Assembly (NCBI GenBank): GCA_900105225.1
Contig: LT629764.1
Span: 4,608,501-4,672,500 of the forward strand
Length of the DNA: 64,000 bases
Reading direction: 5' to 3'
From: Paenibacillaceae bacterium GAS479
Lineage (GTDB): Bacteria; Bacillota; Bacilli; Paenibacillales; Paenibacillaceae
Part shown: positions 1-64,000 of the stretch, piece by piece
Position numbering within the stretch: position 1 is the first letter of the stretch
Layout of the letters: each line of letters opens with the position of its first letter
The notes under the pieces: model-generated
The model's input: the letters and a program-made list of their open reading frames with translations, nothing else
The model's database searches: none
Told to the model about the DNA's origin: nothing
Position numbers and translations under genes: made by a program

Positions 1-417
1 GCGCTCGTAGCAAGTGGCGCCGCTGCGAGCATTAGGGATGCCTTTGATCGCTATCTTGGCGAAGGAGCTCCGGCTTATGTGAGCCAACCGCGGATTACAC
101 CGGAGGAAGGCATTGCCTGGATTACCGAAGCTGGCGGCGTGCCGGTGCTCGCCCATCCTGGTTTGTACGGCCGGGACGAGCTGGTGGAGAGACTAGCCGT
201 CGGCGGTTTGTTGAAGGGTATCGAAGCCCTTCACCCCGATCATAGCGAGGAGCAAGAGCGCAGTTATGCAGCTCTGGCGGAGCGTTATGAACTGCTAGTT
301 ACCGGAGGCTCGGACTATCACGGCCGCAGGGGCAGTGAGCTACTGCACGGAGACGTCGGGGCGAGAGTTGTGGATGCGGCTCCGCTTTTGGAGCGGCTGA
401 GTGGAGGTAGTAAGTAA
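1..417 (+). CDS. PHP-domain phosphoesterase, C-terminal part (partial)
   Basis: The reading frame is open from the first base of the window to the TAA at 415-417, so this is the last 138 residues of a gene that starts upstream. The piece contains LAHPG and GGSDYHG, which match late metal-binding His/Asp motifs of the PHP (polymerase and histidinol phosphatase) family, as in YciV/TrpH-type 3',5'-nucleoside bisphosphate phosphatases. The likely role is metal-dependent hydrolysis of phosphoesters in the cytoplasm. The first in-frame ATG-like codon at 79 is internal and not the real start. The substrate cannot be decided from this fragment. Confidence 0.8.
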   Translation, partial: ALVASGAAASIRDAFDRYLGEGAPAYVSQPRITPEEGIAWITEAGGVPVLAHPGLYGRDELVERLAVGGLLKGIEALHPDHSEEQERSYAALAERYELLVTGGSDYHGRRGSELLHGDVGARVVDAAPLLERLSGGSK

Positions 418-524
418 GTTTGTGATGAGCTTGCTGGGAGTAGATATGGAGTAGGGGAAGTAGTTCTGTGGAAATAAATTGTTAGACTGAATTCTATCAA
501 AACCTAAACTTAAGGAAAATAAAT

Positions 525-578
525 AACATAAAGGGTTCCACATATTATGCATGACTAATATGTGGAACCCTTTATGTT
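525..578. terminator. 23-bp perfect inverted repeat, probable bidirectional terminator
   Basis: AACATAAAGGGTTCC..ATTA at 525-547 pairs without mismatch with 556-578 around an 8-nt loop (548-555). It lies about 110 bp after the PHP gene and before the next gene. The arms are A-rich on the left and T-rich on the right, so the hairpin could stop transcription on either strand, though no long T run follows it. Confidence 0.55.
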
Positions 579-692
579 TAACTATCGTGTCCCGTTAGTT
601 CAGTCCTCGCTTTTTATTCCCCCCTTCCAAAACAGGAGAGTGTATCTTTTCGAAGCCTTAGGCATAAGCTCAATTATATCGTCTCTGAGAGG

Positions 693-1583
693 ATGTTGTT
701 CGTGTTTCCTTATCATTCGGGGATAAATCCAATTCCAAATCCTTATTACCGGTTTGTACCGCAGGGACAATACTATAACCCTTATTCCGAGGCAGGATGG
801 TTTTGGTCGCATTATCCTATAGGATCGGAAGGAAATTTTCGGCATTCTGAGCGGCTTACTTTTGTCCTCGTGCATGGTTCCTGGGCTGATGCTCACTTTT
901 GGGATGGCGTAGCTGCGGAACTGCGTAGTCAAGGGAACATAGTCTACACTCCAGAATACGCAGGCCATGGAACTGATCCAAATAAAAATGTCACTCATGC
1001 AATGATTACAAAATCAGTCGTTGATTATATTAGACACCTGAACCTGTACGATTTTATTCTCGTTGGGCACAGCTTTGGTGGAACAGTCATCCAAAAAGTT
1101 GCTGAACAGGTACCTGATCGTATTAAACGTTTAGTCTTCTGGGATGCGTTCGTATTAAATGACGGGGAATCGGTTATGGATGAGTTCCCGCCTCAAACGA
1201 GAAAAAGTTTTGAACAACTTAGAGCCATGTCGAATGACGATACAATCATGCTTCCGTTTGATTTGTTTCGATCTTTGTTCGTAAATACGGCCACCACCGA
1301 GGATGCCAAACTTTTTTATACAAGTGTAGCTCCAGAGCCTGCTAAACCGCTTTTTGAGAAACTGGATCTTAAAGCGTTCTACGCGCTACAAACCCCTAAA
1401 AGCTATGTATATTTCTATCAAGATAATGTATTTCCTCAAGGGGAAGGCTACGGTTGGAATCCCCACATGTCAATACGACTGGGTCTGTTCCGCCTGATCG
1501 TTGGCGATGGGGACCACTTTACAGATACACGCACAAGACCGGCTTATTTGGCACAGAAGATTTACGATGCGAGTCGGGATTGA
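693..1583 (+). CDS. alpha/beta hydrolase
   Basis: A 296-residue protein with an alpha/beta-hydrolase core from about residue 54. VLVHGSWADAHFW gives the oxyanion-hole HG region, GHSFGG (about residues 129-134) is the nucleophile elbow with the catalytic Ser, and GDGDHF near the C-terminus supplies the catalytic His. It is likely a soluble esterase or related hydrolase; the substrate is unknown. Residues 1-50 are rich in Tyr, Trp, Pro and Asn and are not part of the fold. The ATG at 693 has only GAGAGG directly against it, so the start is uncertain. The gene stands alone, with hairpins on both sides. Confidence 0.75.
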   Translation: MLFVFPYHSGINPIPNPYYRFVPQGQYYNPYSEAGWFWSHYPIGSEGNFRHSERLTFVLVHGSWADAHFWDGVAAELRSQGNIVYTPEYAGHGTDPNKNVTHAMITKSVVDYIRHLNLYDFILVGHSFGGTVIQKVAEQVPDRIKRLVFWDAFVLNDGESVMDEFPPQTRKSFEQLRAMSNDDTIMLPFDLFRSLFVNTATTEDAKLFYTSVAPEPAKPLFEKLDLKAFYALQTPKSYVYFYQDNVFPQGEGYGWNPHMSIRLGLFRLIVGDGDHFTDTRTRPAYLAQKIYDASRD

Positions 1584-1586
1584 TTC

Positions 1587-1618
1587 ACTCAAGCGTAAAC
1601 ATGCTTGAGTCTTTTTTT
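1587..1618 (+). terminator. intrinsic terminator of the hydrolase gene
   Basis: ACTCAAGC (1587-1594) pairs with GCTTGAGT (1603-1610) over an 8-nt loop and is followed by a seven-T run at 1612-1618, directly after the stop codon. Confidence 0.85.
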
Positions 1619-1710
1619 GCGCACTTGAATCGAGCCGCAGCGGCTCCGACACTGCATTCAAGTAGTTAAAGCTACTTAAACTCTGTTCGCGGGCAGTCAA
1701 CGGTTACGTG

Positions 1711-1748
1711 AAAGGGGAATGTCCGCACTTATGCGGACATTCCCCTTT
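1711..1748. terminator. strong hairpin, probable terminator for rqcH
   Basis: A 17-bp perfect stem (1711-1727 with 1732-1748, arms AAAGGGGAATGTCCGCA and its complement) lies 30 bp after the rqcH stop on the minus strand. Both strands end the stem with TTT only, so it is a stable but T-poor stop signal. Confidence 0.6.
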
Positions 1749-1780
1749 GGGCTGTAATATATATGGTAACCAATAATCAA

Positions 1781-3685
1781 CTAAGACTTGATCTCCGACG
1801 GCAATGCCTTGAGACGATTCTCGTCAGGCGTAATGAACAGCGTTTTTTGGTGGTCATAGATGACGAAACCGGGTTTGGCGCCGCTCGGTTTGTGCACATG
1901 GCGGATAAGGGTATAGTCGACTGGCACCATGCTGGAACTGCGCGCCTGGCTGTAATGAGCAGCGAGCATCGCTGCTTCCTCCAACGTCGAATCTCCGAAC
2001 TCTTGCGAGCGGATGACAACGTGGGAGCCAGGAATATCCTTCGTATGGAGCCAGGTATCACCTTGGGCGGCGAGTTTGTTGGTCAAATACTCGTTTTGCG
2101 TGTTGTTTTTGCCCACAAATATCTGGATGCCCTCCGAGGAGGTATAACAGAGCAGCAGCGGTTTGGTAGGCTTTTTGCGTTTGGCTCCGCGCTTCTCCCG
2201 AGCTCTTAAATAACCGCCTGCAACGAGCTCTTCGCGGATTTCTTCGACATCCTGTAGAGACGCGGAGGCAAGCTGTTGCAGCAGGGAATCCAGGTAGCGG
2301 ATCTCCTCGCGAGCGAGCCCCATTTGTTCAAGCACCGCTCCGGTGCTGTTGCGGGCTTTGGTGTAGCGGCGGAAATACCGCTGCGCATTCTCGGACGGAC
2401 TGAGCTGTGGATCTAGCTCGATCGTCACAGATGCACCGTTTTCGTCATAGTAGTTAACGACCTCGACGGAGCGATCCCCTTTTTGGAATGAATGCATGTA
2501 GGTGGTCAAAAGCTCACCTAAAATCCGGAATTTCTCCGCTTCCTTAGCCTCTTCCAGAGTCACTGCCTGTTTATCCAGCTTTTTCGCGTTTTTGGCTCGT
2601 TCGTTATTAAGGAACTGAAGCATATCCGAGACGCGCTGCTTGACGGTGTCGCGGCTGGCTTTGTCGCCGTAAAATGCTTCGAGACATTCACTTATAGTGC
2701 CGAAAGCTTGGCGTTCACCTTCCACGTGGGTCAAAGTAGTAATGGAGAACAGCGATTTGCCATCCGGTTTGTCTACGATATTCGGCTCGTAGTCATGATC
2801 TCTGGCGGCGTTCAAAAAAGTATTGAAAACGGGCCAAAGCTCTTGAGCCTGCACGGAACCATCCGATAGCGCTGCTGCGTCGTCTGCAGTTCCGTCCGCT
2901 TGTCGAGCGGCAGGAGAACTTGCCGCTGCATCGTTTGTAGCGTCTTCAACCGCATGGTCGGCAAGTGATCGTGCCGCTGCGCGGAACACAAGCTCTTTGG
3001 CCAGCAAAGGGCTAACACCGCTGAAGGCAGAGACGAGGCGCTTCAGGGGCGGCTCGGGTAATGCCGCTGCTTCTTCAGTCGCTTCCGCTTCAAAATCGAT
3101 AGAGTTGCTCTTAGGGCTTTTGACCGCCCCCATAATCGCGAGGAATTCCTCACTGCTGTCTATGTCCAGCGGATTGCCCTTGCCCTGCTCGGGAGGCGAG
3201 GTGTAGCGGGAGCCAGGCATGACGATTCGGAAGCTGCTAATGGCTGGTGTGATATGGTGAATGCCATCATGAATGATGCCGCTTGCTGTATCCGTCAAAA
3301 TAATATTGCTATGTCGCCCCATCAGCTCAATGATGATTGTTTTCAGCGATAAATCGCCTAGTTCATCCCGCTGCCGGATTTCGATGTGGATAATCCGCTC
3401 CATCCCGATCTGCCGGATCGCCTCAATCTGGCCGCCCTCGCAATATTTGCGGAGCAGCATGCAGAACATCGGAGGCTCCATCGGATTCTGATAGCTGAGC
3501 TCGGTCAGATGTACGCGTGGATAGGTTGGGTTGGCCGACAGAAGCAGACGGCGTCCGCCGCCGGAGCCGCGGGTTTGCAGCACCAGATCATGCTTCGTTG
3601 GTTGATGAATTTTATGAATGCGGCTGCCGACGAGCTGCTGCAGCTCGTGGACGGCAGCGCGTGTTACGAAACCGTCTAATGCCAT
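1781..3685 (-). CDS. rqcH: RqcH/NFACT ribosome quality-control protein (formerly FbpA-like)
   Basis: A 634-residue NFACT-family protein. In bacteria RqcH binds 50S subunits with stalled nascent chains and recruits tRNA-Ala to add C-terminal alanine tails. Visible parts: NFACT-N (residues 1 to about 210), a Lys/Glu-rich coiled-coil middle, and NFACT-R near the C-terminus with DTWLHTKDIPGSHVVIR. I chose the ATG at 3685 because it begins MALDGFVT, as the family does, and has GGAGGAG nine bases upstream; the frame stays open to 4081 but that stretch overlaps the divergent ATPase start. Odd points: the functionally important Asp-Arg pair reads Glu96-Arg97 here, and there is an Ala-rich insert around residues 240-300. 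Confidence 0.92.
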   Translation of the reverse strand: MALDGFVTRAAVHELQQLVGSRIHKIHQPTKHDLVLQTRGSGGGRRLLLSANPTYPRVHLTELSYQNPMEPPMFCMLLRKYCEGGQIEAIRQIGMERIIHIEIRQRDELGDLSLKTIIIELMGRHSNIILTDTASGIIHDGIHHITPAISSFRIVMPGSRYTSPPEQGKGNPLDIDSSEEFLAIMGAVKSPKSNSIDFEAEATEEAAALPEPPLKRLVSAFSGVSPLLAKELVFRAAARSLADHAVEDATNDAAASSPAARQADGTADDAAALSDGSVQAQELWPVFNTFLNAARDHDYEPNIVDKPDGKSLFSITTLTHVEGERQAFGTISECLEAFYGDKASRDTVKQRVSDMLQFLNNERAKNAKKLDKQAVTLEEAKEAEKFRILGELLTTYMHSFQKGDRSVEVVNYYDENGASVTIELDPQLSPSENAQRYFRRYTKARNSTGAVLEQMGLAREEIRYLDSLLQQLASASLQDVEEIREELVAGGYLRAREKRGAKRKKPTKPLLLCYTSSEGIQIFVGKNNTQNEYLTNKLAAQGDTWLHTKDIPGSHVVIRSQEFGDSTLEEAAMLAAHYSQARSSSMVPVDYTLIRHVHKPSGAKPGFVIYDHQKTLFITPDENRLKALPSEIKS

Positions 3686-3930
3686 GGCTGAATTGTTCTC
3701 CTCCTGCATGCGCGCGGGAATCTGCGGAAATTCATGAAAATTCCCGTAGCAAAAATGAATGCGCTGCTCCCCCAAGTGTACCACACCGGAGTAGGCCGGA
3801 GCATCTCGGGCGGCATGCGCCTTCCACTTAGGGACAAGGGATATTTCGGGGATTGTCCTCATATAGTGTCCTAGAGCCTTGCGGATGCTGGTCGCAGCAT
3901 TCGTGCGACTGCAGGAGGGAGAAGAGTCGA

Positions 3931-6732
3931 ATGGAAAATAGGAATTGGCATCGGCTGTCAGAAGAAGAGCTGCTGACTCAGCTCGGCAGCTCGCCGGAAA
4001 ATGGACTGGCTCCGGAGGAAGCGACAAAACGCCTTTTGGAGCATGGCCGCAACGAGCTGTCTGAGGGTGAGAAGCTGTCACCGATCAAGTTGTTGCTCAA
4101 TCAGTTCAAGGACTTTATGGTGTTGGTGCTGATTGGCGCTACGCTCATTTCGGGTCTTCTCGGAGAGTACTTGGACGCGATTACGATTATGGCGATTATT
4201 ATTATCAATGCCGTGCTTGGCTTCGTTCAGGAGTTCAGGGCGGAGCGTTCGCTACGGGCGCTTAAAGAAATGACGGCTCCAACTGCCCATGTGCTGCGGG
4301 GTGGAGTAGTTAACGGAGTGCCAGCAAGCGAGCTAGTGCCAGGGGATATCATCGTGCTGCAAAGTGGTGACCGAATCCCGGCGGACGTCCGCTTCTTGGC
4401 AGCCAACAGCTGCCAAGCGGAGGAATCGACGCTCACCGGTGAATCGGTGCCGGTATCCAAACATGCGAATGCGATTGACGAGGACGATATTCCGCTTGGG
4501 GACAGGCGTAATATGGGCTTCATGGGCACAATGTTGACCGGCGGCACTGGTCGAGGCATCGTTGTAAACACCGGCATGGGCACGGAGATGGGCAAAATCG
4601 CCGATCTTATTCAGAAGACGGAGGAAATGGAGACGCCGCTGCAGCGCCGCTTGGAACAGCTGGGTAAAATTCTTATCGTAGTTGCTCTTTGCCTCACCGT
4701 AATGGTCGTTGTGGCAGGCATCTTGCACGGCCAGCCAGCCTACGGCATGTTCCTGGCCGGAGTCAGCCTTGCAGTGGCCGCCATTCCTGAGGGACTGCCG
4801 GCCATTGTGACCGTAGCGCTGGCGCTCGGCGTGCAGCGCATGATCAAACGCAAAGCAATCGTCCGCAAGCTGCCGTCGGTCGAGACGCTTGGTTGCGCTT
4901 CGGTCATCTGCTCCGACAAAACCGGCACGCTAACCCAGAACAAAATGACGGTTACGCGTGTATGGACGGGAAGTCGTCAACTGGAAGTGACGGGCGAGGG
5001 CTACACACCTCATGGTGGCTGCTTTGACGGCGCTAAACACGTGGAGGTGAAAGATGACTCCTCGCTCCGCCGCATGCTGCAGATTGCAGCACTATGCAAT
5101 AATGCTTCACTGGTCCGAACGGCCCCGTCTGAAGACGCAGTCCAAGCTGCTCGCAGCAGTTCCCCTGAGCCGGAGGCTGCCTGGGAGCTAAAGGGTGATC
5201 CTACTGAAGGTGCACTGGTCGTACTTGCAGCTAAAATGGGCATGACCGCGGGTTCACTGGAGGGACTTTACCGTCGCGAGCAAGAATTTCCGTTTGACTC
5301 GGAGCGAAAACGGATGTCGGTCGTTGTGTCGCATCAGGGTGGTCGCAGCATATACGTCAAAGGTGCTCCTGATATGCTGCTTGAGCGCTGTAACTATATT
5401 TTATGGGAAGGCAAAGTGGTACCTTTCACCGCTACACTTCGTACAAAAGTGCAACAAGCGCAGGAAGGGATGGCCCAATCAGCGCTGCGTGTGCTCGGAC
5501 TTGCTTACCGCGATCTCAAGCCTCAAGACCCTTGCTCCACAGCGGATGAGGCTGAGTGCCAGCTCGTGTTCGCAGGCTTGACCGGCATGATTGATCCTCC
5601 GCGCCGCGAAGTTCAAGGAGCAATCGCCACCTGCCGCCGCGCCGGCATTAAAACGGTGATGATTACTGGTGATCACCAACTGACGGCCGAGGCAATTGCA
5701 GGCCAACTCGGCATCATGCCGCGTGGCGGCCTGTCGATCAGCGGGCGTGAGCTGGCGGCGATGTCGGATGACGAGCTTGATGGGGTAGTCGACAACATCT
5801 ATGTTTATGCGCGTGTATCGCCGGAGCATAAGCTGCGCATCGTCAAATCATTGCAGCGGCAAGGTCATGTCGTGGCGATGACCGGTGATGGCGTCAACGA
5901 CGCCCCAGCTATCAAGGCGGCTGATATCGGCATTGCCATGGGCATTACCGGAACCGATGTGTCCAAGGAGGCTTCCTCGTTAGTGCTGGGAGACGACAAC
6001 TTTTCCAGCATCGTGTCGGCGATTGAGGAAGGGCGCAGCATTTATGAAAATATTCGCAAGTTTATCCGTTATCTATTAGCTTCCAACGTCGGTGAAATTC
6101 TGACGATGTTCCTGGCGATGATGGCTGGTCTTCCATTGCCGCTGGTGCCGATCCAGATTCTGTGGGTCAATCTCGTCACCGACGGCCTGCCAGCCATGGC
6201 GCTCGGCGTTGACCAAGCGGAAAACGATCTAATGACGCAGAAGCCTCGCCCGGCTCGGGAGAGCATTTTCGCCCGGCGGCTTGGCTGGAAAATTATCAGC
6301 CGCGGCGTGCTGATTGGTGTATGTACGCTGGGTGCGTTCTGGCTGACGCTGAGGAGCGCGCCGCAAGGCGCTCAAGGACTGGCGCTGGCGCAAACCGTCG
6401 CATTTGTGACCTTGGTCATGGCGCAGCTGATCCATGTGTTCGATTGCCGCAGCTCGCGCTCTATTTTTCACCGCAACATTTTACAAAATAAATATCTTGT
6501 GTTCGCGGTGCTGTCCTCACTCGTTCTGATGCTGGCGGTGCTGTATGTGCCTGTGTTGCAGCCGATCTTCAAGACGGTGCCGATCGGTATGCGTGAATGG
6601 TGTCTCGTACTCGTGGCGGCGGGTATTCCGACGTTCCTCATGGGCATGGGCAGCGTGCTTGGCACCAAGCGCCGCGGACCGAAGTCCCGCATCAGCTATA
6701 CAAGCAGCGGCAACCAACCTTCCTTACGCTAA
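3931..6732 (+). CDS. yloB: calcium-transporting P-type ATPase (SERCA type)
   Basis: A 933-residue P2-type ATPase that exports or sequesters Ca2+ at the cost of ATP in the cytoplasmic membrane. Sequence signs: actuator motif [15 protein letters not shown] with the phosphorylated Asp at about residue 329; hinge [10 protein letters not shown]; an IPEGLPA membrane motif typical of Ca2+ pumps; and about ten membrane spans. The start at 3931 follows GCAGGAGGG at 3911-3919; the frame is open to 3853 but the extra residues are unlike the family, whose N-terminus here is [11 protein letters not shown]. It is divergent from rqcH and ends at a hairpin. Mn2+ or mixed specificity cannot be excluded. Confidence 0.93.
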
Positions 6733-6802
6733 ACGATGCAAAGAGAAGAGATGCAATCCAATGCTACGAAGCATCCATTCCTGTAACCCCACAGCCTTCC
6801 GG

Positions 6803-6826
6803 CCTCCTGCGCCGGGAGGTTTTTTG
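6803..6826 (+). terminator. intrinsic terminator of the ATPase gene
   Basis: CCTCC (6803-6807) pairs with GGAGG (6815-6819), with further G/C around the loop, followed by a T run at 6820-6825. Confidence 0.7.
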
Positions 6827-6940
6827 TGATAGTAAGTGCAAATCTTCATCTGATTTGGGAATACCTTTGGAGGGGGGATTACGCTATGCTAGTAGAATCG
6901 TAATGACTAAATAACTGATATCAAGGGAGTGCACATAGAG

Positions 6941-7771
6941 ATGGAATTTACAAAAATGAACGGGCTGGGCAATGACTTTATCGTCGTATTTGGAGAAAAG
7001 GACCTTCCTATAGGGGTGGACAAGCTCGCCGTGGATTTGTGCAACCGTTACTTCGGCATTGGTGCGGACGGCCTCGTGTATATTCTACCTTCCGAGCGCG
7101 CAGACTTCCGCATGCGCATTATCAACTCCGACGGCTCAGAGGCGGAGCAATGCGGCAATGCCATTCGCTGCGTGGCTAAATATGTATTCGACAATGGTCA
7201 TACGGACAAACAGTCGCTGACAATTGAGACGCTCGGCGCTGGTGTGCAGCAAGTAGAGCTGACGGTAGAGGACGGCAAGGCGGCGTTCATCCGTGTAGAC
7301 ATGGGTGAGCCGATCCTGGAAGGTCTGCGTGTTCCGACGACGATTGATGCTGAGCGCATTGTTGGTCATCCAATCCAAGTGGATGGCCGCGAATTCAGCT
7401 TCACAGCTGTATCGATGGGCAATCCGCATGCAGTTATCTATGTGGATGACGCGGCAGGCTTCGACCTGGCGGCGTGGGGTCCGAAGCTGGAGGCACATCC
7501 GATGTTTCCGCGCAAAACCAATGTGGAGTTTGTTACGGTTAATAGCCGCAATCAAGCGGATATGCGCGTCTGGGAGCGCGGAGCTGGCCCAACGCTGGCA
7601 TGTGGTACAGGCGCCTGTGCAACGGTCGTTTCTTCCGTATTGAACGGTTTGACCGATCGTGAGGCTACTGTATCGCTGAAGGGCGGAGATCTTTTGATCG
7701 AGTGGAGCGAGGTCGACAATCATGTGTACATGACAGGTCCCGCTGCTGAAGTGTTCCGCGGCAAGCTGTAA
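6941..7771 (+). CDS. dapF: diaminopimelate epimerase
   Basis: A 276-residue DapF. It interconverts LL- and meso-diaminopimelate, giving the peptidoglycan cross-linker and the lysine precursor. The two catalytic cysteines are visible: Cys71 in EQCGNAIRC and Cys221 in LACGTGACA. The fold is the usual duplicated one and the length is normal. The ATG at 6941 is preceded by AAGGGAG at 6923-6929; an in-frame GTG at 6929 overlaps that ribosome site and is unlikely. The gene appears monocistronic, with a terminator before and after it. Confidence 0.96.
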   Translation: MEFTKMNGLGNDFIVVFGEKDLPIGVDKLAVDLCNRYFGIGADGLVYILPSERADFRMRIINSDGSEAEQCGNAIRCVAKYVFDNGHTDKQSLTIETLGAGVQQVELTVEDGKAAFIRVDMGEPILEGLRVPTTIDAERIVGHPIQVDGREFSFTAVSMGNPHAVIYVDDAAGFDLAAWGPKLEAHPMFPRKTNVEFVTVNSRNQADMRVWERGAGPTLACGTGACATVVSSVLNGLTDREATVSLKGGDLLIEWSEVDNHVYMTGPAAEVFRGKL

Positions 7772-7847
7772 GCAAACTTGTAACAAAAACTAAAGCTGTG
7801 GGTTGGCGTGCTGCATCCATTTTGTAATGTTCTGCATATCAAAACAA

Positions 7848-7887
7848 AACGCACCAGCCGCCCCTTAAGGGCGACCGGTGCGTTTTT
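7848..7887 (+). terminator. intrinsic terminator after dapF
   Basis: ACGCACC pairs with GGTGCGT around an inner CGCCC/GGGCG stem with a TTAA loop; TTTTT follows at 7883-7887. Confidence 0.85.
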
Positions 7888-7900
7888 CTATTTTTCCATC

Positions 7901-8012
7901 TCGGTATTAACCGTATTGCTCCCCATACTAGAATAGGAATAATGTATGTCCCATCTCGTATTTCCCTTCGCATACGCATACCGATTTTCCATCGGTATTA
8001 ACCGTATTGCTC
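7901..8012 (+). repeat. two direct copies of a 21-bp sequence in the dapF-remA gap
   Basis: The same 21 bases, beginning TCGGTATTAACCG and ending TATTGCTC, occur at 7901-7921 and 7992-8012. The first copy continues as CCCATACTAGAATAGG and resembles the 49-bp repeat at 16.56-16.69 kb (shared pattern TATTGCTC, TACT, GAATA). The 487-bp gap 7772-8258 otherwise holds the dapF terminator and about 240 bp before remA in which I see no gene. In relatives a yicC/yloC-type gene often sits just before remA; none is visible here. Confidence 0.6.
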
Positions 8013-8258
8013 GAGATTTCGCATTGTTACTTGTTCGTTTGACGATTATCGATTAGAATAGGTACACGAATGTCCGCCCGAGGAAACTCGTTGCACGGCA
8101 TAGGCAAGTCGCTTTCAAGCAGCCCGGGGCGGCGGCAGAGCGTTTGGGCAGCATAAAATTTGTCAACACTAGTTGCAATGGTTCCGCCCATTGCCAGATG
8201 ATGGACCCGGCCAGTAGAGTCCGCTTCTGTTCCATATCGTCCGGAGGGAGAACCTGAC

Positions 8259-8519
8259 ATGGCTATCAAGCTTATCAATATCGGCTTCGGGAACATCGTA
8301 TCGGCGAACCGGATCATTTCGATCGTCAGCCCGGAATCGGCTCCGATTAAGAGAATCATCCAGGAAGCGCGCGATCGCCACATGCTGATTGATGCGACTT
8401 ACGGAAGACGTACGCGCGCTGTTATCATTACGGACAGCGATCATGTCATTTTGTCGGCTGTCCAGCCGGAGACGGTAGCGCACCGGCTGTCCGCCAAAGA
8501 TGACGATCACGACGAATAA
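8259..8519 (+). CDS. remA: RemA-type extracellular matrix regulator (DUF370)
   Basis: An 86-residue member of the RemA/YlzA family. In Bacillus subtilis RemA is a DNA-binding activator of matrix (eps, tapA) operons. The conserved family sequence is evident: [12 protein letters not shown] near the N-terminus and [12 protein letters not shown] in the middle. GGAGGGAG at 8243-8250 precedes the ATG. It lies directly before gmk with a 14-bp gap, the conserved order in Bacillota, so both are probably cotranscribed. The acidic DDDHDE tail is slightly longer than usual. Confidence 0.95.
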
Positions 8520-8533
8520 TAGCGGGGAGTACT

Positions 8534-9154
8534 ATGAATAAGGGATTATTAATCGTTTTATCCGGACCGTCGGGTGTCGGCAAGGGAACAGTATGCTCGG
8601 TGCTTCGCCACAAGATGCCTGAGCTGGTCTATTCTGTGTCGGCAACGACGCGCTCGCCGAGGCAAGGCGAGACGGATGGCATCAACTATTTCTTCAAAAC
8701 GCGGGAACAGTTCCAAGAACTGATCTCGCGCGGAGCCATGCTTGAACACGCTGAGTACGTTAATAACTATTACGGCACTCCTAGGGACTTTGTAGAGCAG
8801 ACCATCAACAGCGGCAAGGACATCATCCTTGAGATTGAAGTTCAAGGCGCGCTGAAGGTCAAGGAAACATTCCCCCAAGGTGTTTTCATTTTTCTCATGC
8901 CTCCGTCGCTGGAAGTGCTCAAGCAGCGCATTACCGGACGCGGCACCGAGAGCCAAGAGATTATCGATTCTCGCATGTCGATCGCAGCGGAGGAGATCAA
9001 CCTTATCCGCTACTACGATTATGCGGTTGTCAATGACGAGATTGAAGCGGCCTGTCACCGAATCCAAAGTATCGTGACTGCGGAACATTGCCGTAAGGAG
9101 CGTTACCTAGCCAGCCTGGCGGAGAGCATGCAAGCTGCATCCGAAAAAGCCTGA
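8534..9154 (+). CDS. gmk: guanylate kinase
   Basis: A 206-residue guanylate kinase, which phosphorylates GMP to GDP with ATP. The P-loop GPSGVGKGT is at residues 10-18, and the GMP-binding region [12 protein letters not shown] follows at about residues 37-48. The length is typical. GGGGAG upstream of the ATG at 8534 serves as ribosome site. It is followed after 16 bp by rpoZ in the standard gmk-rpoZ arrangement. Confidence 0.97.
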
Positions 9155-9170
9155 ACGGAGTGATTGACCG

Positions 9171-9374
9171 ATGTTGTATCCTTCTATTGATGAAATGATG
9201 AAAAAGGTTGACAGCAAGTATTCCCTGGTCGTGGCGGCAAGCCGACGTGCGCGTCGTCTGCGCGAAGGTGAGAAAAGCGAGCTGCGCGGGGCGAAGTCCC
9301 ACAAGCAGGTCGGCATCGCCCTCGAAGAAATCTACCATGATATCCTTCAGGTGGAGCAACGCAACGAGGACTAA
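9171..9374 (+). CDS. rpoZ: RNA polymerase omega subunit
   Basis: A 67-residue omega subunit, which helps fold and hold the beta' subunit of RNA polymerase. The N-terminal MLYPSIDEM, then KYSLVVAASRRAR (the conserved VxxAxxRAR region) identify it. It is cotranscribed with gmk, and a terminator follows at 9465-9492. Confidence 0.95.
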   Translation: MLYPSIDEMMKKVDSKYSLVVAASRRARRLREGEKSELRGAKSHKQVGIALEEIYHDILQVEQRNED

Positions 9375-9464
9375 ACATCCGGGCATCCACCCCGCAAGCT
9401 GGCTTGCGGGTCAAGCCTGGTATTAAACCGGGCTGATTCGGGCCACTCGCATACGGAATTGAAT

Positions 9465-9492
9465 TAACAACCCTTGCGGTTGTTATTTTTTT
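9465..9492 (+). terminator. intrinsic terminator after rpoZ
   Basis: TAACAACC (9465-9472) pairs with GGTTGTTA (9478-9485) over a 5-nt loop, followed by seven T. A second perfect but T-less hairpin (CCCGCAAG/CTTGCGGG) lies at 9391-9410. Confidence 0.85.
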
Positions 9493-9535
9493 ATCATAGG
9501 GAAGTTCAGCTTCAAGGCAGGGGGGAGATACGGTC

Positions 9536-10756
9536 ATGTTAGACGGCAAAACGATCCTACTCGGCGTAACCGGCGGCATAGCCGCCTATAAAGCGGCTGC
9601 TTTATGCAGCAAGCTGGTGCAGAAAGGCGCGCACGTCCATGTCATCATGACGGAATCCGCGGCTCGCTTCATTACGCCACTTACACTGCAGTCGCTTTCG
9701 CGCAATCCGGTTCATGTGGATACTTTTAATGAAGAGGACCCAACTGTAGTAACTCATATCAACCTGGCGGATCGCGCTGATCTGGTGCTGATCGCACCGG
9801 CGACAGCCAATTCACTGGCCAAGTTGGCAGCTGGTCTGGCGGATGATATGTTGAGCACGACATTGCTGGCGACTACAGCTCCAATTATTGCAGCACCCGC
9901 CATGAATGTGCATATGTACGAGCATCCGGCGACGGTTGCCAACATGGAGACGCTCGGTCGCAGAGGCGTCCGCTTTATTGATCCGGGCACCGGGCAGCTG
10001 GCTTGCGGTTATGTCGCTAAAGGAAGACTGGCCGAACCGGAGGAGATCGTTCAGGCGGTGGAGCTTTATTTGGCGTCTCGCTCCATGCTGCTTGGTAAAA
10101 GGGTCATCGTCACTGCTGGGGGCACTGTGGAGCGCTTCGATCCCGTCCGCTACCTGACGAATGATTCTTCGGGCAAAATGGGCTTTGCGATTGCCGAAGC
10201 TGCCCGCGACCTTGGCGCCCAGGTAACGCTAATTGCGGCACGGACGACAGCGCCCGCCCCGGGAGGCGTCGAGCTCGTGCGTGTGGAATCCGCTCAGCAG
10301 ATGCTGGATGCGGTGCTGTCGCGTTTTGACTCTGCGGATGTCGTTGTGAAGGCGGCGGCTGTGGCGGATTACCGTCCCGTTATTCGTCATGAGACGAAGC
10401 TCAAGAAGACGGGAGATACGCTTGTCATAGAGATGGAAAAAACGACCGACATTTTGGCGGAGCTTGGACGGCGCAAAAAGGGCCAGTTTCTGGTCGGCTT
10501 TGCGGCTGAGACGGATCGGTTGGAAGAGCATGCAATGGACAAGCTGCAGCGCAAAAACTGTGATCTAATCGTCGCCAACGACGTGACTATGGATGGCGCT
10601 GGTTTCAATGTGGATACGAATGCTGTAAGCATTTTCGACCCGAACGGGCTTGTCGAGGTTTTGCCAGTGCTGGGTAAAAGAGAAACGGCCGATCGTCTCA
10701 TGAGGCTTGTTGCGGATCAGCTGGCGGGCAGCGCCAAAGCGGGGGTTAAGCTGTGA
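9536..10756 (+). CDS. coaBC: bifunctional phosphopantothenoylcysteine decarboxylase / phosphopantothenate-cysteine ligase
   Basis: A 406-residue two-domain enzyme of coenzyme A synthesis. The N-terminal CoaC half (about residues 1-185) is a flavoprotein that decarboxylates 4'-phosphopantothenoylcysteine; GVTGGIAAYKA and the PAMNVHMYEHP motif with its Asn and His are visible. The C-terminal CoaB half joins cysteine to 4'-phosphopantothenate and carries the VTAGGTVERFDPVRYLTN and IVANDV motifs. AGGGGGGAGA precedes the ATG. The TGA overlaps the GTG of priA by 4 bp, so the two are translationally coupled. Confidence 0.96.
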   Translation: MLDGKTILLGVTGGIAAYKAAALCSKLVQKGAHVHVIMTESAARFITPLTLQSLSRNPVHVDTFNEEDPTVVTHINLADRADLVLIAPATANSLAKLAAGLADDMLSTTLLATTAPIIAAPAMNVHMYEHPATVANMETLGRRGVRFIDPGTGQLACGYVAKGRLAEPEEIVQAVELYLASRSMLLGKRVIVTAGGTVERFDPVRYLTNDSSGKMGFAIAEAARDLGAQVTLIAARTTAPAPGGVELVRVESAQQMLDAVLSRFDSADVVVKAAAVADYRPVIRHETKLKKTGDTLVIEMEKTTDILAELGRRKKGQFLVGFAAETDRLEEHAMDKLQRKNCDLIVANDVTMDGAGFNVDTNAVSIFDPNGLVEVLPVLGKRETADRLMRLVADQLAGSAKAGVKL

Positions 10757-13227
10757 TTGCCGGCGTCATCGTGGATGTGCCGAGCCGCAACACGGATCGT
10801 CCGTTCAGTTACCTAGTGCCGCCGGACATGCAAGCCTGGATTGAACCGGGCAGCAGGGTAGGCGTTCCTTTTGCCAATCGGACGCTGCAGGGCTTCGTAG
10901 TCAGCTTGACGGAGGAGCTTCCTGCGGAAGGGCCAACGAAGCTGAAAGCCATTGCGGAGCTGCTCGACCCGTTGCCGCCGCTGCTGCCGGATCTGGTGGA
11001 GTTGGCAAAATGGATCAGTGAGAAATACTGTTGTACGTGGACCGCCGCGCTGCAGGCGATGGTTCCTTCTGCGATCAAGGGCAAGGCGGAGCGTTATATC
11101 CGGCTCGCGGAAGAGGGGGAGCACTCGCTTCCTCCGGGACTGCTCAAGGAGCTTGAACGCTCTTCGGAAGGAATGCGCTTGGAAACGATTCAGAAGCGCT
11201 ATCCGGAGGCGGGGGGAGCAATTAAAGGGGCGCTTGCAGATGGGCTGCTGATCGAGGAAACGACAATTCGCGATCGCTTGTCGGTCCGCACGCTGCTCAC
11301 TGTGTATCCGTCTGAGGACCGCCAAGCGACTGAGGCTGCTCTGGCTGCGCTGCCTGCTCGGGCCGCGCGTCAGCGTGAGCTTCTTCAATATGTGCTAGAG
11401 CTTGCGGTGCCGGTCACGCTGCAGGCGATGCTGGCGGAGACAGGCGCTAGCGCCTCTGCCGCCAAGGCGCTTGCCGAAAAAGGGTACATCCTCATCGAGG
11501 AGGCGGAGCAACAGCGCGATCCTTATGCTGGCCGGGATTTTCAGAGATCGTCTCCGCTGCCGTTGACCGCTGCTCAGCAGGAAGTGTTTTTGCGCATTCG
11601 CGATGCGGTAGAGTTGGAATCTCCGGCAACCTTCTTGCTGCATGGTGTCACAGGCAGCGGCAAAACCGAAATCTACATGCAATCAATTCAGCGTGCGCTT
11701 GAACTCGGCCGCGAGGCCATCGTGCTCGTGCCGGAGATTTCGCTCACACCGCAGATGGTGGAACGATTCAAGGGACGTTTTGGCGACGAGGTGGCGGTGC
11801 TGCACAGTCGTCTGTCCAGCGGTGAGCGCTACGATGAGTGGCGGCGCATCCGGCGCGGCGGGGCCAAGGTGGCAATTGGCGCTCGCTCGGCGGTTTTTGC
11901 TCCTTTTACAAGGCTTGGCCTGATCATTATCGACGAGGAGCATGAGTCCAGCTACAAACAGGAAGAGACGCCCAAGTATCATGCTCGGGAGGTAGCGGTT
12001 CAGCGAGCCCGCCAGCAGGGAGCTGTTGTTGTACTTGGATCGGCGACACCTTCACTTGAAACATACGCGGCCGCCGTTCGCGGCGGCTCGGGGAGCGGGG
12101 CGCTGCTTTCGCTGTCGGAGCGCGTCGGGGCAAGAGCGATGCCGCCGGTCACAATTACTGATATGCGCGAAGAGCTGAAGAGCGGCAACCGCTCGATGTT
12201 CAGCCGCGCTTTACATGAGGCGCTTCAGACTCGCTTGGAGCGGGGCGAACAATCTGTGCTGCTGCTCAACCGGCGGGGGTACTCCACTTTTGTCACCTGT
12301 CGCTCCTGTGGTTACACTGCCCAATGCCCGCATTGCGACATCTCGCTTACTTATCATCAAAAGACGAGGGCAATGCGTTGTCACTATTGCGGCCATGCAG
12401 AGATCGCACCGAGCACTTGTCCTTCCTGCTCCAGTGAGCAGATCCGTTACTTCGGGGTAGGCACGCAGAAGGTCGAGGAAGAGCTGGCCAAGCTTTTCCC
12501 CGGCATCCGGGTCATCCGCATGGATGTGGATACGACGAGCGAGAAGAATTCCCATGAAAAATGGCTCAAGCTGTTCGGTGAGCGCAAGGCAGATGTGCTG
12601 CTCGGAACCCAGATGGTTGCCAAAGGGCTGGATTTTCCCTATGTTACGCTGGTTGGCGTAATCGCCGCGGATACCTCGCTGAATTTACCGGACTTCCGGG
12701 CGGGCGAGCGCACATTCCAGTTGCTTACGCAGGTCGCCGGAAGGGCCGGAAGGCATCATCTGCCAGGCGAAGTTGTCATCCAAACGTACAATCCGGAGCA
12801 TTATGCGGTGACTACTTCGCAGCAGCATGACTATGACAGCTTCGTGCAGGAGGAGCTGCGGCATCGAAGAATGATGGGGTATCCGCCTTTTTGTCGGCTC
12901 ATACTCGTCACGATGTCTCATGAGCAGCTAGCGAATTTGTCTGCGACAAGCGAGCGATTCGCTCATAGATTACGGGAGCTGGCCGCCCAGTCCGGCGTAC
13001 TGCAGTCGCTGCAAGGCAGCAGCGAGCGGGCAATGGAGCTGCTTGGTCCGGTTGCTTCGCCGATCTCTCGCATGAAAGACCGATACCGGTTCCAGTGCAT
13101 GATCAAATATCGCGGAGCGGTGCCGGCTTCCACTATGGTGACGGAGGCGATTCGACTCACGGAAGCCGAGTCTTCCAAGTCCGGCGTGTTGTTCAGCGTG
13201 GACGTTGATCCGCAGATGATTTTATAG
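10753..13227 (+). CDS. priA: primosomal replication-restart helicase PriA
   Basis: An 824-residue DEAH-type superfamily 2 helicase that reloads the replisome at collapsed forks. Visible: N-terminal DNA-binding region, Walker A GVTGSGKTE, DEEH box in IIDEEHES, and the zinc-binding insert with paired cysteines (CRSCG, CPHC, CHYCG, CPSC) at about residues 518-557. Helicase motif VAGRAGR is near residue 660. The gene begins with GTG inside the coaBC stop (GTGA) and has no separate ribosome site visible beyond the coupled one. Length is within the family range. Confidence 0.96.
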   Translation: MIAGVIVDVPSRNTDRPFSYLVPPDMQAWIEPGSRVGVPFANRTLQGFVVSLTEELPAEGPTKLKAIAELLDPLPPLLPDLVELAKWISEKYCCTWTAALQAMVPSAIKGKAERYIRLAEEGEHSLPPGLLKELERSSEGMRLETIQKRYPEAGGAIKGALADGLLIEETTIRDRLSVRTLLTVYPSEDRQATEAALAALPARAARQRELLQYVLELAVPVTLQAMLAETGASASAAKALAEKGYILIEEAEQQRDPYAGRDFQRSSPLPLTAAQQEVFLRIRDAVELESPATFLLHGVTGSGKTEIYMQSIQRALELGREAIVLVPEISLTPQMVERFKGRFGDEVAVLHSRLSSGERYDEWRRIRRGGAKVAIGARSAVFAPFTRLGLIIIDEEHESSYKQEETPKYHAREVAVQRARQQGAVVVLGSATPSLETYAAAVRGGSGSGALLSLSERVGARAMPPVTITDMREELKSGNRSMFSRALHEALQTRLERGEQSVLLLNRRGYSTFVTCRSCGYTAQCPHCDISLTYHQKTRAMRCHYCGHAEIAPSTCPSCSSEQIRYFGVGTQKVEEELAKLFPGIRVIRMDVDTTSEKNSHEKWLKLFGERKADVLLGTQMVAKGLDFPYVTLVGVIAADTSLNLPDFRAGERTFQLLTQVAGRAGRHHLPGEVVIQTYNPEHYAVTTSQQHDYDSFVQEELRHRRMMGYPPFCRLILVTMSHEQLANLSATSERFAHRLRELAAQSGVLQSLQGSSERAMELLGPVASPISRMKDRYRFQCMIKYRGAVPASTMVTEAIRLTEAESSKSGVLFSVDVDPQMIL

Positions 13228-13334
13228 ATTAGTGGCAAGGGACTGGCCTTTTTCCCGTTATTTGCGGCATAAGATATTTCATGTGTCAGGCTGACTTGGC
13301 GAGTTTTATTTTAGATAAGGAAGGTGCGTTCAAC

Positions 13335-13826
13335 ATGGCAATTCGTCTCATCGTACAAAATCCCGACCCCGTTCTTCGCGAGGTCGCCAAGGAAGTAACC
13401 AAATTCAATTCCAATCTCCACAAGTTGTTGAAAGATATGGCGGAAACGATGTACGACGCGGAGGGCGTTGGTCTAGCCGCACCTCAGGTCGGCATTTCCA
13501 AACGCGTCATCGTTGTGGATATTGGAGAGGAAAGCGGCTTGATCGAAATGGTCAATCCGGAGATCGTTGAGCGTGATGGCGAACAGTTTGGGCCAGAAGG
13601 CTGCCTCAGCATCCTGAATCTGAACGGCGATGTGCGTCGTGCCGAAAAGGTTCGCGTACGGGGACAGGACCGGAACGGACAGTTTTTTGAGGTGGAAGCG
13701 GAAGGTTTCTTGGCTCGCGCTTTCCAGCATGAGGTTGATCATCTGAATGGTATTCTGTTCATCGATCTGGCGGAGGAGCTGTACGACGGCTCGGCTCGCG
13801 ATCGTCGGAACAGCGACGAGGAGTGA
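13335..13826 (+). CDS. def: peptide deformylase
   Basis: A 163-residue type 1 deformylase that removes the formyl group from nascent proteins. The three family motifs are intact: GVGLAAPQVG, EGCLS with the metal Cys, and HEVDHLNG with the two metal His and the catalytic Glu. The start at 13335 (MAIRLIVQNPDP) is preceded by GGAAGGTG; the upstream in-frame GTG-like extension from 13281 has no family similarity. It is followed by fmt, its functional opposite, almost without a gap. Confidence 0.96.
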   Translation: MAIRLIVQNPDPVLREVAKEVTKFNSNLHKLLKDMAETMYDAEGVGLAAPQVGISKRVIVVDIGEESGLIEMVNPEIVERDGEQFGPEGCLSILNLNGDVRRAEKVRVRGQDRNGQFFEVEAEGFLARAFQHEVDHLNGILFIDLAEELYDGSARDRRNSDEE

Positions 13827-13831
13827 GCGGG

Positions 13832-14842
13832 ATGCGCATTGTATTCATGGGAACGCCGGAGTTTGCGGTTCCTTCTTTGCACTGGCTGATGAGCGAAGAG
13901 GCCCGCAGTCTCGGCTGTGAGGTTGTTGGTGTCGTTTCGCAGCCGGATCGGCCTAAGGGCCGCAAAAAGGAGCTTGCTCCTACGCCGGTCAAAGCGGCCG
14001 CGCTGGAATATGGGCTGCCTGTGCTGCAGCCGGAGCGTATGCGTCGCCCGGAGGCGGTAGAGGAGCTGAAGCTGCTCGGACCGGAGCTAATCGTGACTGC
14101 TGCTTACGGCCAAATTTTGCCTCGCGATGTGCTGGAAATGCCAAGGCTTGGCTGCATCAATGTACATGGCTCGCTGCTGCCTAAATACCGCGGTGGAGCG
14201 CCGATCCAGCGCTCGATCATGAACGGCGAGTCGGAGACTGGCGTGACGATCATGTATATGGCGGAAGGTCTCGATACAGGCGATATGATCAGCCGTGTCG
14301 AGGTGCCAATTACCGATGCCGACGATTCAGGCACGATGTTCCATAAGCTCAGCGAAGCCGGAGCTCGGCTGTTGGCCGACACGCTTCCGGAGCTGCTGGA
14401 GGGCCGCGCGCCACGCGTGCCGCAAGAGGAGTCGGAGGCGACCTATGCGCCGAACTTGAAGCGCGAGGACGAGCAGTTGGACTGGTCCCGCAGCGCGCGG
14501 GAGCTGTTCAATCAAGTACGCGGCCTGTCGCCGATGGCCGGCGGTTTTACGCTGCTTGGCGGCGAGCCGTTCAAGGTGCGCCTATGCGCCGCCGAGGACA
14601 AGCCCGGGCCGATAGGCGCGGCGCCAGGGCAGGTGCTGGATGCCGGATCTGACGGCATCCGGGTAGTTACTGGCAGCGGCGTATTGCGGCTGCTGGAAAT
14701 TCAGCCAGCCGGCAAGCGGGTTATGCCCGCTGCCGAATGGCTGAAAGGTGCCCGGCTGCAAGCGGGCACCGTGTTTGGCGCGCCGGCGGCTGAGCCCGGC
14801 AGCGCAGACGGCCCGGCCGCCGAGTTAGGCGGCGGCCGATGA
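13832..14842 (+). CDS. fmt: methionyl-tRNA formyltransferase
   Basis: A 336-residue enzyme that formylates initiator Met-tRNA using 10-formyltetrahydrofolate. MRIVFMGTPEFAVPS at the start and HGSLLPKYRGGAPIQ (with the catalytic His) about residue 109 are diagnostic; the C-terminal OB-like domain follows. GAGGAG at 13818-13823 sets the ATG at 13832, although an in-frame GTG at 13823 exists. The last 20 residues are Ala/Gly/Pro-rich and merge with the very GC-rich start of rsmB, which overlaps by 4 bp (ATGA). Confidence 0.95.
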   Translation: MRIVFMGTPEFAVPSLHWLMSEEARSLGCEVVGVVSQPDRPKGRKKELAPTPVKAAALEYGLPVLQPERMRRPEAVEELKLLGPELIVTAAYGQILPRDVLEMPRLGCINVHGSLLPKYRGGAPIQRSIMNGESETGVTIMYMAEGLDTGDMISRVEVPITDADDSGTMFHKLSEAGARLLADTLPELLEGRAPRVPQEESEATYAPNLKREDEQLDWSRSARELFNQVRGLSPMAGGFTLLGGEPFKVRLCAAEDKPGPIGAAPGQVLDAGSDGIRVVTGSGVLRLLEIQPAGKRVMPAAEWLKGARLQAGTVFGAPAAEPGSADGPAAELGGGR

Positions 14843-16413
14843 GCGGCGGCCCGCGTAGCGGCCGCCGGGAGCCTGGGGCGACGCCGGGCAAAGCCGGCGT
14901 CGGCAGCGGCAGCGCCGGCCGGCAAGGCGCGGCCGGCGGCACGCCTAGCGGCCGCCGGGGCGGTGCGCCCGGCGGCAAAGGCGCCGCGCCTGGCGCGGGG
15001 CCCGGGGCTAGCGCGCCGCGGGCGCGGCAACCGCGCAGCGCGCGCGAGCTCGCGCTGGATGCGCTTGTCCGCGTATCACGCGACGGCGCGTACAGCAATC
15101 TGCAGCTAAACGCAGCGCTGCAGGAAGCTGGCCTGTCGCGCGCCGATGCCGGACTTGCGACTGAGCTTGTGTACGGCACGCTGCAGCGGCGTCTGACGCT
15201 GGACCACTGGCTGCAGCAGTTCATAGCCAAAGGCTTTGCGAAGCTGGAGCCTTGGGTACTTTCGCTGCTGCGCATGAGTCTGTACCAGCTCGTTTATCTC
15301 GACCGCGTGCCCGCCCATGCGGCGGTTAATGAAGCGGTCAATATCGGCCGCCGACGCGGTCATGCTGGCATTGCAAGCATGCTCAACGGCGTGCTGCGCA
15401 ACGCCGTCCGCCAATTGCCACAGCTCAAGGCAGAGACATTTGCCGGTGAGACAAATGAGGTTCGGCGTCTGTCGCTTCGCCATTCTTATCCCGAATGGCT
15501 AGTTGGACGTTGGATTTCCGCCTATGGCGTTGAGACAGCCGAAGCGATGATGGAGTCGGGCAACGAGCCTCCTCGTAGTAGCCTGCGCATTAACCGCCTG
15601 CGGACAAGTCCCCAGCAGGCGCTGAGTCAGCTCCAGCAGGCAGGTCTGGATGCACGCTTGTCGGACGCTGCACCTTGGGCGGGCGTCGTAGTTGCTCGTG
15701 GCGGCAATCTTGTCGGCACCGACGGTTACACCGAAGGGCTCTGGTCCATCCAGGATGAGAGCTCGATGATCGTCGCCGCAGCCGCGGATCCTCGTCCTGG
15801 ATTCCGCGTGCTCGATTGCTGCGCCGCCCCGGGCGGCAAGTCTGCCCATATGGCGGAGCTGATGGAGGGTAAGGGCGAGATCATCGCCAATGATCTGCAT
15901 CCGCACAAAAAGGCGCTTGTGGAGAGCCAGGCGGCTCGCCTCGGCCTTAACAACATTCGGGCTGTATCCGGCGATGCGGCGGAGCTGACGGAGCATTTTG
16001 CACCAGCTTCCTTCGACCTGGTGTTGCTGGATGCTCCTTGCTCAGGCCTCGGTGTCATTCGACGCAAGCCGGAGATCAAGTGGACCAAAACCTCGGATGA
16101 CATCGCCGCCATCGCCGCGATTCAGGAGCGTCTGCTGGATTCGGCCAGTGGCCTAGTGAAGCCGGGCGGTACGCTACTGTACAGTACTTGCACGATTGCG
16201 GAGGAGGAAAACGGCAAGCAAATCGCCGACTTCCTTGCGAAACATCCCGATTTCTCGCTTGATCCAGAGGGCTGGCCTGCTGAAGTGCTTGAGCCGCTTC
16301 GCTTGGCGGGAGTAGAGTCGACTGCGGCAGACCGTTTTGACGGCGCGCTGCAGCTGCTTCCACAGCATTTTGGCAGCGACGGCTTCTACATTGCACGCCT
16401 GAAACGCATTTAA
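14839..16413 (+). CDS. rsmB: 16S rRNA (cytosine-967-C5)-methyltransferase RsmB with Gly/Ala/Arg-rich N-terminal extension
   Basis: A 524-residue RsmB/Sun methyltransferase that makes m5C967 on 16S rRNA using S-adenosylmethionine. After a NusB-like RNA-binding domain (about residues 66-200) comes the Rossmann domain with CCAAPGGKSAH, LDAPCSGLGVIRRKPEIKW and the second catalytic Cys in YSTCTIAEEEN. Family members are usually near 450 residues; the excess is a low-complexity extension of about 65 residues rich in Gly, Ala, Arg, Ser and Pro, encoded by extremely GC-rich DNA with a repeated TAGCGGCCGCCGGG. The start overlaps the fmt stop. A later internal start is possible but no better ribosome site is visible. 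Confidence 0.93.
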   Translation: MSGGPRSGRREPGATPGKAGVGSGSAGRQGAAGGTPSGRRGGAPGGKGAAPGAGPGASAPRARQPRSARELALDALVRVSRDGAYSNLQLNAALQEAGLSRADAGLATELVYGTLQRRLTLDHWLQQFIAKGFAKLEPWVLSLLRMSLYQLVYLDRVPAHAAVNEAVNIGRRRGHAGIASMLNGVLRNAVRQLPQLKAETFAGETNEVRRLSLRHSYPEWLVGRWISAYGVETAEAMMESGNEPPRSSLRINRLRTSPQQALSQLQQAGLDARLSDAAPWAGVVVARGGNLVGTDGYTEGLWSIQDESSMIVAAAADPRPGFRVLDCCAAPGGKSAHMAELMEGKGEIIANDLHPHKKALVESQAARLGLNNIRAVSGDAAELTEHFAPASFDLVLLDAPCSGLGVIRRKPEIKWTKTSDDIAAIAAIQERLLDSASGLVKPGGTLLYSTCTIAEEENGKQIADFLAKHPDFSLDPEGWPAEVLEPLRLAGVESTAADRFDGALQLLPQHFGSDGFYIARLKRI

Positions 16414-16506
16414 CAGGAATGGTGCAGCCCTGCGCCATCCTGACTATGCACCAGTGTACTCTTTTTCAGTAAACTGCCATTCCCACGCAGCTCAGATCGT
16501 GCATGA

Positions 16507-16551
16507 AAGCCTTCCGGGCTTCGCAGCAAGCGGAGCGGGAAGGCTTTTTTC
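16507..16551 (+). terminator. intrinsic terminator of the def-fmt-rsmB operon
   Basis: AAGCCTTCC (16507-16515) pairs with GGAAGGCTT (16538-16546) and is followed by TTTTTT, about 95 bp after the rsmB stop. Confidence 0.85.
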
Positions 16552-16556
16552 TTTCA

Positions 16557-16686
16557 TTCGGATACGAACCCGCCCAAGAGGAAAGATACGCTATTGCTCG
16601 TCCTACTGGAATACGGATCCGTTCAACAAGATAAATACGCTATTGCTCGTCCTACTCGAATACGAATCCGCCCAAGAGGAAGGAAG
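16557..16686 (+). repeat. 49-bp tandem repeat, about 2.6 copies
   Basis: The block containing ATACGCTATTGCTCGTCC recurs at 16586 and 16635, and the flanking GAATACGNATCCGNNCAA recurs at about 16560, 16609 and 16658, an exact 49-bp period. Because 49 is not a multiple of 3 and the copies differ by scattered changes, this is not a coding repeat. A diverged relative lies at 7901-7945. Confidence 0.8.
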
Positions 16687-16742
16687 CTATCAAAACACAT
16701 CATGCCTCAGCTCAGCTCGACGCTACCCATTCACGCACCAGC

Positions 16743-16930
16743 TAGCGGATCTGAGAGAGCTTATTTCGTCTCAAAACAGACTACGAATTATCTAGCGGAT
16801 CTGAGAAGCGTTATTTGGGTCAGAAATGATAATACTACCAAGAAATGTCCTCAATAGCGTCTCTCAGTTCCGTTACGCTTCGAAAACCCTTGATTTTGCT
16901 GAAATAAGGCTTCTCAGTTTCGTTACGTAT
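16743..16930. repeat. four copies of a ~25-bp motif in a 2+2 inverted arrangement, ~50-bp spacing
   Basis: TAGCGGATCTGAGAGAGCTT at 16743 and a near copy at 16793 read on the plus strand; the reverse complement pattern (AAATAAGG, CTCTCAGTTCCGTTACG) occurs at about 16852 and 16902. Spacing within each pair is about 50 bp. The copies diverge at a few sites but keep CTCAG and the TCCG core. Confidence 0.7.
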
Positions 16931-16950
16931 GGAGGGAGGTACTTTGATTC

Positions 16951-17152
16951 ATGCCCAACCGAAGCTCATCGCGCCTCAGTTCATCCACGCACACTCATCC
17001 GAAGCTCGTCGCGCCCCAGTTCATCCACGCACACTCAACCGAAGCTCATCGCACCCAAGTTCATCCACGCACACCCAACCGAAGCTCATCGCGCCCCGGC
17101 TCGTCCACGCACACCCAACCGAACCTCGGCACATTTCAACTCGTCCATGCCT
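16951..17152 (+). repeat. 40-bp tandem repeat, five copies
   Basis: The unit begins GAAGCTCATCGCGCCCCAGT and ends in CCACGCACACCCAACC. Copies start at 16961, 17001, 17041, 17081 and 17121 (the last is degenerate), exactly 40 bp apart with no spacers. The period is not a multiple of 3, so the open frames seen across it arise from the repeat rather than from a gene. Confidence 0.85.
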
Positions 17153-17336
17153 GCCCCAGCTGACTAAATCCCCTTCAAACACAGGCTGCGAATCATCTAA
17201 CAGAACCGAGGTTGAGTGCTTCGAACTCCATTCTCGTTTCGCTTGGAACCAGCCTACGGATTTGATAGACCGCTATCCAGCCCTACTTCCACTTCACTTT
17301 TTGTTACCGCTTTAATCTTTAATGAGGGTATTTTTA

Positions 17337-17366
17337 TTGGCAGTCATAGGCCGGATAGATTAAACT
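17337..17366 (+). promoter_or_regulatory. candidate sigma-A promoter of the LTA-synthase-like gene
   Basis: TTGGCA at 17337-17342, an 18-bp spacer and TAAACT at 17361-17366, about 30 bp before the start codon at 17398. Confidence 0.5.
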
Positions 17367-17397
17367 ATTGTAAAAGATAATCAGGAGTAGATGCGAT

Positions 17398-19224
17398 TTG
17401 TCTAATAAACTACGCCCGAGCATCAAGCATAGTTCAACGCTGCTGGGCCTTTATATCTTTGGCATGATCCTTCATTTTTTCATTCAAGCTTCCGCTTTGG
17501 AGTTTAATCTTGAGGGCACCTGGGACTGGGTAGCGAGTCAGCCGCCGTTGTTTTTCTGGGGCAGCACGTTCTTTTTCTTCCTGTTATGCGGCGCTGCAGC
17601 TCTCTTCCGCAACATATACGGAGGCACGCTGCTCATTAGTATTATAGCCGTACTCACGGGAGCTACCATCTACCAGAAGATGAAAGCGACTGGAGAGCCG
17701 CTTTATCCATGGGATTTGCTCCAGCTCAAAAACGCATCCGAGATGGCTTCAATGGCAAGGGATATGTTTTCGCCCGTTATCATCATCCTGACGCTACTCG
17801 TCCTTTTTGGCCTCGGCTTACTCATTTTTAAGCTGCCGAAGCTGCGCTTTCCGCTCGTGTGGCGGGTCGTGCTGGCTGTTTTCTCGATATCAGCCGTGGC
17901 CATGTTTGTACAGGTCGCCGGCGGCAAATATCCGGCTTTGCTCAACAAGCTTAGCTATGAGAATATTTTTTGGGATCAAAAGGCGAATTATCGCTACAAC
18001 GGATTTGTTATCGCCTTCGCTTCCAATATGAACCAGGAGATAATCGCCAAGCCGGAGGGCTACAGCGAGGAGTCGGTTCGGGAAATTGCCGAGCGTTATG
18101 GCGCAATGCCGGATCAACCGGCTGCAGCTAGTCCTGCTGAACAACCGAATATCGTGTTTGTCATGAACGAAGCCTTTTTCGACGTCACTCGCATGAAAGA
18201 TTACAAGCTCAGTGAGGACCCAATTCCGTTTGTGCACGAAGCAGCAGCAAAACAGCCATCAGGTTATGTCCTGTCTCCGGAATTCGGCGGCAGCACCGCA
18301 AATGTGGAATTCGAGGCGCTTACCGGGCTGTCTATGTCGTTATTGTTTGATGGTTCCGTGCCTTTTCAGCAGAACCTGACGTCGCAAACGGATATGCCAT
18401 CGGTCGTCAGCATTTTGAAAAACAAGGGTTATCAAGCGCTGGCGCTGCATCCTTATGACAAAACCTTTTACAGCCGCAATCGGGTGTACCCGATGCTCGG
18501 CTTCGAGAGGTTCACAGGCCAGGATGATATGAAAAATAAAGATTGGCTCGGCGCACGCAGCTACGTTTCCGACATGTCCGCCATGAAGGAGGCGGTCTCC
18601 CAGTTGCAGGAAGCCGGCGACAAGCCGACTTTTCTCCATCTTGTGACGATGCAGAATCATTACCCTTATACGAACAAGGAGATTCACGGCGGCAATACGA
18701 TATCGGCTGAAGGCGTCAACTCGGCCTATAAAGATCAAGTGGAAACGTACGCCGAGGGGATCAAGCATACGGACGGCGCACTGTCGTTTCTTTATGAATC
18801 GATCCAGGATCTGGATCGGCCGACGCTGATCGTATTGTGGGGAGACCATCTCCCGGGATTGCCTAAATTTGTTTACGATGACGCGGGATGGACGGATGAG
18901 CGCCTGCGTCATGAGACGCCTTTGCTGCTGCTGGCGAACTATGACATCGGCAGCGAGCCGATCGGCACGATCAGTCCGTCTTTCCTCGGCCCGACGGCGC
19001 TGCGTTACTCTGGTTTGTCCTTGCCGCCATTTTACAAAATGCTGGAAGAGGTGCGGAAGCAGCTGCCGGGTCTGAACAAAAAAGTCATGCTCTCCCAAAG
19101 CGGAGTGACTGACGAGGCTTCTCTGACGGACGCCCAGAAGCTGCTGCTGGACGATTATCGGATGGTACAGTATGACCTCATGGAAGGCGAAGGCTACGCC
19201 AAGGAGCTGTTTTTTGCGGAATAA
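17398..19224 (+). CDS. LTA synthase/sulfatase-family membrane protein
   Basis: A 608-residue protein with about five membrane spans in the first 190 residues and an extracellular alkaline-phosphatase/sulfatase domain from about residue 247. This is the layout of lipoteichoic acid synthase-like glycerolphosphate transferases. NIVFVMNEAFFD carries the first metal ligand, FGGSTANVEFE the expected nucleophile Thr, and LWGDHLPG late metal ligands. It may polymerise or transfer glycerolphosphate to cell-envelope acceptors; sequence alone does not tell it from other envelope phosphotransferases. The start is TTG at 17398 with AGGAG ten bases before it. It interrupts the otherwise conserved rsmB-rlmN neighbourhood. 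Confidence 0.88.
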   Translation: MSNKLRPSIKHSSTLLGLYIFGMILHFFIQASALEFNLEGTWDWVASQPPLFFWGSTFFFFLLCGAAALFRNIYGGTLLISIIAVLTGATIYQKMKATGEPLYPWDLLQLKNASEMASMARDMFSPVIIILTLLVLFGLGLLIFKLPKLRFPLVWRVVLAVFSISAVAMFVQVAGGKYPALLNKLSYENIFWDQKANYRYNGFVIAFASNMNQEIIAKPEGYSEESVREIAERYGAMPDQPAAASPAEQPNIVFVMNEAFFDVTRMKDYKLSEDPIPFVHEAAAKQPSGYVLSPEFGGSTANVEFEALTGLSMSLLFDGSVPFQQNLTSQTDMPSVVSILKNKGYQALALHPYDKTFYSRNRVYPMLGFERFTGQDDMKNKDWLGARSYVSDMSAMKEAVSQLQEAGDKPTFLHLVTMQNHYPYTNKEIHGGNTISAEGVNSAYKDQVETYAEGIKHTDGALSFLYESIQDLDRPTLIVLWGDHLPGLPKFVYDDAGWTDERLRHETPLLLLANYDIGSEPIGTISPSFLGPTALRYSGLSLPPFYKMLEEVRKQLPGLNKKVMLSQSGVTDEASLTDAQKLLLDDYRMVQYDLMEGEGYAKELFFAE

Positions 19225-19240
19225 AGCATTCAATTACACC

Positions 19241-19286
19241 AAAGGCGTTCCCGGGGCATCTGACACGATGGCCTGGGAACGCCTTT
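19241..19286 (+). terminator. terminator after the LTA-synthase-like gene
   Basis: AAAGGCGTTCCCGGG (19241-19255) pairs with CCTGGGAACGCCTTT (19272-19286) with one G-T pair. The T run is weak (TTTGTGTTTCT). In the 321-bp gap 19225-19545 I see nothing else besides a ribosome site near its end. Confidence 0.8.
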
Positions 19287-19545
19287 GTGTTTCTATTCAA
19301 GCAGCCTAAACTCAAATGCCACTGCGGCGGCTCTGTGTAGCCACGGTGTTTGCTGGTCAGTACTGGTTCGTGAAAGCCGGAGTCATTTTGTGCACCAATA
19401 AGAGGTTTCTCATTTTCTTTCTTGTTTTCCCTTTTTTTGTTAAACCGCATGGTAGTTGATACATTTATCCAATTTTTCCCGTCTAGTATAGAGGACCACA
19501 TTTCCGTACTGCAGCACAATTCCGAAAGACAGGGAGATTGGCAAA

Positions 19546-20074
19546 ATGAAAAAAGCGTTGAAGTGGCTGAAGCGCCTGCTATTTTTTGCTGTTATTGCAA
19601 TTATGATTGCGCTTATTCCGGACATCTATCATTACAATACGATTCGAGTTGGCACGTTGAAGGCAGCCCAATTTGAGGAGCGCCTTTTGGAAAGGGCGAA
19701 GCGGAACGAACCCGATGCGCCTGGCCGAGCTGACTCCGTTCCAGTGGGATCGGATGGTCGTCATGGGACCCTATACATCAAGGGACATGATGGAAGAATT
19801 AAAAGGAGTTCAGTGGACGACCGCCAGAACGTACTTCGGATACAGAATGGAAAAGAAGTTCCTGCTTGGCTGTGAAATGTGCAACGAGTCGGTCAATAAA
19901 CTCGTTTTCCTCAAAGGTGACCGCGTAACGGCGGACGTCACACTCGATCGCTGGCATCTCGATTTCACCGGTATTAAAGCTGTAATCCGGGAGCAGGACC
20001 CCGTATTTGCCAAGCTTTCGGCCAAGGAGCCTCAGGTAAAGCTAATGGGTGCCTTGAATCGTGATGAAAGATAG
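19546..20074 (+). pseudogene. small membrane-anchored protein gene with a frameshift
   Basis: Two overlapping frames seem to be one broken gene. The first part (from ATG 19546, with AGGGAG at 19531-19536) encodes a signal-anchor: a Lys-rich start, a membrane span LLFFAVIAIMIALIP, then a charged stretch ending near ERAKRN. The second frame, entered near 19700-19730, runs to the stop at 20072-20074 and looks like a real soluble domain (LTPFQWDRMVVMGPYTS, then GYRMEKKFLLG and TLDRWHLDFTG). One extra base near 19700-19720 would explain it. I do not recognise the family. It may be a true pseudogene or an assembly error. Confidence 0.6.
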
Positions 20075-20326
20075 CCAAACCCAATAAGGCTGCTCCGCAG
20101 CGTTGCGTTTTCAGAAAAAGCTGCGCATGTTCAATAAGCTTCTGCAGTTGCTTTAGAAGACCTTAGCCGGGCTAATCGCGCCGGGCGGGCGCTTTTCTCA
20201 CGCTCCATGCATGTGTCTTTCAATGGGCGTTTGTGGTAAACTAGAGCGACGAGCGGCCTCATGCCGGAACTAGACGGCACACCGGGCGGCTATTGAACTT
20301 TAACGAAATGAGATGAAGTGACAAGC

Positions 20327-21397
20327 ATGAAAGCCTTTGATCAGCCTTACGTTGTAGAAACCCCATTTATATATGATTATTCTCTGGAGCAGCTCCAGGA
20401 CTGGATGAAGGAGCAAGATGAACCAACGTTCCGCGCAGGTCAGCTATTTGATTGGCTGTACGTGAAGCGTGTCTCTTCCTTCGAAGAGATGTCGAACTTG
20501 CCGAAGCCATTGCGGGACAAGCTTACGAGCTCTTTCCAGTTCATTACCTTGTCCGAAATAACCCGCTTTGAATCAAAGGACGGCACAGTTAAGTTCCTGT
20601 TCGGCCTGCATGACAACCATGCGATCGAGACGGTTATTATGCGCCATAACTATGGCAACAGCGTTTGCGTCACGACGCAGGTTGGCTGCCGCATCGGCTG
20701 TACCTTCTGCGCCTCGACACTGGGCGGATTAAAGCGGAACCTCACCTCAGGCGAGATTGTCGCACAGGTTGTTAAGGCTCAGCAGATGCTTGATCCGGAA
20801 GGCCAGCGCGTCTCCAGCATTGTCATTATGGGCTCGGGTGAACCTTTTGAGAATTATGAAGCGACGATGGCGTTTCTGCGTTTGATGATTCATCCTAAGG
20901 GACTGAACATCGGTCAGCGCCATATTACGGTGTCTACTAGCGGCATTGTACCTAGCATGTACAAGTTCACAGACGAGAACACCCAGATCAATCTGGCGAT
21001 TTCGATCCATGCCCCGAACGACGAGCTGCGCTCTAAGCTGATGCCAGTCAATCGGCGCTATCCGTTCCAAGAGGTTATCGACGCCTGCCGCAATTATATT
21101 GCCAAAACGGGCCGCCGTATTACCTTCGAATACGCGCTTATCGGCGGAACTAACGACCGTCCTGAGCATGCGCAGGAGCTGGCTGAAGTGCTGCAGGGCA
21201 TGCTCTGTCACGTAAACTTGATTCCGGTCAACCATGTTCCGGAGCGCAAGTATGTGCGGACGCCGCGGGAGGATATTTTTGAGTTCCAACGCATTCTCGA
21301 GAAAAACGGCATCAACGCGACGATTCGCCGCGAGCAGGGCCATGATATCGCAGCTGCCTGTGGGCAGCTCCGCGCTAAACATATGGAACTAACGTAA
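20327..21397 (+). CDS. rlmN: dual-specificity 23S rRNA / tRNA adenine-C2 methyltransferase
   Basis: A 356-residue radical SAM enzyme that makes 2-methyladenosine at A2503 of 23S rRNA and A37 of some tRNAs. The cluster-binding motif CRIGCTFC (C-x3-C-x2-C) is at about residues 123-130, with a GSGEPFENY region after it and a C-terminal AACGQLR that contributes a catalytic Cys. I take ATG 20327 as start; a GTG at 20318 is in frame and neither has a strong ribosome site. It is followed by prpC after 12 bp. Confidence 0.94.
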
Positions 21398-21409
21398 CGA
21401 GGTGACGGG

Positions 21410-22165
21410 ATGTTAACAGTGAACCGCAGTGATATTGGCCGCATCCGCATGGCGAATGAGGACCGCTCTTGGGCGGGCGTTACGAGCGGAGGTCTGACAC
21501 TCGCTATTGTAGCCGATGGAATGGGCGGCCATCAGGCCGGAGATGTGGCTAGCCAGCTTGCCGTGGATGCGTTCCGCGAGGCGATGGAGCCGCTGCAAGC
21601 AGGAATTTCGGCGGAAGAGGCCCAGCAATATTTGCGCGCAGCGATCCGCCGCGCCAATGAAGTGGTTTATGACATGGCATCCCGCAATGAGCAGTATCAC
21701 AATATGGGTACAACCGTTGTTGCGGCTCTTTTTGTCGAGGAGTCGCTGCTGCTCATTGGTCATATCGGCGATAGTCGCGCTTACCGTATCTCTTCGGGAG
21801 CGATCTCGCTTTTGTCGGAGGACCATACTCTGGTGAACGAACTGGTGCGCTCCGGGCAGATCAGCTTTGAGGAAGCGGCTCATCATCCGCGTCGTAATGT
21901 ATTGACACGTGCACTCGGCACGGATGAGGAAGTTGAGCTGGATTTGCAGGTGCTGGATTGGAACTCGGGGGACATGCTGTTGCTCTGCAGCGATGGCTTG
22001 AGCGGCATGGTCAGCGATGAGGAAATGCTGGAAGTCGCATGCTCGCAGGCATCGCTGGAAGAGAAGGCGGACCGCCTGATCTCCATGGCTCTTGCAGCTG
22101 GCGGAGACGATAATATTACGGTAGTCCTGCTGCAATCCGGAGCTGGTACGGACGGAGAGGAGTGA
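21410..22165 (+). CDS. prpC: PP2C-type protein phosphatase
   Basis: A 251-residue PPM/PP2C Ser/Thr phosphatase, the partner that reverses PrkC phosphorylation. Metal-binding motifs are clear: NEDRSW, VADGMGGHQAGD, GHIGDSRAYR, CSDGLSG and GGDDNIT. GAGGTGA lies just before the ATG. It sits 10 bp before prkC, the conserved phosphatase-kinase pair. Confidence 0.95.
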   Translation: MLTVNRSDIGRIRMANEDRSWAGVTSGGLTLAIVADGMGGHQAGDVASQLAVDAFREAMEPLQAGISAEEAQQYLRAAIRRANEVVYDMASRNEQYHNMGTTVVAALFVEESLLLIGHIGDSRAYRISSGAISLLSEDHTLVNELVRSGQISFEEAAHHPRRNVLTRALGTDEEVELDLQVLDWNSGDMLLLCSDGLSGMVSDEEMLEVACSQASLEEKADRLISMALAAGGDDNITVVLLQSGAGTDGEE

Positions 22166-22175
22166 GGACGGACTT

Positions 22176-24386
22176 ATGATCGGAAGAGAACTTGGAGGAC
22201 GCTACGAAATTTTGACCCGCATCGGCGGCGGCGGCATGGCGCTTGTTTATAAGGCGCATGACCTGCTGCTTAGCCGCAATGTAGCGGTTAAGGTGCTCCG
22301 TCAGCAATACGTACATGATGAGGAATTTATTCGGCGATTCCGCCGGGAGGCCCAATCGGCCGCAGCCCTGTCCCATCCCAACGTAGTAAGTATTTACGAT
22401 GTGGGACAAGAGGATGAAGTACATTATATCGTCATGGAATATGTCGAAGGTTATAATCTCAACGAAGTCATACAGGAACGGGCGTCCCTGCAAGCGGATG
22501 AGGCTGTGCGTATTGCAGCTCAGATAGCGGATGCACTCGATCATGCCCATCAGAATCATATTATTCATCGGGACATCAAGCCCCATAATATTCTTATCGG
22601 CCGCAACGGCAGAGTGAAGGTGACCGATTTCGGTATTGCTCGGGCAGTGACGTCATCGACGATTACACAAACCGGATCGGTAATCGGATCGGTGCATTAC
22701 TTCTCTCCGGAGCATGCCAAGGGAGTCAGCACTGGCGAGAAGTCCGACATTTATTCACTCGGTATCGTGCTGTACCAGATGGTTACAGGCAAACTTCCTT
22801 TTCTGGGAGAGAGCCCGATCAGCGTAGCTCTGAAGCATCTACAGGAGCCGCTGGAGGATCCGCGGACAATCAATCCGCTAATCCCTCAAAGCGTCGAGAA
22901 TATTATTATCAAGGCAATGCGTAAAAATCCCTCCGAGCGTTATCGCACGGCAGGTGAAATGCTCGTGGATCTTGAAACGGCTTTGTCGCCGGATAGAATC
23001 AATGAGCCGAAGCGGCAATTCGGCGCAAATGACTTTGACGAGACTCGGGTTATGCCCGCTATTCGCCCAGGCCGAGACCTCAAGCAGTCTTCCTCTCACA
23101 CAGCAGCATCAGATGCGGCGCAAGAGGATACCTCATTCTCTACTGCGCGTCAGCAGGCTGCCAATGAGGAGGAAGAGGATGAACCGAAGCGGCGCAAAGC
23201 TTGGTTGAAGCCGCTCATTATTGTTTTGACTACACTAGCTCTGCTGGGCGTTGTTTATGGGGCTTTCAAGCTCGTTTCCGGATCGCTGGACGTGGCTGAT
23301 GTTACTGTGCCGAATGTAGTCGGAATGACGGAGGCTGACGCCAAATCTGCCCTTGAGGAGGCTGGCTTGCTCCTTGAGGAGCCGTCGATTCGTGCTTTCA
23401 AGCCGGATATTCCGAAGGACCAGGTTTTTGCCCAGTCCAAATCGCCGGATATGCGCGTCAAGCAGGGTGCGCCGGTTAAGCTCTCCATTAGCGACGGCCC
23501 GGAGCTCAAGCGGCTTGGAGATTACAAAGGGCAAAAGGTAGCTGACGCAGTCGCAGCGCTGCAAGCCCTTGGTATTCCGGCTGAATCGATTGCCCAGACT
23601 GAGGTATTCGACGATTCGGCGGAGCCTGGCGTTGTGCTTAGCCAGAATCCAGCAGCAGACAGCGAACTGGACCCAGCTACGAGCAAGGTTACGCTGACAG
23701 TGAGCAAGGGAGCCGAGACGGTGAAGATGCCGGATCTTGTCGGCAAATCAGTGGAAGAGGCACGGAAGCTGGTCCTCCAGGCCGGCCTTCAGATGAGCGA
23801 TGACAATATCGTGAATGAAGGCAGCTACAAACCGGAGGGCGAGGTGCTGTCGCAATTCCCTTATGATGCGGGCAGTCAGGTGAGCAAGGGAGCACAGGTT
23901 TCCGTTACCGTCAGCTCTGGTTTACCGAGGGATGCGCTTGAATTTACGTTTGATCTGCTCATCTCACCGGCTCAGGCCGGCAAGGCGAGCGAGATCCGCA
24001 TCGTCTTTACGGATGCGACCGGCAAAGACATCCAAGCTCATAAACGGGCCATCAAGGAAACGCGGAGTTTCCCGGTCAAGGTTGTGCTCGCTCCCAATAC
24101 GGAAGCATTTGTGAGCGTATATCGCGACGGTCAACTGGTCGATACATTCTCTCGGACGTATGACGAGGTGAAGAACGGCAGCGATATGGGACCATCGACC
24201 GTTCCAGGACTGGATCCAACTCCGCCGCCAGACACTTCGATCGGACCGAGTCCGTCCAATGATCCGAGCGCGGGCAATCCGGGTGAAGGTGATGAGACCG
24301 CTTGGAATGACAGAAACGGCAGAGATAGAGATAGAAATGATGGGGATGACAGAAACGGCGGGGGGCCGAATAATGACAACGGCTAA
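22176..24386 (+). CDS. prkC: PASTA-domain Ser/Thr protein kinase
   Basis: A 736-residue Hanks-type kinase. The cytoplasmic kinase domain (about residues 1-270) has GGGGMALVYKA, the catalytic HRDIKPHNIL and the DFG motif. A charged linker leads to one membrane span (about residues 345-365), then three extracellular PASTA repeats (starting near 376, 444 and 515) that bind peptidoglycan fragments in homologues, for example as a germination or growth signal. A C-terminal domain follows, ending in a Pro-rich then Asp/Asn/Arg-rich low-complexity tail of about 70 residues. The end overlaps rsgA by 14 bp. Confidence 0.95.
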   Translation: MIGRELGGRYEILTRIGGGGMALVYKAHDLLLSRNVAVKVLRQQYVHDEEFIRRFRREAQSAAALSHPNVVSIYDVGQEDEVHYIVMEYVEGYNLNEVIQERASLQADEAVRIAAQIADALDHAHQNHIIHRDIKPHNILIGRNGRVKVTDFGIARAVTSSTITQTGSVIGSVHYFSPEHAKGVSTGEKSDIYSLGIVLYQMVTGKLPFLGESPISVALKHLQEPLEDPRTINPLIPQSVENIIIKAMRKNPSERYRTAGEMLVDLETALSPDRINEPKRQFGANDFDETRVMPAIRPGRDLKQSSSHTAASDAAQEDTSFSTARQQAANEEEEDEPKRRKAWLKPLIIVLTTLALLGVVYGAFKLVSGSLDVADVTVPNVVGMTEADAKSALEEAGLLLEEPSIRAFKPDIPKDQVFAQSKSPDMRVKQGAPVKLSISDGPELKRLGDYKGQKVADAVAALQALGIPAESIAQTEVFDDSAEPGVVLSQNPAADSELDPATSKVTLTVSKGAETVKMPDLVGKSVEEARKLVLQAGLQMSDDNIVNEGSYKPEGEVLSQFPYDAGSQVSKGAQVSVTVSSGLPRDALEFTFDLLISPAQAGKASEIRIVFTDATGKDIQAHKRAIKETRSFPVKVVLAPNTEAFVSVYRDGQLVDTFSRTYDEVKNGSDMGPSTVPGLDPTPPPDTSIGPSPSNDPSAGNPGEGDETAWNDRNGRDRDRNDGDDRNGGGPNNDNG

Positions 24387-25320
24387 CCAGCCTTCCTTTC
24401 GCAAGGGCGAGGGATTGATCGTTAAGGCTCTGAGTGGGTTTTATTACGTTATGCCGGATGGGGGGCAGGAGCCCCCGTTGCAATGCCGAGCCAGAGGTAT
24501 ATTCAAAAATCGCGGCGAGTCTCCGCTCGTCGGAGATCGGGTTGTGTTCAGCGCCAGCGTGACCGGTGAAGGCACGGTCGAAGAAATTTTGCCGCGCAGC
24601 ACGGAGCTGATGCGTCCACAGGTCGCCAACGCCGATTTGGCTGTGCTTGTATTCTCCGTCACGGAGCCCTCACTTAGTCTCACTCTGCTGGACAAGTTTC
24701 TCGTCCATATCGAGCATTCGGGGCTGGAATCAGTGCTTTGCCTGAGCAAGCAGGACTTGTCGCTCGAAGGCAAGGATGCTGAGGAAGCGGCCCGGATTGC
24801 TGATACCGTGCAGCAGATTTACGGTAGGATCGGCTATCGGGTCATCGGCACAAGCTCTCGCAAGGGCTCCGGTCTGGAAGAGCTGAGGGATGTGCTTCAC
24901 GGAAGGCTTGCGCTATTTGCCGGGCAATCCGGTGTCGGAAAGTCCTCGCTCCTTAACGCGCTTATTCCTGGGCTGACGCTGGAGACGAACGAGATCAGCT
25001 CCAAGCTTGGCCGCGGAAAGCATACCACTCGCCATGTCGAGCTCGTGAGCGTCGGGGATGGACCCCATTCAGGTTATGTGGCTGATACGCCTGGCTTCAG
25101 TCAGCTTGATTTTCAGGAGCTGGGCATTGAAGATCTTGGTTATGGCTTCCGGGAATTCCGTGAGCTGTCGCCAAACTGCAAGTTCCGGGGCTGTACTCAT
25201 ACCCATGAACCAGGCTGCGCGGTCAGAGCGGCGCTCCATGCGGGTGAAGCCGCGCAGAGCCGCTACGACAGCTATGTGCAGTTTTTGAACGAAATGAAAG
25301 AACAAAAGCGGAGGTACTAA
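24373..25320 (+). CDS. rsgA: ribosome small-subunit GTPase RsgA
   Basis: A 315-residue circularly permuted GTPase that acts late in 30S assembly. Order: N-terminal OB domain, G4 motif LSKQDL, G1 P-loop [10 protein letters not shown]3 DTPG, and a C-terminal zinc site CKFRGC..H.H..GC. I chose ATG 24373 because it precedes the family-like start [18 protein letters not shown]; in-frame ATGs further upstream lie within prkC and encode low-complexity residues. The 14-bp overlap with prkC implies coupling. Confidence 0.93.
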
Positions 25321-25322
25321 CT

Positions 25323-25967
25323 ATGACGATCATTGCACCCTCGATACTAGCCGCTGACTTTTCCAAGCTTGGACAAGAAATCGCCGATATCGAAAAAGCC
25401 GGAGCTGACTGGATCCATGTGGATGTCATGGACGGACATTTTGTGCCGAACCTCTCCTTCGGGCCTGCGGTCATTTCATCTGTACGCAGCGCGACGGCTC
25501 TGGCCTTCGATGTGCATTTGATGATTTCTCAGCCGGAACGTTATATAGCCGATTATGCTGCAGCTGGGGCGGATCGGATTACGGTCCATCTGGAAGCCTG
25601 TACTCATCTGCACCGGACCTTGCATCAGATCAAGGATCTTGGCTTGCCTGCGGGTGTTGCTATTAATCCTGCGACTCCGGTCAGCTTGCTGGAGCCAGTT
25701 TTGGAGGATGTAGACCTTGTGCTGATCATGACGGTGAATCCCGGCTTCGGAGGACAGTCCTTCATTCCTTATTCGCTGGAGAAGGTACGCGAGCTGAGAC
25801 AGCGTCTGACCGCTCGAGGGCTAAGCGGAGTCCATGTACAGGTAGATGGTGGTATCAACGCTTCTACGGCATCTCTCGTGCGCCAGGCAGGGGCAAATGT
25901 GCTTGTAGCAGGCAGCTACGTATTTGGCAGTGAGTCGCCTTCCGCCGCGATTTCTTCACTTAGGTAG
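25323..25967 (+). CDS. rpe: ribulose-phosphate 3-epimerase
   Basis: A 214-residue TIM-barrel enzyme of the pentose phosphate pathway that interconverts ribulose 5-phosphate and xylulose 5-phosphate. Motifs: [23 protein letters not shown] with metal-binding residues, [10 protein letters not shown] and QVDGGIN. GCGGAGG precedes the ATG, which comes two bases after the rsgA stop. Confidence 0.96.
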
Positions 25968-25976
25968 GGCGAGGCG

Positions 25977-26246
25977 ATGGGATCCAAGCTCAAGAGCTTT
26001 GCGCTGGTCGCTGGTTATGGATTGCTGGGAGGCGCACTGCTGGCACTTTTTGTACTCGTGCCAGGCATTGTGCGCTTTGCTTTCTCGTTGTTGGCTCTAT
26101 GGCTGGGCATACGCTTTTTCCGCTCCCATGGATCTATTGCCCGGCGAATCGGCTTTATTGTCTTTTCGTTCGTCTTTTTCATCTTGATCGTGTTATACGT
26201 TACGATGGTAACGTTCTTCAGGGATGGAATGCCGACAGCTCCGTAG
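25977..26246 (+). CDS. small membrane protein of unknown function
   Basis: An 89-residue protein with three predicted membrane spans (about residues 8-30, 31-46 and 56-80) separated by short Arg/Ser/His turns. The start is ATG 25977, nine bases after the rpe stop, so it is the last gene of the prpC-prkC-rsgA-rpe operon before a terminator. In Bacillus subtilis a thiamine pyrophosphokinase gene occupies this place; this protein is unrelated to it. I do not recognise the family. Confidence 0.65.
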   Translation: MGSKLKSFALVAGYGLLGGALLALFVLVPGIVRFAFSLLALWLGIRFFRSHGSIARRIGFIVFSFVFFILIVLYVTMVTFFRDGMPTAP

Positions 26247-26305
26247 GGCTAGTCGTTTACAATTGGGCTCGTCCCCCGGAATAGGACGCACACGACCCGC
26301 ATAGG

Positions 26306-26346
26306 ATGGTTACATGAACTTCAGGTTCTTGTAGCCATTTTTTATT
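26306..26346 (+). terminator. terminator of the rlmN/prpC/prkC/rsgA/rpe gene set
   Basis: ATGGTTACATGAAC (26306-26319) pairs with GTTCTTGTAGCCAT (26325-26338) with two imperfect pairs over a 5-nt loop, followed by a run of six T. Confidence 0.8.
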
Positions 26347-26446
26347 TCCCATGGGAATGTACCCAGGACGGCCTGAAGCAGGGACGAACGTGCAGGCCCG
26401 GCAGTGCTTTTGGACTACGATCAGCGATTCCGAGGGGGGATGAAAC

Positions 26447-26527
26447 ATGAGATTTTATACGATCAAGCTGCCGAAGTTTCTGGGCGGTTTCGTCAAGGCC
26501 ATCTTGAATACCTTCCAAAAAAGCTGA
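26447..26527 (+). CDS. spoVM: stage V sporulation protein M (26-residue amphipathic peptide)
   Basis: A very small gene easily missed by length cut-offs. The 26-residue product begins MRFYTIKLPKFLGGFVK and continues AILNTFQKS, matching SpoVM, the amphipathic helix that recognises the convex forespore membrane and anchors SpoIVA for coat assembly. GAGGGGGG lies just upstream of the ATG. It sits between the rpe operon and rpmB, as in Bacillus. A bidirectional terminator follows. Confidence 0.95.
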   Translation: MRFYTIKLPKFLGGFVKAILNTFQKS

Positions 26528-26565
26528 GAAACGATAGCCAGCTGCCGGCCGCCCGTTTTATGGCA

Positions 26566-26617
26566 TAAAAAAAGAGAGCACCTGGCCGACGGCAAGGGTG
26601 CTCTCTTTCCTTTAAAA
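26566..26617. terminator. bidirectional terminator between spoVM and rpmB
   Basis: AAAGAGAGCACC (26571-26582) pairs with GGTGCTCTCTTT (26597-26608), with an A run before and T/A runs after, so it can act on both strands. Confidence 0.85.
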
Positions 26618-26654
26618 AAACAGCGTCCGCTGTCCAGAAGGACGGCAGGACGCT
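26613..26654 (-). terminator. rpmB terminator
   Basis: Read on the minus strand, AGCGTCC..GGACGCT with an inner GCCGTCC/GGACAGC stem is followed by seven T, 14 bp after the rpmB stop. Confidence 0.8.
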
Positions 26655-26668
26655 ACCTGTGAAGTCTC

Positions 26669-26857
26669 TTATACACGAGAGACTTTGCCGGATTTCAGTG
26701 CGCGGGTGCTGACCCAAACGCGTTTTGGCTTGCCGTCGACCAGAATGCGGACCTTCTGAACGTTGACGCCCCAAGTGCGGCGGTTGCGGTTATTCGCGTG
26801 TGAAACGTTATTTCCTGTGCCGGGTGCTTTACCCGTAATGAAGCATTTGCGAGACAT
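26669..26857 (-). CDS. rpmB: 50S ribosomal protein L28
   Basis: A 62-residue L28. [24 protein letters not shown] and [14 protein letters not shown] are diagnostic. AAAGGAGGTG lies directly upstream, which fixes the start at 26857; the longer in-frame extension to 26926 is not part of the family. The first Cys-type pattern is reduced, so this appears to be a zinc-free form (inference). It is transcribed opposite to its neighbours, as in Bacillus. Confidence 0.97.
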
Positions 26858-26934
26858 GCGGTACACCTCCTTTAGTGCTAGCAGGTTGCAAGTACGAAAT
26901 CTAAGGATGATTCCGTAGGCAAACATACTTGGTT

Positions 26935-26963
26935 ATCTTAACATAGAACAAGCGGCTCTTCAA
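26935..26963 (-). promoter_or_regulatory. sigma-A promoter of rpmB
   Basis: On the minus strand TTGAAG (26958-26963), a 17-bp spacer and TAAGAT (26935-26940), about 78 bp before the start codon. Confidence 0.7.
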
Positions 26964-27038
26964 CCATCGTTTGGCAGATTCCGTTTGCGGCCAATCGGGA
27001 GAAAAAGCGAGAAAATGGAAGGGAAAGGCGTTTCAGAC

Positions 27039-27067
27039 TTCATAATCGGCTTCATTTATAGTACAAT
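27039..27067 (+). promoter_or_regulatory. candidate promoter of the yloU-fakA operon
   Basis: TTCATA (27039-27044), 17-bp spacer, TACAAT (27062-27067), about 87 bp before yloU and divergent from rpmB. Confidence 0.55.
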
Positions 27068-27153
27068 GAATTTTAGTCCCGGTTAATATGGGGCCTTAGG
27101 GCTCAGGCGGTTCAAGACGAACGGCCCGATAAGAAGGAGCGTGTTACCCTGCC

Positions 27154-27513
27154 ATGCCTATGCAGCTAACCAACGAACTAGGTAAAATCAATGTTACAGA
27201 CGATGTTATCGCCGTTATTGCAGGCTCGGCAGCGCTGGAATGCTACGGCCTGGTCGGCATGGCTTCCCGCAAGCAGCTCAAGGACGGCATCGCCGAGCTT
27301 CTAAAGAGGGACAACCTCTCCCGCGGCGTCGAAGTAAGACGTGAGAACGAGGAGACACATATCGACCTGCACATCATCGTGGGCTATGGTACCCGGATTT
27401 CCGAGGTTGCCCATAACATCCAGACCAAGGTCAAATACGTACTGAATGAAGTGATCGGCCTGCGGGTCGACCATGTCCATATTTTTGTCCAGGGCGTGCG
27501 GGTCATCAGTTAG
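27154..27513 (+). CDS. yloU: Asp23/Gls24 (DUF322) family envelope-stress protein YloU
   Basis: A 119-residue Asp23/Gls24-family protein. The family pattern is visible: LGKINVTDDVIAVIAG at the start and VDHVHIFVQGVRV at the end. In relatives these small proteins are linked to cell-envelope homeostasis, and this one is always found before the fatty-acid kinase gene. GAAGGAG at 27133-27139 is rather far from ATG 27154. Confidence 0.9.
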   Translation: MPMQLTNELGKINVTDDVIAVIAGSAALECYGLVGMASRKQLKDGIAELLKRDNLSRGVEVRRENEETHIDLHIIVGYGTRISEVAHNIQTKVKYVLNEVIGLRVDHVHIFVQGVRVIS

Positions 27514-27533
27514 TCAGGAAGGGGAAATTTTGC

Positions 27534-29351
27534 TTGAGAAAGCGCTCTATTAATGGTTCAGACTTCGCCGGTATGGCTTTGCTCGGTGCGGAGAATTTGC
27601 AGCGTGGCGCGGAACATGTCAACGCTCTGAATGTGTTTCCCGTTCCGGACGGAGATACGGGAACGAATATGAACTTAACGATGGCCTCCGGTGTCCGGGA
27701 GCTGCAAAGCAAACGCTCGGACTCGATCGGCCGTACGGCAGAGGCGCTGTCCAAGGGTCTGCTGATGGGTGCACGCGGCAACTCCGGCGTTATTCTTTCG
27801 CAGCTGTTCCGCGGAACAGCTAAGGCGCTCGCCGGATTGGATGAGGCTGGTCCTATTCAATTTGCCGCTGCTTTGCAGCAGGGTGTCGACATGGCCTACA
27901 AGGCTGTGGTCAAGCCAGTTGAGGGTACGATCCTAACCGTAGCCAGGGAGACAGCTCGTCATGCTCAGCAGGTGGCGCGGCGTATAAGCGATATGGAGAC
28001 GCTCATGCAGGAGGTCTATGACAAGGCCAATGAGACGCTTCAGCGCACGCCGGATATGCTGCCCGTGCTGAAGCAGGTCGGCGTTGTCGATTCCGGTGGA
28101 CAAGGTCTCGTATTAATTTACGAGGGCTTTCTGGACTATCTCGTGGGAAGGTCTTCCGATTCAGCCGAAATGGCCTCTGAGGCTGCCCCGGTAGAATCGT
28201 TCAAGGATCTGCCTGGAACCGTTGCTCGTTCTACGGAACCGGCGCGCGGTTATGCGCAAGCGGCTCCGGCTGTTAACGCTGGCAGCAAGGCTCAAGCTCA
28301 GCTGTCGACGAACGAGATTGAATTTTTCTACGACATGGAATTTTTCATTAAGCGCAAGCTGGCTGCTCCGGGAGCGCCTGCATTTAATGAGGAAGCGTTC
28401 CGCAAGGCTCTGGCGCAGGATGGGGATTCCATTATCGTCATTTCGGACGAGGATATCATCAAAATTCATGTTCACTCCCGTCGTCCCGGGGACGTACTGA
28501 GCCTGGCAATGCCTTATGGCGAGTTGACCGAGCTTCATATCCTCAATATGCGGGAACAGCATCGCGAGCTTGTCGGCGAAGAGATCAACTTCAACGCAGC
28601 TGCAGTTGATCTGGCTACTGATGAAGCTCTGGCAGTTGCCGAGGTGCTGGCTGGCTCCGTACCTCAAGGGGGTGCGGAAGCCGTTCATGAATGGGCGCCT
28701 TACGGCATCGTGGCCGTAGCTATCGGCGAGGGCATTTCCGGCATTTTCCTGGACAATAATGTCGATATTGTTCTCTCCGGCGGACAGACGATGAACCCGA
28801 GCACAGAAGATTTTCTCAAGGCGATTGATTCCCTTCCGGCCGAGCATATCTTCCTGTTGCCCAACAATAGCAACATCATTCTGGCCGCTGAGCAGGCCGC
28901 CGAACTATCCGAGCGTTCGGTATCGGTCATTTCGACCCGCACCGTGCCGCAAGGTTTAGCCGCAGTACTGGCCTTCAAGGACAGCGAGACGCCAGATCGC
29001 AACATCGCACTGATGAGCGGAGCGGCGGAAGCGGTACGTTCCGGCAGCGTCACACAGGCGGTGCGCAACACCGAGATCGATGGGGTAGAAGTACAGGAAG
29101 GCGACTTTATCGGCATCGTCGAGAAGAAGATCGTCGTATCCGAAGCGGACTTGCAGCTTGCCTGCCGCGGCCTCATTAACGAGCTTCTGGAAAACGGCGG
29201 CGATTTGCTGACGATTTTGACAGGTGAAGGCTCCGAGGCAGAACATACAGATGAGCTGGCTTCTTGGGTAACGGAGACGTACCCGGATGTGGAACTCGAA
29301 GTACATGAGGGCGGGCAGCCGCTCTACCCATATCTGTTCGCTTTGGAATAA
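27534..29351 (+). CDS. fakA: fatty acid kinase ATP-binding subunit FakA (DAK-phosphatase/DhaL-type, YloV)
   Basis: A 605-residue protein. The N-terminal DhaL/Dak2-like kinase domain shows NVFPVPDGDTGTNMNLT with the three Mg-binding Asp/Asn residues and LLMGARGNSGVILSQ; a middle and C-terminal DegV-like part follows. FakA phosphorylates fatty acids bound by FakB partners so they can enter phospholipid synthesis. Start is TTG 27534 after AGGAAGGGG. A DegV/FakB gene follows directly, which supports the pairing. Confidence 0.93.
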   Translation: MRKRSINGSDFAGMALLGAENLQRGAEHVNALNVFPVPDGDTGTNMNLTMASGVRELQSKRSDSIGRTAEALSKGLLMGARGNSGVILSQLFRGTAKALAGLDEAGPIQFAAALQQGVDMAYKAVVKPVEGTILTVARETARHAQQVARRISDMETLMQEVYDKANETLQRTPDMLPVLKQVGVVDSGGQGLVLIYEGFLDYLVGRSSDSAEMASEAAPVESFKDLPGTVARSTEPARGYAQAAPAVNAGSKAQAQLSTNEIEFFYDMEFFIKRKLAAPGAPAFNEEAFRKALAQDGDSIIVISDEDIIKIHVHSRRPGDVLSLAMPYGELTELHILNMREQHRELVGEEINFNAAAVDLATDEALAVAEVLAGSVPQGGAEAVHEWAPYGIVAVAIGEGISGIFLDNNVDIVLSGGQTMNPSTEDFLKAIDSLPAEHIFLLPNNSNIILAAEQAAELSERSVSVISTRTVPQGLAAVLAFKDSETPDRNIALMSGAAEAVRSGSVTQAVRNTEIDGVEVQEGDFIGIVEKKIVVSEADLQLACRGLINELLENGGDLLTILTGEGSEAEHTDELASWVTETYPDVELEVHEGGQPLYPYLFALE

Positions 29352-29432
29352 TCGGCGCTATGGCGCCTCATTACTTGGCTCCTTTCCGCGCGCATCAGGG
29401 ATGACGGAATGGAGTCTGTGGAGGTAGCGACA

Positions 29433-30286
29433 ATGACTCAGGTTCGTATTGTGACCGACAGCACTTCGGATATCCCGCAGGAGATCCGCGAGCGTCTCGG
29501 CATCGAGATGGTGCCGTTGCAGGTTCTGTTCGGCAGTGAATCCTTCCTGGATTCGGTTACGCTGAAGTCGGAGCAGTTCTATGATAAGCTGATCGCCTTC
29601 AATGGCTTGCCGACGACCTCACAGCCTTCTCCTGCGGAATTCATTACGGTATATGAGCGTCTACTGGATGAAACTCCTGAGGCGTCCATCATATCCATCC
29701 ATCTATCCTCCCAGTTCAGCGGAACGTTTCAGTCCGCGATGCTGGGGAGTACTATGCTGGAGCGTGCAGCGGATATCTCGGTATTCGACTCTCGCACCGC
29801 CTCGTGCGGAATTGGCATGCTCGTCGTCAAGGCGGCCGAGATGGCGCAGTCCGGCAGCTCCAAGGAAGAGATTCTGCGGGAGATCGAGCGGATGCGTAGT
29901 GAGACCGAGCTTTATTTTCTGGTCGAGACGCTGGAATACTTGCAAAAAGGCGGTCGAATCGGCAAAGCATCTGCACTTATCGGTTCTATTCTGAACATCA
30001 AGCCGATTCTTTCGATTGATTCCTCCGGCGTTATTGTGCCGGTAGACAAAGTCCGTGGTACTAAAAAGGCCGTTCAACGTATTATCGAGCTGCTCAGAGG
30101 CAAGTTCCCAGCGGATGTACCGGTTTCGGTTCATTTTGCCTGGACGAGTCAGAGGGGTTCAGCTCTTGAGCTGTATGAAGCGGTCAATGCCAACTTTAAC
30201 GTAGCCAGCACTTCAACCACGACGCTCGGACCGGTCATCGGCACCCATGTTGGACCCGGTACCGTAGCCGTCTTTATGCAAAAGAT

Positions 30287-30290
<4 letters not shown>
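29433..30290 (+). CDS. DegV family fatty-acid-binding protein (FakB-like)
   Basis: A 285-residue DegV-family protein. RIVTDSTSDIP at the N-terminus, TSQPSPAEF and SSQFSGTFQSA (lipid carboxylate-binding Ser/Thr region), and the C-terminal GPVIGTHVGPGTVAVF are typical. It most likely delivers a fatty acid to FakA encoded just upstream. The start at 29433 has GGAGG eight bases before it. Its ATGA overlap with recG couples them. Confidence 0.92.
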
Positions 30291-32350
<2,060 letters not shown>

Positions 32351-32460
32351 TCCGGCAGTTTATTGCGCGAGCAGGCAACTCTCGGCAGTCTGGGGCATAT
32401 AGTAACATCGGTGGTTATTGGGGCGGATGCCCGACCAAATCGATGGAGGTGCCCTACTGC

Positions 32461-32748
32461 ATGAGCTACGTCAAATATGGAATCCGGCCCGAATTCGTCG
32501 AGCGCGTGAAGCTCAAAATGAAAAATCCCGCAATTAAAGAACGGATAACGATGCTGACGAACGGGCTGACCAAGTTTGATCTTGCCGACCGAGCAAAAGT
32601 ACGCAGACTGGTGAAGAGCGCCGCGAGCGTTCTGCAGGAAAAGCTGACCGATGCCCAGGAAGAGCAACTCGTTCAATTCGTACTCAGCCAAAAAATCGAT
32701 CCGAACAATACGTTCCATCTCATTAAGTTATGGGGAATGTTCCGCTAG
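32461..32748 (+). CDS. stage VI sporulation protein F-like
   Basis: A 95-residue protein that resembles the SpoVIF/YjcC family (involved in spore coat assembly). It is a basic, helical protein: MLTNGLTKFDLADRAKVRRLVK in two parts and a C-terminal LSQKIDPNNTFHLIKLW. GGAGGTG at 32445-32451 sets the ATG at 32461; the earlier in-frame ATG at 32443 overlaps that ribosome site. It ends the conserved block; a strong terminator follows. Confidence 0.75.
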   Translation: MSYVKYGIRPEFVERVKLKMKNPAIKERITMLTNGLTKFDLADRAKVRRLVKSAASVLQEKLTDAQEEQLVQFVLSQKIDPNNTFHLIKLWGMFR

Positions 32749-32782
32749 CAGCGGTAATTTCCAGAGCTAAGTTATATTCGGC

Positions 32783-32817
32783 ACGGTCCTGCATTTTTTT
32801 GCAGGGCCGTTTTTTTG
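32783..32817 (+). terminator. intrinsic terminator after the spoVIF-like gene
   Basis: ACGGTCCTGC (32783-32792) pairs with GCAGGGCCGT (32801-32810) with one G-T pair, followed by seven T. Confidence 0.9.
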
Positions 32818-32913
32818 TTTTTTCATCTGGATCTGTGCCCGTCCCCGCCGGGAGAAAGCAGGCTTGTATCTCGTACATAAGCTTTTCTGATGGAAAGCAT
32901 ACAACATCCGGAT

Positions 32914-32963
32914 TTCACAAACGGCTTCCCCTGACCTATAGTTAAGCCATCAAGCATTGATGG
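32914..32963 (+). promoter_or_regulatory. promoter and palindromic operator-like site before the YeiH-type gene
   Basis: TTCACA (32914-32919), 17-bp spacer and TATAGT (32937-32942) form a good sigma-A promoter. The perfect palindrome CCATCAA-GCA-TTGATGG at 32947-32963 lies over the expected transcription start, where a repressor could block it. No regulator gene is adjacent. Confidence 0.6.
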
Positions 32964-32978
32964 AAGGAGGGGAAGGGA

Positions 32979-34181
32979 ATGGCGGGATCGCTGGAACGCT
33001 TGGGAGGCAAGTGGAAAAATCGAAGGGTATCTAGCTCGGCAGCCGAGAAAATGGAGGATGGTCTCGCGGCCGATGCGGCTGTGGCGCATACCAGACTGAG
33101 CCGTCTGGCGGCGCGTGTGCCTGTTTCTGTGCTACGCCAATTGCTAGGCAAACCGAGGCTGCTGCATGGCTTGCTCTTGACGGCGCTGCTCGCAGCTGTA
33201 GCGCGTATGCTCTCCGAGCTGCCAGGGCTTGGCGTGATAGGGCCGCTGGTGCTGGCCATCCTGCTCGGCATGGCATATCGCGAGCTTATGGGCAGCGTGC
33301 CGCTAGGTGCTGCCGCAGGCATAGCCTTCTCCTCCCGCCAGCTGCTGCGGCTGGGCATTATTTTGCTCGGGATGCGGCTCAATCTCATGGATATTATCAA
33401 GGCGGGACCGCAGGTGCTGCTGCTGGACGCCATTCATATTGCGGTGACGATTCCGTTTGTATACTGGGTGTCCAAGCGGCTAGGAGCCGGTAGAAATCTC
33501 GGTATGTTGACCGCCTGTGGTACGGCGATTTGCGGCGCTGCTGCCGTGGCTGCTATATCTCCTCAGCTCAAAGCGCGTCAGGAGGAAACGGCAGTTGCAG
33601 CAGCGGTTGTGGCGATTCTCGGCACGCTTTTTACGATCGCCTATACGCTCCTTTATCCCGTGCTGAAGCTGGGTGCTATCGGCTACGGTGCCTGGGCAGG
33701 CTCCACACTGCATGAGGTTGCTCACGTGCTGGCAGCTGCAGCGCCAATGGGCAGCGAAGCGCTGGATATGGCGGTGCTCGTCAAGCTGGCGCGAGTGGCG
33801 ATGCTTGTACCAGTAGCACTGTTGCTCGGTGTGTGGGTACAGCGCTCGGCAAGAAACTCCGCAGCCGAAAATGTCGCTTCCCCTGCAAAAGCAGGAACCC
33901 GCAGCGGCAAAGAGCCGATTCCAGTTCCTTGGTTCATCTTTGGTTTCCTGGCGATGGGTGGCGTCAATACGCTCGGAATCATCCCGCCATCCGTTGCAGA
34001 TGCGATGGTCGTTGCAGCTTATCTGCTCATCGCCATGGCTATGGCAGGACTCGGTCTTGGCGTCGACTTCCGCGTCTTCCGCCGTCTTGGCGGCAAAGCG
34101 TTCCTTGCCGGATTGGCCGGCTCGGTGTTATTGGCTGTGTTAGGCTTCTTTCTTGTCCAGGCGTTCGGGCTGGCTGGGTAG
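32979..34181 (+). CDS. YeiH family putative sulfate exporter / membrane transporter
   Basis: A 400-residue protein of the UPF0324/YeiH family. After a charged cytoplasmic start of about 60 residues come roughly ten membrane spans. The conserved GPLVLAILLGM, GIILLGMRLNL, CGTAICGAAAV and the helix with AGSTLHEVAHVLAA are family marks. Family members are annotated as putative sulfate exporters, but the substrate is not experimentally settled for most. AAGGAGGGG precedes ATG 32979. Confidence 0.88.
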   Translation: MAGSLERLGGKWKNRRVSSSAAEKMEDGLAADAAVAHTRLSRLAARVPVSVLRQLLGKPRLLHGLLLTALLAAVARMLSELPGLGVIGPLVLAILLGMAYRELMGSVPLGAAAGIAFSSRQLLRLGIILLGMRLNLMDIIKAGPQVLLLDAIHIAVTIPFVYWVSKRLGAGRNLGMLTACGTAICGAAAVAAISPQLKARQEETAVAAAVVAILGTLFTIAYTLLYPVLKLGAIGYGAWAGSTLHEVAHVLAAAAPMGSEALDMAVLVKLARVAMLVPVALLLGVWVQRSARNSAAENVASPAKAGTRSGKEPIPVPWFIFGFLAMGGVNTLGIIPPSVADAMVVAAYLLIAMAMAGLGLGVDFRVFRRLGGKAFLAGLAGSVLLAVLGFFLVQAFGLAG

Positions 34182-34271
34182 AGCTGCCAAGTGGGATCAA
34201 GTTTGTCCCGTTTATCGAACTTGGGTTAGACAGATCCTTCGCATAATTTCAAACGAAAGTCGTCATAACCT

Positions 34272-34310
34272 AAAAAAGGCCTGCCACTGGAATCTGTGGC
34301 AGGCTTTTAA
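34272..34310. terminator. bidirectional terminator between the YeiH-type gene and the fused ATPase gene
   Basis: GCCTGCCAC (34279-34287) pairs with GTGGCAGGC (34296-34304). An A run before and T run after give both strands a terminator. Confidence 0.85.
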
Positions 34311-34366
34311 CACACTTGATCAAAACGGAGTGCTACGTTACGTTGCGGCATAGTTTTGCTGCTGGC

Positions 34367-36103
34367 TTAGCCGGTTGCAACGGCTACCCAGTGCCCTTTT
34401 TTAACTTCCACGAATTCGGAGTGTTCGAGCCCGTAGGGATCAGCTTTGGACGCTTCCTCATGCGGCACTAGCTTCTTCTGCGATTCAACCTTGGGATCGG
34501 GTACCGGGATAGCCGCTAGCAGCGACTTCGTATAGGCATGGATCGGGTTTGAGTAAAGCTCCTCGCTTTCGGCCAGCTCTACAATCTTCCCTTTGTACAT
34601 TACCGCCACGCGGTCGCTAATATGCTTCACCATCGATAGATCATGGGCGATGAAAAGGTACGTAAGACCAAGCCTTTGCTGAAGCTCCTCAAGCAGCTTC
34701 ACAATCTGGGCTTGAATCGAAACGTCGAGAGCGGACAACGGCTCGTCACAGACGATAAATTCCGGTTCCACGGCGAGCGTCCGCGCAATGCCGATCCGCT
34801 GGCGCTGGCCGCCGGAAAACTCATGCGGGTACCGCATGGCATGAGACGGGTCAAGGCCAACCATCTCAAGCAGTTCCTCGACACGTCTCTGACGATCCCG
34901 CTTGGAGCTCGTTATTCCATGGACATCAAGAGCCTCGCCGATAATATCAATGACGCGAAGTCTTGGATTCAGGGATGCGTACGGATCTTGGAAGATTATT
35001 CCCATATGCCGCCTCATCGTTTTCATCTCCGAGCGGTTTAATCGCTGAAGTGGTATCCCTTTGAAAAGGACTTCGCCGCCCGTCGCTTCATTTAAGCGGA
35101 GAATCGTGCGCCCGGTCGTCGACTTGCCGCTGCCCGATTCACCTACCACGCCGAGCGTTTCGCCTGCCTGGATATCAAAGCTGATATCATTAACCGCTTT
35201 AACAATCTGTCCTTTTCCCATATCAAAATACTGCTTCAAAGCACGAACCTGCAGCAGAGGCACGCCCTCTTCACGCTGAACGATCGAAGGTACGGGTTTT
35301 GCTTTTTTCTTCTCGTCCAAGCGCGGTAATGCGTTGAGCAGCTTAACGGTATATGGATGTTGCGGGTTTGCAAAAATTTGCTCCGTTGTTCCCGTCTCGA
35401 CGATTTCTCCTTCCTTCATCACGACGACGCGGTCACACATGCCGGCCACGACGCCGAGGTCATGCGTAATTAAAATAATGGAGGTACCTAGCTGCTTCTG
35501 TATATCCTTCATCTGATAAAGAATCTGTGCTTGTATGGTCACGTCAAGCGATGTTGTCGGCTCATCTGCGATAAGGAGCGAAGGCCGACACGCCAGCGCA
35601 ATGGCGATCATGACCCGCTGACGCATCCCGCCAGAGAATTCATGAGGATATTGATTATAGCGTGTTTCGCTGTTGGGAATGCCTACGAGCTTCAGCATCT
35701 CAATGGCTTCCGTGCGGGCTTGCTTCTTGTCCAGCTTGCGATGCTTAATCAAGCTTTCTTCAATTTGGTTGCCGATTCTCATCGTAGGATTAAGGGAGGA
35801 CATGGGATCTTGAAAGATCATCCCGATATCCCTTCCGCGTATGGCTTCCATTTCTTTGTCGGTTTTAAAGGCAAGGTTTTGGCCTTGAAAAAGCACCTCT
35901 CCGTTTTTCACCATGGAAGGAGGAGAGGGCAGCAACCTCATAATCGTACGTGCGGTAACGCTTTTGCCGCTGCCGGATTCACCTACGATTCCCAGCGTCT
36001 CGCCTTTATGGACTTCAAAGCTGACATGGCGAACAGCTTCTATTTCTTTGTCACGGGTGAAAAAAGAAACCGATAGATCGTTAACTTGTAATAATGTATC
36101 CAT
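34367..36103 (-). CDS. fused double ATPase of an Opp/Dpp-like ABC transporter
   Basis: A 578-residue protein with two complete ABC ATPase units, equivalent to separate OppD and OppF. Each has its own Walker A (GESGSGKS), the signature FSGGMRQRV or FSGGQRQRI, and a Walker B (LLIADEPT and FIVCDEPL). The second unit starts near residue 300. It should power the divergently encoded permeases at 36.2-39.2 kb. I use ATG 36103, where the family-like [11 protein letters not shown] begins, with AGGTG upstream; an in-frame ATG at 36142 with AAGGA is equally possible (591 residues). A 9-bp inverted repeat lies in the divergent promoter region. Confidence 0.92.
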
Positions 36104-36142
36104 GTATGCACCTGCAATTCTGTCGTTTTCCGATATTGACAT

Positions 36143-36183
36143 ATTCCGATCCTTAAAATAAAATTTACTATACTGATCGGAAT
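36143..36183. promoter_or_regulatory. 9-bp perfect inverted repeat in the divergent transporter promoter region
   Basis: ATTCCGATC (36143-36151) and GATCGGAAT (36175-36183) are separated by 23 bp, so each divergent gene has the same GATCGGAAT in its own reading direction. The spacer contains TATACT (36169-36174, possible plus-strand -10) and on the minus strand TTGAAT-17-TAAATT (36185-36190 and 36162-36167) could be the ATPase promoter. One regulator could therefore control both operons. Confidence 0.55.
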
Positions 36184-36225
36184 AATTCAATTTAAAATTA
36201 TTAGGATGAAAGGAAGCGGACTAGC

Positions 36226-37668
36226 TTGAAAGGGCATGCAACTGCAACGGGTAATGGCTTTGTTGATCCTATTGCCGCCATCTACCGCAAAATGTTATTA
36301 CATCCGGCCTACAGTCTGCTTATATTGCTGTTAGGAGCACCCGTATCCGTCATCGTGTATGTTGTTCATCAATATCGCAAATCCAAATATGGCTACAAAG
36401 TCATCGCAGAGGAGACGAGGAACAAGCTGCTTGCAACCGGGTACCGGGACAAGCTGCTGCTGGAGGCTAAGGAGCAGCTTATTCGTAAGCATCGTTTCTT
36501 CGGGCAAACGGTCAGCACAGGGCAGACCGAACTGGAAGCGAATCGGATGGCTGAGATCAAATTCAATGAAACGTTCAACCATGAGCTGGAGAAACGGCTT
36601 GCCGGCGAGAACGGGCTGAAGTTTTCGTTTGGCGACACGTATCATGTGCTAGCCTTGAATCCTGTCTTTTTTACATTATCATTAATTATCGGTTTTCCCA
36701 TGTACTTACTGTTGGCAATCTATTCGATGCCATACTTGAAATACGTTGCCGAACGAATGGTGATGTCTTTATTCGTTATTTTGGGAGTCTCCTTTCTCGT
36801 TTTTACGATCCTATATATATCGCCGATGAACCCTGCGGCTAACTTATTAGGAGAAACAGCGACCGCTGAGCAAATCGCGGCGTTCAACCATCTTTATGGT
36901 TTGGATCAACCCTATCTAGTCCAGCTATGGGACACGATCAGAGGCATATTTACTTTTGATCTCGGCAAGTCTTTCGCAGGCAACGAGAATGTTACTGCAG
37001 CCATCGCGAATAAATTCCCGGTGACGCTAACGTTAACGGCTATCTCGACGCTGATTGCTGTATTGATCGCTCTGCCAATCGGCATTATTTCGGCTACAAG
37101 ACCAAATTCCTTTTTTGATTATACCTTTATGTTCATCGCTTTGCTGGGATTATCAATCCCGAATTTCTGGCAGGCTCTTATTTTTATTTTGAATTTTTCG
37201 ATTAAGCTACCCTGGTTGCCCGCAACGTATAACCCTGAGAACTGGCTGTCCGCGATTATGCCGATCGTCGTTCTAGGTACGGGCCTAACGGCTGCTGTAG
37301 CTCGAATGACCCGTTCATCAACGCTGGAGGTCATCCACGAGGATTACATTACAACTGCAAGGGCAAAAGGGCTTGCCCGAAAAACGGTCATATGGAAGCA
37401 TGGCGTAGGTAACGCGCTTATCCCAATTATTACGGTCATCGGCCTGCAGTTTGGCGGAATGCTCGGCGGAGCGGCGGTTACAGAGAAAGTATTCAATATT
37501 AGCGGTATAGGCAGTTATATCGTAGATAAGCAGTTCATTCCTGACATTCCTAGCGTGATGGGCGGGGTCGTTTATACTGCTATTATCATCTCGATCGTGA
37601 ACGTTATCGTCGATTTGATGTACGCGTTTTTTGATCCTAGAATCCGTTCGAAAATGAAACAATACTAA
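36226..37668 (+). CDS. OppB/DppB-like permease with ~170-residue N-terminal extension
   Basis: A 480-residue permease. The canonical OppB core starts near residue 171 ([20 protein letters not shown]), and contains the GLDQPY, DLGKSF and EAA-type motif ARAKGL. Before it lies an extra part: one membrane span at about residues 28-48, a charged cytoplasmic segment of about 95 residues rich in Lys, Glu and Asn, and a second span at about 148-168. Usual OppB proteins are near 310-330 residues. The start is TTG 36226 with AGGA about 12 bases upstream. It is divergent from the fused ATPase gene and followed by the second permease. Confidence 0.88.
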
Positions 37669-37682
37669 AGCAGGTGCTACTT

Positions 37683-39191
37683 TTGACGAATTCTACTATC
37701 AGTAAGCAAGAAGTCAGATTCAGGCTTAAATCAAACCAGGAATACAGTCAGGCGAGCTTCGCTGGCATCGTATCCTTAGCGCTGGGTTTTGTTCTTCTGC
37801 TAAACAGTTATGTTCCCGGAGACGGGTCATTTAAGCCGGCAGTACTTATTGCAAGCATTGCCTATTTTGTCTTCGCGCTGCTTGAGCTGGCGGTATGGGC
37901 GCTCATTCGCAACGATCTTATCCGTACTGGCGCCATTAAACGTTCTACAAGGATGCTTGGTTATGTATTGCTGTTAAGTATTCTAACCGCTAACGTATTC
38001 GTGGCAACCACGGCGTTTCAGCTTATCAAGCAGAAAAAAAGTGCGGCGTACACACTAGCCGTTTATTCGCTGCTTACGACAGTGCTCGTATTCGCGGTGT
38101 CAGCCCTCAACCTGTTTAAGCCTTATGTAGCTAACGGATTTGTAATCGGCATGCTTTTGCTGATCGTTGCCGCAATTCTGCAGCTCGCCGCATTGCTTCT
38201 AGTTGCCAAGCATGCAGATAAAGCAGTTATGCCACGCTGGATGGGACTCATTGCCGGCATCCTTATTTTAACTTCGGTGTCTGGCAACTTGTTCGCCTTA
38301 TTTCTTGGGTTATTGCTGATTGCCAAGCTGCGGGACAAAGGTTATTCATCCGGTTCCAAGCTGGGGGAAGTCGTGGAGCGGCTGTCGAGAAGCTCGACTT
38401 CTATGTTGGGACTGCTCTTTATCCTATTCCTGCTCACGTTGTCCATAACCAGTTACCTCACTTTTGATTACGGGTTTGCGATTGAGAACAACTACAGCTT
38501 GATTCTTCAATCTCCTGAGCTGGCCTATCCGCTAGGAACGGATAATTTCGGTAGAGATCTGTTCTCGCGTATTGTCTTTGGCGCGCGCATCTCATTGGCC
38601 GTTGGCCTATTGTCAACACTCATACCTGTTCTGATCGGGGGCGTGCTGGGTGCAGTGTCCGGTTATTATGGGCGGCATACAGACAACATTATTATGAGAA
38701 TGCTCGATATCCTCTATGCGATTCCGGGCATTCTTCTAGCGATTGCCATTATTGCGGCATTCGGCGCAAGTACGGTCAATTTAATTTTGGCACTCAGCGT
38801 AGGTGCGATACCCACTTATGCACGGACGATGAGAGCCAATGTCATGCTCGTATCCACCTTGGAATATGTTCAGGCTGCTAGAGCTTTCGGCTCCAGTGAC
38901 CGGACTATTTTGTTCAAGCATATCGTACCGAACTCCATCGCGCCGATGATTGTAAAATCTACGCTGACAATTGGCACCGTTGTTATCTCGACCAGCAGCT
39001 TGAGCTACTTGGGTCTCGGTGTAGAGCCTCATATTCCGGAGTGGGGCAATATTTTAAAGCTCGGAAGCGCCTATCTCGAGACGCATGCCTTTACGGCTGT
39101 TTATCCGGGACTTGCGATTATCGCGCTTGTGCTTTCCTTCAACTTCCTTGGAGACGGTTTGCGCGATGCGCTTGATCCAAAGCTGGATTAA
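37683..39191 (+). CDS. OppC/DppC-like permease with ~230-residue multi-span N-terminal extension
   Basis: A 502-residue permease. The canonical OppC core begins near residue 235 with [17 protein letters not shown], then [15 protein letters not shown] and the EAA-type loop [12 protein letters not shown]. The first 230 residues add about six or seven hydrophobic spans that ordinary OppC proteins (about 300 residues) lack. The start is TTG 37683 with GCAGGTG upstream; a GTG at 37674 is in frame but overlaps that site. It follows the first permease by 14 bp. Confidence 0.87.
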
Positions 39192-39308
39192 TGATTTTAT
39201 TCCTTTTTTAACCTCATTCATATTCCATCTACTTCTACGTTGCGAGACATGAACGGACGATAACTGAATGTGAGTTAACATACAAAGATAACCCAGGAGG
39301 GGACTACC

Positions 39309-41135
39309 ATGAAGAACAAAGGCAAATTTGCCGCATTGTTGCTAGTTATTTTTTCGATTATGCTTAGCGCCTGCCAATTAACAACTAAGAAAGACGTGAA
39401 GGAATCACCTGCACCAACACAAGAGACTGTCGTTGACAGTAATCCTGTTGACATCGAACTGCTTGGCATGAGCTCGAACGAGGCTGACCTTAACATCGTT
39501 CGCGACCAGCTTACTAAAAACGGATTTAAAGTTAAATTGAACATACAGGCCGATTATGGCAGCTACAAATCACAGCAGGATGCGGGCAATTTTGATATCG
39601 CTTTGTCCAGCTGGACTACCGTTACGGGCAATCCCGACTACGCGGTACGCTCGCTCTTCAAAACTGGCGGAGACTACAGCATCCTTGCTGATCCAGAAAT
39701 CGATAAGTTGATTGATGCTGCCGGTGCTCAAACACCAGAACAGTACACGGAAACCTACAAGCAATTTGAGCAGCAGCTCGTCTTCGATAAGGCTTATATC
39801 GCTCCTTTATACAACTCACTGAAAGCACAGGCTTTGAATCAGGACGTACTGAACAAGGACTCTGTCCGAATCTCGAAGTCCCGTTCCCTTCCTTGGGAAG
39901 ACGTTGATTTTAAAGATACTTCAAAGCGCGCAAAAGATCCGCTAGTACTCCAGTCGACTATGCCGACGCTGACGTCGCTTGATCCGATCAAAGGCAACGA
40001 CGGCTCTATCAATATTATCAATACCAATATGTACGTTCGGTTAGTGAATTTGACAGATGACGATAAAATCACCTCGGAAGGTTCCCTATCTTTAAATCAT
40101 GCCATTGCCGAAGGCAATTCTGATTATTACTTTATCCTAAGAGATGATATCAACTTTGCCCAAATCAAAAACAAACTCGCGGCAGATACAGGCGAACGCG
40201 TTGGCGCTGACGATGTGATCTTCTCGCTGAACCGCGCGAAGGACAAAAACTCGGTGCCTGACCACCGCACATTCACTCTCCACGAGCATATCAAAAATGT
40301 AGAGCTGGTAACGGATGCCGCAGCACTGGAAGCTGTTAAGCTCTCCGGTGGCAGCGACACTGTGAAATCCGCACTTGAGCAAGGCCTTGGAACAAAAATT
40401 TCCGAGCTCGTATCCGATAAGAAGCAAGCGAACAATAAAGAGGGCAAATACCAAGTCGTTAAGCTTACGACGACTGAGCCTTTTCCTCAAGTGCTGAACT
40501 ATTTGGCTCACCAATCGGCAGGTATTGTGTCCAAGAAACAAGTAGAGAGCATCAATACGTACGACGTAGCTAAATTCGATGTGAACAAAGATATTCCTTA
40601 TGGCGACCAAAATACGGTCACGGAAGGCAACGCGTATAACAATACACTATATACAAGCGGTCCTTACATCCTGTCCTCCAAAAACGATTACGAGGCGACT
40701 TTCTACAAAAACCCTGCTTATATGACAGGCACGGAAAATGAGCCGAATATCGCTAATATTAAGATCCGCTTCATTAAGGACGCAGACAGCAGCTTGTCCG
40801 CGCTTCGTAGTGGTGAGATTCATCTCTACTACGGCGTATCGGAGACGAAATTCGACGTCGTGAAGGGCGACAGCAAGCTTGCGCTTCAAACGGTACAGAG
40901 CAACGCTGTTTCATACTTGCTCTTCAATACGAAAAACCGCCCAGTCGCGGAAAGCGCAGACCTGCGGAAAGCTGTTCTTTACTCCATCAACCAGGATGAA
41001 ATCTTGGCTTTCTACAAAGGCAACAAGTTCAAAGCCTTCTCTACGCTTAGCCCGCTTGTTAATACAGGTCTAGAGCTGAAAGCCGATCCGGCGAAAGCGA
41101 AAGAATTCCTAAACGCCTACAAAGCGAGCGAGTAA
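39309..41135 (+). CDS. substrate-binding lipoprotein, SBP_bac_5 fold in circularly permuted order
   Basis: A 608-residue lipoprotein: signal peptide with lipobox LSAC, lipidated Cys22. The sequence matches peptide-binding proteins of the OppA class but with the halves swapped. Residues about 45-210 read like the usual C-terminal lobe (VDIELLGMSSNEADLNI, GFKVKLNIQADYGSY, DIALSSWT, then DPEIDKLIDAA and YIAPLYNS). Residues about 215-608 read like the usual N-terminal part (PTLTSLDPI, YYFILRDDINF, GADDVIFSLNRA, TSGPYILSS, FYKNPAYM, LLFNTKNRP, RKAVLYSINQDEI) and stop at AKAKEFLNAYKASE, exactly where normal members run on into the first part. It serves the permeases upstream. Confidence 0.85.
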   Translation: MKNKGKFAALLLVIFSIMLSACQLTTKKDVKESPAPTQETVVDSNPVDIELLGMSSNEADLNIVRDQLTKNGFKVKLNIQADYGSYKSQQDAGNFDIALSSWTTVTGNPDYAVRSLFKTGGDYSILADPEIDKLIDAAGAQTPEQYTETYKQFEQQLVFDKAYIAPLYNSLKAQALNQDVLNKDSVRISKSRSLPWEDVDFKDTSKRAKDPLVLQSTMPTLTSLDPIKGNDGSINIINTNMYVRLVNLTDDDKITSEGSLSLNHAIAEGNSDYYFILRDDINFAQIKNKLAADTGERVGADDVIFSLNRAKDKNSVPDHRTFTLHEHIKNVELVTDAAALEAVKLSGGSDTVKSALEQGLGTKISELVSDKKQANNKEGKYQVVKLTTTEPFPQVLNYLAHQSAGIVSKKQVESINTYDVAKFDVNKDIPYGDQNTVTEGNAYNNTLYTSGPYILSSKNDYEATFYKNPAYMTGTENEPNIANIKIRFIKDADSSLSALRSGEIHLYYGVSETKFDVVKGDSKLALQTVQSNAVSYLLFNTKNRPVAESADLRKAVLYSINQDEILAFYKGNKFKAFSTLSPLVNTGLELKADPAKAKEFLNAYKASE

Positions 41136-41146
41136 TTTTTAATGTT

Positions 41147-41195
41147 AGCGAGGGGCTGTCTCCGGTTATCCATATGGCCGGGTCAGTCTCTTTTT
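41147..41195 (+). terminator. terminator-like hairpin after the binding-protein gene
   Basis: GGCTG-N3-CCGG on the left pairs with CCGG-N2-CAGTC on the right and is followed by five T at 41191-41195. It may reduce read-through into the next small gene. Confidence 0.55.
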
Positions 41196-41236
41196 CATTG
41201 GGATGCTCATATGCGAGTAAAAAGGAGAGATCATAA

Positions 41237-41692
41237 ATGGCTGACAAATTGAAGCCCGAAACGAAACTATCACAATGGGATGCCCTAATGTTGGAATCTC
41301 TGAAGGTATACGGTTGGTCCGATAGTGAGCTCATTAGTAGAGCTCAGGCTGGCAATCTGCCTACGGATGAAAGCAAGTTCCATTTCGAGTATGCTGCTTT
41401 AACCGACTTGGCGAATGAGGACGCAGAAACCTTTTCGCAAGCCGTAATGAGCGGTTACCAAATTAAGTACAACACGATTCGCGGCATCCACAGCTGGATT
41501 CTCGTTGCGCTGAAGCAAGAAGCGGAGCTTATTCTGGAGCCGGAGAACGAAGAAGTCATCGCCCATTTGTCTGAAGTTGATGCGCAGCGTTTAGCGTCCG
41601 TCCTTTCATTCGGATGGGGGATATCCCCTCATGAGGGAGCGCAGGACGCAAACGGAAGAGCCCCATATAGAGTGGCGCCTATTAGAGCATAA
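41237..41692 (+). CDS. 151-residue protein of unknown function beside the permuted-SBP transporter
   Basis: A soluble, acidic protein without signal peptide or membrane span. Mostly helical-looking: LSQWDALMLESLKVYGW, DLANEDAETFSQAV, GIHSWILVALKQEAELIL. It carries Trp and Tyr residues in likely conserved positions and ends in a flexible tail. AAAGGAGAG lies before ATG 41237. It is separated from the binding-protein gene by a hairpin and is followed by its own terminator. I do not recognise the family; position suggests a role with the transporter or its cargo, which is inference only. Confidence 0.65.
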   Translation: MADKLKPETKLSQWDALMLESLKVYGWSDSELISRAQAGNLPTDESKFHFEYAALTDLANEDAETFSQAVMSGYQIKYNTIRGIHSWILVALKQEAELILEPENEEVIAHLSEVDAQRLASVLSFGWGISPHEGAQDANGRAPYRVAPIRA

Positions 41693-41767
41693 GATAAGGG
41701 GATAATATGCATCTATTGCAATGCGGTCAGAAAGGTATTCCTTTAGAATAAAGCTAATCATAAAGAT

Positions 41768-41800
41768 ACACTCACGCAACTATTGCGAGAGTGTTTTTTT
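41768..41800 (+). terminator. intrinsic terminator after the 151-residue protein gene
   Basis: ACACTC pairs with GAGTGT around an inner CGCAA/TTGCG stem; seven T follow. Confidence 0.85.
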
Positions 41801-41834
41801 GTGTAACGTCAAGTGAGCAAGCCCGTCGCAGTCA

Positions 41835-42848
41835 TCACTCCATGGTATAGAGCGGCACACGCTCGAATAAGAAAGGCTGTCCATCCAAAAAGCGTTTTAT
41901 CATCGCCAGCGCATAAGGCTGCTCTTCACGCAGCGATTCCGTTTCTGCTGGATTTGGGCCGTGATGGGCGTAATTCTCGATCATGGAGATAAGAAAGAAG
42001 CGCTCCAACTGAGTCATCCAATGATTTGGGAAAGGTCGAAGTGAGGCGTAGCCCTGGCACAATGCCTGTCTCCCGTCAGGCGTTAGTCCGAGTAGCGGTT
42101 GAACCAGATCGTACAGGTAAAATCCAAAGCCGCAGCGGCCAAAATCAATCGCTCGAGGCTGGCCTTCATGAAATAGTATATTTCCTTGGTGAAGATCGCC
42201 GTGAATGAAGCCGTGGCTGTTTTGTTCTATCGGCAGCTCTTTCAGCCATTCCAGCAAAGGAATTGTAACATCGCAGTAGAGCTCCAGCTCCTGATCATCT
42301 ACGAAGGCCGAAGCATACTGGAAAAAACGTTCTGAAGCGGATTGAAAGGAATCAAAGCCCCATACTGGTCGTTGAAAAGACGGAGGAGGCTGAAACGTCT
42401 CTGAGGCTCCATGGAGTCTGGCGATCAGCTCCCCTTCCCGAAAGGCTTCCTCCAACGTGACGGCTTCTTCGGAATGACTGCCTTCCACCCACTGCATCAA
42501 GGTGGCGCTACATGACGGGCTGTCGAGGATCTCCAGCGTGATCGCTAGCTCGCCATTTTGAAAAGGGATGCCGTGTGGAAGCGGGAAATCAACCTTGCTG
42601 TGGAGATCTTCCAGCCACGTCAGCTCCGACTTCAGCTCGGCCAAGCTGGTATCGGGATGCAGGCGTAACAGCTTAATCCCATCCCCATGTTCGATTTTGA
42701 AGGTGCAGGCATCAGAAAGCTGGAGGAAGCGGATAGAACTCCAGTCCAAGCCAGATTGCTGCAGCGCGCTCAGAGCGGCTTGCTTAAATTGGTTCAGCCT
42801 CTTGCTGCTATGCAGCGGGACAGGCGAAGGGTTGTTTGATGTAGACAA
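41835..42848 (-). CDS. APH-fold phosphotransferase
   Basis: A 337-residue aminoglycoside-phosphotransferase-family protein. The catalytic loop HGDLHQGNILF and the metal-binding AIDFGRCGFG are intact. The N-terminal lobe (residues about 40-110) has ALE-type strands for ATP. Such proteins phosphorylate small molecules (choline, homoserine, sugars or drugs); nothing here tells the substrate, and a resistance role should not be assumed. Start is TTG 42848 with AGGAGG ten bases upstream. Confidence 0.85.
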   Translation of the reverse strand: MSTSNNPSPVPLHSSKRLNQFKQAALSALQQSGLDWSSIRFLQLSDACTFKIEHGDGIKLLRLHPDTSLAELKSELTWLEDLHSKVDFPLPHGIPFQNGELAITLEILDSPSCSATLMQWVEGSHSEEAVTLEEAFREGELIARLHGASETFQPPPSFQRPVWGFDSFQSASERFFQYASAFVDDQELELYCDVTIPLLEWLKELPIEQNSHGFIHGDLHQGNILFHEGQPRAIDFGRCGFGFYLYDLVQPLLGLTPDGRQALCQGYASLRPFPNHWMTQLERFFLISMIENYAHHGPNPAETESLREEQPYALAMIKRFLDGQPFLFERVPLYTME

Positions 42849-43029
42849 GCTGTCTCGGCCTCCTGATGGTCATTTGCGGTTTAACGGTCCATTCTATTTT
42901 ATACGCAGCGGGCTGTCTCCGTCCGGGATTAAATAGCTAAAGGATTTCTTGCCCGAGTCTTTCCGGCCGGACATGCTTTACAGTAGAAGGATGGATGAGT
43001 CTGGACACAGGGAGGAGAGCGGAATCTGC

Positions 43030-43316
43030 ATGATGGAGCAGAAACCGGAGAAGGAACCGCAGCAGGATTGGGAATGGTGCGAACCTCTGAATGGATTGGG
43101 GCTCGCGGCTGGGTTGCCTGCTAAGCAGGAAGTTGAGCTAAAGGCGCTGAAGGTGAGCAAGAGATTGAGCTGAAGGCTCTGAGGGCTGAACAGGAGGCTG
43201 AGCTGAAAAAGCTTGTAACACGCTGCATTTTCCGACCGGATCAGGCGGAGATGATTTTGGAGAGGTACCGCAACGAGGAAGAGATTTGGATAGTTGTTTT
43301 AATTCCTATTTTGTAG
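43030..43316 (+). pseudogene. small charged protein gene with a frameshift
   Basis: From ATG 43030 (GGAGGAG upstream) the frame encodes a Glu/Gln/Trp-rich peptide that stops at 43173. A second frame, entered near 43149, continues the same style, EIELKALRAEQEAELKKL, and ends at 43316. The repeated VELKALK / IELKALR on either side of the switch indicates one coiled-coil gene broken by a single-base change. The product would be about 95 residues. The family is unknown. Confidence 0.5.
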
Positions 43317-43338
43317 ATAGGATTATATTTATTTAGGA

Positions 43339-43367
43339 TTGACAAATGTTCCATGGTATTCTAAGAT
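43339..43367 (+). promoter_or_regulatory. sigma-A promoter of the tauD-like gene
   Basis: TTGACA (43339-43344), 17-bp spacer, TAAGAT (43362-43367). TCCTAT..ATAGGA, a short inverted repeat at about 43304-43322, lies just upstream of the -35 box. Confidence 0.75.
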
Positions 43368-43431
43368 AAATTCAATAAAACCGATTATATACCCCGGAAT
43401 ACATGGGATATGACCGGCCGGTCTAACCGGA

Positions 43432-43470
43432 GGTCCATTGCAGCGTACAGGAGCTGCGATGGGCCTTTTT
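43432..43470 (+). terminator. leader terminator (possible attenuator) before the tauD-like gene
   Basis: GGTCCATTGCAGC (43432-43444) pairs with GCTGCGATGGGCC (43453-43465) over an 8-nt loop, two of the pairs being G-U, and TTTTT follows. It lies inside the ~135-nt leader between the promoter and ATG 43510, preceded by a GACCGGCCGGTC palindrome that could compete for pairing. Confidence 0.65.
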
Positions 43471-43509
43471 GGCTTTACATTCCATGCAAGGTCCAAGGAG
43501 GATGAAAGG

Positions 43510-44445
43510 ATGAGCGAACAGAAGGCTATCAATGAAAGCGGTTGGGAAATTGTGCCCATTACCCCGAACACCGGAGCAGAGGTACGTGGCGTCAAGCTGT
43601 CAGGTGAGCTGAGCGAAGAGGAAATCGCAGGACTGCGGAATGCTTTGGCGAAACATAAAGTGCTGTTTTTTCGCGGACAGGGCCACTTGGACGATGAAGG
43701 GCAGGAGGCGTTTGCCACGCTGCTTGGGCAGCCGTTTGCGCATCCGACCGTTCCGGTAAAAGACGGCTCCGGCTACATCCTCGAACTTGATTCCCATCAC
43801 GGAGGACGTGCGGACCAGTGGCATACGGATGTTACTTTCGTGGATGCTTATCCGTCGGCGTCAATCCTTCGCTCGGTCGTTGTGCCGGAGGCGGGTGGCG
43901 ATACGATTTGGGCCAATACAGCTGCTGCTTATGAAAGTCTGCCTCAAGAGCTGAAGGGGCTGGCGGAGCGCCTTTGGGCGCTGCATAGCAATGATTTCGA
44001 CTATGTGGTTGCTGCAGAACGCAAGGGAGTGCCGCTAGAGGAAGAGCGGAATTACAGGCAAGTATTTGCTTCAACGGTATACGAGACGGAGCATCCAATC
44101 GTCCGGGTGCTGCCGGATACGGGGGAAAAGGCGCTGCTGCTCGGAAGTTTTGCTAAACGGATTCTGAATGCGTCGAGCAGCGCCTCGGGGCATCTGCTGC
44201 AGCTATTTCAAGAGCATATCGTTCGCCTTAACCATACGGTTCGTTGGCGCTGGGCGGAAGGCGACGTCGTTATTTGGGACAATCGGGCAACACAGCATGT
44301 GGCGGTCAACGATTACGGCGGTCAGCATCGCCTTGTACGGCGGGTTACGCTGGCCGGCGATGTGCCGGTGAGTGTGCAAGGCGAGCGGAGCCGCACGCGA
44401 AATGCGGGGGCGCCGAAGGGGCAGCTGGACCCGGCAAGCGCATAA
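43510..44445 (+). CDS. TauD/TfdA-family alpha-ketoglutarate-dependent dioxygenase
   Basis: A 311-residue Fe(II)/2-oxoglutarate dioxygenase. Iron ligands: the HTD motif in QWHTDVTF and the distal His in RATQHVAVNDY; the 2-oxoglutarate Arg is in the following HRLVRRVT. Homologues oxidise taurine or other sulfonates to release sulfite as a sulfur source; herbicide- or other substrates are also known in the family. ATG 43510 is preceded by AAGGAGG; the open frame to 43438 covers the leader hairpin and is not coding. A terminator follows. Confidence 0.9.
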   Translation: MSEQKAINESGWEIVPITPNTGAEVRGVKLSGELSEEEIAGLRNALAKHKVLFFRGQGHLDDEGQEAFATLLGQPFAHPTVPVKDGSGYILELDSHHGGRADQWHTDVTFVDAYPSASILRSVVVPEAGGDTIWANTAAAYESLPQELKGLAERLWALHSNDFDYVVAAERKGVPLEEERNYRQVFASTVYETEHPIVRVLPDTGEKALLLGSFAKRILNASSSASGHLLQLFQEHIVRLNHTVRWRWAEGDVVIWDNRATQHVAVNDYGGQHRLVRRVTLAGDVPVSVQGERSRTRNAGAPKGQLDPASA

Positions 44446-44504
44446 AGCAGCTCTGCTGCAGGCGGATTCTGCCCGTTGTTAAATCGGCTGGAGCCCAAAA
44501 TGAA

Positions 44505-44547
44505 AAGCTTCCGAAACCGTGGACAGGCGGATTCGGAAGCTTTTTTG
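44505..44547. terminator. terminator between the tauD-like and yedK genes
   Basis: AAGCTTCCGAA (44505-44515) pairs with TTCGGAAGCTT (44532-44542); six T follow on the plus strand, and TTTTCATTTT on the minus strand allows use by the facing gene. Confidence 0.85.
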
Positions 44548-44617
44548 AGTATGGATAGCAGTAACGGCAAGGAATGGAAACATCCATCGGCAGCGTGGAA
44601 GAGCTCCCGTGAATATG

Positions 44618-45316
44618 TTAGTCCATATCCACAAGCAGATCCGAGTGCACCAGAGGTTCGATGCATGAAGGAGAATCATGACGCACATTGCCGACCTCGC
44701 GGCCGACCGGATAAGCGGTCATCTGTTCCGCCGGAAACGGAGCCAGCAGCCCCTGAAGTCGAGAGGGCTCCTGAATGTTGCGGTCGAGCCAAATAGATTC
44801 GTCCTCCCGTTGGAGAATGACGGGCATCCGGTCGTGGATGGGACGCATCAGCTCGTTTGGTTCCGTCGTCAGCACCGTACAGGTGGACAGCTTTTCTCCT
44901 GTGGGAGAAATCCAGGTTTCGTAAAGTCCAGCCATAGCAAAAGGTTCGCCGTTTTTAAGAGTGATACGCATCGGCTGTTTACCTGTGCCGGACTTTTGCC
45001 ATTCGTAAAATCCATCTGCTGGAATGAGGCATCTCTTGCGCCGGAGAGGCTCGCGGAAGGCTGGTTTTGCAGCTGCCGTCTCGGCACGGGCATTCAGCAT
45101 GCGAAAGCCGATTTTGGGGTCTTCAGCCCATGGCGGGACAAGTCCCCATTTCAGCTCGCCCAGACGGTTATGTTTCCCATCCGAGATGACGGCCAGCACC
45201 ATTTGGCTTGGAGCAATATTATATTGGGGGCTGTGAAACGGAATGGTAGTGTCGCCGATTAGAAATCGGCGCATCAGTTCCTCCAGCGTAATAACTAGGG
45301 TATAACGTCCGCACAT
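44618..45316 (-). CDS. yedK: SRAP-domain abasic-site processing protein (YedK/HMCES)
   Basis: A 232-residue SRAP protein. It starts MCGRYTL, so Cys2 is the residue that forms the thiazolidine cross-link with abasic sites in single-stranded DNA. NARAETA, CLIPADGFYEW and HDRMPVIL give the other active-site residues. AAAGGAGCG precedes ATG 45316; the in-frame extension to 45394 is excluded because the Cys must follow the initiator Met. Role: protection of abasic sites during replication. Confidence 0.95.
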   Translation of the reverse strand: MCGRYTLVITLEELMRRFLIGDTTIPFHSPQYNIAPSQMVLAVISDGKHNRLGELKWGLVPPWAEDPKIGFRMLNARAETAAAKPAFREPLRRKRCLIPADGFYEWQKSGTGKQPMRITLKNGEPFAMAGLYETWISPTGEKLSTCTVLTTEPNELMRPIHDRMPVILQREDESIWLDRNIQEPSRLQGLLAPFPAEQMTAYPVGREVGNVRHDSPSCIEPLVHSDLLVDMD

Positions 45317-45466
45317 GGCCAATCGCTCCTTTTGCAGGCAGGATGGAATGGTTCTATTATAGCGGATGTGATCACTCAGCCCAAATCCTGGCATACCGGG
45401 TTCGCTCGGACTATATTTGATAGCTATTGCTGCTGCGAGTCATGATTGCGGAAAAGTCATCTCGTC

Positions 45467-45955
45467 TTAAAAAACAAACAATACATTCGCATTTGTTCTG
45501 GCTCTAACTACCCCTCCGGAGCCGACAATCTCAATATTATTGCCTGCAAGAAAAAAAGGTCTCCAGTTCATCCTGAACGCGACATCGCCGATCGGAATGC
45601 CTTCACTCCTCGCTTCATAGCGGGCGAAACCGCTCGAAACGTTCACTCCGTTGCCAAATACATAGATTGTGGATTGACTGTTGGATCGTATGGTGGCTGG
45701 AACGGGCTCCACTAAATTTCCATTACTGTCTGCCAGATGCAAGTTGAATTGAGATTGGTTGTTGATTATGAAAGATGTCTGTGAGGCTGAACTGGAGGAT
45801 GAGGAATCGTCTTCTGGAATGAAATCGGTATACCGGTTGGCATTGCTATTTAGTAGGCTGGTTACGATGACAAGCAGAATGAACAGAATCAGGATAACTC
45901 CCATGCTTGAAGCTTGAGCATTGCTGATTGCTGCGATTTGGGGTTTATTGCTCAA
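45467..45955 (-). CDS. membrane-anchored protein with an N-terminal YjcZ-like segment, unknown function
   Basis: A 162-residue protein. Residues about 14-36 (SMGVILILFILLVIVTSLL) resemble the short hydrophobic core of YjcZ-type sporulation miniproteins. A Ser/Asp-rich linker follows, then a 95-residue domain that looks all-beta (IINNQSQFNLHL, PATIRSNSQSTIYVFG, GIPIGDVAFRMNW). Start is TTG 45955 with AGGAGG at good distance. A candidate sporulation promoter lies upstream. The beta domain is reminiscent of aegerolysin-like sandwiches, but I would not assign it. Confidence 0.6.
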   Translation of the reverse strand: MSNKPQIAAISNAQASSMGVILILFILLVIVTSLLNSNANRYTDFIPEDDSSSSSSASQTSFIINNQSQFNLHLADSNGNLVEPVPATIRSNSQSTIYVFGNGVNVSSGFARYEARSEGIPIGDVAFRMNWRPFFLAGNNIEIVGSGGVVRARTNANVLFVF

Positions 45956-45998
45956 GATAAATTCCTCCTATACCTATCTATTGGTGTTCTATTAGAGC

Positions 45999-46006
45999 AT
46001 AGTATG
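45999..46006 (-). promoter_or_regulatory. possible sporulation sigma-factor -10 element
   Basis: On the minus strand CATACTAT, close to the sigma-E/sigma-K -10 consensus, about 43 bp before the TTG start of the YjcZ-like gene; AC sits 16 bases upstream as in sigma-K promoters. Weak evidence. Confidence 0.3.
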
Positions 46007-46182
46007 CACATGAGAGATTTAGGTACTGACAACAGCCTGGAAAACGGCAAAAGATATAGCCAAGAAGTCACATTCGCAAAGATTTCATATTGAAGTGACG
46101 GAGGATAGCTAGCCATAATGTGGAATAGATAATCATCAAATGGATAAGAAGAGGAAAAATAAGGGCATACCAAATCCATTTT

Positions 46183-46196
46183 CGTAAACGCTTACA
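46183..46196. promoter_or_regulatory. cre site (CcpA catabolite-repression operator)
   Basis: CGTAAACGCTTACA; its reverse complement TGTAAGCGTTTACG matches the cre consensus TGWAANCGNTNWCA at 13 of 14 positions. It lies 57 bp before the sensor lipoprotein gene, so glucose repression of the whole sensing operon is likely. Confidence 0.75.
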
Positions 46197-46252
46197 GATA
46201 ATATATTTTTCAATCTCAATATTTTGCTGGCGTTAGATAAAGGGGGCCATAG

Positions 46253-47308
46253 ATGAAACGGTCGTTGGAAATGAATCGCGGTATGTTCACCGTCATGCTT
46301 TTAATGATATTTACCGCAACTGCCTGTAGCAGTGGATCGAACAATCACTATACCGTTATCCACTCTATTGATGCGGATTCAGCATCAGAGAAGCAAGCCA
46401 GCCATCAAAAATTTACAATCGGCATCGTTCCAAAAGTGATGGGAATCTCCTACTTTAACGTCGCTCAGGAGGGTGCAATGGAAGCGGCTGACGATCTGAA
46501 CGTTAAGGTGATTTATGAAGGCCCTCCAATCGCTGACGCCGCAAAACAGATAAAAGTGATTCGGCGTCTTATCAATATCCCTGTTGACGCCATTGCGATA
46601 TCCGCAAACGATCCGGAGAAGTTGCTGCCAGTTATGCTGGAAGCGAAGGGCAAAGGAATCAAAGTCATTACTTGGGATGCCGATACGGTGCCGGAAGGCA
46701 GAGAATTTTTTGTCAATATGGTGGAAACCGAAACTCTGGGGCGTCATTTGCTCGATACGCTTGCATGGAACACGGAAGAGAAGGGTGAATACGCAATTAT
46801 GACGGGCGCATTGTCCGCCTCAAATCAAAATGAATGGATCAAATGGATCAGGCAGCAGCAGCGCGAATATTACCCGAAAATGAAGCTGGTAGATATCGTT
46901 GCTACCGATGACGATCCGCAAAAAGCATATGAAACAGCCAAGCAGCTGCTGGTGAAACACCCGAAGCTTGCAGGCATAATAGGCAATTCTTCTGTCAGTC
47001 CTCCCGCAGCGGCACAAGCGGTAAGAGAAGCCGGGAAGGCAAGTCAGGTCAAGGTTGTAGGGCTCTCAACGCCGAATCTGATGCGTGATTATTTAAAAGA
47101 CGGATCGGCTCAGATGGCGACACTTTGGAGTCCTAAGAAATTAGGTTATTTAACGATTGTGCTCGCCAAAAATCTGCTTGATGGCAAGCTGCCCTATGAT
47201 GGGCAAGAGATTTATAATGTCGGGCATATCAGGGTAAATGGGAATATGGTCATTATGGGGGAGCCGCTCGATTTTACGGCGGAGAATGTAGATCAATATG
47301 ATTTTTAA
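46253..47308 (+). CDS. sugar-binding lipoprotein of a three-component sensor
   Basis: A 351-residue periplasmic-binding-protein-1-type (ribose/rhamnose-binding class) lipoprotein. Signal peptide with lipobox ATAC, lipidated Cys25. FTIGIVPKVMGISYFN starts the first lobe; AISANDPEKLLPVM and VITWDAD are typical sugar-binding segments. It is related to the transporter lipoprotein at 56.9 kb but is encoded directly before a sensor kinase and has no permease beside it, so it probably hands ligand information to the kinase. AAAGGGGG precedes ATG 46253. Its end overlaps the kinase start by 11 bp. Confidence 0.85.
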   Translation: MKRSLEMNRGMFTVMLLMIFTATACSSGSNNHYTVIHSIDADSASEKQASHQKFTIGIVPKVMGISYFNVAQEGAMEAADDLNVKVIYEGPPIADAAKQIKVIRRLINIPVDAIAISANDPEKLLPVMLEAKGKGIKVITWDADTVPEGREFFVNMVETETLGRHLLDTLAWNTEEKGEYAIMTGALSASNQNEWIKWIRQQQREYYPKMKLVDIVATDDDPQKAYETAKQLLVKHPKLAGIIGNSSVSPPAAAQAVREAGKASQVKVVGLSTPNLMRDYLKDGSAQMATLWSPKKLGYLTIVLAKNLLDGKLPYDGQEIYNVGHIRVNGNMVIMGEPLDFTAENVDQYDF

Positions 47309-49103
47309 ATCGCCCACGCTATTGCGTTTCAAAAACTATCGGCTGAGCTCCAAGTTGATTCTTGTTTATGTTCTGCTTAGCGTTGTTCCAATGTCGCTGC
47401 TCGGTTTATTCTCTTACTGGCAATACGAAAAGTCGATTGAAGAGCAAATAGGCGAATATATGCCGCGCTTTTTAATGCAAGCCAATGCCAATATTACAAA
47501 GCATATGGAGGACTTTGCAGAGCTAGATACGTTGATGTTCAACTCAGATAACATGTTGGCGATATTGAGGCAAGATTCTTACCAAAGCAGATCAAAGCTG
47601 AATCAAGATCAATATGACGTGAACAACTATTTGGCGCGAACCTATTTGAATACGGGGAATCCGGATGTTTTGGGCGTGTTTTTATTCTCTAAAAATCGGT
47701 TTTTTTACAGTGCGAGATCCAAATTTAACGGACTGAGCGCGGAAGATGCTTTAATTCCCTACGGGCAGGATCTTAATTTGACGGGCAAGGCCAAAATTAT
47801 TCTTCCGAGTCAGATTAACCTCGTGTTTGAGCATAACGAACCCTATGTTCTGATCATGAAACAGATGAATGATGTGGATAATCGCAAAAGCTTGGCAACG
47901 ATGTTGATTGCGGTGAAGCTATCTTTTATCGATAACATCCTGCGCGAGTTTGAACAGAAAAATACGGCGGACCTTTGGCTGATGAATCGTGAGGGCGAGA
48001 TCATCTTCCATACGGATGAAGAAAAAATTGGAGATTTTGATACTGAAATTAATCGTTATCCCATTTTGAACGGCAGCTTTCGCAAGGGATCAGGCACTAA
48101 TGCGGTTATTGTCAGCTTAAGCGAATCCCCCGATTTTAATTGGGTGCTGGCTCACAGCATTCCATTGAAAAATTTAACCGAGCGTACGGATCTGGTTATG
48201 AACGTGACCATTTTTGTGTTTATTTGCTTCGTTTTAATGACTTCAGTTATTTTTATTTTTTTTGCCATGAAAATAACGCGCCCAATCAAAAAGCTCTCCC
48301 GGTTGATGAAAGAGGTAGAGATGGGCAGATTCCAGGTGGATCTTCAGATCAACAGCAGCGACGAGGTCGGGACTCTTGCACGGAGCTTTAATTCCATGGT
48401 TGCGACGATTCACGAGCTGATTGAAACGAATTTTGACATTAAAATTAGGCAAAAGGAAGCGGAGTTGTACGCTCTGCAATCCCAGATCAACCCGCATTTT
48501 ATGTACAACACGCTGGAGACGATCAATATGGCCGTTGAGGACGGCAGATCGGAAATGGTTGTCGAAATGGTTACTTTGCTTGGCAGAATGCTGCGTTTTT
48601 CGGTCAGCAACAAAAACAAATATGTAACGATCGCCGATGAGGTGCAGCATATTAGCAACTTTTTGACCATTCAAAAGTATCGTTTTACAGATCGGCTGTT
48701 GTTTGAAATTGAGAAAAAAACGGATATAGACTCATACTTTACACCCAAATTTATTTTGCAGCCGGTTATTGAAAACGCCATTAAATACGGTCTGGAAACG
48801 CGCAAAGTGCTTGAGCTTAAGTTAAGCATCAGCCGGGAATTTGGCGCGCGTTCAGGAGAAGAAGATATCGTGTTTCGGATTCGGGATAATGGTCCGGGTA
48901 TTGAACAGGAGCGGCTGGAGGAGATTGAGAGGATGCTTGGATCGGAAACATTGGTCGGCAAAGATTCGGGGTTTGGTCTAGGCAATGTGAATGCACGAAT
49001 AATGATTATGTTAGGCGAGCAATACGGTTTGCAGCTACACAGCATTTATGGCAAAGGAACAGAGGTCATGATTCGTATTCCTGTGATTAATAAGGGGGAA
49101 TGA
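47298..49103 (+). CDS. YesM-type sensor histidine kinase
   Basis: A 601-residue membrane kinase. Two spans (about residues 19-42 and 297-324) enclose an extracellular sensor domain of about 255 residues, likely a Cache-like fold; a HAMP domain follows. The His-kinase region (HisKA_7TM/LytS class) has NPHFMYNTLE with the phosphorylated His at about 400, and the ATPase part has DNGPGIEQERL and GFGLGNVNARI. It should phosphorylate the downstream regulator. Translation starts inside the lipoprotein gene, which supports one functional unit. Confidence 0.93.
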   Translation: MIFKSPTLLRFKNYRLSSKLILVYVLLSVVPMSLLGLFSYWQYEKSIEEQIGEYMPRFLMQANANITKHMEDFAELDTLMFNSDNMLAILRQDSYQSRSKLNQDQYDVNNYLARTYLNTGNPDVLGVFLFSKNRFFYSARSKFNGLSAEDALIPYGQDLNLTGKAKIILPSQINLVFEHNEPYVLIMKQMNDVDNRKSLATMLIAVKLSFIDNILREFEQKNTADLWLMNREGEIIFHTDEEKIGDFDTEINRYPILNGSFRKGSGTNAVIVSLSESPDFNWVLAHSIPLKNLTERTDLVMNVTIFVFICFVLMTSVIFIFFAMKITRPIKKLSRLMKEVEMGRFQVDLQINSSDEVGTLARSFNSMVATIHELIETNFDIKIRQKEAELYALQSQINPHFMYNTLETINMAVEDGRSEMVVEMVTLLGRMLRFSVSNKNKYVTIADEVQHISNFLTIQKYRFTDRLLFEIEKKTDIDSYFTPKFILQPVIENAIKYGLETRKVLELKLSISREFGARSGEEDIVFRIRDNGPGIEQERLEEIERMLGSETLVGKDSGFGLGNVNARIMIMLGEQYGLQLHSIYGKGTEVMIRIPVINKGE

Positions 49104-50743
49104 GCATGCAAACGATTCGTACTTTGATTGTGGATGATGAAGAGATGATTCGGAATGGTATTGCCAGGCTCGTTCATTCCTGCGGAGAGGAATGGGAGAT
49201 CGTGGCGACGCTGTCTGATGGGCAAGAAGCGATGGATTATTTGAATCAGTCGTTTGGAGCCGTTGACTTGTTAATTACGGATGTGAAAATGCCTGTGATG
49301 GATGGATTGACTTTAATTAGTGAGGGAAGGCGGCATTATTCGTTTTTCCCACTCGTAATTAGCGGTTATGATGAGTTTCAATATATTCAGTCCGCGCTTC
49401 GTGAAGGGGCGGTTGATTATTTTTTGAAGCCTATCGATCGGGAACAGTTCAGAGCTCGGATGGCGGAAATTAAAGTGAAAATCCAAAGCGGGCGAGTTCA
49501 ACATATGAAGTGGACCGAGTTGGAGCGCAAGTCGGAAAAGTTGAAAATAACGGAGCAAATTCAACTGTTAAGTTACGTCACTTCGGCTGGACTCGATAGT
49601 TCACGGTTGGGCTATTGGGTAGATGGGTTTCCAAAAGGTTGTTATGCCCTTCTTTACACTAGTCTCGACGCTTTGCCTGTCAAAACAAGAAGTTACACGA
49701 TCAAAGATTGGGAAGCTTACGCTTACGTTTTAGAAAATATTATCAAAGAAATCGTTGAAAAACGGGGATCGGATACAGAACACATCGGATGGTGCTGGAG
49801 AGGAGACGAATTGAATTTTTGGATACTGCTATGCACCCTCGAAAACGGCAGGGAGAGCTTGGAGTGGACTGTGCACGAACTTTCCGATCATATTAGATCG
49901 GCCGTTCGGTCTTATACGCCGTTTACGGTGTCCATATCTTACGGAGGTCAGATCGAGGATCTGTACATGCTGCCTGAAGCGAAGGATGGGGCGTTATCAT
50001 TGATGTATAACCGTCTGCTGTATGGCGGCAATCAGTTATTTAACCGCGAAGGAATTCAGCGGCAGGCTGACACCTCCTTGGACCAGATCGATACAGGGCT
50101 GATGGCAATTGTGCAACGAATGAAGCAGGCGATAGAGCAGTTGAACGAAACTAGTGCTGTTCAGCTTACGAAGGAGTTTTTCGGAAGGCTGGAGCAAATG
50201 GATTCACCGGCTACCATTCAGCGAGCGTTAATGAACGCCTTTATTCTTATTCACTCGGTCGGTGTTGAGATGAGGGTAAATACGGTTGGAATTGATACGT
50301 TGGAAAACCGGATTCAAACTATTAAACGGGCTATTAATCTCAATGAGCTGAGATCAGAGCTTGATAAAGGGATCGCACAGCTTATTCATCAAATCAAAGA
50401 AATTCGTCAAAGCGGAAGCATGAAGCCGATTGAGCAAGCCAAAACTTGGATCATCGCTAATTTTCAGCATGATTTGACTATCAAGAGGATCGCGGAGCAG
50501 GTTCATATGAATCCTTCTTATTTTTGCCGGCATTTCAAAACGCAGACAGGTGAAACTATTCTGGACTACATCACAGGTCTTCGTATGGCTAAAGCCAAAG
50601 AGCTGCTCATGAACCCGCAATTAAAGCTGTACGATATCAGTGCTCAAGTTGGTTATCAGGACGTGAAATATTTCAGCAAATTATTCAAGCAATGGGTCGG
50701 AGAAACTCCATCCAAGTACCGTGAATTTAAGCTTTCGAAGTAA
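49100..50743 (+). CDS. YesN-type response regulator with AraC DNA-binding domain
   Basis: A 547-residue regulator. Receiver domain at residues 1-125 with the acidic pair DDEE, the phospho-acceptor Asp near residue 61 in LITDVKMP, and the Lys in LKPIDRE. A long middle region follows, then two AraC-type helix-turn-helix motifs at about 440-545 (IKRIAEQVHMNPSYFCRHFK and YDISAQVGYQDVKYFSKLFK). The likely target is the sugar ABC operon at 53.3 kb. Start ATG 49100 overlaps the kinase stop (ATGA); ATG 49106 is an alternative. Confidence 0.94.
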   Translation: MSMQTIRTLIVDDEEMIRNGIARLVHSCGEEWEIVATLSDGQEAMDYLNQSFGAVDLLITDVKMPVMDGLTLISEGRRHYSFFPLVISGYDEFQYIQSALREGAVDYFLKPIDREQFRARMAEIKVKIQSGRVQHMKWTELERKSEKLKITEQIQLLSYVTSAGLDSSRLGYWVDGFPKGCYALLYTSLDALPVKTRSYTIKDWEAYAYVLENIIKEIVEKRGSDTEHIGWCWRGDELNFWILLCTLENGRESLEWTVHELSDHIRSAVRSYTPFTVSISYGGQIEDLYMLPEAKDGALSLMYNRLLYGGNQLFNREGIQRQADTSLDQIDTGLMAIVQRMKQAIEQLNETSAVQLTKEFFGRLEQMDSPATIQRALMNAFILIHSVGVEMRVNTVGIDTLENRIQTIKRAINLNELRSELDKGIAQLIHQIKEIRQSGSMKPIEQAKTWIIANFQHDLTIKRIAEQVHMNPSYFCRHFKTQTGETILDYITGLRMAKAKELLMNPQLKLYDISAQVGYQDVKYFSKLFKQWVGETPSKYREFKLSK

Positions 50744-50773
50744 GTACATAAGGCAAAGGCAGGCAAGTGCAAA

Positions 50774-50930
50774 CTCGATGAATAAGTGCCCGCTGCGCCA
50801 AAGGTCGGTCCTCCGATCGCTGTTGACCTCAGATTTCTTTGAATTAACCGCTATAGCGGTAGAAATCCGATGTCTTATAGCTGTCGCTTCTTCGGGCTCG
50901 ACCTTTGGCTCCGCTCTTTTTTTCATCGGA
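50774..50930 (-). repeat. palindromic element, copy 1 (inverted)
   Basis: A ~155-bp imperfect palindrome. Outer arms CGATGAA (50776-50782) and TTCATCG (50922-50928); next CCAAAGGTCG (50798-50807) with CGACCTTTGG (50899-50908); centre ACCGCTATAGCGGT (50847-50860). It is the reverse complement of copies 2 and 3. It begins about 30 bp after the response-regulator stop and ends in a T run, so it could also act as a terminator there. Confidence 0.85.
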
Positions 50931-50991
50931 CTTTAGCTGGCGCCTGCCTTTTTGTGCTTCGGCTATGTCAATGGAAAAGACTTACTGAGCT

Positions 50992-51417
50992 TTAGCAATC
51001 CTTAAGCGGGATGGAAAATTCAACATAAAAAGGATGGTGTTCTTCATTTAAGCAAAGCTCAATTCTTTGTTTGAAATTCCCCCAGCTTACCATCTCTAAT
51101 GCTGTATCGATTGGAAAATAACCTACTTCTAAAGACTCTTGGGTAGTTGTTAATTCTCCTCCGACTGGTTTACCTAAAAATAGAGTGTTGCAATTACTAC
51201 TGCCTACATTTTGAAAAACACCACAGAATTTTGTCACTTCTATATCAATACCGCTCTCTTCCTTTGTTTCCCTTATCGCTGCATCCTTCAATGATTCCCC
51301 TTCTTCGACCTGTCCTCCGGGCATTTCCCATCCTCGTTTAGGTCCTTTGATCAATAATATTTCGTTATGCTCATTAATTACAATTGCTGCCGCAGAAACG
51401 ATATGTTTTGGAACCAC
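50992..51417 (-). CDS. NUDIX hydrolase
   Basis: A 141-residue NUDIX protein. The NUDIX box G-x5-E-x7-REUxEExGU is complete: GGQVEEGESLKDAAIRETK then EESGID. It hydrolyses nucleoside diphosphate-linked compounds, but the substrate is not predictable. Start is GTG 51417 with GGGAGGA upstream. It lies between two copies of the palindromic element with two other small minus-strand genes. Confidence 0.9.
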   Translation of the reverse strand: MVPKHIVSAAAIVINEHNEILLIKGPKRGWEMPGGQVEEGESLKDAAIRETKEESGIDIEVTKFCGVFQNVGSSNCNTLFLGKPVGGELTTTQESLEVGYFPIDTALEMVSWGNFKQRIELCLNEEHHPFYVEFSIPLKDC

Positions 51418-51583
51418 TTCGTCGTCCTCCCGTCTTAAGTTGAAAGAACTGTTCAGATTGGACTGGATTTTTTTTTATTTGCAGCCATATTCTCATATTC
51501 CACACTGTAAAATAACGGAATCAAGCCCAATAAAGTTGCGAATTTTAAAAGCAATCTGAGATCGACGGGGATTGGATTATAAA

Positions 51584-51614
51584 GCAAAAAAACCACCCTA
51601 CTGAATGGGTGGTT
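51584..51614 (-). terminator. terminator of the 145-residue protein gene
   Basis: On the minus strand AACCACCC (51607-51614) pairs with GGGTGGTT (51591-51598), followed by seven T, four bases after the stop codon. Confidence 0.85.
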
Positions 51615-51617
51615 AAC

Positions 51618-52055
51618 TTAATCTCTAAAAAATGTTTCGTCATTAATTTGCATTAGTTTATCCGTGGCCTCTTTACTTGAAGGATCTAATCTCAGCGTCA
51701 TAAATATATCTCTTAATTCTCCTGCTCGAAATAAAACTTTTTCTTTAGACTTATCATTATTTAAAGCAACATATAGGTTATACAAACTAATATCCAAGTT
51801 ATCATTCTGATCCTCATAAGAAGTTATGTCAGAAATAGAAGCCACAGTAGAAACACGTGATAATACAGATCGATACTCATAATCCTCCATTTTCACGTTA
51901 AAGCTGCCACCAAGAATGCTTAGTTCAGTCTTAAATTTTGCATCAATTGAGTTTTGTAAGTCTTGTGCTTTGTTATTTGCTTCAACATACTTGTAACTCA
52001 TAATGATTAAGCCAAGAATAAGAATTGAGATAAACAAAAAAAACCATTTTTTCAA
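51618..52055 (-). CDS. membrane-anchored protein of unknown function
   Basis: A 145-residue protein with one N-terminal span (KKWFFLFISILILGLIIMSY) and a hydrophilic, mainly helical remainder. The DNA is clearly more AT-rich than the neighbouring genes, suggesting recent arrival. I place the start at TTG 52055 because AAGGGG lies nine bases upstream; an in-frame ATG at 52103 gives a longer, less convincing N-terminus. No family recognised. Confidence 0.6.
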   Translation of the reverse strand: MKKWFFLFISILILGLIIMSYKYVEANNKAQDLQNSIDAKFKTELSILGGSFNVKMEDYEYRSVLSRVSTVASISDITSYEDQNDNLDISLYNLYVALNNDKSKEKVLFRAGELRDIFMTLRLDPSSKEATDKLMQINDETFFRD

Positions 52056-52230
52056 CTTGCAATACCCCTTTATAAATTCAAAATCACTCCGAAATACCAA
52101 CATTTCTCCCGAGCATTTTCTACTTTAGCATCTGGGTCCTCATACTAATACAGGTAAATCAGTCCATTAAACTTTCAGTTAGCTTAATGACCGATTCCAG
52201 TTTAATGTAATGCAGCGCTTTGAGAAATGT

Positions 52231-52295
52231 AAATGAGCCCATCACCGTAATTTGGAAGCTCCTTGTTTCCAATTTTACATGTGATGGGCTATTTA
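52231..52295. other. compound hairpin of unknown function
   Basis: AGCCCATCAC (52236-52245) pairs perfectly with GTGATGGGCT (52281-52290), and inside it TTTGGAA pairs with TTTCCAA around an 8-nt loop. It lies in the gap between two minus-strand genes; there is no T run, so it may be a small repeat or an RNA structure. Confidence 0.5.
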
Positions 52296-52327
52296 TGTAG
52301 TACTCCTTAATTAAAGAACGTACACGA

Positions 52328-52783
52328 CTAGTTCCGAGAACCTGGGTTCGATAGATGATTCTCCAGATTGTCGAGTGTTCCGGACCAGCCGTCGTACACG
52401 TGCTTATCGCCGGGGTGACCGGCGAATCCCCGAAGGTGGAAGATTAGCTCGGTGCGGTCGTCATGTTCGGCGAGGGTTAGGGTCACGACAGGGGAGCCCT
52501 CAATGGGATCATCGGGGTAACCCCAGGTGAAGACGAGGCGTTCGAAAGGTACGACATCGAGGAACACACCTCCGGTGTGGAACTCCTGACCGGTCTCGGC
52601 GTTGACCATTGTGTAGCGGTAGCGTCCGCCTTCACGGACGTCGTAGGATATCGACTCTAGGGGTGTCGAAGGCAACCAGCCGGCGAGTTCTTTCTCCTCC
52701 GTCCAGGCGCGCCACACAAGTTCGGGGCGTTTACTCAGGGTGCGGGTGATGGTGAACTCTGGTGCGGATGAGTGCATGTTCAT
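52328..52783 (-). CDS. SRPBCC/AHSA1-like (START-fold) protein
   Basis: A 151-residue protein of the activator-of-Hsp90-ATPase-like SRPBCC family. Marks: ELVWRAWTEEKELAGWLP, FLDVVPFERLVFTWGY, VTLTLAEHDDRTEL and GWSGTLDNLENHL. Such proteins bind hydrophobic ligands in a deep pocket; roles range from stress response to polyketide chemistry. Start ATG 52783 follows AAAGGAGG by five bases; the frame is open to 52909 but without family similarity. GC content is higher than in the gene next door. Confidence 0.85.
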   Translation of the reverse strand: MNMHSSAPEFTITRTLSKRPELVWRAWTEEKELAGWLPSTPLESISYDVREGGRYRYTMVNAETGQEFHTGGVFLDVVPFERLVFTWGYPDDPIEGSPVVTLTLAEHDDRTELIFHLRGFAGHPGDKHVYDGWSGTLDNLENHLSNPGSRN

Positions 52784-53280
52784 TGTTCCTCCTTTGTAGT
52801 CATGGTCTTGAGATATTTTCCCATTGCGTCGAAGTGCTGGTTCTAATCTAATATCCTTTATTCCCCCTATAAAATGAAAATCCTTTCTAGCGTGAGGACC
52901 GCATAGCAAGATCTCGCATATTCCCTAAATAAAAGCCAGAAATCATGAACTCGATTAATCTAACCCATAGAATCGTTAAGAGCGGCTGAATAAAGCGAAT
53001 AAACACCCCCCATATGTAACGAATGTCTCCTACTTAGAGCCCTTTAATTTCGGTAAGGTAGCTATAGAAAGCTGGTGAAAAAAGGAGCGGAGCCAAAGGT
53101 CGAGCCCGGAGAAGCGTCAGCGTTCGCCTTTGACGTCGGATTTCTACCGCTATAGCGGTTATTTTAAAGAAATCTGAGGTCAACAGCGATTGGAGGGCCG
53201 ACCTTTGGCGCAGCGGATGCTTTTTCACCGCTCTTCTATGTTTTACTTAGCGCGAGCTTAGGATGGAGGGTGGTTCGGCA
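52784..53280. other. 497-bp gap before the sugar-transport operon
   Basis: Apart from palindromic element copy 2 (53072-53231) and the ribosome site of the ATPase gene, I see no gene. No convincing sigma-A promoter for the sugar operon was found by eye; the response-regulator binding site should lie here. Confidence 0.5.
53072..53231 (+). repeat. palindromic element, copy 2
   Basis: Same ~160-bp element as copy 1, opposite orientation. Outer arms GGTGAAAAA (53074-53082) and TTTTTCACC (53221-53229); CCAAAGGTCG (53093-53102) with CGACCTTTGG (53199-53208); central ACCGCTATAGCGGT. It lies 50 bp before the sugar ATPase gene and could be part of its leader. Confidence 0.85.
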
Positions 53281-54795
53281 ATGGCCGAATACATGTTAGA
53301 GCTGAAAGGAATTACCAAAACGTTCCCAGGCGTCAAGGCGCTGGACAATGTCTATTTCAAATTAAAACCGGGTGAAATTCATGCACTGATGGGCGAAAAC
53401 GGAGCCGGGAAATCGACATTTATAAAAGTAATAACAGGTGTTCATCCCGCCGATGAAGGTGAGCTCATCTTCAACGGACAACGGGTTGATATAAAAAATC
53501 CTACGGATGCGAAGCGAATGGGGATAGCAGCAATTTATCAGCATGTTACTTGTTATCCCGATCTAAGCGTTACGGAAAACATCTTTATGGGACATGAAAA
53601 AATCCAAAAACGTACAAAACGAATTCTTTGGAACGATATGCATACGGCCGCCGAGAAGCTGCTGAAGGAGCTTGGAGCGGGATTCAGCCCCAAAACGCTT
53701 ATGGGCTCGTTAAGCGTGGCTGAGCAACAAATCGTTGAAATTGCAAAAGCGCTTTCCGTTGATGCGAAAATAATCATCATGGATGAACCGACCGCGGCTC
53801 TCACCAAGCGGGAAAGCGAGGACTTATATCGGATTACCGAGGGCCTTCGAGACAAGGGCACCGCAATTATTTTCATCTCCCATCGTTTCGAGGATATGTA
53901 TCGATTAGCAAGCCGGGTAACTGTCTTCCGGGATTCCAGATATATCGGCACATGGAATGTGGATGAAATTACGAACCAAGACTTGATTATTGCCATGGTA
54001 GGCCGCGAAATTACTCAGTTGTTCCCGAAAAAGGAGGCGCAGATCGGGGAGGAGCTGCTTCGTGTTGAAGGTCTGGGCAGAACGGGATACTTCGCTGATG
54101 TTTCTTTTACGCTGCGTAGAGGAGAGATCTTAGGACTGACAGGGCTCGTTGGAGCAGGCCGCACCGAGGTATGCCAAAGCCTCTTCGGAATTGAACGATC
54201 GGATAAAGGAAAAGTGTTTCTTAAAGGACAGGAAGTGAACATCCGCAAACCGGATGAGGCGATGCGTAAAGGAATCGGCTATTTGCCGGAGGATAGGCAA
54301 AAGCAGGGGCTCGTCCTGCAATGGAGCATCGGCAGAAATATAACGTTATCTTCTTTAGAGAAGATATCGGGCCAGGGAATTCTTAACCTTGACAAGGAAG
54401 CAAGCCTAGCAAAGGGCTTGGCGGAAAAGATGAATGTGAAGGCAAAAAGCATATTCGATCTGGCGGGCTCTTTATCAGGCGGCAACCAGCAAAAGGTCGT
54501 TTTTGCTAAACTTCTTACGGCTGATGTGGAAGTGATCATTTTGGATGAACCGACTAAAGGGGTAGATGTTGGCGCCAAGTCCGCCATTTACGAAATCATT
54601 AGCGATTTGGCTTGCCAAGGGTATGGCATTTTAATGGTTTCTTCTGAGATGCCGGAGATTATCGGAATGTGTGATCGTGTAGCGGTAATGAGAGAAGGTA
54701 GAATTACCGCTTTGCTCGAGCGTAATTCCATTTCGCAGGAAGCGATCCTGCAAGCAGCGATGGCAGACGAGCGGCCGCTCCAACAACACTATTAA
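53281..54795 (+). CDS. sugar ABC transporter ATP-binding protein (rhamnose/ribose class)
   Basis: A 504-residue double ATPase of the RbsA/AraG/RhaT class. First unit: GENGAGKST and LSVAEQQIVEIAKAL with IIMDEPTAAL; second: GLVGAGRTE and LSGGNQQKVVFAKLL with IILDEPTKGVDVG. The second Walker A is degenerate, which is normal for this class. ATG 53281 follows GGAGGG; the frame extends to an ATG at 53263 that overlaps the ribosome site. Downstream genes make the permeases and binding protein. Confidence 0.93.
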   Translation: MAEYMLELKGITKTFPGVKALDNVYFKLKPGEIHALMGENGAGKSTFIKVITGVHPADEGELIFNGQRVDIKNPTDAKRMGIAAIYQHVTCYPDLSVTENIFMGHEKIQKRTKRILWNDMHTAAEKLLKELGAGFSPKTLMGSLSVAEQQIVEIAKALSVDAKIIIMDEPTAALTKRESEDLYRITEGLRDKGTAIIFISHRFEDMYRLASRVTVFRDSRYIGTWNVDEITNQDLIIAMVGREITQLFPKKEAQIGEELLRVEGLGRTGYFADVSFTLRRGEILGLTGLVGAGRTEVCQSLFGIERSDKGKVFLKGQEVNIRKPDEAMRKGIGYLPEDRQKQGLVLQWSIGRNITLSSLEKISGQGILNLDKEASLAKGLAEKMNVKAKSIFDLAGSLSGGNQQKVVFAKLLTADVEVIILDEPTKGVDVGAKSAIYEIISDLACQGYGILMVSSEMPEIIGMCDRVAVMREGRITALLERNSISQEAILQAAMADERPLQQHY

Positions 54796-54810
54796 AGGTG
54801 GGCATGACGA

Positions 54811-55860
54811 ATGCAGGAGAGAAGAATGAACACCTTCGATCCGCCTGCAGCAGCGCCTAGAGGCATCTGGCCTAAAAGCATGCTCAGCGCAAGGATTGCT
54901 AAATTCAGAGAACTAGGCTTGCTTGGGTTTATTATTTTACTTTCAATTGGCGTACAGCTTCGCAATCCGAGCTTTTTAACCTTGGAAAACATAAACGATA
55001 TGGTGACCAACACCGCAATTTTGGGCATTTTGGCTGTAGGGATGATGCTCGTTATCGTTACCCGCGGGATTGACCTCTCTATTGGGGCAACACTTGCCCT
55101 ATCTGGCATGATTGCCGCGCAAACGGTTAGTGCATTTCCTGAAATAACGCCTGTCGCTGTTCTACTAATCGGTACTGCAACGGGGCTTGTCAGCGGTATC
55201 GTGATAGGGTTTTTAGTTTCCAAAATTGGCATCCTGCCGATTATCGCTACGCTCGGGATGATGAACATTTTCCGGGGGTTAACCTTTTGGACCAGCGGCG
55301 GCAAATGGGTTAGCGCACATCAGATGCCGGTAGATTTCAAAGCAATCGCCACAGGTAAAATACTCGGAATCAACAATTTAATCGTTATTGCCATCATCGT
55401 TTATGTAATCGCTTATTACTTTGTTAATCATACCCGCACTGGAAGGCAAATTTACGCGGTAGGCAGCAATCCAGATTCGGCGGTCATTAGCGGAATTAAT
55501 AGGGATAAAATATTATGGCTTGTTTATTCCATTATGGGCGGATTGTCCGGACTTGCCGGAGTGCTGTGGGTATCCAAATTTGCCTCGGCTCAAGGAGATA
55601 CGGCTTCGGGTTATGAGCTGAGCGTCATTGCGGCATGTGTACTGGGCGGCGTCAGCATTGCAGGCGGTTCAGGTAAAATATCGGGCATTATCCTTGGCTC
55701 CGTTTTACTCGGTATTTTGAATAATGCTCTTCCCTTGATCAACATATCGGCGTTTTGGCAAACCGGCATTCAAGGAGCGATTATTTTAGCCGCCGTGCTT
55801 ATTAATGCAATTGTCAAACGGGGCGTTGATCGTAATCATCTTATGAGGAGGAGAATCTAG
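54811..55860 (+). CDS. sugar ABC transporter permease 1
   Basis: A 349-residue inner-membrane protein of the RbsC/RhaP class with about eight to ten spans. ILAVGMMLVIVTRGIDLSIG is the family hallmark near residue 75, and SVIAACVLGGVSIAGGSG the cytoplasmic loop that contacts the ATPase. ATG 54811 is taken as start; ATG 54826 with AGGAGAG before it is equally good. It pairs with the next permease to form the import channel. Confidence 0.92.
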   Translation: MQERRMNTFDPPAAAPRGIWPKSMLSARIAKFRELGLLGFIILLSIGVQLRNPSFLTLENINDMVTNTAILGILAVGMMLVIVTRGIDLSIGATLALSGMIAAQTVSAFPEITPVAVLLIGTATGLVSGIVIGFLVSKIGILPIIATLGMMNIFRGLTFWTSGGKWVSAHQMPVDFKAIATGKILGINNLIVIAIIVYVIAYYFVNHTRTGRQIYAVGSNPDSAVISGINRDKILWLVYSIMGGLSGLAGVLWVSKFASAQGDTASGYELSVIAACVLGGVSIAGGSGKISGIILGSVLLGILNNALPLINISAFWQTGIQGAIILAAVLINAIVKRGVDRNHLMRRRI

Positions 55861-55864
55861 CGTT

Positions 55865-56854
55865 ATGGAACCAAGAATTGTAACGAATAAACAGCCCTTT
55901 TCCTATAAACGGTTCCTCCTTCAATGGGAATGGATGCTGGTCCTGTTGTTTCTAGCCATAACCGTCATGAATATGAATTTATCGGAGTTTTATTGGGATT
56001 ACGATAATTTGCGAGACGCAACGATGGGCTTCCTTGACAAAGCATTTATTGTACTTCCGATGGTGTTTGTCATGATATTAGCGGACATTGATATTTCCGT
56101 CGCATCAATTGTGGCTCTATCGTCCGTTATTATGGCGGATTTATTTAACAGAGGTGTTCCGCTCGAGCTTGCAATGGTCATTTGTTTGGTGGTAGGGACG
56201 TTATGCGGCTGGATTAACGGGATGCTCATTGTGAAATACAAGGAACTGTCTTCGGTTATTATCACGCTCTCAACGATGATTATTTACCGGGGAATTGCCT
56301 ACATGATTTTGGAGGATCAAGCAGCAGGCTCATTTCCCGATTGGTTCAGCTACCTGGGCTGGGGATATGTAGGATCGATCCCTTTCATTCTGATTGTATT
56401 TGCGGTATTTGCCGTTCTGTTCAGCTTATTGCTGCACAAAACGGTGTTTGGCCGGCAATTGTATGCGATGGGTAACAACCCCACTGCGGCTCGTTTTTCG
56501 GGTATTCGTGTGGATCGGATCAAGGTCATTGTTTTTACACTTGCAGGTCTAATGGCAGCGGTAACGGCTTTGTTTCTGACTTCTCGGATGGGCAGCACCA
56601 GGCCTAATATTGCCATGGGTTATGAACTGGACGTCATTGCGATGGTTGTTCTCGGAGGGATTAGCACAGCCGGAGGCAAAGGACGGATGATCGGCGCGAT
56701 ACTGGCGGTTTTTCTGATCGGCTTTCTGCGCTACGGGTTAGGACTGGTCAACGTGCAAGCACAAATATTGCTCATCATTATTGGCGTGCTGCTGATAGCC
56801 GCAGTTGCAGTTCCGCAACTTAAACGAAGCAACAGGCTTACGAGGAACACTTAA
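55865..56854 (+). CDS. sugar ABC transporter permease 2
   Basis: A 329-residue permease of the RhaQ class. FIVLPMVFVMILADIDISV and DVIAMVVLGGISTAGGKG are the counterparts of the motifs in permease 1. GAGGAG of the preceding gene's end provides the ribosome site. Two different permeases in one operon are typical of rhamnose and autoinducer-2 importers rather than of ribose importers. Confidence 0.92.
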   Translation: MEPRIVTNKQPFSYKRFLLQWEWMLVLLFLAITVMNMNLSEFYWDYDNLRDATMGFLDKAFIVLPMVFVMILADIDISVASIVALSSVIMADLFNRGVPLELAMVICLVVGTLCGWINGMLIVKYKELSSVIITLSTMIIYRGIAYMILEDQAAGSFPDWFSYLGWGYVGSIPFILIVFAVFAVLFSLLLHKTVFGRQLYAMGNNPTAARFSGIRVDRIKVIVFTLAGLMAAVTALFLTSRMGSTRPNIAMGYELDVIAMVVLGGISTAGGKGRMIGAILAVFLIGFLRYGLGLVNVQAQILLIIIGVLLIAAVAVPQLKRSNRLTRNT

Positions 56855-56923
56855 GGTGGAGCAACTCAGTCAAGCGACTGTTTTGTATATAAATTTTGGG
56901 CACACAAAAAGGGAGGTAACACG

Positions 56924-58006
56924 ATGAAAAAATCTAAACTATTACTCTCATGTTTGACCGTTTTGCTTACGCTTTCCATGCTGGCCGCTTGCGGAGGCAA
57001 TAACACACCATCCAATACGAATGGTGGCAAGGGTGAAAACCAAGCAACCAACAAAGGCGGCGACGCCACGGATGCAAAAAAGAAATACGCCATCATTTTT
57101 AAAAACACAGGCAATCCATACGGCGAGAAACAGATGGAAGGATTCAAAAATGCAGTGGAGGAGCTCGGTTATGAAGCGATTTTAAAAGCGCCGGACCAAC
57201 CGACAGCCGAAGCGCAAATTGGAATGATTGAAGAGCTTATTTCGCAAAAAGTAGATGTAATTGCCATTGCGGCAAATGATCCCGACGCGCTGCAGCCAGC
57301 GCTCAAAAAAGCGATGAATCAAGGCATTAAAGTACTGTCGCTGGATTCCGCGGTAAACGCCGCCAGCCGTATGGTACACGTCAACCAAGCCGATCCGGAA
57401 CGAATCGGTCGCACCTTGATCCAAGGCGTGTCCGAAATGATCGGCGGAGAAGGCGAAATCGCCATTTTAAGCGCGACATCGCAAGCGACGAATCAGAACA
57501 CATGGATTGAATGGATGAAAAAAGAGCTTGAAGATTCCAAATACAGCAACATCAAGCTGGTGAAAGTTGCCTATGGCGACGACTTGCGCGATAAGAGCGT
57601 GTCCGAGACAGAAGCGCTCTTGAAATCTTATCCCAATCTGAAAGGGATTATTGCACCAACAACGGTTGGCATTGCGGCAGCGGGCAAAGTTTTGACGGAT
57701 AAGGGGCTTAAAGGGAAAGTTCAATTGACCGGTCTTGGCTTGCCAAGCGAAATGGCGGAATACATTGAAAGCGGCGTTTGTCAGTGGATGTATCTGTGGA
57801 ATCCGATCGATGTTGGGTACTTGTCCGGTTATGCGGCAGACGCGCTCGTGAAGGGCACGATTAGCGGCAAGGTTGGAGATAAGCTGACTGCGGGCAAGCT
57901 GGGCGAAAAAGAGGTTGTAAAGGACGGGGACGGTTCGCAGATTATGCTTGGCGATCCTTTCAAATTCGATGCCTCTAACATCGCCGAATGGAAGGGCGTT
58001 TATTAA
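56924..58006 (+). CDS. sugar-binding lipoprotein, rhamnose-importer type
   Basis: A 360-residue binding protein. Lipobox LAAC with lipidated Cys23, then a Gly/Asn-rich tether and a type 1 binding fold (YAIIFKNTGNPYGEK, VIAIAANDPDALQPA, VLSLDSAVN, ILSATSQATNQNTW). It resembles the RhaS class, and L-rhamnose is the likely ligand because an alpha-L-rhamnosidase gene follows. GGGAGG precedes ATG 56924. A terminator-like structure separates it from the rhamnosidase gene. Confidence 0.9.
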   Translation: MKKSKLLLSCLTVLLTLSMLAACGGNNTPSNTNGGKGENQATNKGGDATDAKKKYAIIFKNTGNPYGEKQMEGFKNAVEELGYEAILKAPDQPTAEAQIGMIEELISQKVDVIAIAANDPDALQPALKKAMNQGIKVLSLDSAVNAASRMVHVNQADPERIGRTLIQGVSEMIGGEGEIAILSATSQATNQNTWIEWMKKELEDSKYSNIKLVKVAYGDDLRDKSVSETEALLKSYPNLKGIIAPTTVGIAAAGKVLTDKGLKGKVQLTGLGLPSEMAEYIESGVCQWMYLWNPIDVGYLSGYAADALVKGTISGKVGDKLTAGKLGEKEVVKDGDGSQIMLGDPFKFDASNIAEWKGVY

Positions 58007-58026
58007 AACTTAAATGGTTGTGAAGG

Positions 58027-58096
58027 ATAGCCGGATTCATCGCTTAAGGACAGCAGCTTGCGTAAGCTCCTTGATCGTGTGCTCCGGCTATTTTTT
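58027..58096 (+). terminator. structured terminator between binding protein and rhamnosidase genes
   Basis: ATAGCCGGA (58027-58035) pairs with TCCGGCTAT (58083-58091), followed by six T. The 47-nt loop carries its own stems (AAGGA/TCCTT and AGCTT/AAGCT). It should end most transport-operon transcripts and let some through to the large enzyme gene. Confidence 0.75.
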
Positions 58097-58133
58097 ATGC
58101 ATATCAAAATTGGAGAAAGGAAGTGTTAATGAG

Positions 58134-61100
58134 TTGGGGAGCTTGAGCCTATTACTCAAAAAGATAGGATGCGGATTAATCGCAGCTTTGCTTGTCATAA
58201 CTTTATGGCAACCTGCGCCTGCATTCGGAGCTGAGGAGGTAAGTCAAATGACTGCATTTGACTTACACACGGAGTACACTCATGATCCAATCGGAATCGA
58301 TAACACGAAGCCAAGACTAAGCTGGTTAATGAAATCATCCGCAAGGGCGCAGCTGCAATCCGCTTATCGTATCCTTGTTGCTTCTGACAAGCAGCGGCTT
58401 GCGGCAAATGAGGGAGATCAATGGGACTCAGGCAAAATCGAATCCGACGATTCCAATAATGTGGAGTACAAAGGAAACACCCTGCAATCCGGCAAACGGT
58501 ACTATTGGAAAGTTAAAGTATGGGATAACAACGGCCGTGAATCGGCATGGAGTGAGCCGGGTTACTGGGAAATGGGCTTGCTCGCTCCAACCGATTGGCA
58601 GTCGGCACAGTGGATCGGAGCTTCAGCGCCTGCCGCCGCCGGGCCGGCAAATTATTCGGTAGAGATGGATTTTACGATATTAAGCGACGGAGCGGCCATT
58701 TTGTTTGGAGGGCCGAACGCTTCTTCTAATTTCTTCTGGCAGTTCAATGTCAAGGATAAGCCGTATGCCCAGTTTCGTCCACATACGAACGTAGGTGGCA
58801 CTCGGCTGATAAAGGAAGTAGATATTTCGCGTGTCATTCCAAACGACAAACAGTTGAATGTCGCCTATCGCCTCAAAATTGAAGTGAACGGGAAAGAAAT
58901 TAAAACCTATATCAACAACGAGCTCATCGATACGATGACCAATAACAATATTTCGTTCGGGCCGATCGGGTTCCGTCAATTTAAAGACGCCCGCACCAAT
59001 GAACGAGCCCTGTTCGATAATATCGTGATTAAGGATGGAAGCGGCAAACAGCTCTTTTTCACAGATTTTGAAACCAACAATAAAGCAGCATTCGAAGGCG
59101 GAACGATAACGCAAGACGGCAAGCTGCTTGTGGAAAATGCAACTTTCTATCAAAAGGCGGAGAGCAAAAGCTCGCCGATGTTAAGGAAAAAATTCGAGAT
59201 TTCCAAGCCGGTCCGCAAAGCGACTGCTTACTCAACTGCGCTTGGGTTATATGAGCTCAGCTTGAACGGGAAAAAGGTAGGCAGCGATTACTTTAATCCC
59301 GGATGGACGGATTATACAAAGCGGCTTCAGTACCAGACCTACGACGTAACCGATATGCTCCTCGAAGGGGGCAACGCGGTTGGAGCTATGCTGGGCGACG
59401 GCTGGTATGCGGGAAGCGTAGCGCATGTTGGGCCGAACCAGTACGGAACGGAACTGTCCTTTCTGTTTCAATTAAAGATTGAATATGAGGATGGCACGAG
59501 TGAAACGGTGGCGACCGATCCTTCTTGGCGTTCCACGACTTCGGGGCCAATTCGCTCTTCCGATATTCTGATGGGCGAATCATATGACGCAAGGAAAGAA
59601 CTAGACGATTGGAACAAAAACAGCTTTGATGACTCCTCCTGGAGCGCCGCAAAAACGGTCAATCCAGTCCGGGGCAAACTTGTCGCGCAGGTCGGGCCAA
59701 CCGTTAAAGCAACGGAACAATTGAAGCCCATCGCGGTGAAACAGCCCCTTCCCGGCACTTATATTTTTGATATGGGGCAAAACATGTCGGGCTGGGCCAA
59801 ATTGAAGGTTGAAGGCAGCGCGGGCTCAAAAGTAAAGCTGCGTTTCGGCGAGATGCTGAACAGTGACGGTACGTTATATACCGCTAATTTGCGTACGGCA
59901 AAACAGACCGATGAGTACATTTTAAAAGGCGGCGGGGTTGAGCTGTATGAACCGCGCTTCACGTTTCACGGTTTCCGCTATGTCGAGGTGACGGGTTATC
60001 CGGGAGAACCAACGCTAGACAGCCTAACAGGCGTAGTCATCCATACCGACACCCCCAAATCAGGGGCATTCAATACTTCGAACGCGATGGTCAATCAGTT
60101 GAATAGCAATATTACTTGGGGCCAGCGCGGCAATTTTTTAAGCATTCCGACGGATTGCCCTCAACGTGACGAACGAATGGGCTGGACGGGAGACGCTCAA
60201 GTATTTGTGCGAACGGCCACCTACAATATGGAAGTTCCAGGTTTCTATGAAAAGTATATGAGAGATGTTGTGGATGCCCAAGGAGCGAACGGGGCATTTC
60301 CAGACGTAGCTCCTAATGTCCGCGGAATGGGCAATGGCAGCAACGGTTGGGGCGACGCGGGTGTCATTATCCCTTGGACGTTGTATTTAGCTTATAACGA
60401 CACGGCTATTATTAAAGAACATTATGACGCAATGGCAAAATGGATCGATTATCTCAAAACAAACAGCAGAGGGCTGATTCGTCCTGCCGGCGGTTACGGC
60501 GACTGGCTGGGCGTGAACGAAACGACTCCAACGGATGTCGTGAACACCGCTTATTTTGCCTACAGCACCAATCTGTTGGCCAAAATGGCGGCCGTAATCG
60601 GCAAAACGGATGACGCCGACAAATATAACCGTCTGTTCAACGAAATCAAGAGCGCTTTTAACGCCGCTTTTGTCGGGGCCGATGGAAGAATTAAAGGCAA
60701 TACGCAGACCGCATACGTTCTCGCTTTGCAGATGGATTTATTGGAAGGGGATATGAAGCGGAAAGCCGCTGAATATCTCGTTGAAAATATTAATAACAAA
60801 AACGGACATTTATCAACCGGATTTCTTGGAATCGGTTATTTGCTGCCGGTGCTGACGGAGGCCGGTTACCCGGAATTGGCCTATCGCTTGTTGACCAACG
60901 ATACTTACCCTTCGTGGGGCTACAGCATTAAAAACGGCGCCACTACCCTTTGGGAGAGATGGAATTCCTATACGGTGGAGGGAGGATTTGGCGACGCGGC
61001 AATGAATTCGTTCAATCACTATTCCCTCGGATCGGTCGGGGAGTGGATGTATCGTTATGCGGCCGGCATCGAAGCCGATCCGAAACAGCCGGGCTTTAAA

Positions 61101-63569
61101 CATATCATTATCCAGCCTACACCTGGAGGACAACTGGGCCATGTTAACGGGGAGTACAAGTCGATTTACGGAGAGATCAAGAGCGGGTGGAGGCGGGAAG
61201 GCAAGTCCTTCAAGCTGAACGTGACCATTCCTGTTAACACGACGGCGACGGTATATGTCCCGGCTGTTGATCCGACATCGGTGAGCGAAGGCGGCAAACC
61301 GGCCGTTGAAGCTGAGGGTGTAAAATTTTTGCGCATGGAAGGGGGGAAGGCGGTTTATTCGGTCGGCTCTGGAAACTACTCATTCGCCAGCACAATGGCC
61401 GAGTCGAACGCTAAGCTAGCAAGTATTAGCTTGAGCAGCAAAACGGCGAAGCTGAAAAAAGGAGAGACAACGGAACTGGCGCTGAGCGGCAGCATGGATA
61501 ACGGAATGAGCGCCGATTTTGTCAATGCGGCAATCAAGTATGAGAGCAGCAACAGTCAAATTGCCCAAGTTGCGGATAATGGCGCCGTAACGGCTGTCGG
61601 TAGCGGCTCCGTAGAGCTGCGCGTGAAAGTGAAGCTGGGCGAAATCGAAAAAACCGCCTCTATCCGGCTTATCGTCGTTTCCGGGGCAAATCTGGCCTTG
61701 GGCAAAAGGGCAACGGCACGCGACACGCTGGAGGCGGCGCCGGAATGGAGTACAGCCGGTTTGACGGACGGCAGTTTGAGCCGGAAATATTCGACCACCG
61801 GATCTCAATCGCCATCCCAGGCAACCAATCCTCTTTGGGTAGAGATCGACTTGGGCGCCAATCAGAATCTAAATAGCGTTCTGCTGTATCCAAGAACGGA
61901 CGCCAGTTCAAAGGATGCCAAAACCGCCTCCTATCCGATTGATTTCCTCATTCAAGTCAAACCGGATGGCGGGGACTACACGGAAGTGAAGAGCGTTGCC
62001 GGGGAACCGAATCCAATGATGCAGCCGCAGCTGTATGCATTCGAAAACCAGTCGGCCAGATATGTCAGGCTTTCGGTGAGCAAGCTGGGCGATATGCCGG
62101 CTGACGACGTTTATTACCGGCTGCAATTGGCGGAGATGGAGGTGTACAACAACGAGGCGGGCGTGCCGGTGGCGGGAATAAGCTTGGACCGCTCATCGCT
62201 AGAAATGAAGGATGGAGAGAGCACCGAAATTGCCGCAACGATCACGCCGACAAACGCAGTGAATAAAGCGGTGCGATTTGATTCGGATAACCCAAACATC
62301 GTCATTACGAATATTCATTATGACCAAACAAGCGACACGACAATAGCGACCGTTACAGCTGCGAATAAAGGAACGGAGCCGATTAACGGCGTTATTACCG
62401 CAACAACAGATGACGGAGGTAAGTCGGCTGCGATGAATGTTGCGGTTGCGCCGGGTAAGCAACAACCGGATACCGCCACTTTGTGGGGCGATTCAGCCGT
62501 TATGGCTGGGCAAGCTGCGAAATGGACAATCGGAGCCGAGCAGGTAAGCTCAGGTTTTACGGCGCTTGACGTTATTGTGCAATATGACCCGCAGAAGTTC
62601 GAGTTCCAGACGGTTGGGGAAGCGACCTATCTGTCGCTGGACCCATCCGCTATCGAATCGTTGAAGCCTAACCTCACGGTCATGGGGAGCGCAATCAAGC
62701 CGGATAAAGGCCAGATTCGGATTATTATGGCCGCATCGGGAGAGCAGCCGGCTGAAATAACCGGCGGTCCATTGTTCAGTCTTCATGGGAAGGTGAAGGC
62801 TGATGCGCCGGCAGGTAAAACAACCGTTTCGCTCGCGGATTTCCAAGTGTCAGGCAACGGCGAATCGGTATCGCTGGATGTCACCGGGGCCACCTATGAC
62901 ACGGAGATTACTGTTGCCGACAAAACAGCTCTGATTGTTGCAATCGAGCAGGCTCAGGCGATGCATGATGCGGCAGTTGAAGGCAGTCAGCCGGGTCAAT
63001 ATCCGAATGGAGCTAAGCTGGTCTTGCAAGCGGCAATCAACAGCGCGACAGCAGTGAAAAATGATGCCAATGCGACTGCAGGGCAAGTCGCCGATGCCCT
63101 GAACGCCTTGCAAGCGGCAGTAAAAACGTTCACCGATTCTATCATTCCTTCTCTCCCTGGGGACAGAACATTGCTGGATGCAGCGATTGCGGCGGCGCAA
63201 AACAAACATAACAAAGCGGCGGAAGGAAGCAAGGTCGGGAAGTATGCGGCAGGCTCGAAAGCTGCGCTGCAGGCGGCAATTAACGTTGCCAAAAACACTG
63301 GCGGCAGCCAAGCTCAAATTGATGAAGCCGTTACGGCGTTGAATAAGGCTGTACAGCAATTCTCGCTCAAGCTCATTACTCTGGTTGAAGGCCAAACGAA
63401 GATTTCCGTTCGGGATCTCTCCATCATGGCCAGCTATTATGGCATAACTTCAACGGATCCGAACTGGTCCAAAATGGAGAAGGCGGATGTGTTAGGCGTT
63501 AATGTCATCGACATTCGCGCGTTGGCCGCCGTTGCGCAAATGATTCTTGATGATTGGAGCAAAGAGTAG
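58134..63569 (+). CDS. secreted multidomain GH78 alpha-L-rhamnosidase with cohesin-like, FIVAR and dockerin-like modules
   Basis: About 1811 residues. Order: signal peptide (1-33); rhamnosidase N domains with an inserted concanavalin-like domain (about 170-335); GH78 catalytic (alpha/alpha)6 barrel (about 640-985) with CPQRDERMGWTGDAQ, general acid Glu680, and TTLWERWNS, probable base Glu941; C-terminal beta domain; Ig-like region (about 1090-1180); F5/8-type C domain (about 1183-1338); second Ig-like (1343-1442); cohesin-like (1445-1592); two FIVAR repeats (1600-1668, 1679-1747); dockerin-like end (1750-1811). It releases rhamnose outside the cell for the importer. Start is uncertain: TTG 58134 is in frame, but the better ribosome site points to ATG 58129 in another frame. 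Confidence 0.9.
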   Translation: MGSLSLLLKKIGCGLIAALLVITLWQPAPAFGAEEVSQMTAFDLHTEYTHDPIGIDNTKPRLSWLMKSSARAQLQSAYRILVASDKQRLAANEGDQWDSGKIESDDSNNVEYKGNTLQSGKRYYWKVKVWDNNGRESAWSEPGYWEMGLLAPTDWQSAQWIGASAPAAAGPANYSVEMDFTILSDGAAILFGGPNASSNFFWQFNVKDKPYAQFRPHTNVGGTRLIKEVDISRVIPNDKQLNVAYRLKIEVNGKEIKTYINNELIDTMTNNNISFGPIGFRQFKDARTNERALFDNIVIKDGSGKQLFFTDFETNNKAAFEGGTITQDGKLLVENATFYQKAESKSSPMLRKKFEISKPVRKATAYSTALGLYELSLNGKKVGSDYFNPGWTDYTKRLQYQTYDVTDMLLEGGNAVGAMLGDGWYAGSVAHVGPNQYGTELSFLFQLKIEYEDGTSETVATDPSWRSTTSGPIRSSDILMGESYDARKELDDWNKNSFDDSSWSAAKTVNPVRGKLVAQVGPTVKATEQLKPIAVKQPLPGTYIFDMGQNMSGWAKLKVEGSAGSKVKLRFGEMLNSDGTLYTANLRTAKQTDEYILKGGGVELYEPRFTFHGFRYVEVTGYPGEPTLDSLTGVVIHTDTPKSGAFNTSNAMVNQLNSNITWGQRGNFLSIPTDCPQRDERMGWTGDAQVFVRTATYNMEVPGFYEKYMRDVVDAQGANGAFPDVAPNVRGMGNGSNGWGDAGVIIPWTLYLAYNDTAIIKEHYDAMAKWIDYLKTNSRGLIRPAGGYGDWLGVNETTPTDVVNTAYFAYSTNLLAKMAAVIGKTDDADKYNRLFNEIKSAFNAAFVGADGRIKGNTQTAYVLALQMDLLEGDMKRKAAEYLVENINNKNGHLSTGFLGIGYLLPVLTEAGYPELAYRLLTNDTYPSWGYSIKNGATTLWERWNSYTVEGGFGDAAMNSFNHYSLGSVGEWMYRYAAGIEADPKQPGFKHIIIQPTPGGQLGHVNGEYKSIYGEIKSGWRREGKSFKLNVTIPVNTTATVYVPAVDPTSVSEGGKPAVEAEGVKFLRMEGGKAVYSVGSGNYSFASTMAESNAKLASISLSSKTAKLKKGETTELALSGSMDNGMSADFVNAAIKYESSNSQIAQVADNGAVTAVGSGSVELRVKVKLGEIEKTASIRLIVVSGANLALGKRATARDTLEAAPEWSTAGLTDGSLSRKYSTTGSQSPSQATNPLWVEIDLGANQNLNSVLLYPRTDASSKDAKTASYPIDFLIQVKPDGGDYTEVKSVAGEPNPMMQPQLYAFENQSARYVRLSVSKLGDMPADDVYYRLQLAEMEVYNNEAGVPVAGISLDRSSLEMKDGESTEIAATITPTNAVNKAVRFDSDNPNIVITNIHYDQTSDTTIATVTAANKGTEPINGVITATTDDGGKSAAMNVAVAPGKQQPDTATLWGDSAVMAGQAAKWTIGAEQVSSGFTALDVIVQYDPQKFEFQTVGEATYLSLDPSAIESLKPNLTVMGSAIKPDKGQIRIIMAASGEQPAEITGGPLFSLHGKVKADAPAGKTTVSLADFQVSGNGESVSLDVTGATYDTEITVADKTALIVAIEQAQAMHDAAVEGSQPGQYPNGAKLVLQAAINSATAVKNDANATAGQVADALNALQAAVKTFTDSIIPSLPGDRTLLDAAIAAAQNKHNKAAEGSKVGKYAAGSKAALQAAINVAKNTGGSQAQIDEAVTALNKAVQQFSLKLITLVEGQTKISVRDLSIMASYYGITSTDPNWSKMEKADVLGVNVIDIRALAAVAQMILDDWSKE

Positions 63570-63593
63570 GGGACGCAGCAAAATTCTAAAAGA

Positions 63594-63754
63594 CTGGTGA
63601 ATAAACAGCGAAGCCAAAGGCTGAGCCCGGAGAAGCGTCAGCGTTAGCATTTGAAGTCGGATTTCCACCTCTATGAGAAGTTTAATTCAAGGAAATCTGA
63701 GTTCAAGAGCGATCGGAGGGCCAGCCTTTGGCACAGCGGGTAATTGTTCACCGG
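63594..63754 (+). repeat. palindromic element, copy 3
   Basis: Outer arms GGTGAA (63596-63601) and TTCACC (63747-63752); CCAAAGGCTG (63614-63623) with CAGCCTTTGG (63722-63731). Against copies 1 and 2 both halves of this stem have changed together, keeping the pairing. It starts 24 bp after the rhamnosidase stop, in the same orientation as copy 2. Confidence 0.85.
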
Positions 63755-63789
63755 CCTTTTAAATTGTTTCATGAAAGGAGTTATGTGAC

Positions 63790-64000
63790 ATGTCGAGATT
63801 AGCACGAATGACGGCTTTAACCGCCGTCGTATTAAGTCTGCTCCTCTGTTTGCCGGTCTTACCAGCACTGGCTGATGCGGCTGCTCCCGCGATTGAACTA
63901 AAGATGAAGAGTCAAGGGAAAAGGATCGACATAACCGTTTCCGGCAAAAAGTTAACGGATGTATTCGCCTACGACATATCGATGAAGTTCGATTCGGCCC
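63790..64000 (+). CDS. secreted protein, probable cohesin-domain start (partial)
   Basis: The first 70 residues of a gene that runs past the window. ATG 63790 has AAAGGAG nine bases upstream. Signal peptide: basic SRLAR, hydrophobic ALTAVVLSLLLCLPVLP, cleavage near ALADA. The mature part (ELKMKSQGKRIDITV, then VFAYDISMKFDSA) reads like the first strands of a cohesin-like domain and is similar in style to the module in the preceding rhamnosidase. A further secreted polysaccharide-related protein is likely. Confidence 0.7.
   Translation, partial: MSRLARMTALTAVVLSLLLCLPVLPALADAAAPAIELKMKSQGKRIDITVSGKKLTDVFAYDISMKFDSA

Follow-up and report, generated by a model that had tools for sequence, protein, structure and literature searches.

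The window, by which we mean the whole 64,000-nucleotide stretch of DNA that was analysed, contains a transporter cassette in which two permease genes are followed by a binding-protein gene, and an ATPase gene is transcribed in the opposite direction. The genes are named here by their resemblance to the gisABCD importer genes discussed below:

34367..36190, minus strand: gisA-like tandem ABC ATPase (OppD-OppF fused), divergently transcribed
36226..37668, plus strand: gisB-like permease, 480 aa, core from residue 171, with an N-terminal extension of ~170 aa (36226-36735)
37674..39191, plus strand: gisC-like permease, 505 aa, core BPD_transp_1 at residues 322-504, with an N-terminal extension of ~230 aa (37674-38372)
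39309..41135, plus strand: gisD-like gene for a circularly permuted SBP_bac_5 lipoprotein of 608 aa, from the open reading frame, its translation, and profile and PDB matches
39309..39374, plus strand: lipoprotein signal peptide with lipobox Cys22 (LSAC), from the sequence
39444..39908, plus strand: C-piece, residues 46-200, resembling the C-terminal part of OppA/DppA (about OppA 349-489)
39909..39938, plus strand: presumed new junction of the old C terminus to the old N terminus, about residues 201-210
39924..41126, plus strand: N-piece, residues 206-606, resembling the N-terminal part of OppA/DppA (DppA 1-342)
41237..41692, plus strand: small open reading frame of 151 aa directly downstream of gisD

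Each motif quoted in a sequence-only reading of this DNA lies in the 608-residue frame, in the order quoted, and Cys22 is invariant among 24 aligned members of the GisD family. The true start of gisA probably lies about 30 codons inside the listed frame, near 36103, because the alignments of many relatives begin there. The 151-residue frame, which matches no family in Pfam or NCBIfam, possibly belongs to the gis operon.

The sequence-only reading proposed that this lipoprotein is circularly permuted, and the reversed order is indeed recovered by Pfam, by the sequences of OppA and DppA and by structure prediction. Scanned with Pfam PF00496 (SBP_bac_5), whole GisD scores 140.3 bits (E 1.1e-40; curated cut-off 32.4) over two stretches whose order is inverted, residues 57-122 matching profile positions 301-366 ahead of residues 267-602, which match positions 13-274, so that the protein is not colinear with the profile. 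The halves give the same result when scanned separately, with residues 1-209 matching positions 301-366 just at the cut-off (E 6.9e-8, 32.4 bits) and residues 210-608 matching positions 13-274 (E 4.3e-33). Among sequences of solved structures, the front of GisD aligns with the back of OppA, MppA, HbpA and DppA; the expected similarity of the N-terminal part to the C-terminal lobe is seen in the alignment of residues 46-174 to residues 358-489 of OppA (1b05), and residues 223-602 align, in stretches, to the front of the HbpA and DppA chains. Each piece is present in a single copy and no large part is absent or doubled, which indicates a permutation and not a repeat. The five other SBP_bac_5 genes found in the source genome each match the profile in one colinear stretch, leaving GisD as the only inverted one, and GisD scores far below each of the NCBIfam binding-protein cut-offs with which it was compared. 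By sequence, GisD is a permuted relative of the SBP_bac_5 family, the cluster C binding proteins.

The predicted model of GisD agrees with the OppA/DppA fold and with the reversed order. A sequential alignment with VIA-align matched mainly residues 202-608, the match to residue 1 of DppA (1dpp_A) starts at residue 210, and the best 41 Foldseek matches (E <= 0.001) are, by their titles, family-5 proteins of the peptide, nickel and oligosaccharide types. The loops at residues 218-235 and 416-445 have low confidence. Folded alone, the C-piece gave an unusable model (pLDDT 46), so its fold is taken from sequence homology and the full-length model only. In one respect the sequence-only reading has to be corrected: it placed the cut at a domain boundary, whereas in the model the chain is cut inside the C-terminal lobe, between a helix (residues 594-607) and a strand (residues 47-53), given the lobe limits that we assume here.

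The cassette as a whole is conserved. A scan of named genomes gave 54 loci at 60-99% identity, in Paenibacillus, the B. pumilus group, Lederbergia, Sporosarcina, Neobacillus, Cytobacillus, Lentibacillus, Alkaliphilus and others, and all 54 contain the binding protein together with the two permeases. The first permease (PermB) has 470-513 aa throughout and the second (PermC) 498-509 aa in 53 loci and 395 aa in the remaining one (L066). The Pfam core starts at about residue 171 in PermB and the OppC-type core at about residue 230 in PermC, and both permeases therefore carry N-terminal extensions, which matched no NCBIfam family when scanned alone. A profile of the PermB extension found matches in 5 of 398 genomes of the phylum: the same four that have a permuted binding protein, and one (G368) in which the match is, by eye, an unrelated 286-aa protein. 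The tandem ATPase gene lies divergently upstream in 53 of the 54 loci, cut by a contig end in L064 and split into two open reading frames in L055; Alkaliphilus has two separate ATPase genes within the operon. When flanking genes were clustered, only the four Gis genes and the small open reading frame, relatives of which adjoin gisD in 34 of the 54 loci, recurred in more than five loci.

Full-length GisD matches occur in 17 of 98 genomes of relatives (the source genome included), the permuted order in one open frame in 29 of 348 genomes of the class, and GisD at E <= 1e-60 in 4 of 398 genomes of the phylum; the class of Alkaliphilus has GisD in 2 of 391 genomes, one being a fragment cut by a contig end. 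These samples overlap, and in those of 348, 398 and 391 genomes scoring was limited to three candidates per genome. One genome of the Alkaliphilus class (G855) has a GisD-like fragment at a contig end (L095) beside two complete, mutually similar peptidase-like genes. The search for the same order in other genomes, which the sequence-only reading had suggested, was extended to all fetched open reading frames that match both of two piece models built from the GisD family. The C-piece comes first in 127 of these (98 distinct over their last 560 aa), from Paenibacillus, Bacillaceae relatives, a Staphylococcus-type genus and Alkaliphilus. Another 28 binding-protein frames from 28 loci, ordinary relatives still detected by the GisD models and in some cases one gene fetched twice, have the normal order, and no weak match shows the permuted order. 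A strict lipobox pattern stands ahead of the C-piece in 90 of the 98 distinct permuted sequences, and a near variant is visible by eye in each of the six that were inspected among the other eight.

Searching plasmids with tblastn brought up a record named Staphylococcus aureus that carries this cassette; upstream of it lie murQ, a PTS gene, a MurR/RpiR regulator and a type I restriction gene, a neighbourhood that we take to be that of the published gisABCD-ggt glutathione import system. That record, plasmid-labelled and linear but of chromosomal appearance (L103, NZ_CP077929.1), has the gis locus broken and duplicated in inverted orientation, probably through faulty assembly. Intact gisD frames of 594-630 aa are present in 11 of 84 genomes of the Staphylococcus-type genus, and one intact locus shares 97.9-98.3% DNA identity with the S. 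aureus-named record over 5.1 kb. The S. aureus-like intact GisD is also reversed, with residues 47-117 matching profile positions 297-367 and residues 257-588 positions 9-269, and its gene is followed by a G_glu_transpept gene. GisD of the source genome is 38.5% identical to a Staphylococcus-type protein (L127) over residues 6-602 (E 2e-148) and 40% identical to the named S. aureus fragment.

In S. aureus, mutants in each gis gene and in ggt are described as growing poorly on glutathione disulfide (GSSG), and GSSG uptake drops in the deletion; import of glutathione (GSH) and GSSG by GisABCD is reported for that species only, gisA is presumed to diverge from gisBCD-ggt, and a complete homologous GisABCD-Ggt is assigned to a cluster related to S. 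aureus, with nearly complete systems in a few bacilli (PMC10355420). Gis-dependent growth at low GSH is described in PMC12510641. The word stem 'permut' occurs in the main text of neither paper, and that of PMC10355420 does not contain the name Paenibacillus. The source locus has the gene order of the GisABCD importer, with gisA diverging from gisB, gisC and gisD, and shares with the S. aureus system (SAUSA300_0200-0204, PMC10355420) the permuted order, the lipoprotein character, the divergent tandem ATPase and the extended permeases. It differs in the modest identity of its binding protein to the Staphylococcus-type GisD (38-40%), in the longer extension of its GisC (the whole protein has 505 aa here and 387-403 aa in the five Staphylococcus-type loci compared) and in its relation to ggt. 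The latter gene stands beside gisD in all 19 Staphylococcus-type loci (11 genomes) but does not adjoin the cassette in the source genome, and it occurs in the available flanks of none of the 54 named loci, four of which have less than 1.5 kb downstream. We therefore file the cassette as GisABCD-type, not as GisABCD-Ggt. Two ggt-family genes lie far from the cassette in the source genome (L150 and L151), both 28% identical to the Staphylococcus-type Ggt and one of them without an evident signal peptide.

GisD is not the only permuted group in the family. A Pfam scan of ten genomes yielded a second inverted SBP_bac_5 protein, of 551 aa, in Alkaliphilus peptidifermentans (L189:7425-9080), which has profile positions 289-366 at residues 42-122 and is accompanied by permeases of 323 and 306 aa. 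With this protein as query, tblastn against plasmids gave 950 records at E <= 1e-20. In 39 of them a single place spans 80% or more of the query, and these include records of Nitratireductor (40%), Microvirga, Neorhizobium, Roseomonas, Ketogulonicigenium and many haloarchaea; the others match a smaller part. Twelve records (L195-L206) were fetched, which brings the group to 13 members, in Alkaliphilus, Alphaproteobacteria and haloarchaea. In L195-L199 the Pfam match starts from profile positions 2-5 at residues 245-280 and reaches near the C terminus, and the front pieces of L195, L196, L198 and L199, when scanned on their own, match between positions 268 and 366 within their initial 133 residues, the match in L198 being weak (E 0.0023). 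With piece models derived from the group itself, C comes before N in all 13 members and in all 12 chosen GisD proteins, and N before C in all 51 normal proteins (49 distinct), which were chosen by similarity to the L189 protein and include two with almost no C score. Among 255 genomes of the Alkaliphilus class no further member was found at E <= 1e-35; the other two matches (L193 and L194) were proteins of normal order whose similarity starts at residue 215 or 224.

The second group has the reversed order and the cut loop in common with GisD, which by eye ends about ten residues earlier. It differs from GisD in that its piece models give ordinary DppA/AppA-type proteins much better scores than GisD, which reaches only 8-27 bits with the C model and 28-45 bits with the N model, and in that both permeases are of ordinary length in five of the six operons seen, the exception being one of 557 aa in L195. 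The operons carry varied catabolic genes, annotated for example as M20 or M28 peptidases, creatininase and hydantoinase. In Maritalea a gene annotated as gamma-glutamylcyclotransferase family (L198:13482-13955) directly follows the permuted transporter, a hint that gamma-glutamyl compounds may be substrates in that case as well. By eye, a lipobox is absent from L195 and L198, and because their front ends suggest plain secreted proteins, lipid tethering is weakened as a general explanation of the permutation.

GisD and the second group each form one side of a branch in the trees of both pieces, from which 8 of the 51 normal-order proteins had been dropped as duplicates, near-duplicates, fragments or very divergent sequences. 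The AU test did not reject a joint clade of the two groups (p 0.725 for the N-piece, 0.388 for the C-piece and 0.317 for both), and the N-piece tree that held them together was 12.7 log units better than that from the free search. As the joint clade is not rejected, the trees are compatible with one ancient event and with two. A tentative reading, to which we give less than even odds, is that family-5 proteins underwent permutation in this C-lobe loop on two or more separate occasions, in the Gis group of Firmicutes and in the group of Alkaliphilus, Alphaproteobacteria and haloarchaea. The loop would then be a natural hot spot, and the Gis topology would have co-evolved with the extended permeases as a changed mode of docking or tethering.

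Could the order have another origin? The circular arrangement is unusual and the plasmid-labelled S. aureus record does show the gis locus duplicated in broken, inverted form, but the idea that assembly or sequencing misordered pieces of neighbouring binding-protein genes deserves practically no weight and is already refuted by independent genomes: 98 distinct sequences have the same order, which 29 of the 348 class genomes carry in one open frame and 54 named loci carry amid conserved neighbours. The sequence-only reading was right on this point. Its claim of an intact, functional protein also gains support from conservation across genera and, by analogy, from the need for GisD in normal growth of S. 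aureus on GSSG (PMC10355420). A fusion of halves from different binding-protein genes, as opposed to permutation of one gene, could account for two pieces so diverged that their nearest normal-order relative is not resolved; we consider it improbable, given exactly one copy of each piece, no large part missing or doubled, and a second group with the same order and the same loop.

As to the ligand, the cassette matches S. aureus GisABCD and has the same reversed GisD, so import of glutathione or related peptides is likely by analogy. Of the proposal in the sequence-only reading, the OppA class stands, whereas a general oligopeptide ligand gives way, because for a GisD-type binding protein glutathione would be the likelier one. 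With no linked ggt and only 28% identity in the distant ggt genes, however, the ligand could differ, and we give a smaller though substantial share of belief to a permuted binding protein for oligopeptides or gamma-glutamyl peptides whose Paenibacillus ligand is not glutathione. Such a protein would suit the identity of only 38-40% to Staphylococcus-type proteins, the absence of linked ggt from 54 of 54 named loci, and the position of a Clostridia GisD fragment (50% identity over 224 aa) next to a pair of complete peptidase-like genes, presumably M42 peptidases. It is countered by the agreement with GisABCD in gene order, in the fused and divergent ATPase, in the permease extensions and in the permutation of the binding protein, and by the two ggt-family genes of the source genome, even if one is without an evident signal peptide. 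On balance the S. aureus system tips us modestly towards a glutathione-type ligand for Paenibacillus GisD. For the explanation as a whole, we hold with good confidence that the gene encodes a GisD-type, permuted, lipid-anchored binding protein of a GisABCD-type ABC importer with a glutathione-type ligand.

Under this GisD-type explanation, an ancestral family-5 binding-protein gene would have been circularly permuted, with its original termini joined and the chain reopened in a loop between helix and strand of the C-terminal lobe. Judging from the homology of both pieces and the predicted model, the permuted protein should keep the usual two-lobed clamp, its lipid anchor adjoining the C-terminal lobe and no longer the N-terminal one. 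On the outside of the cell GisD would capture glutathione, its disulfide or a closely related gamma-glutamyl peptide, presumably closing like other cluster C proteins, and, as the S. aureus system suggests, pass it on to the extended permeases GisB and GisC, with the fused ATPase GisA powering transport.

Among the open-access papers listed in our searches, none was seen to report a permuted SBP_bac_5 (family-5) binding protein; PMC2588589 contains both 'SBP_bac_5' and 'circular permut', in unrelated places. The sequence-only reading, which knew of no described permuted peptide-binding protein, agrees with this result for family 5, although a precedent exists in another fold class. MglB-2 (Tp0684) of T. 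pallidum is a natural circular permutation, for which its authors proposed 'Type Ic' or 'Cluster Bc' (PMC4990184). Like GisD it is a naturally permuted binding lipoprotein of an ABC importer, but it belongs to an unrelated family with a glucose-binding type I / cluster B fold, in which front strands have moved to the end. By analogy with 'Cluster Bc', GisD and the second group would be 'cluster Cc'. Relative to OppA, DppA and GsiB (PF00496), both pieces of GisD are homologous and the predicted fold matches, whereas the piece order is reversed and the new termini lie in the C-terminal lobe. Family models see permuted proteins such as GisD in halves, and the permutation is perhaps the reason that GisD seemed dissimilar to GsiB. 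The cassettes described here extend the GisABCD type beyond the S. aureus-related group that holds complete GisABCD-Ggt, and the two permuted groups, from both domains of life, offer natural material on how chain order relates to docking and transport in binding proteins.
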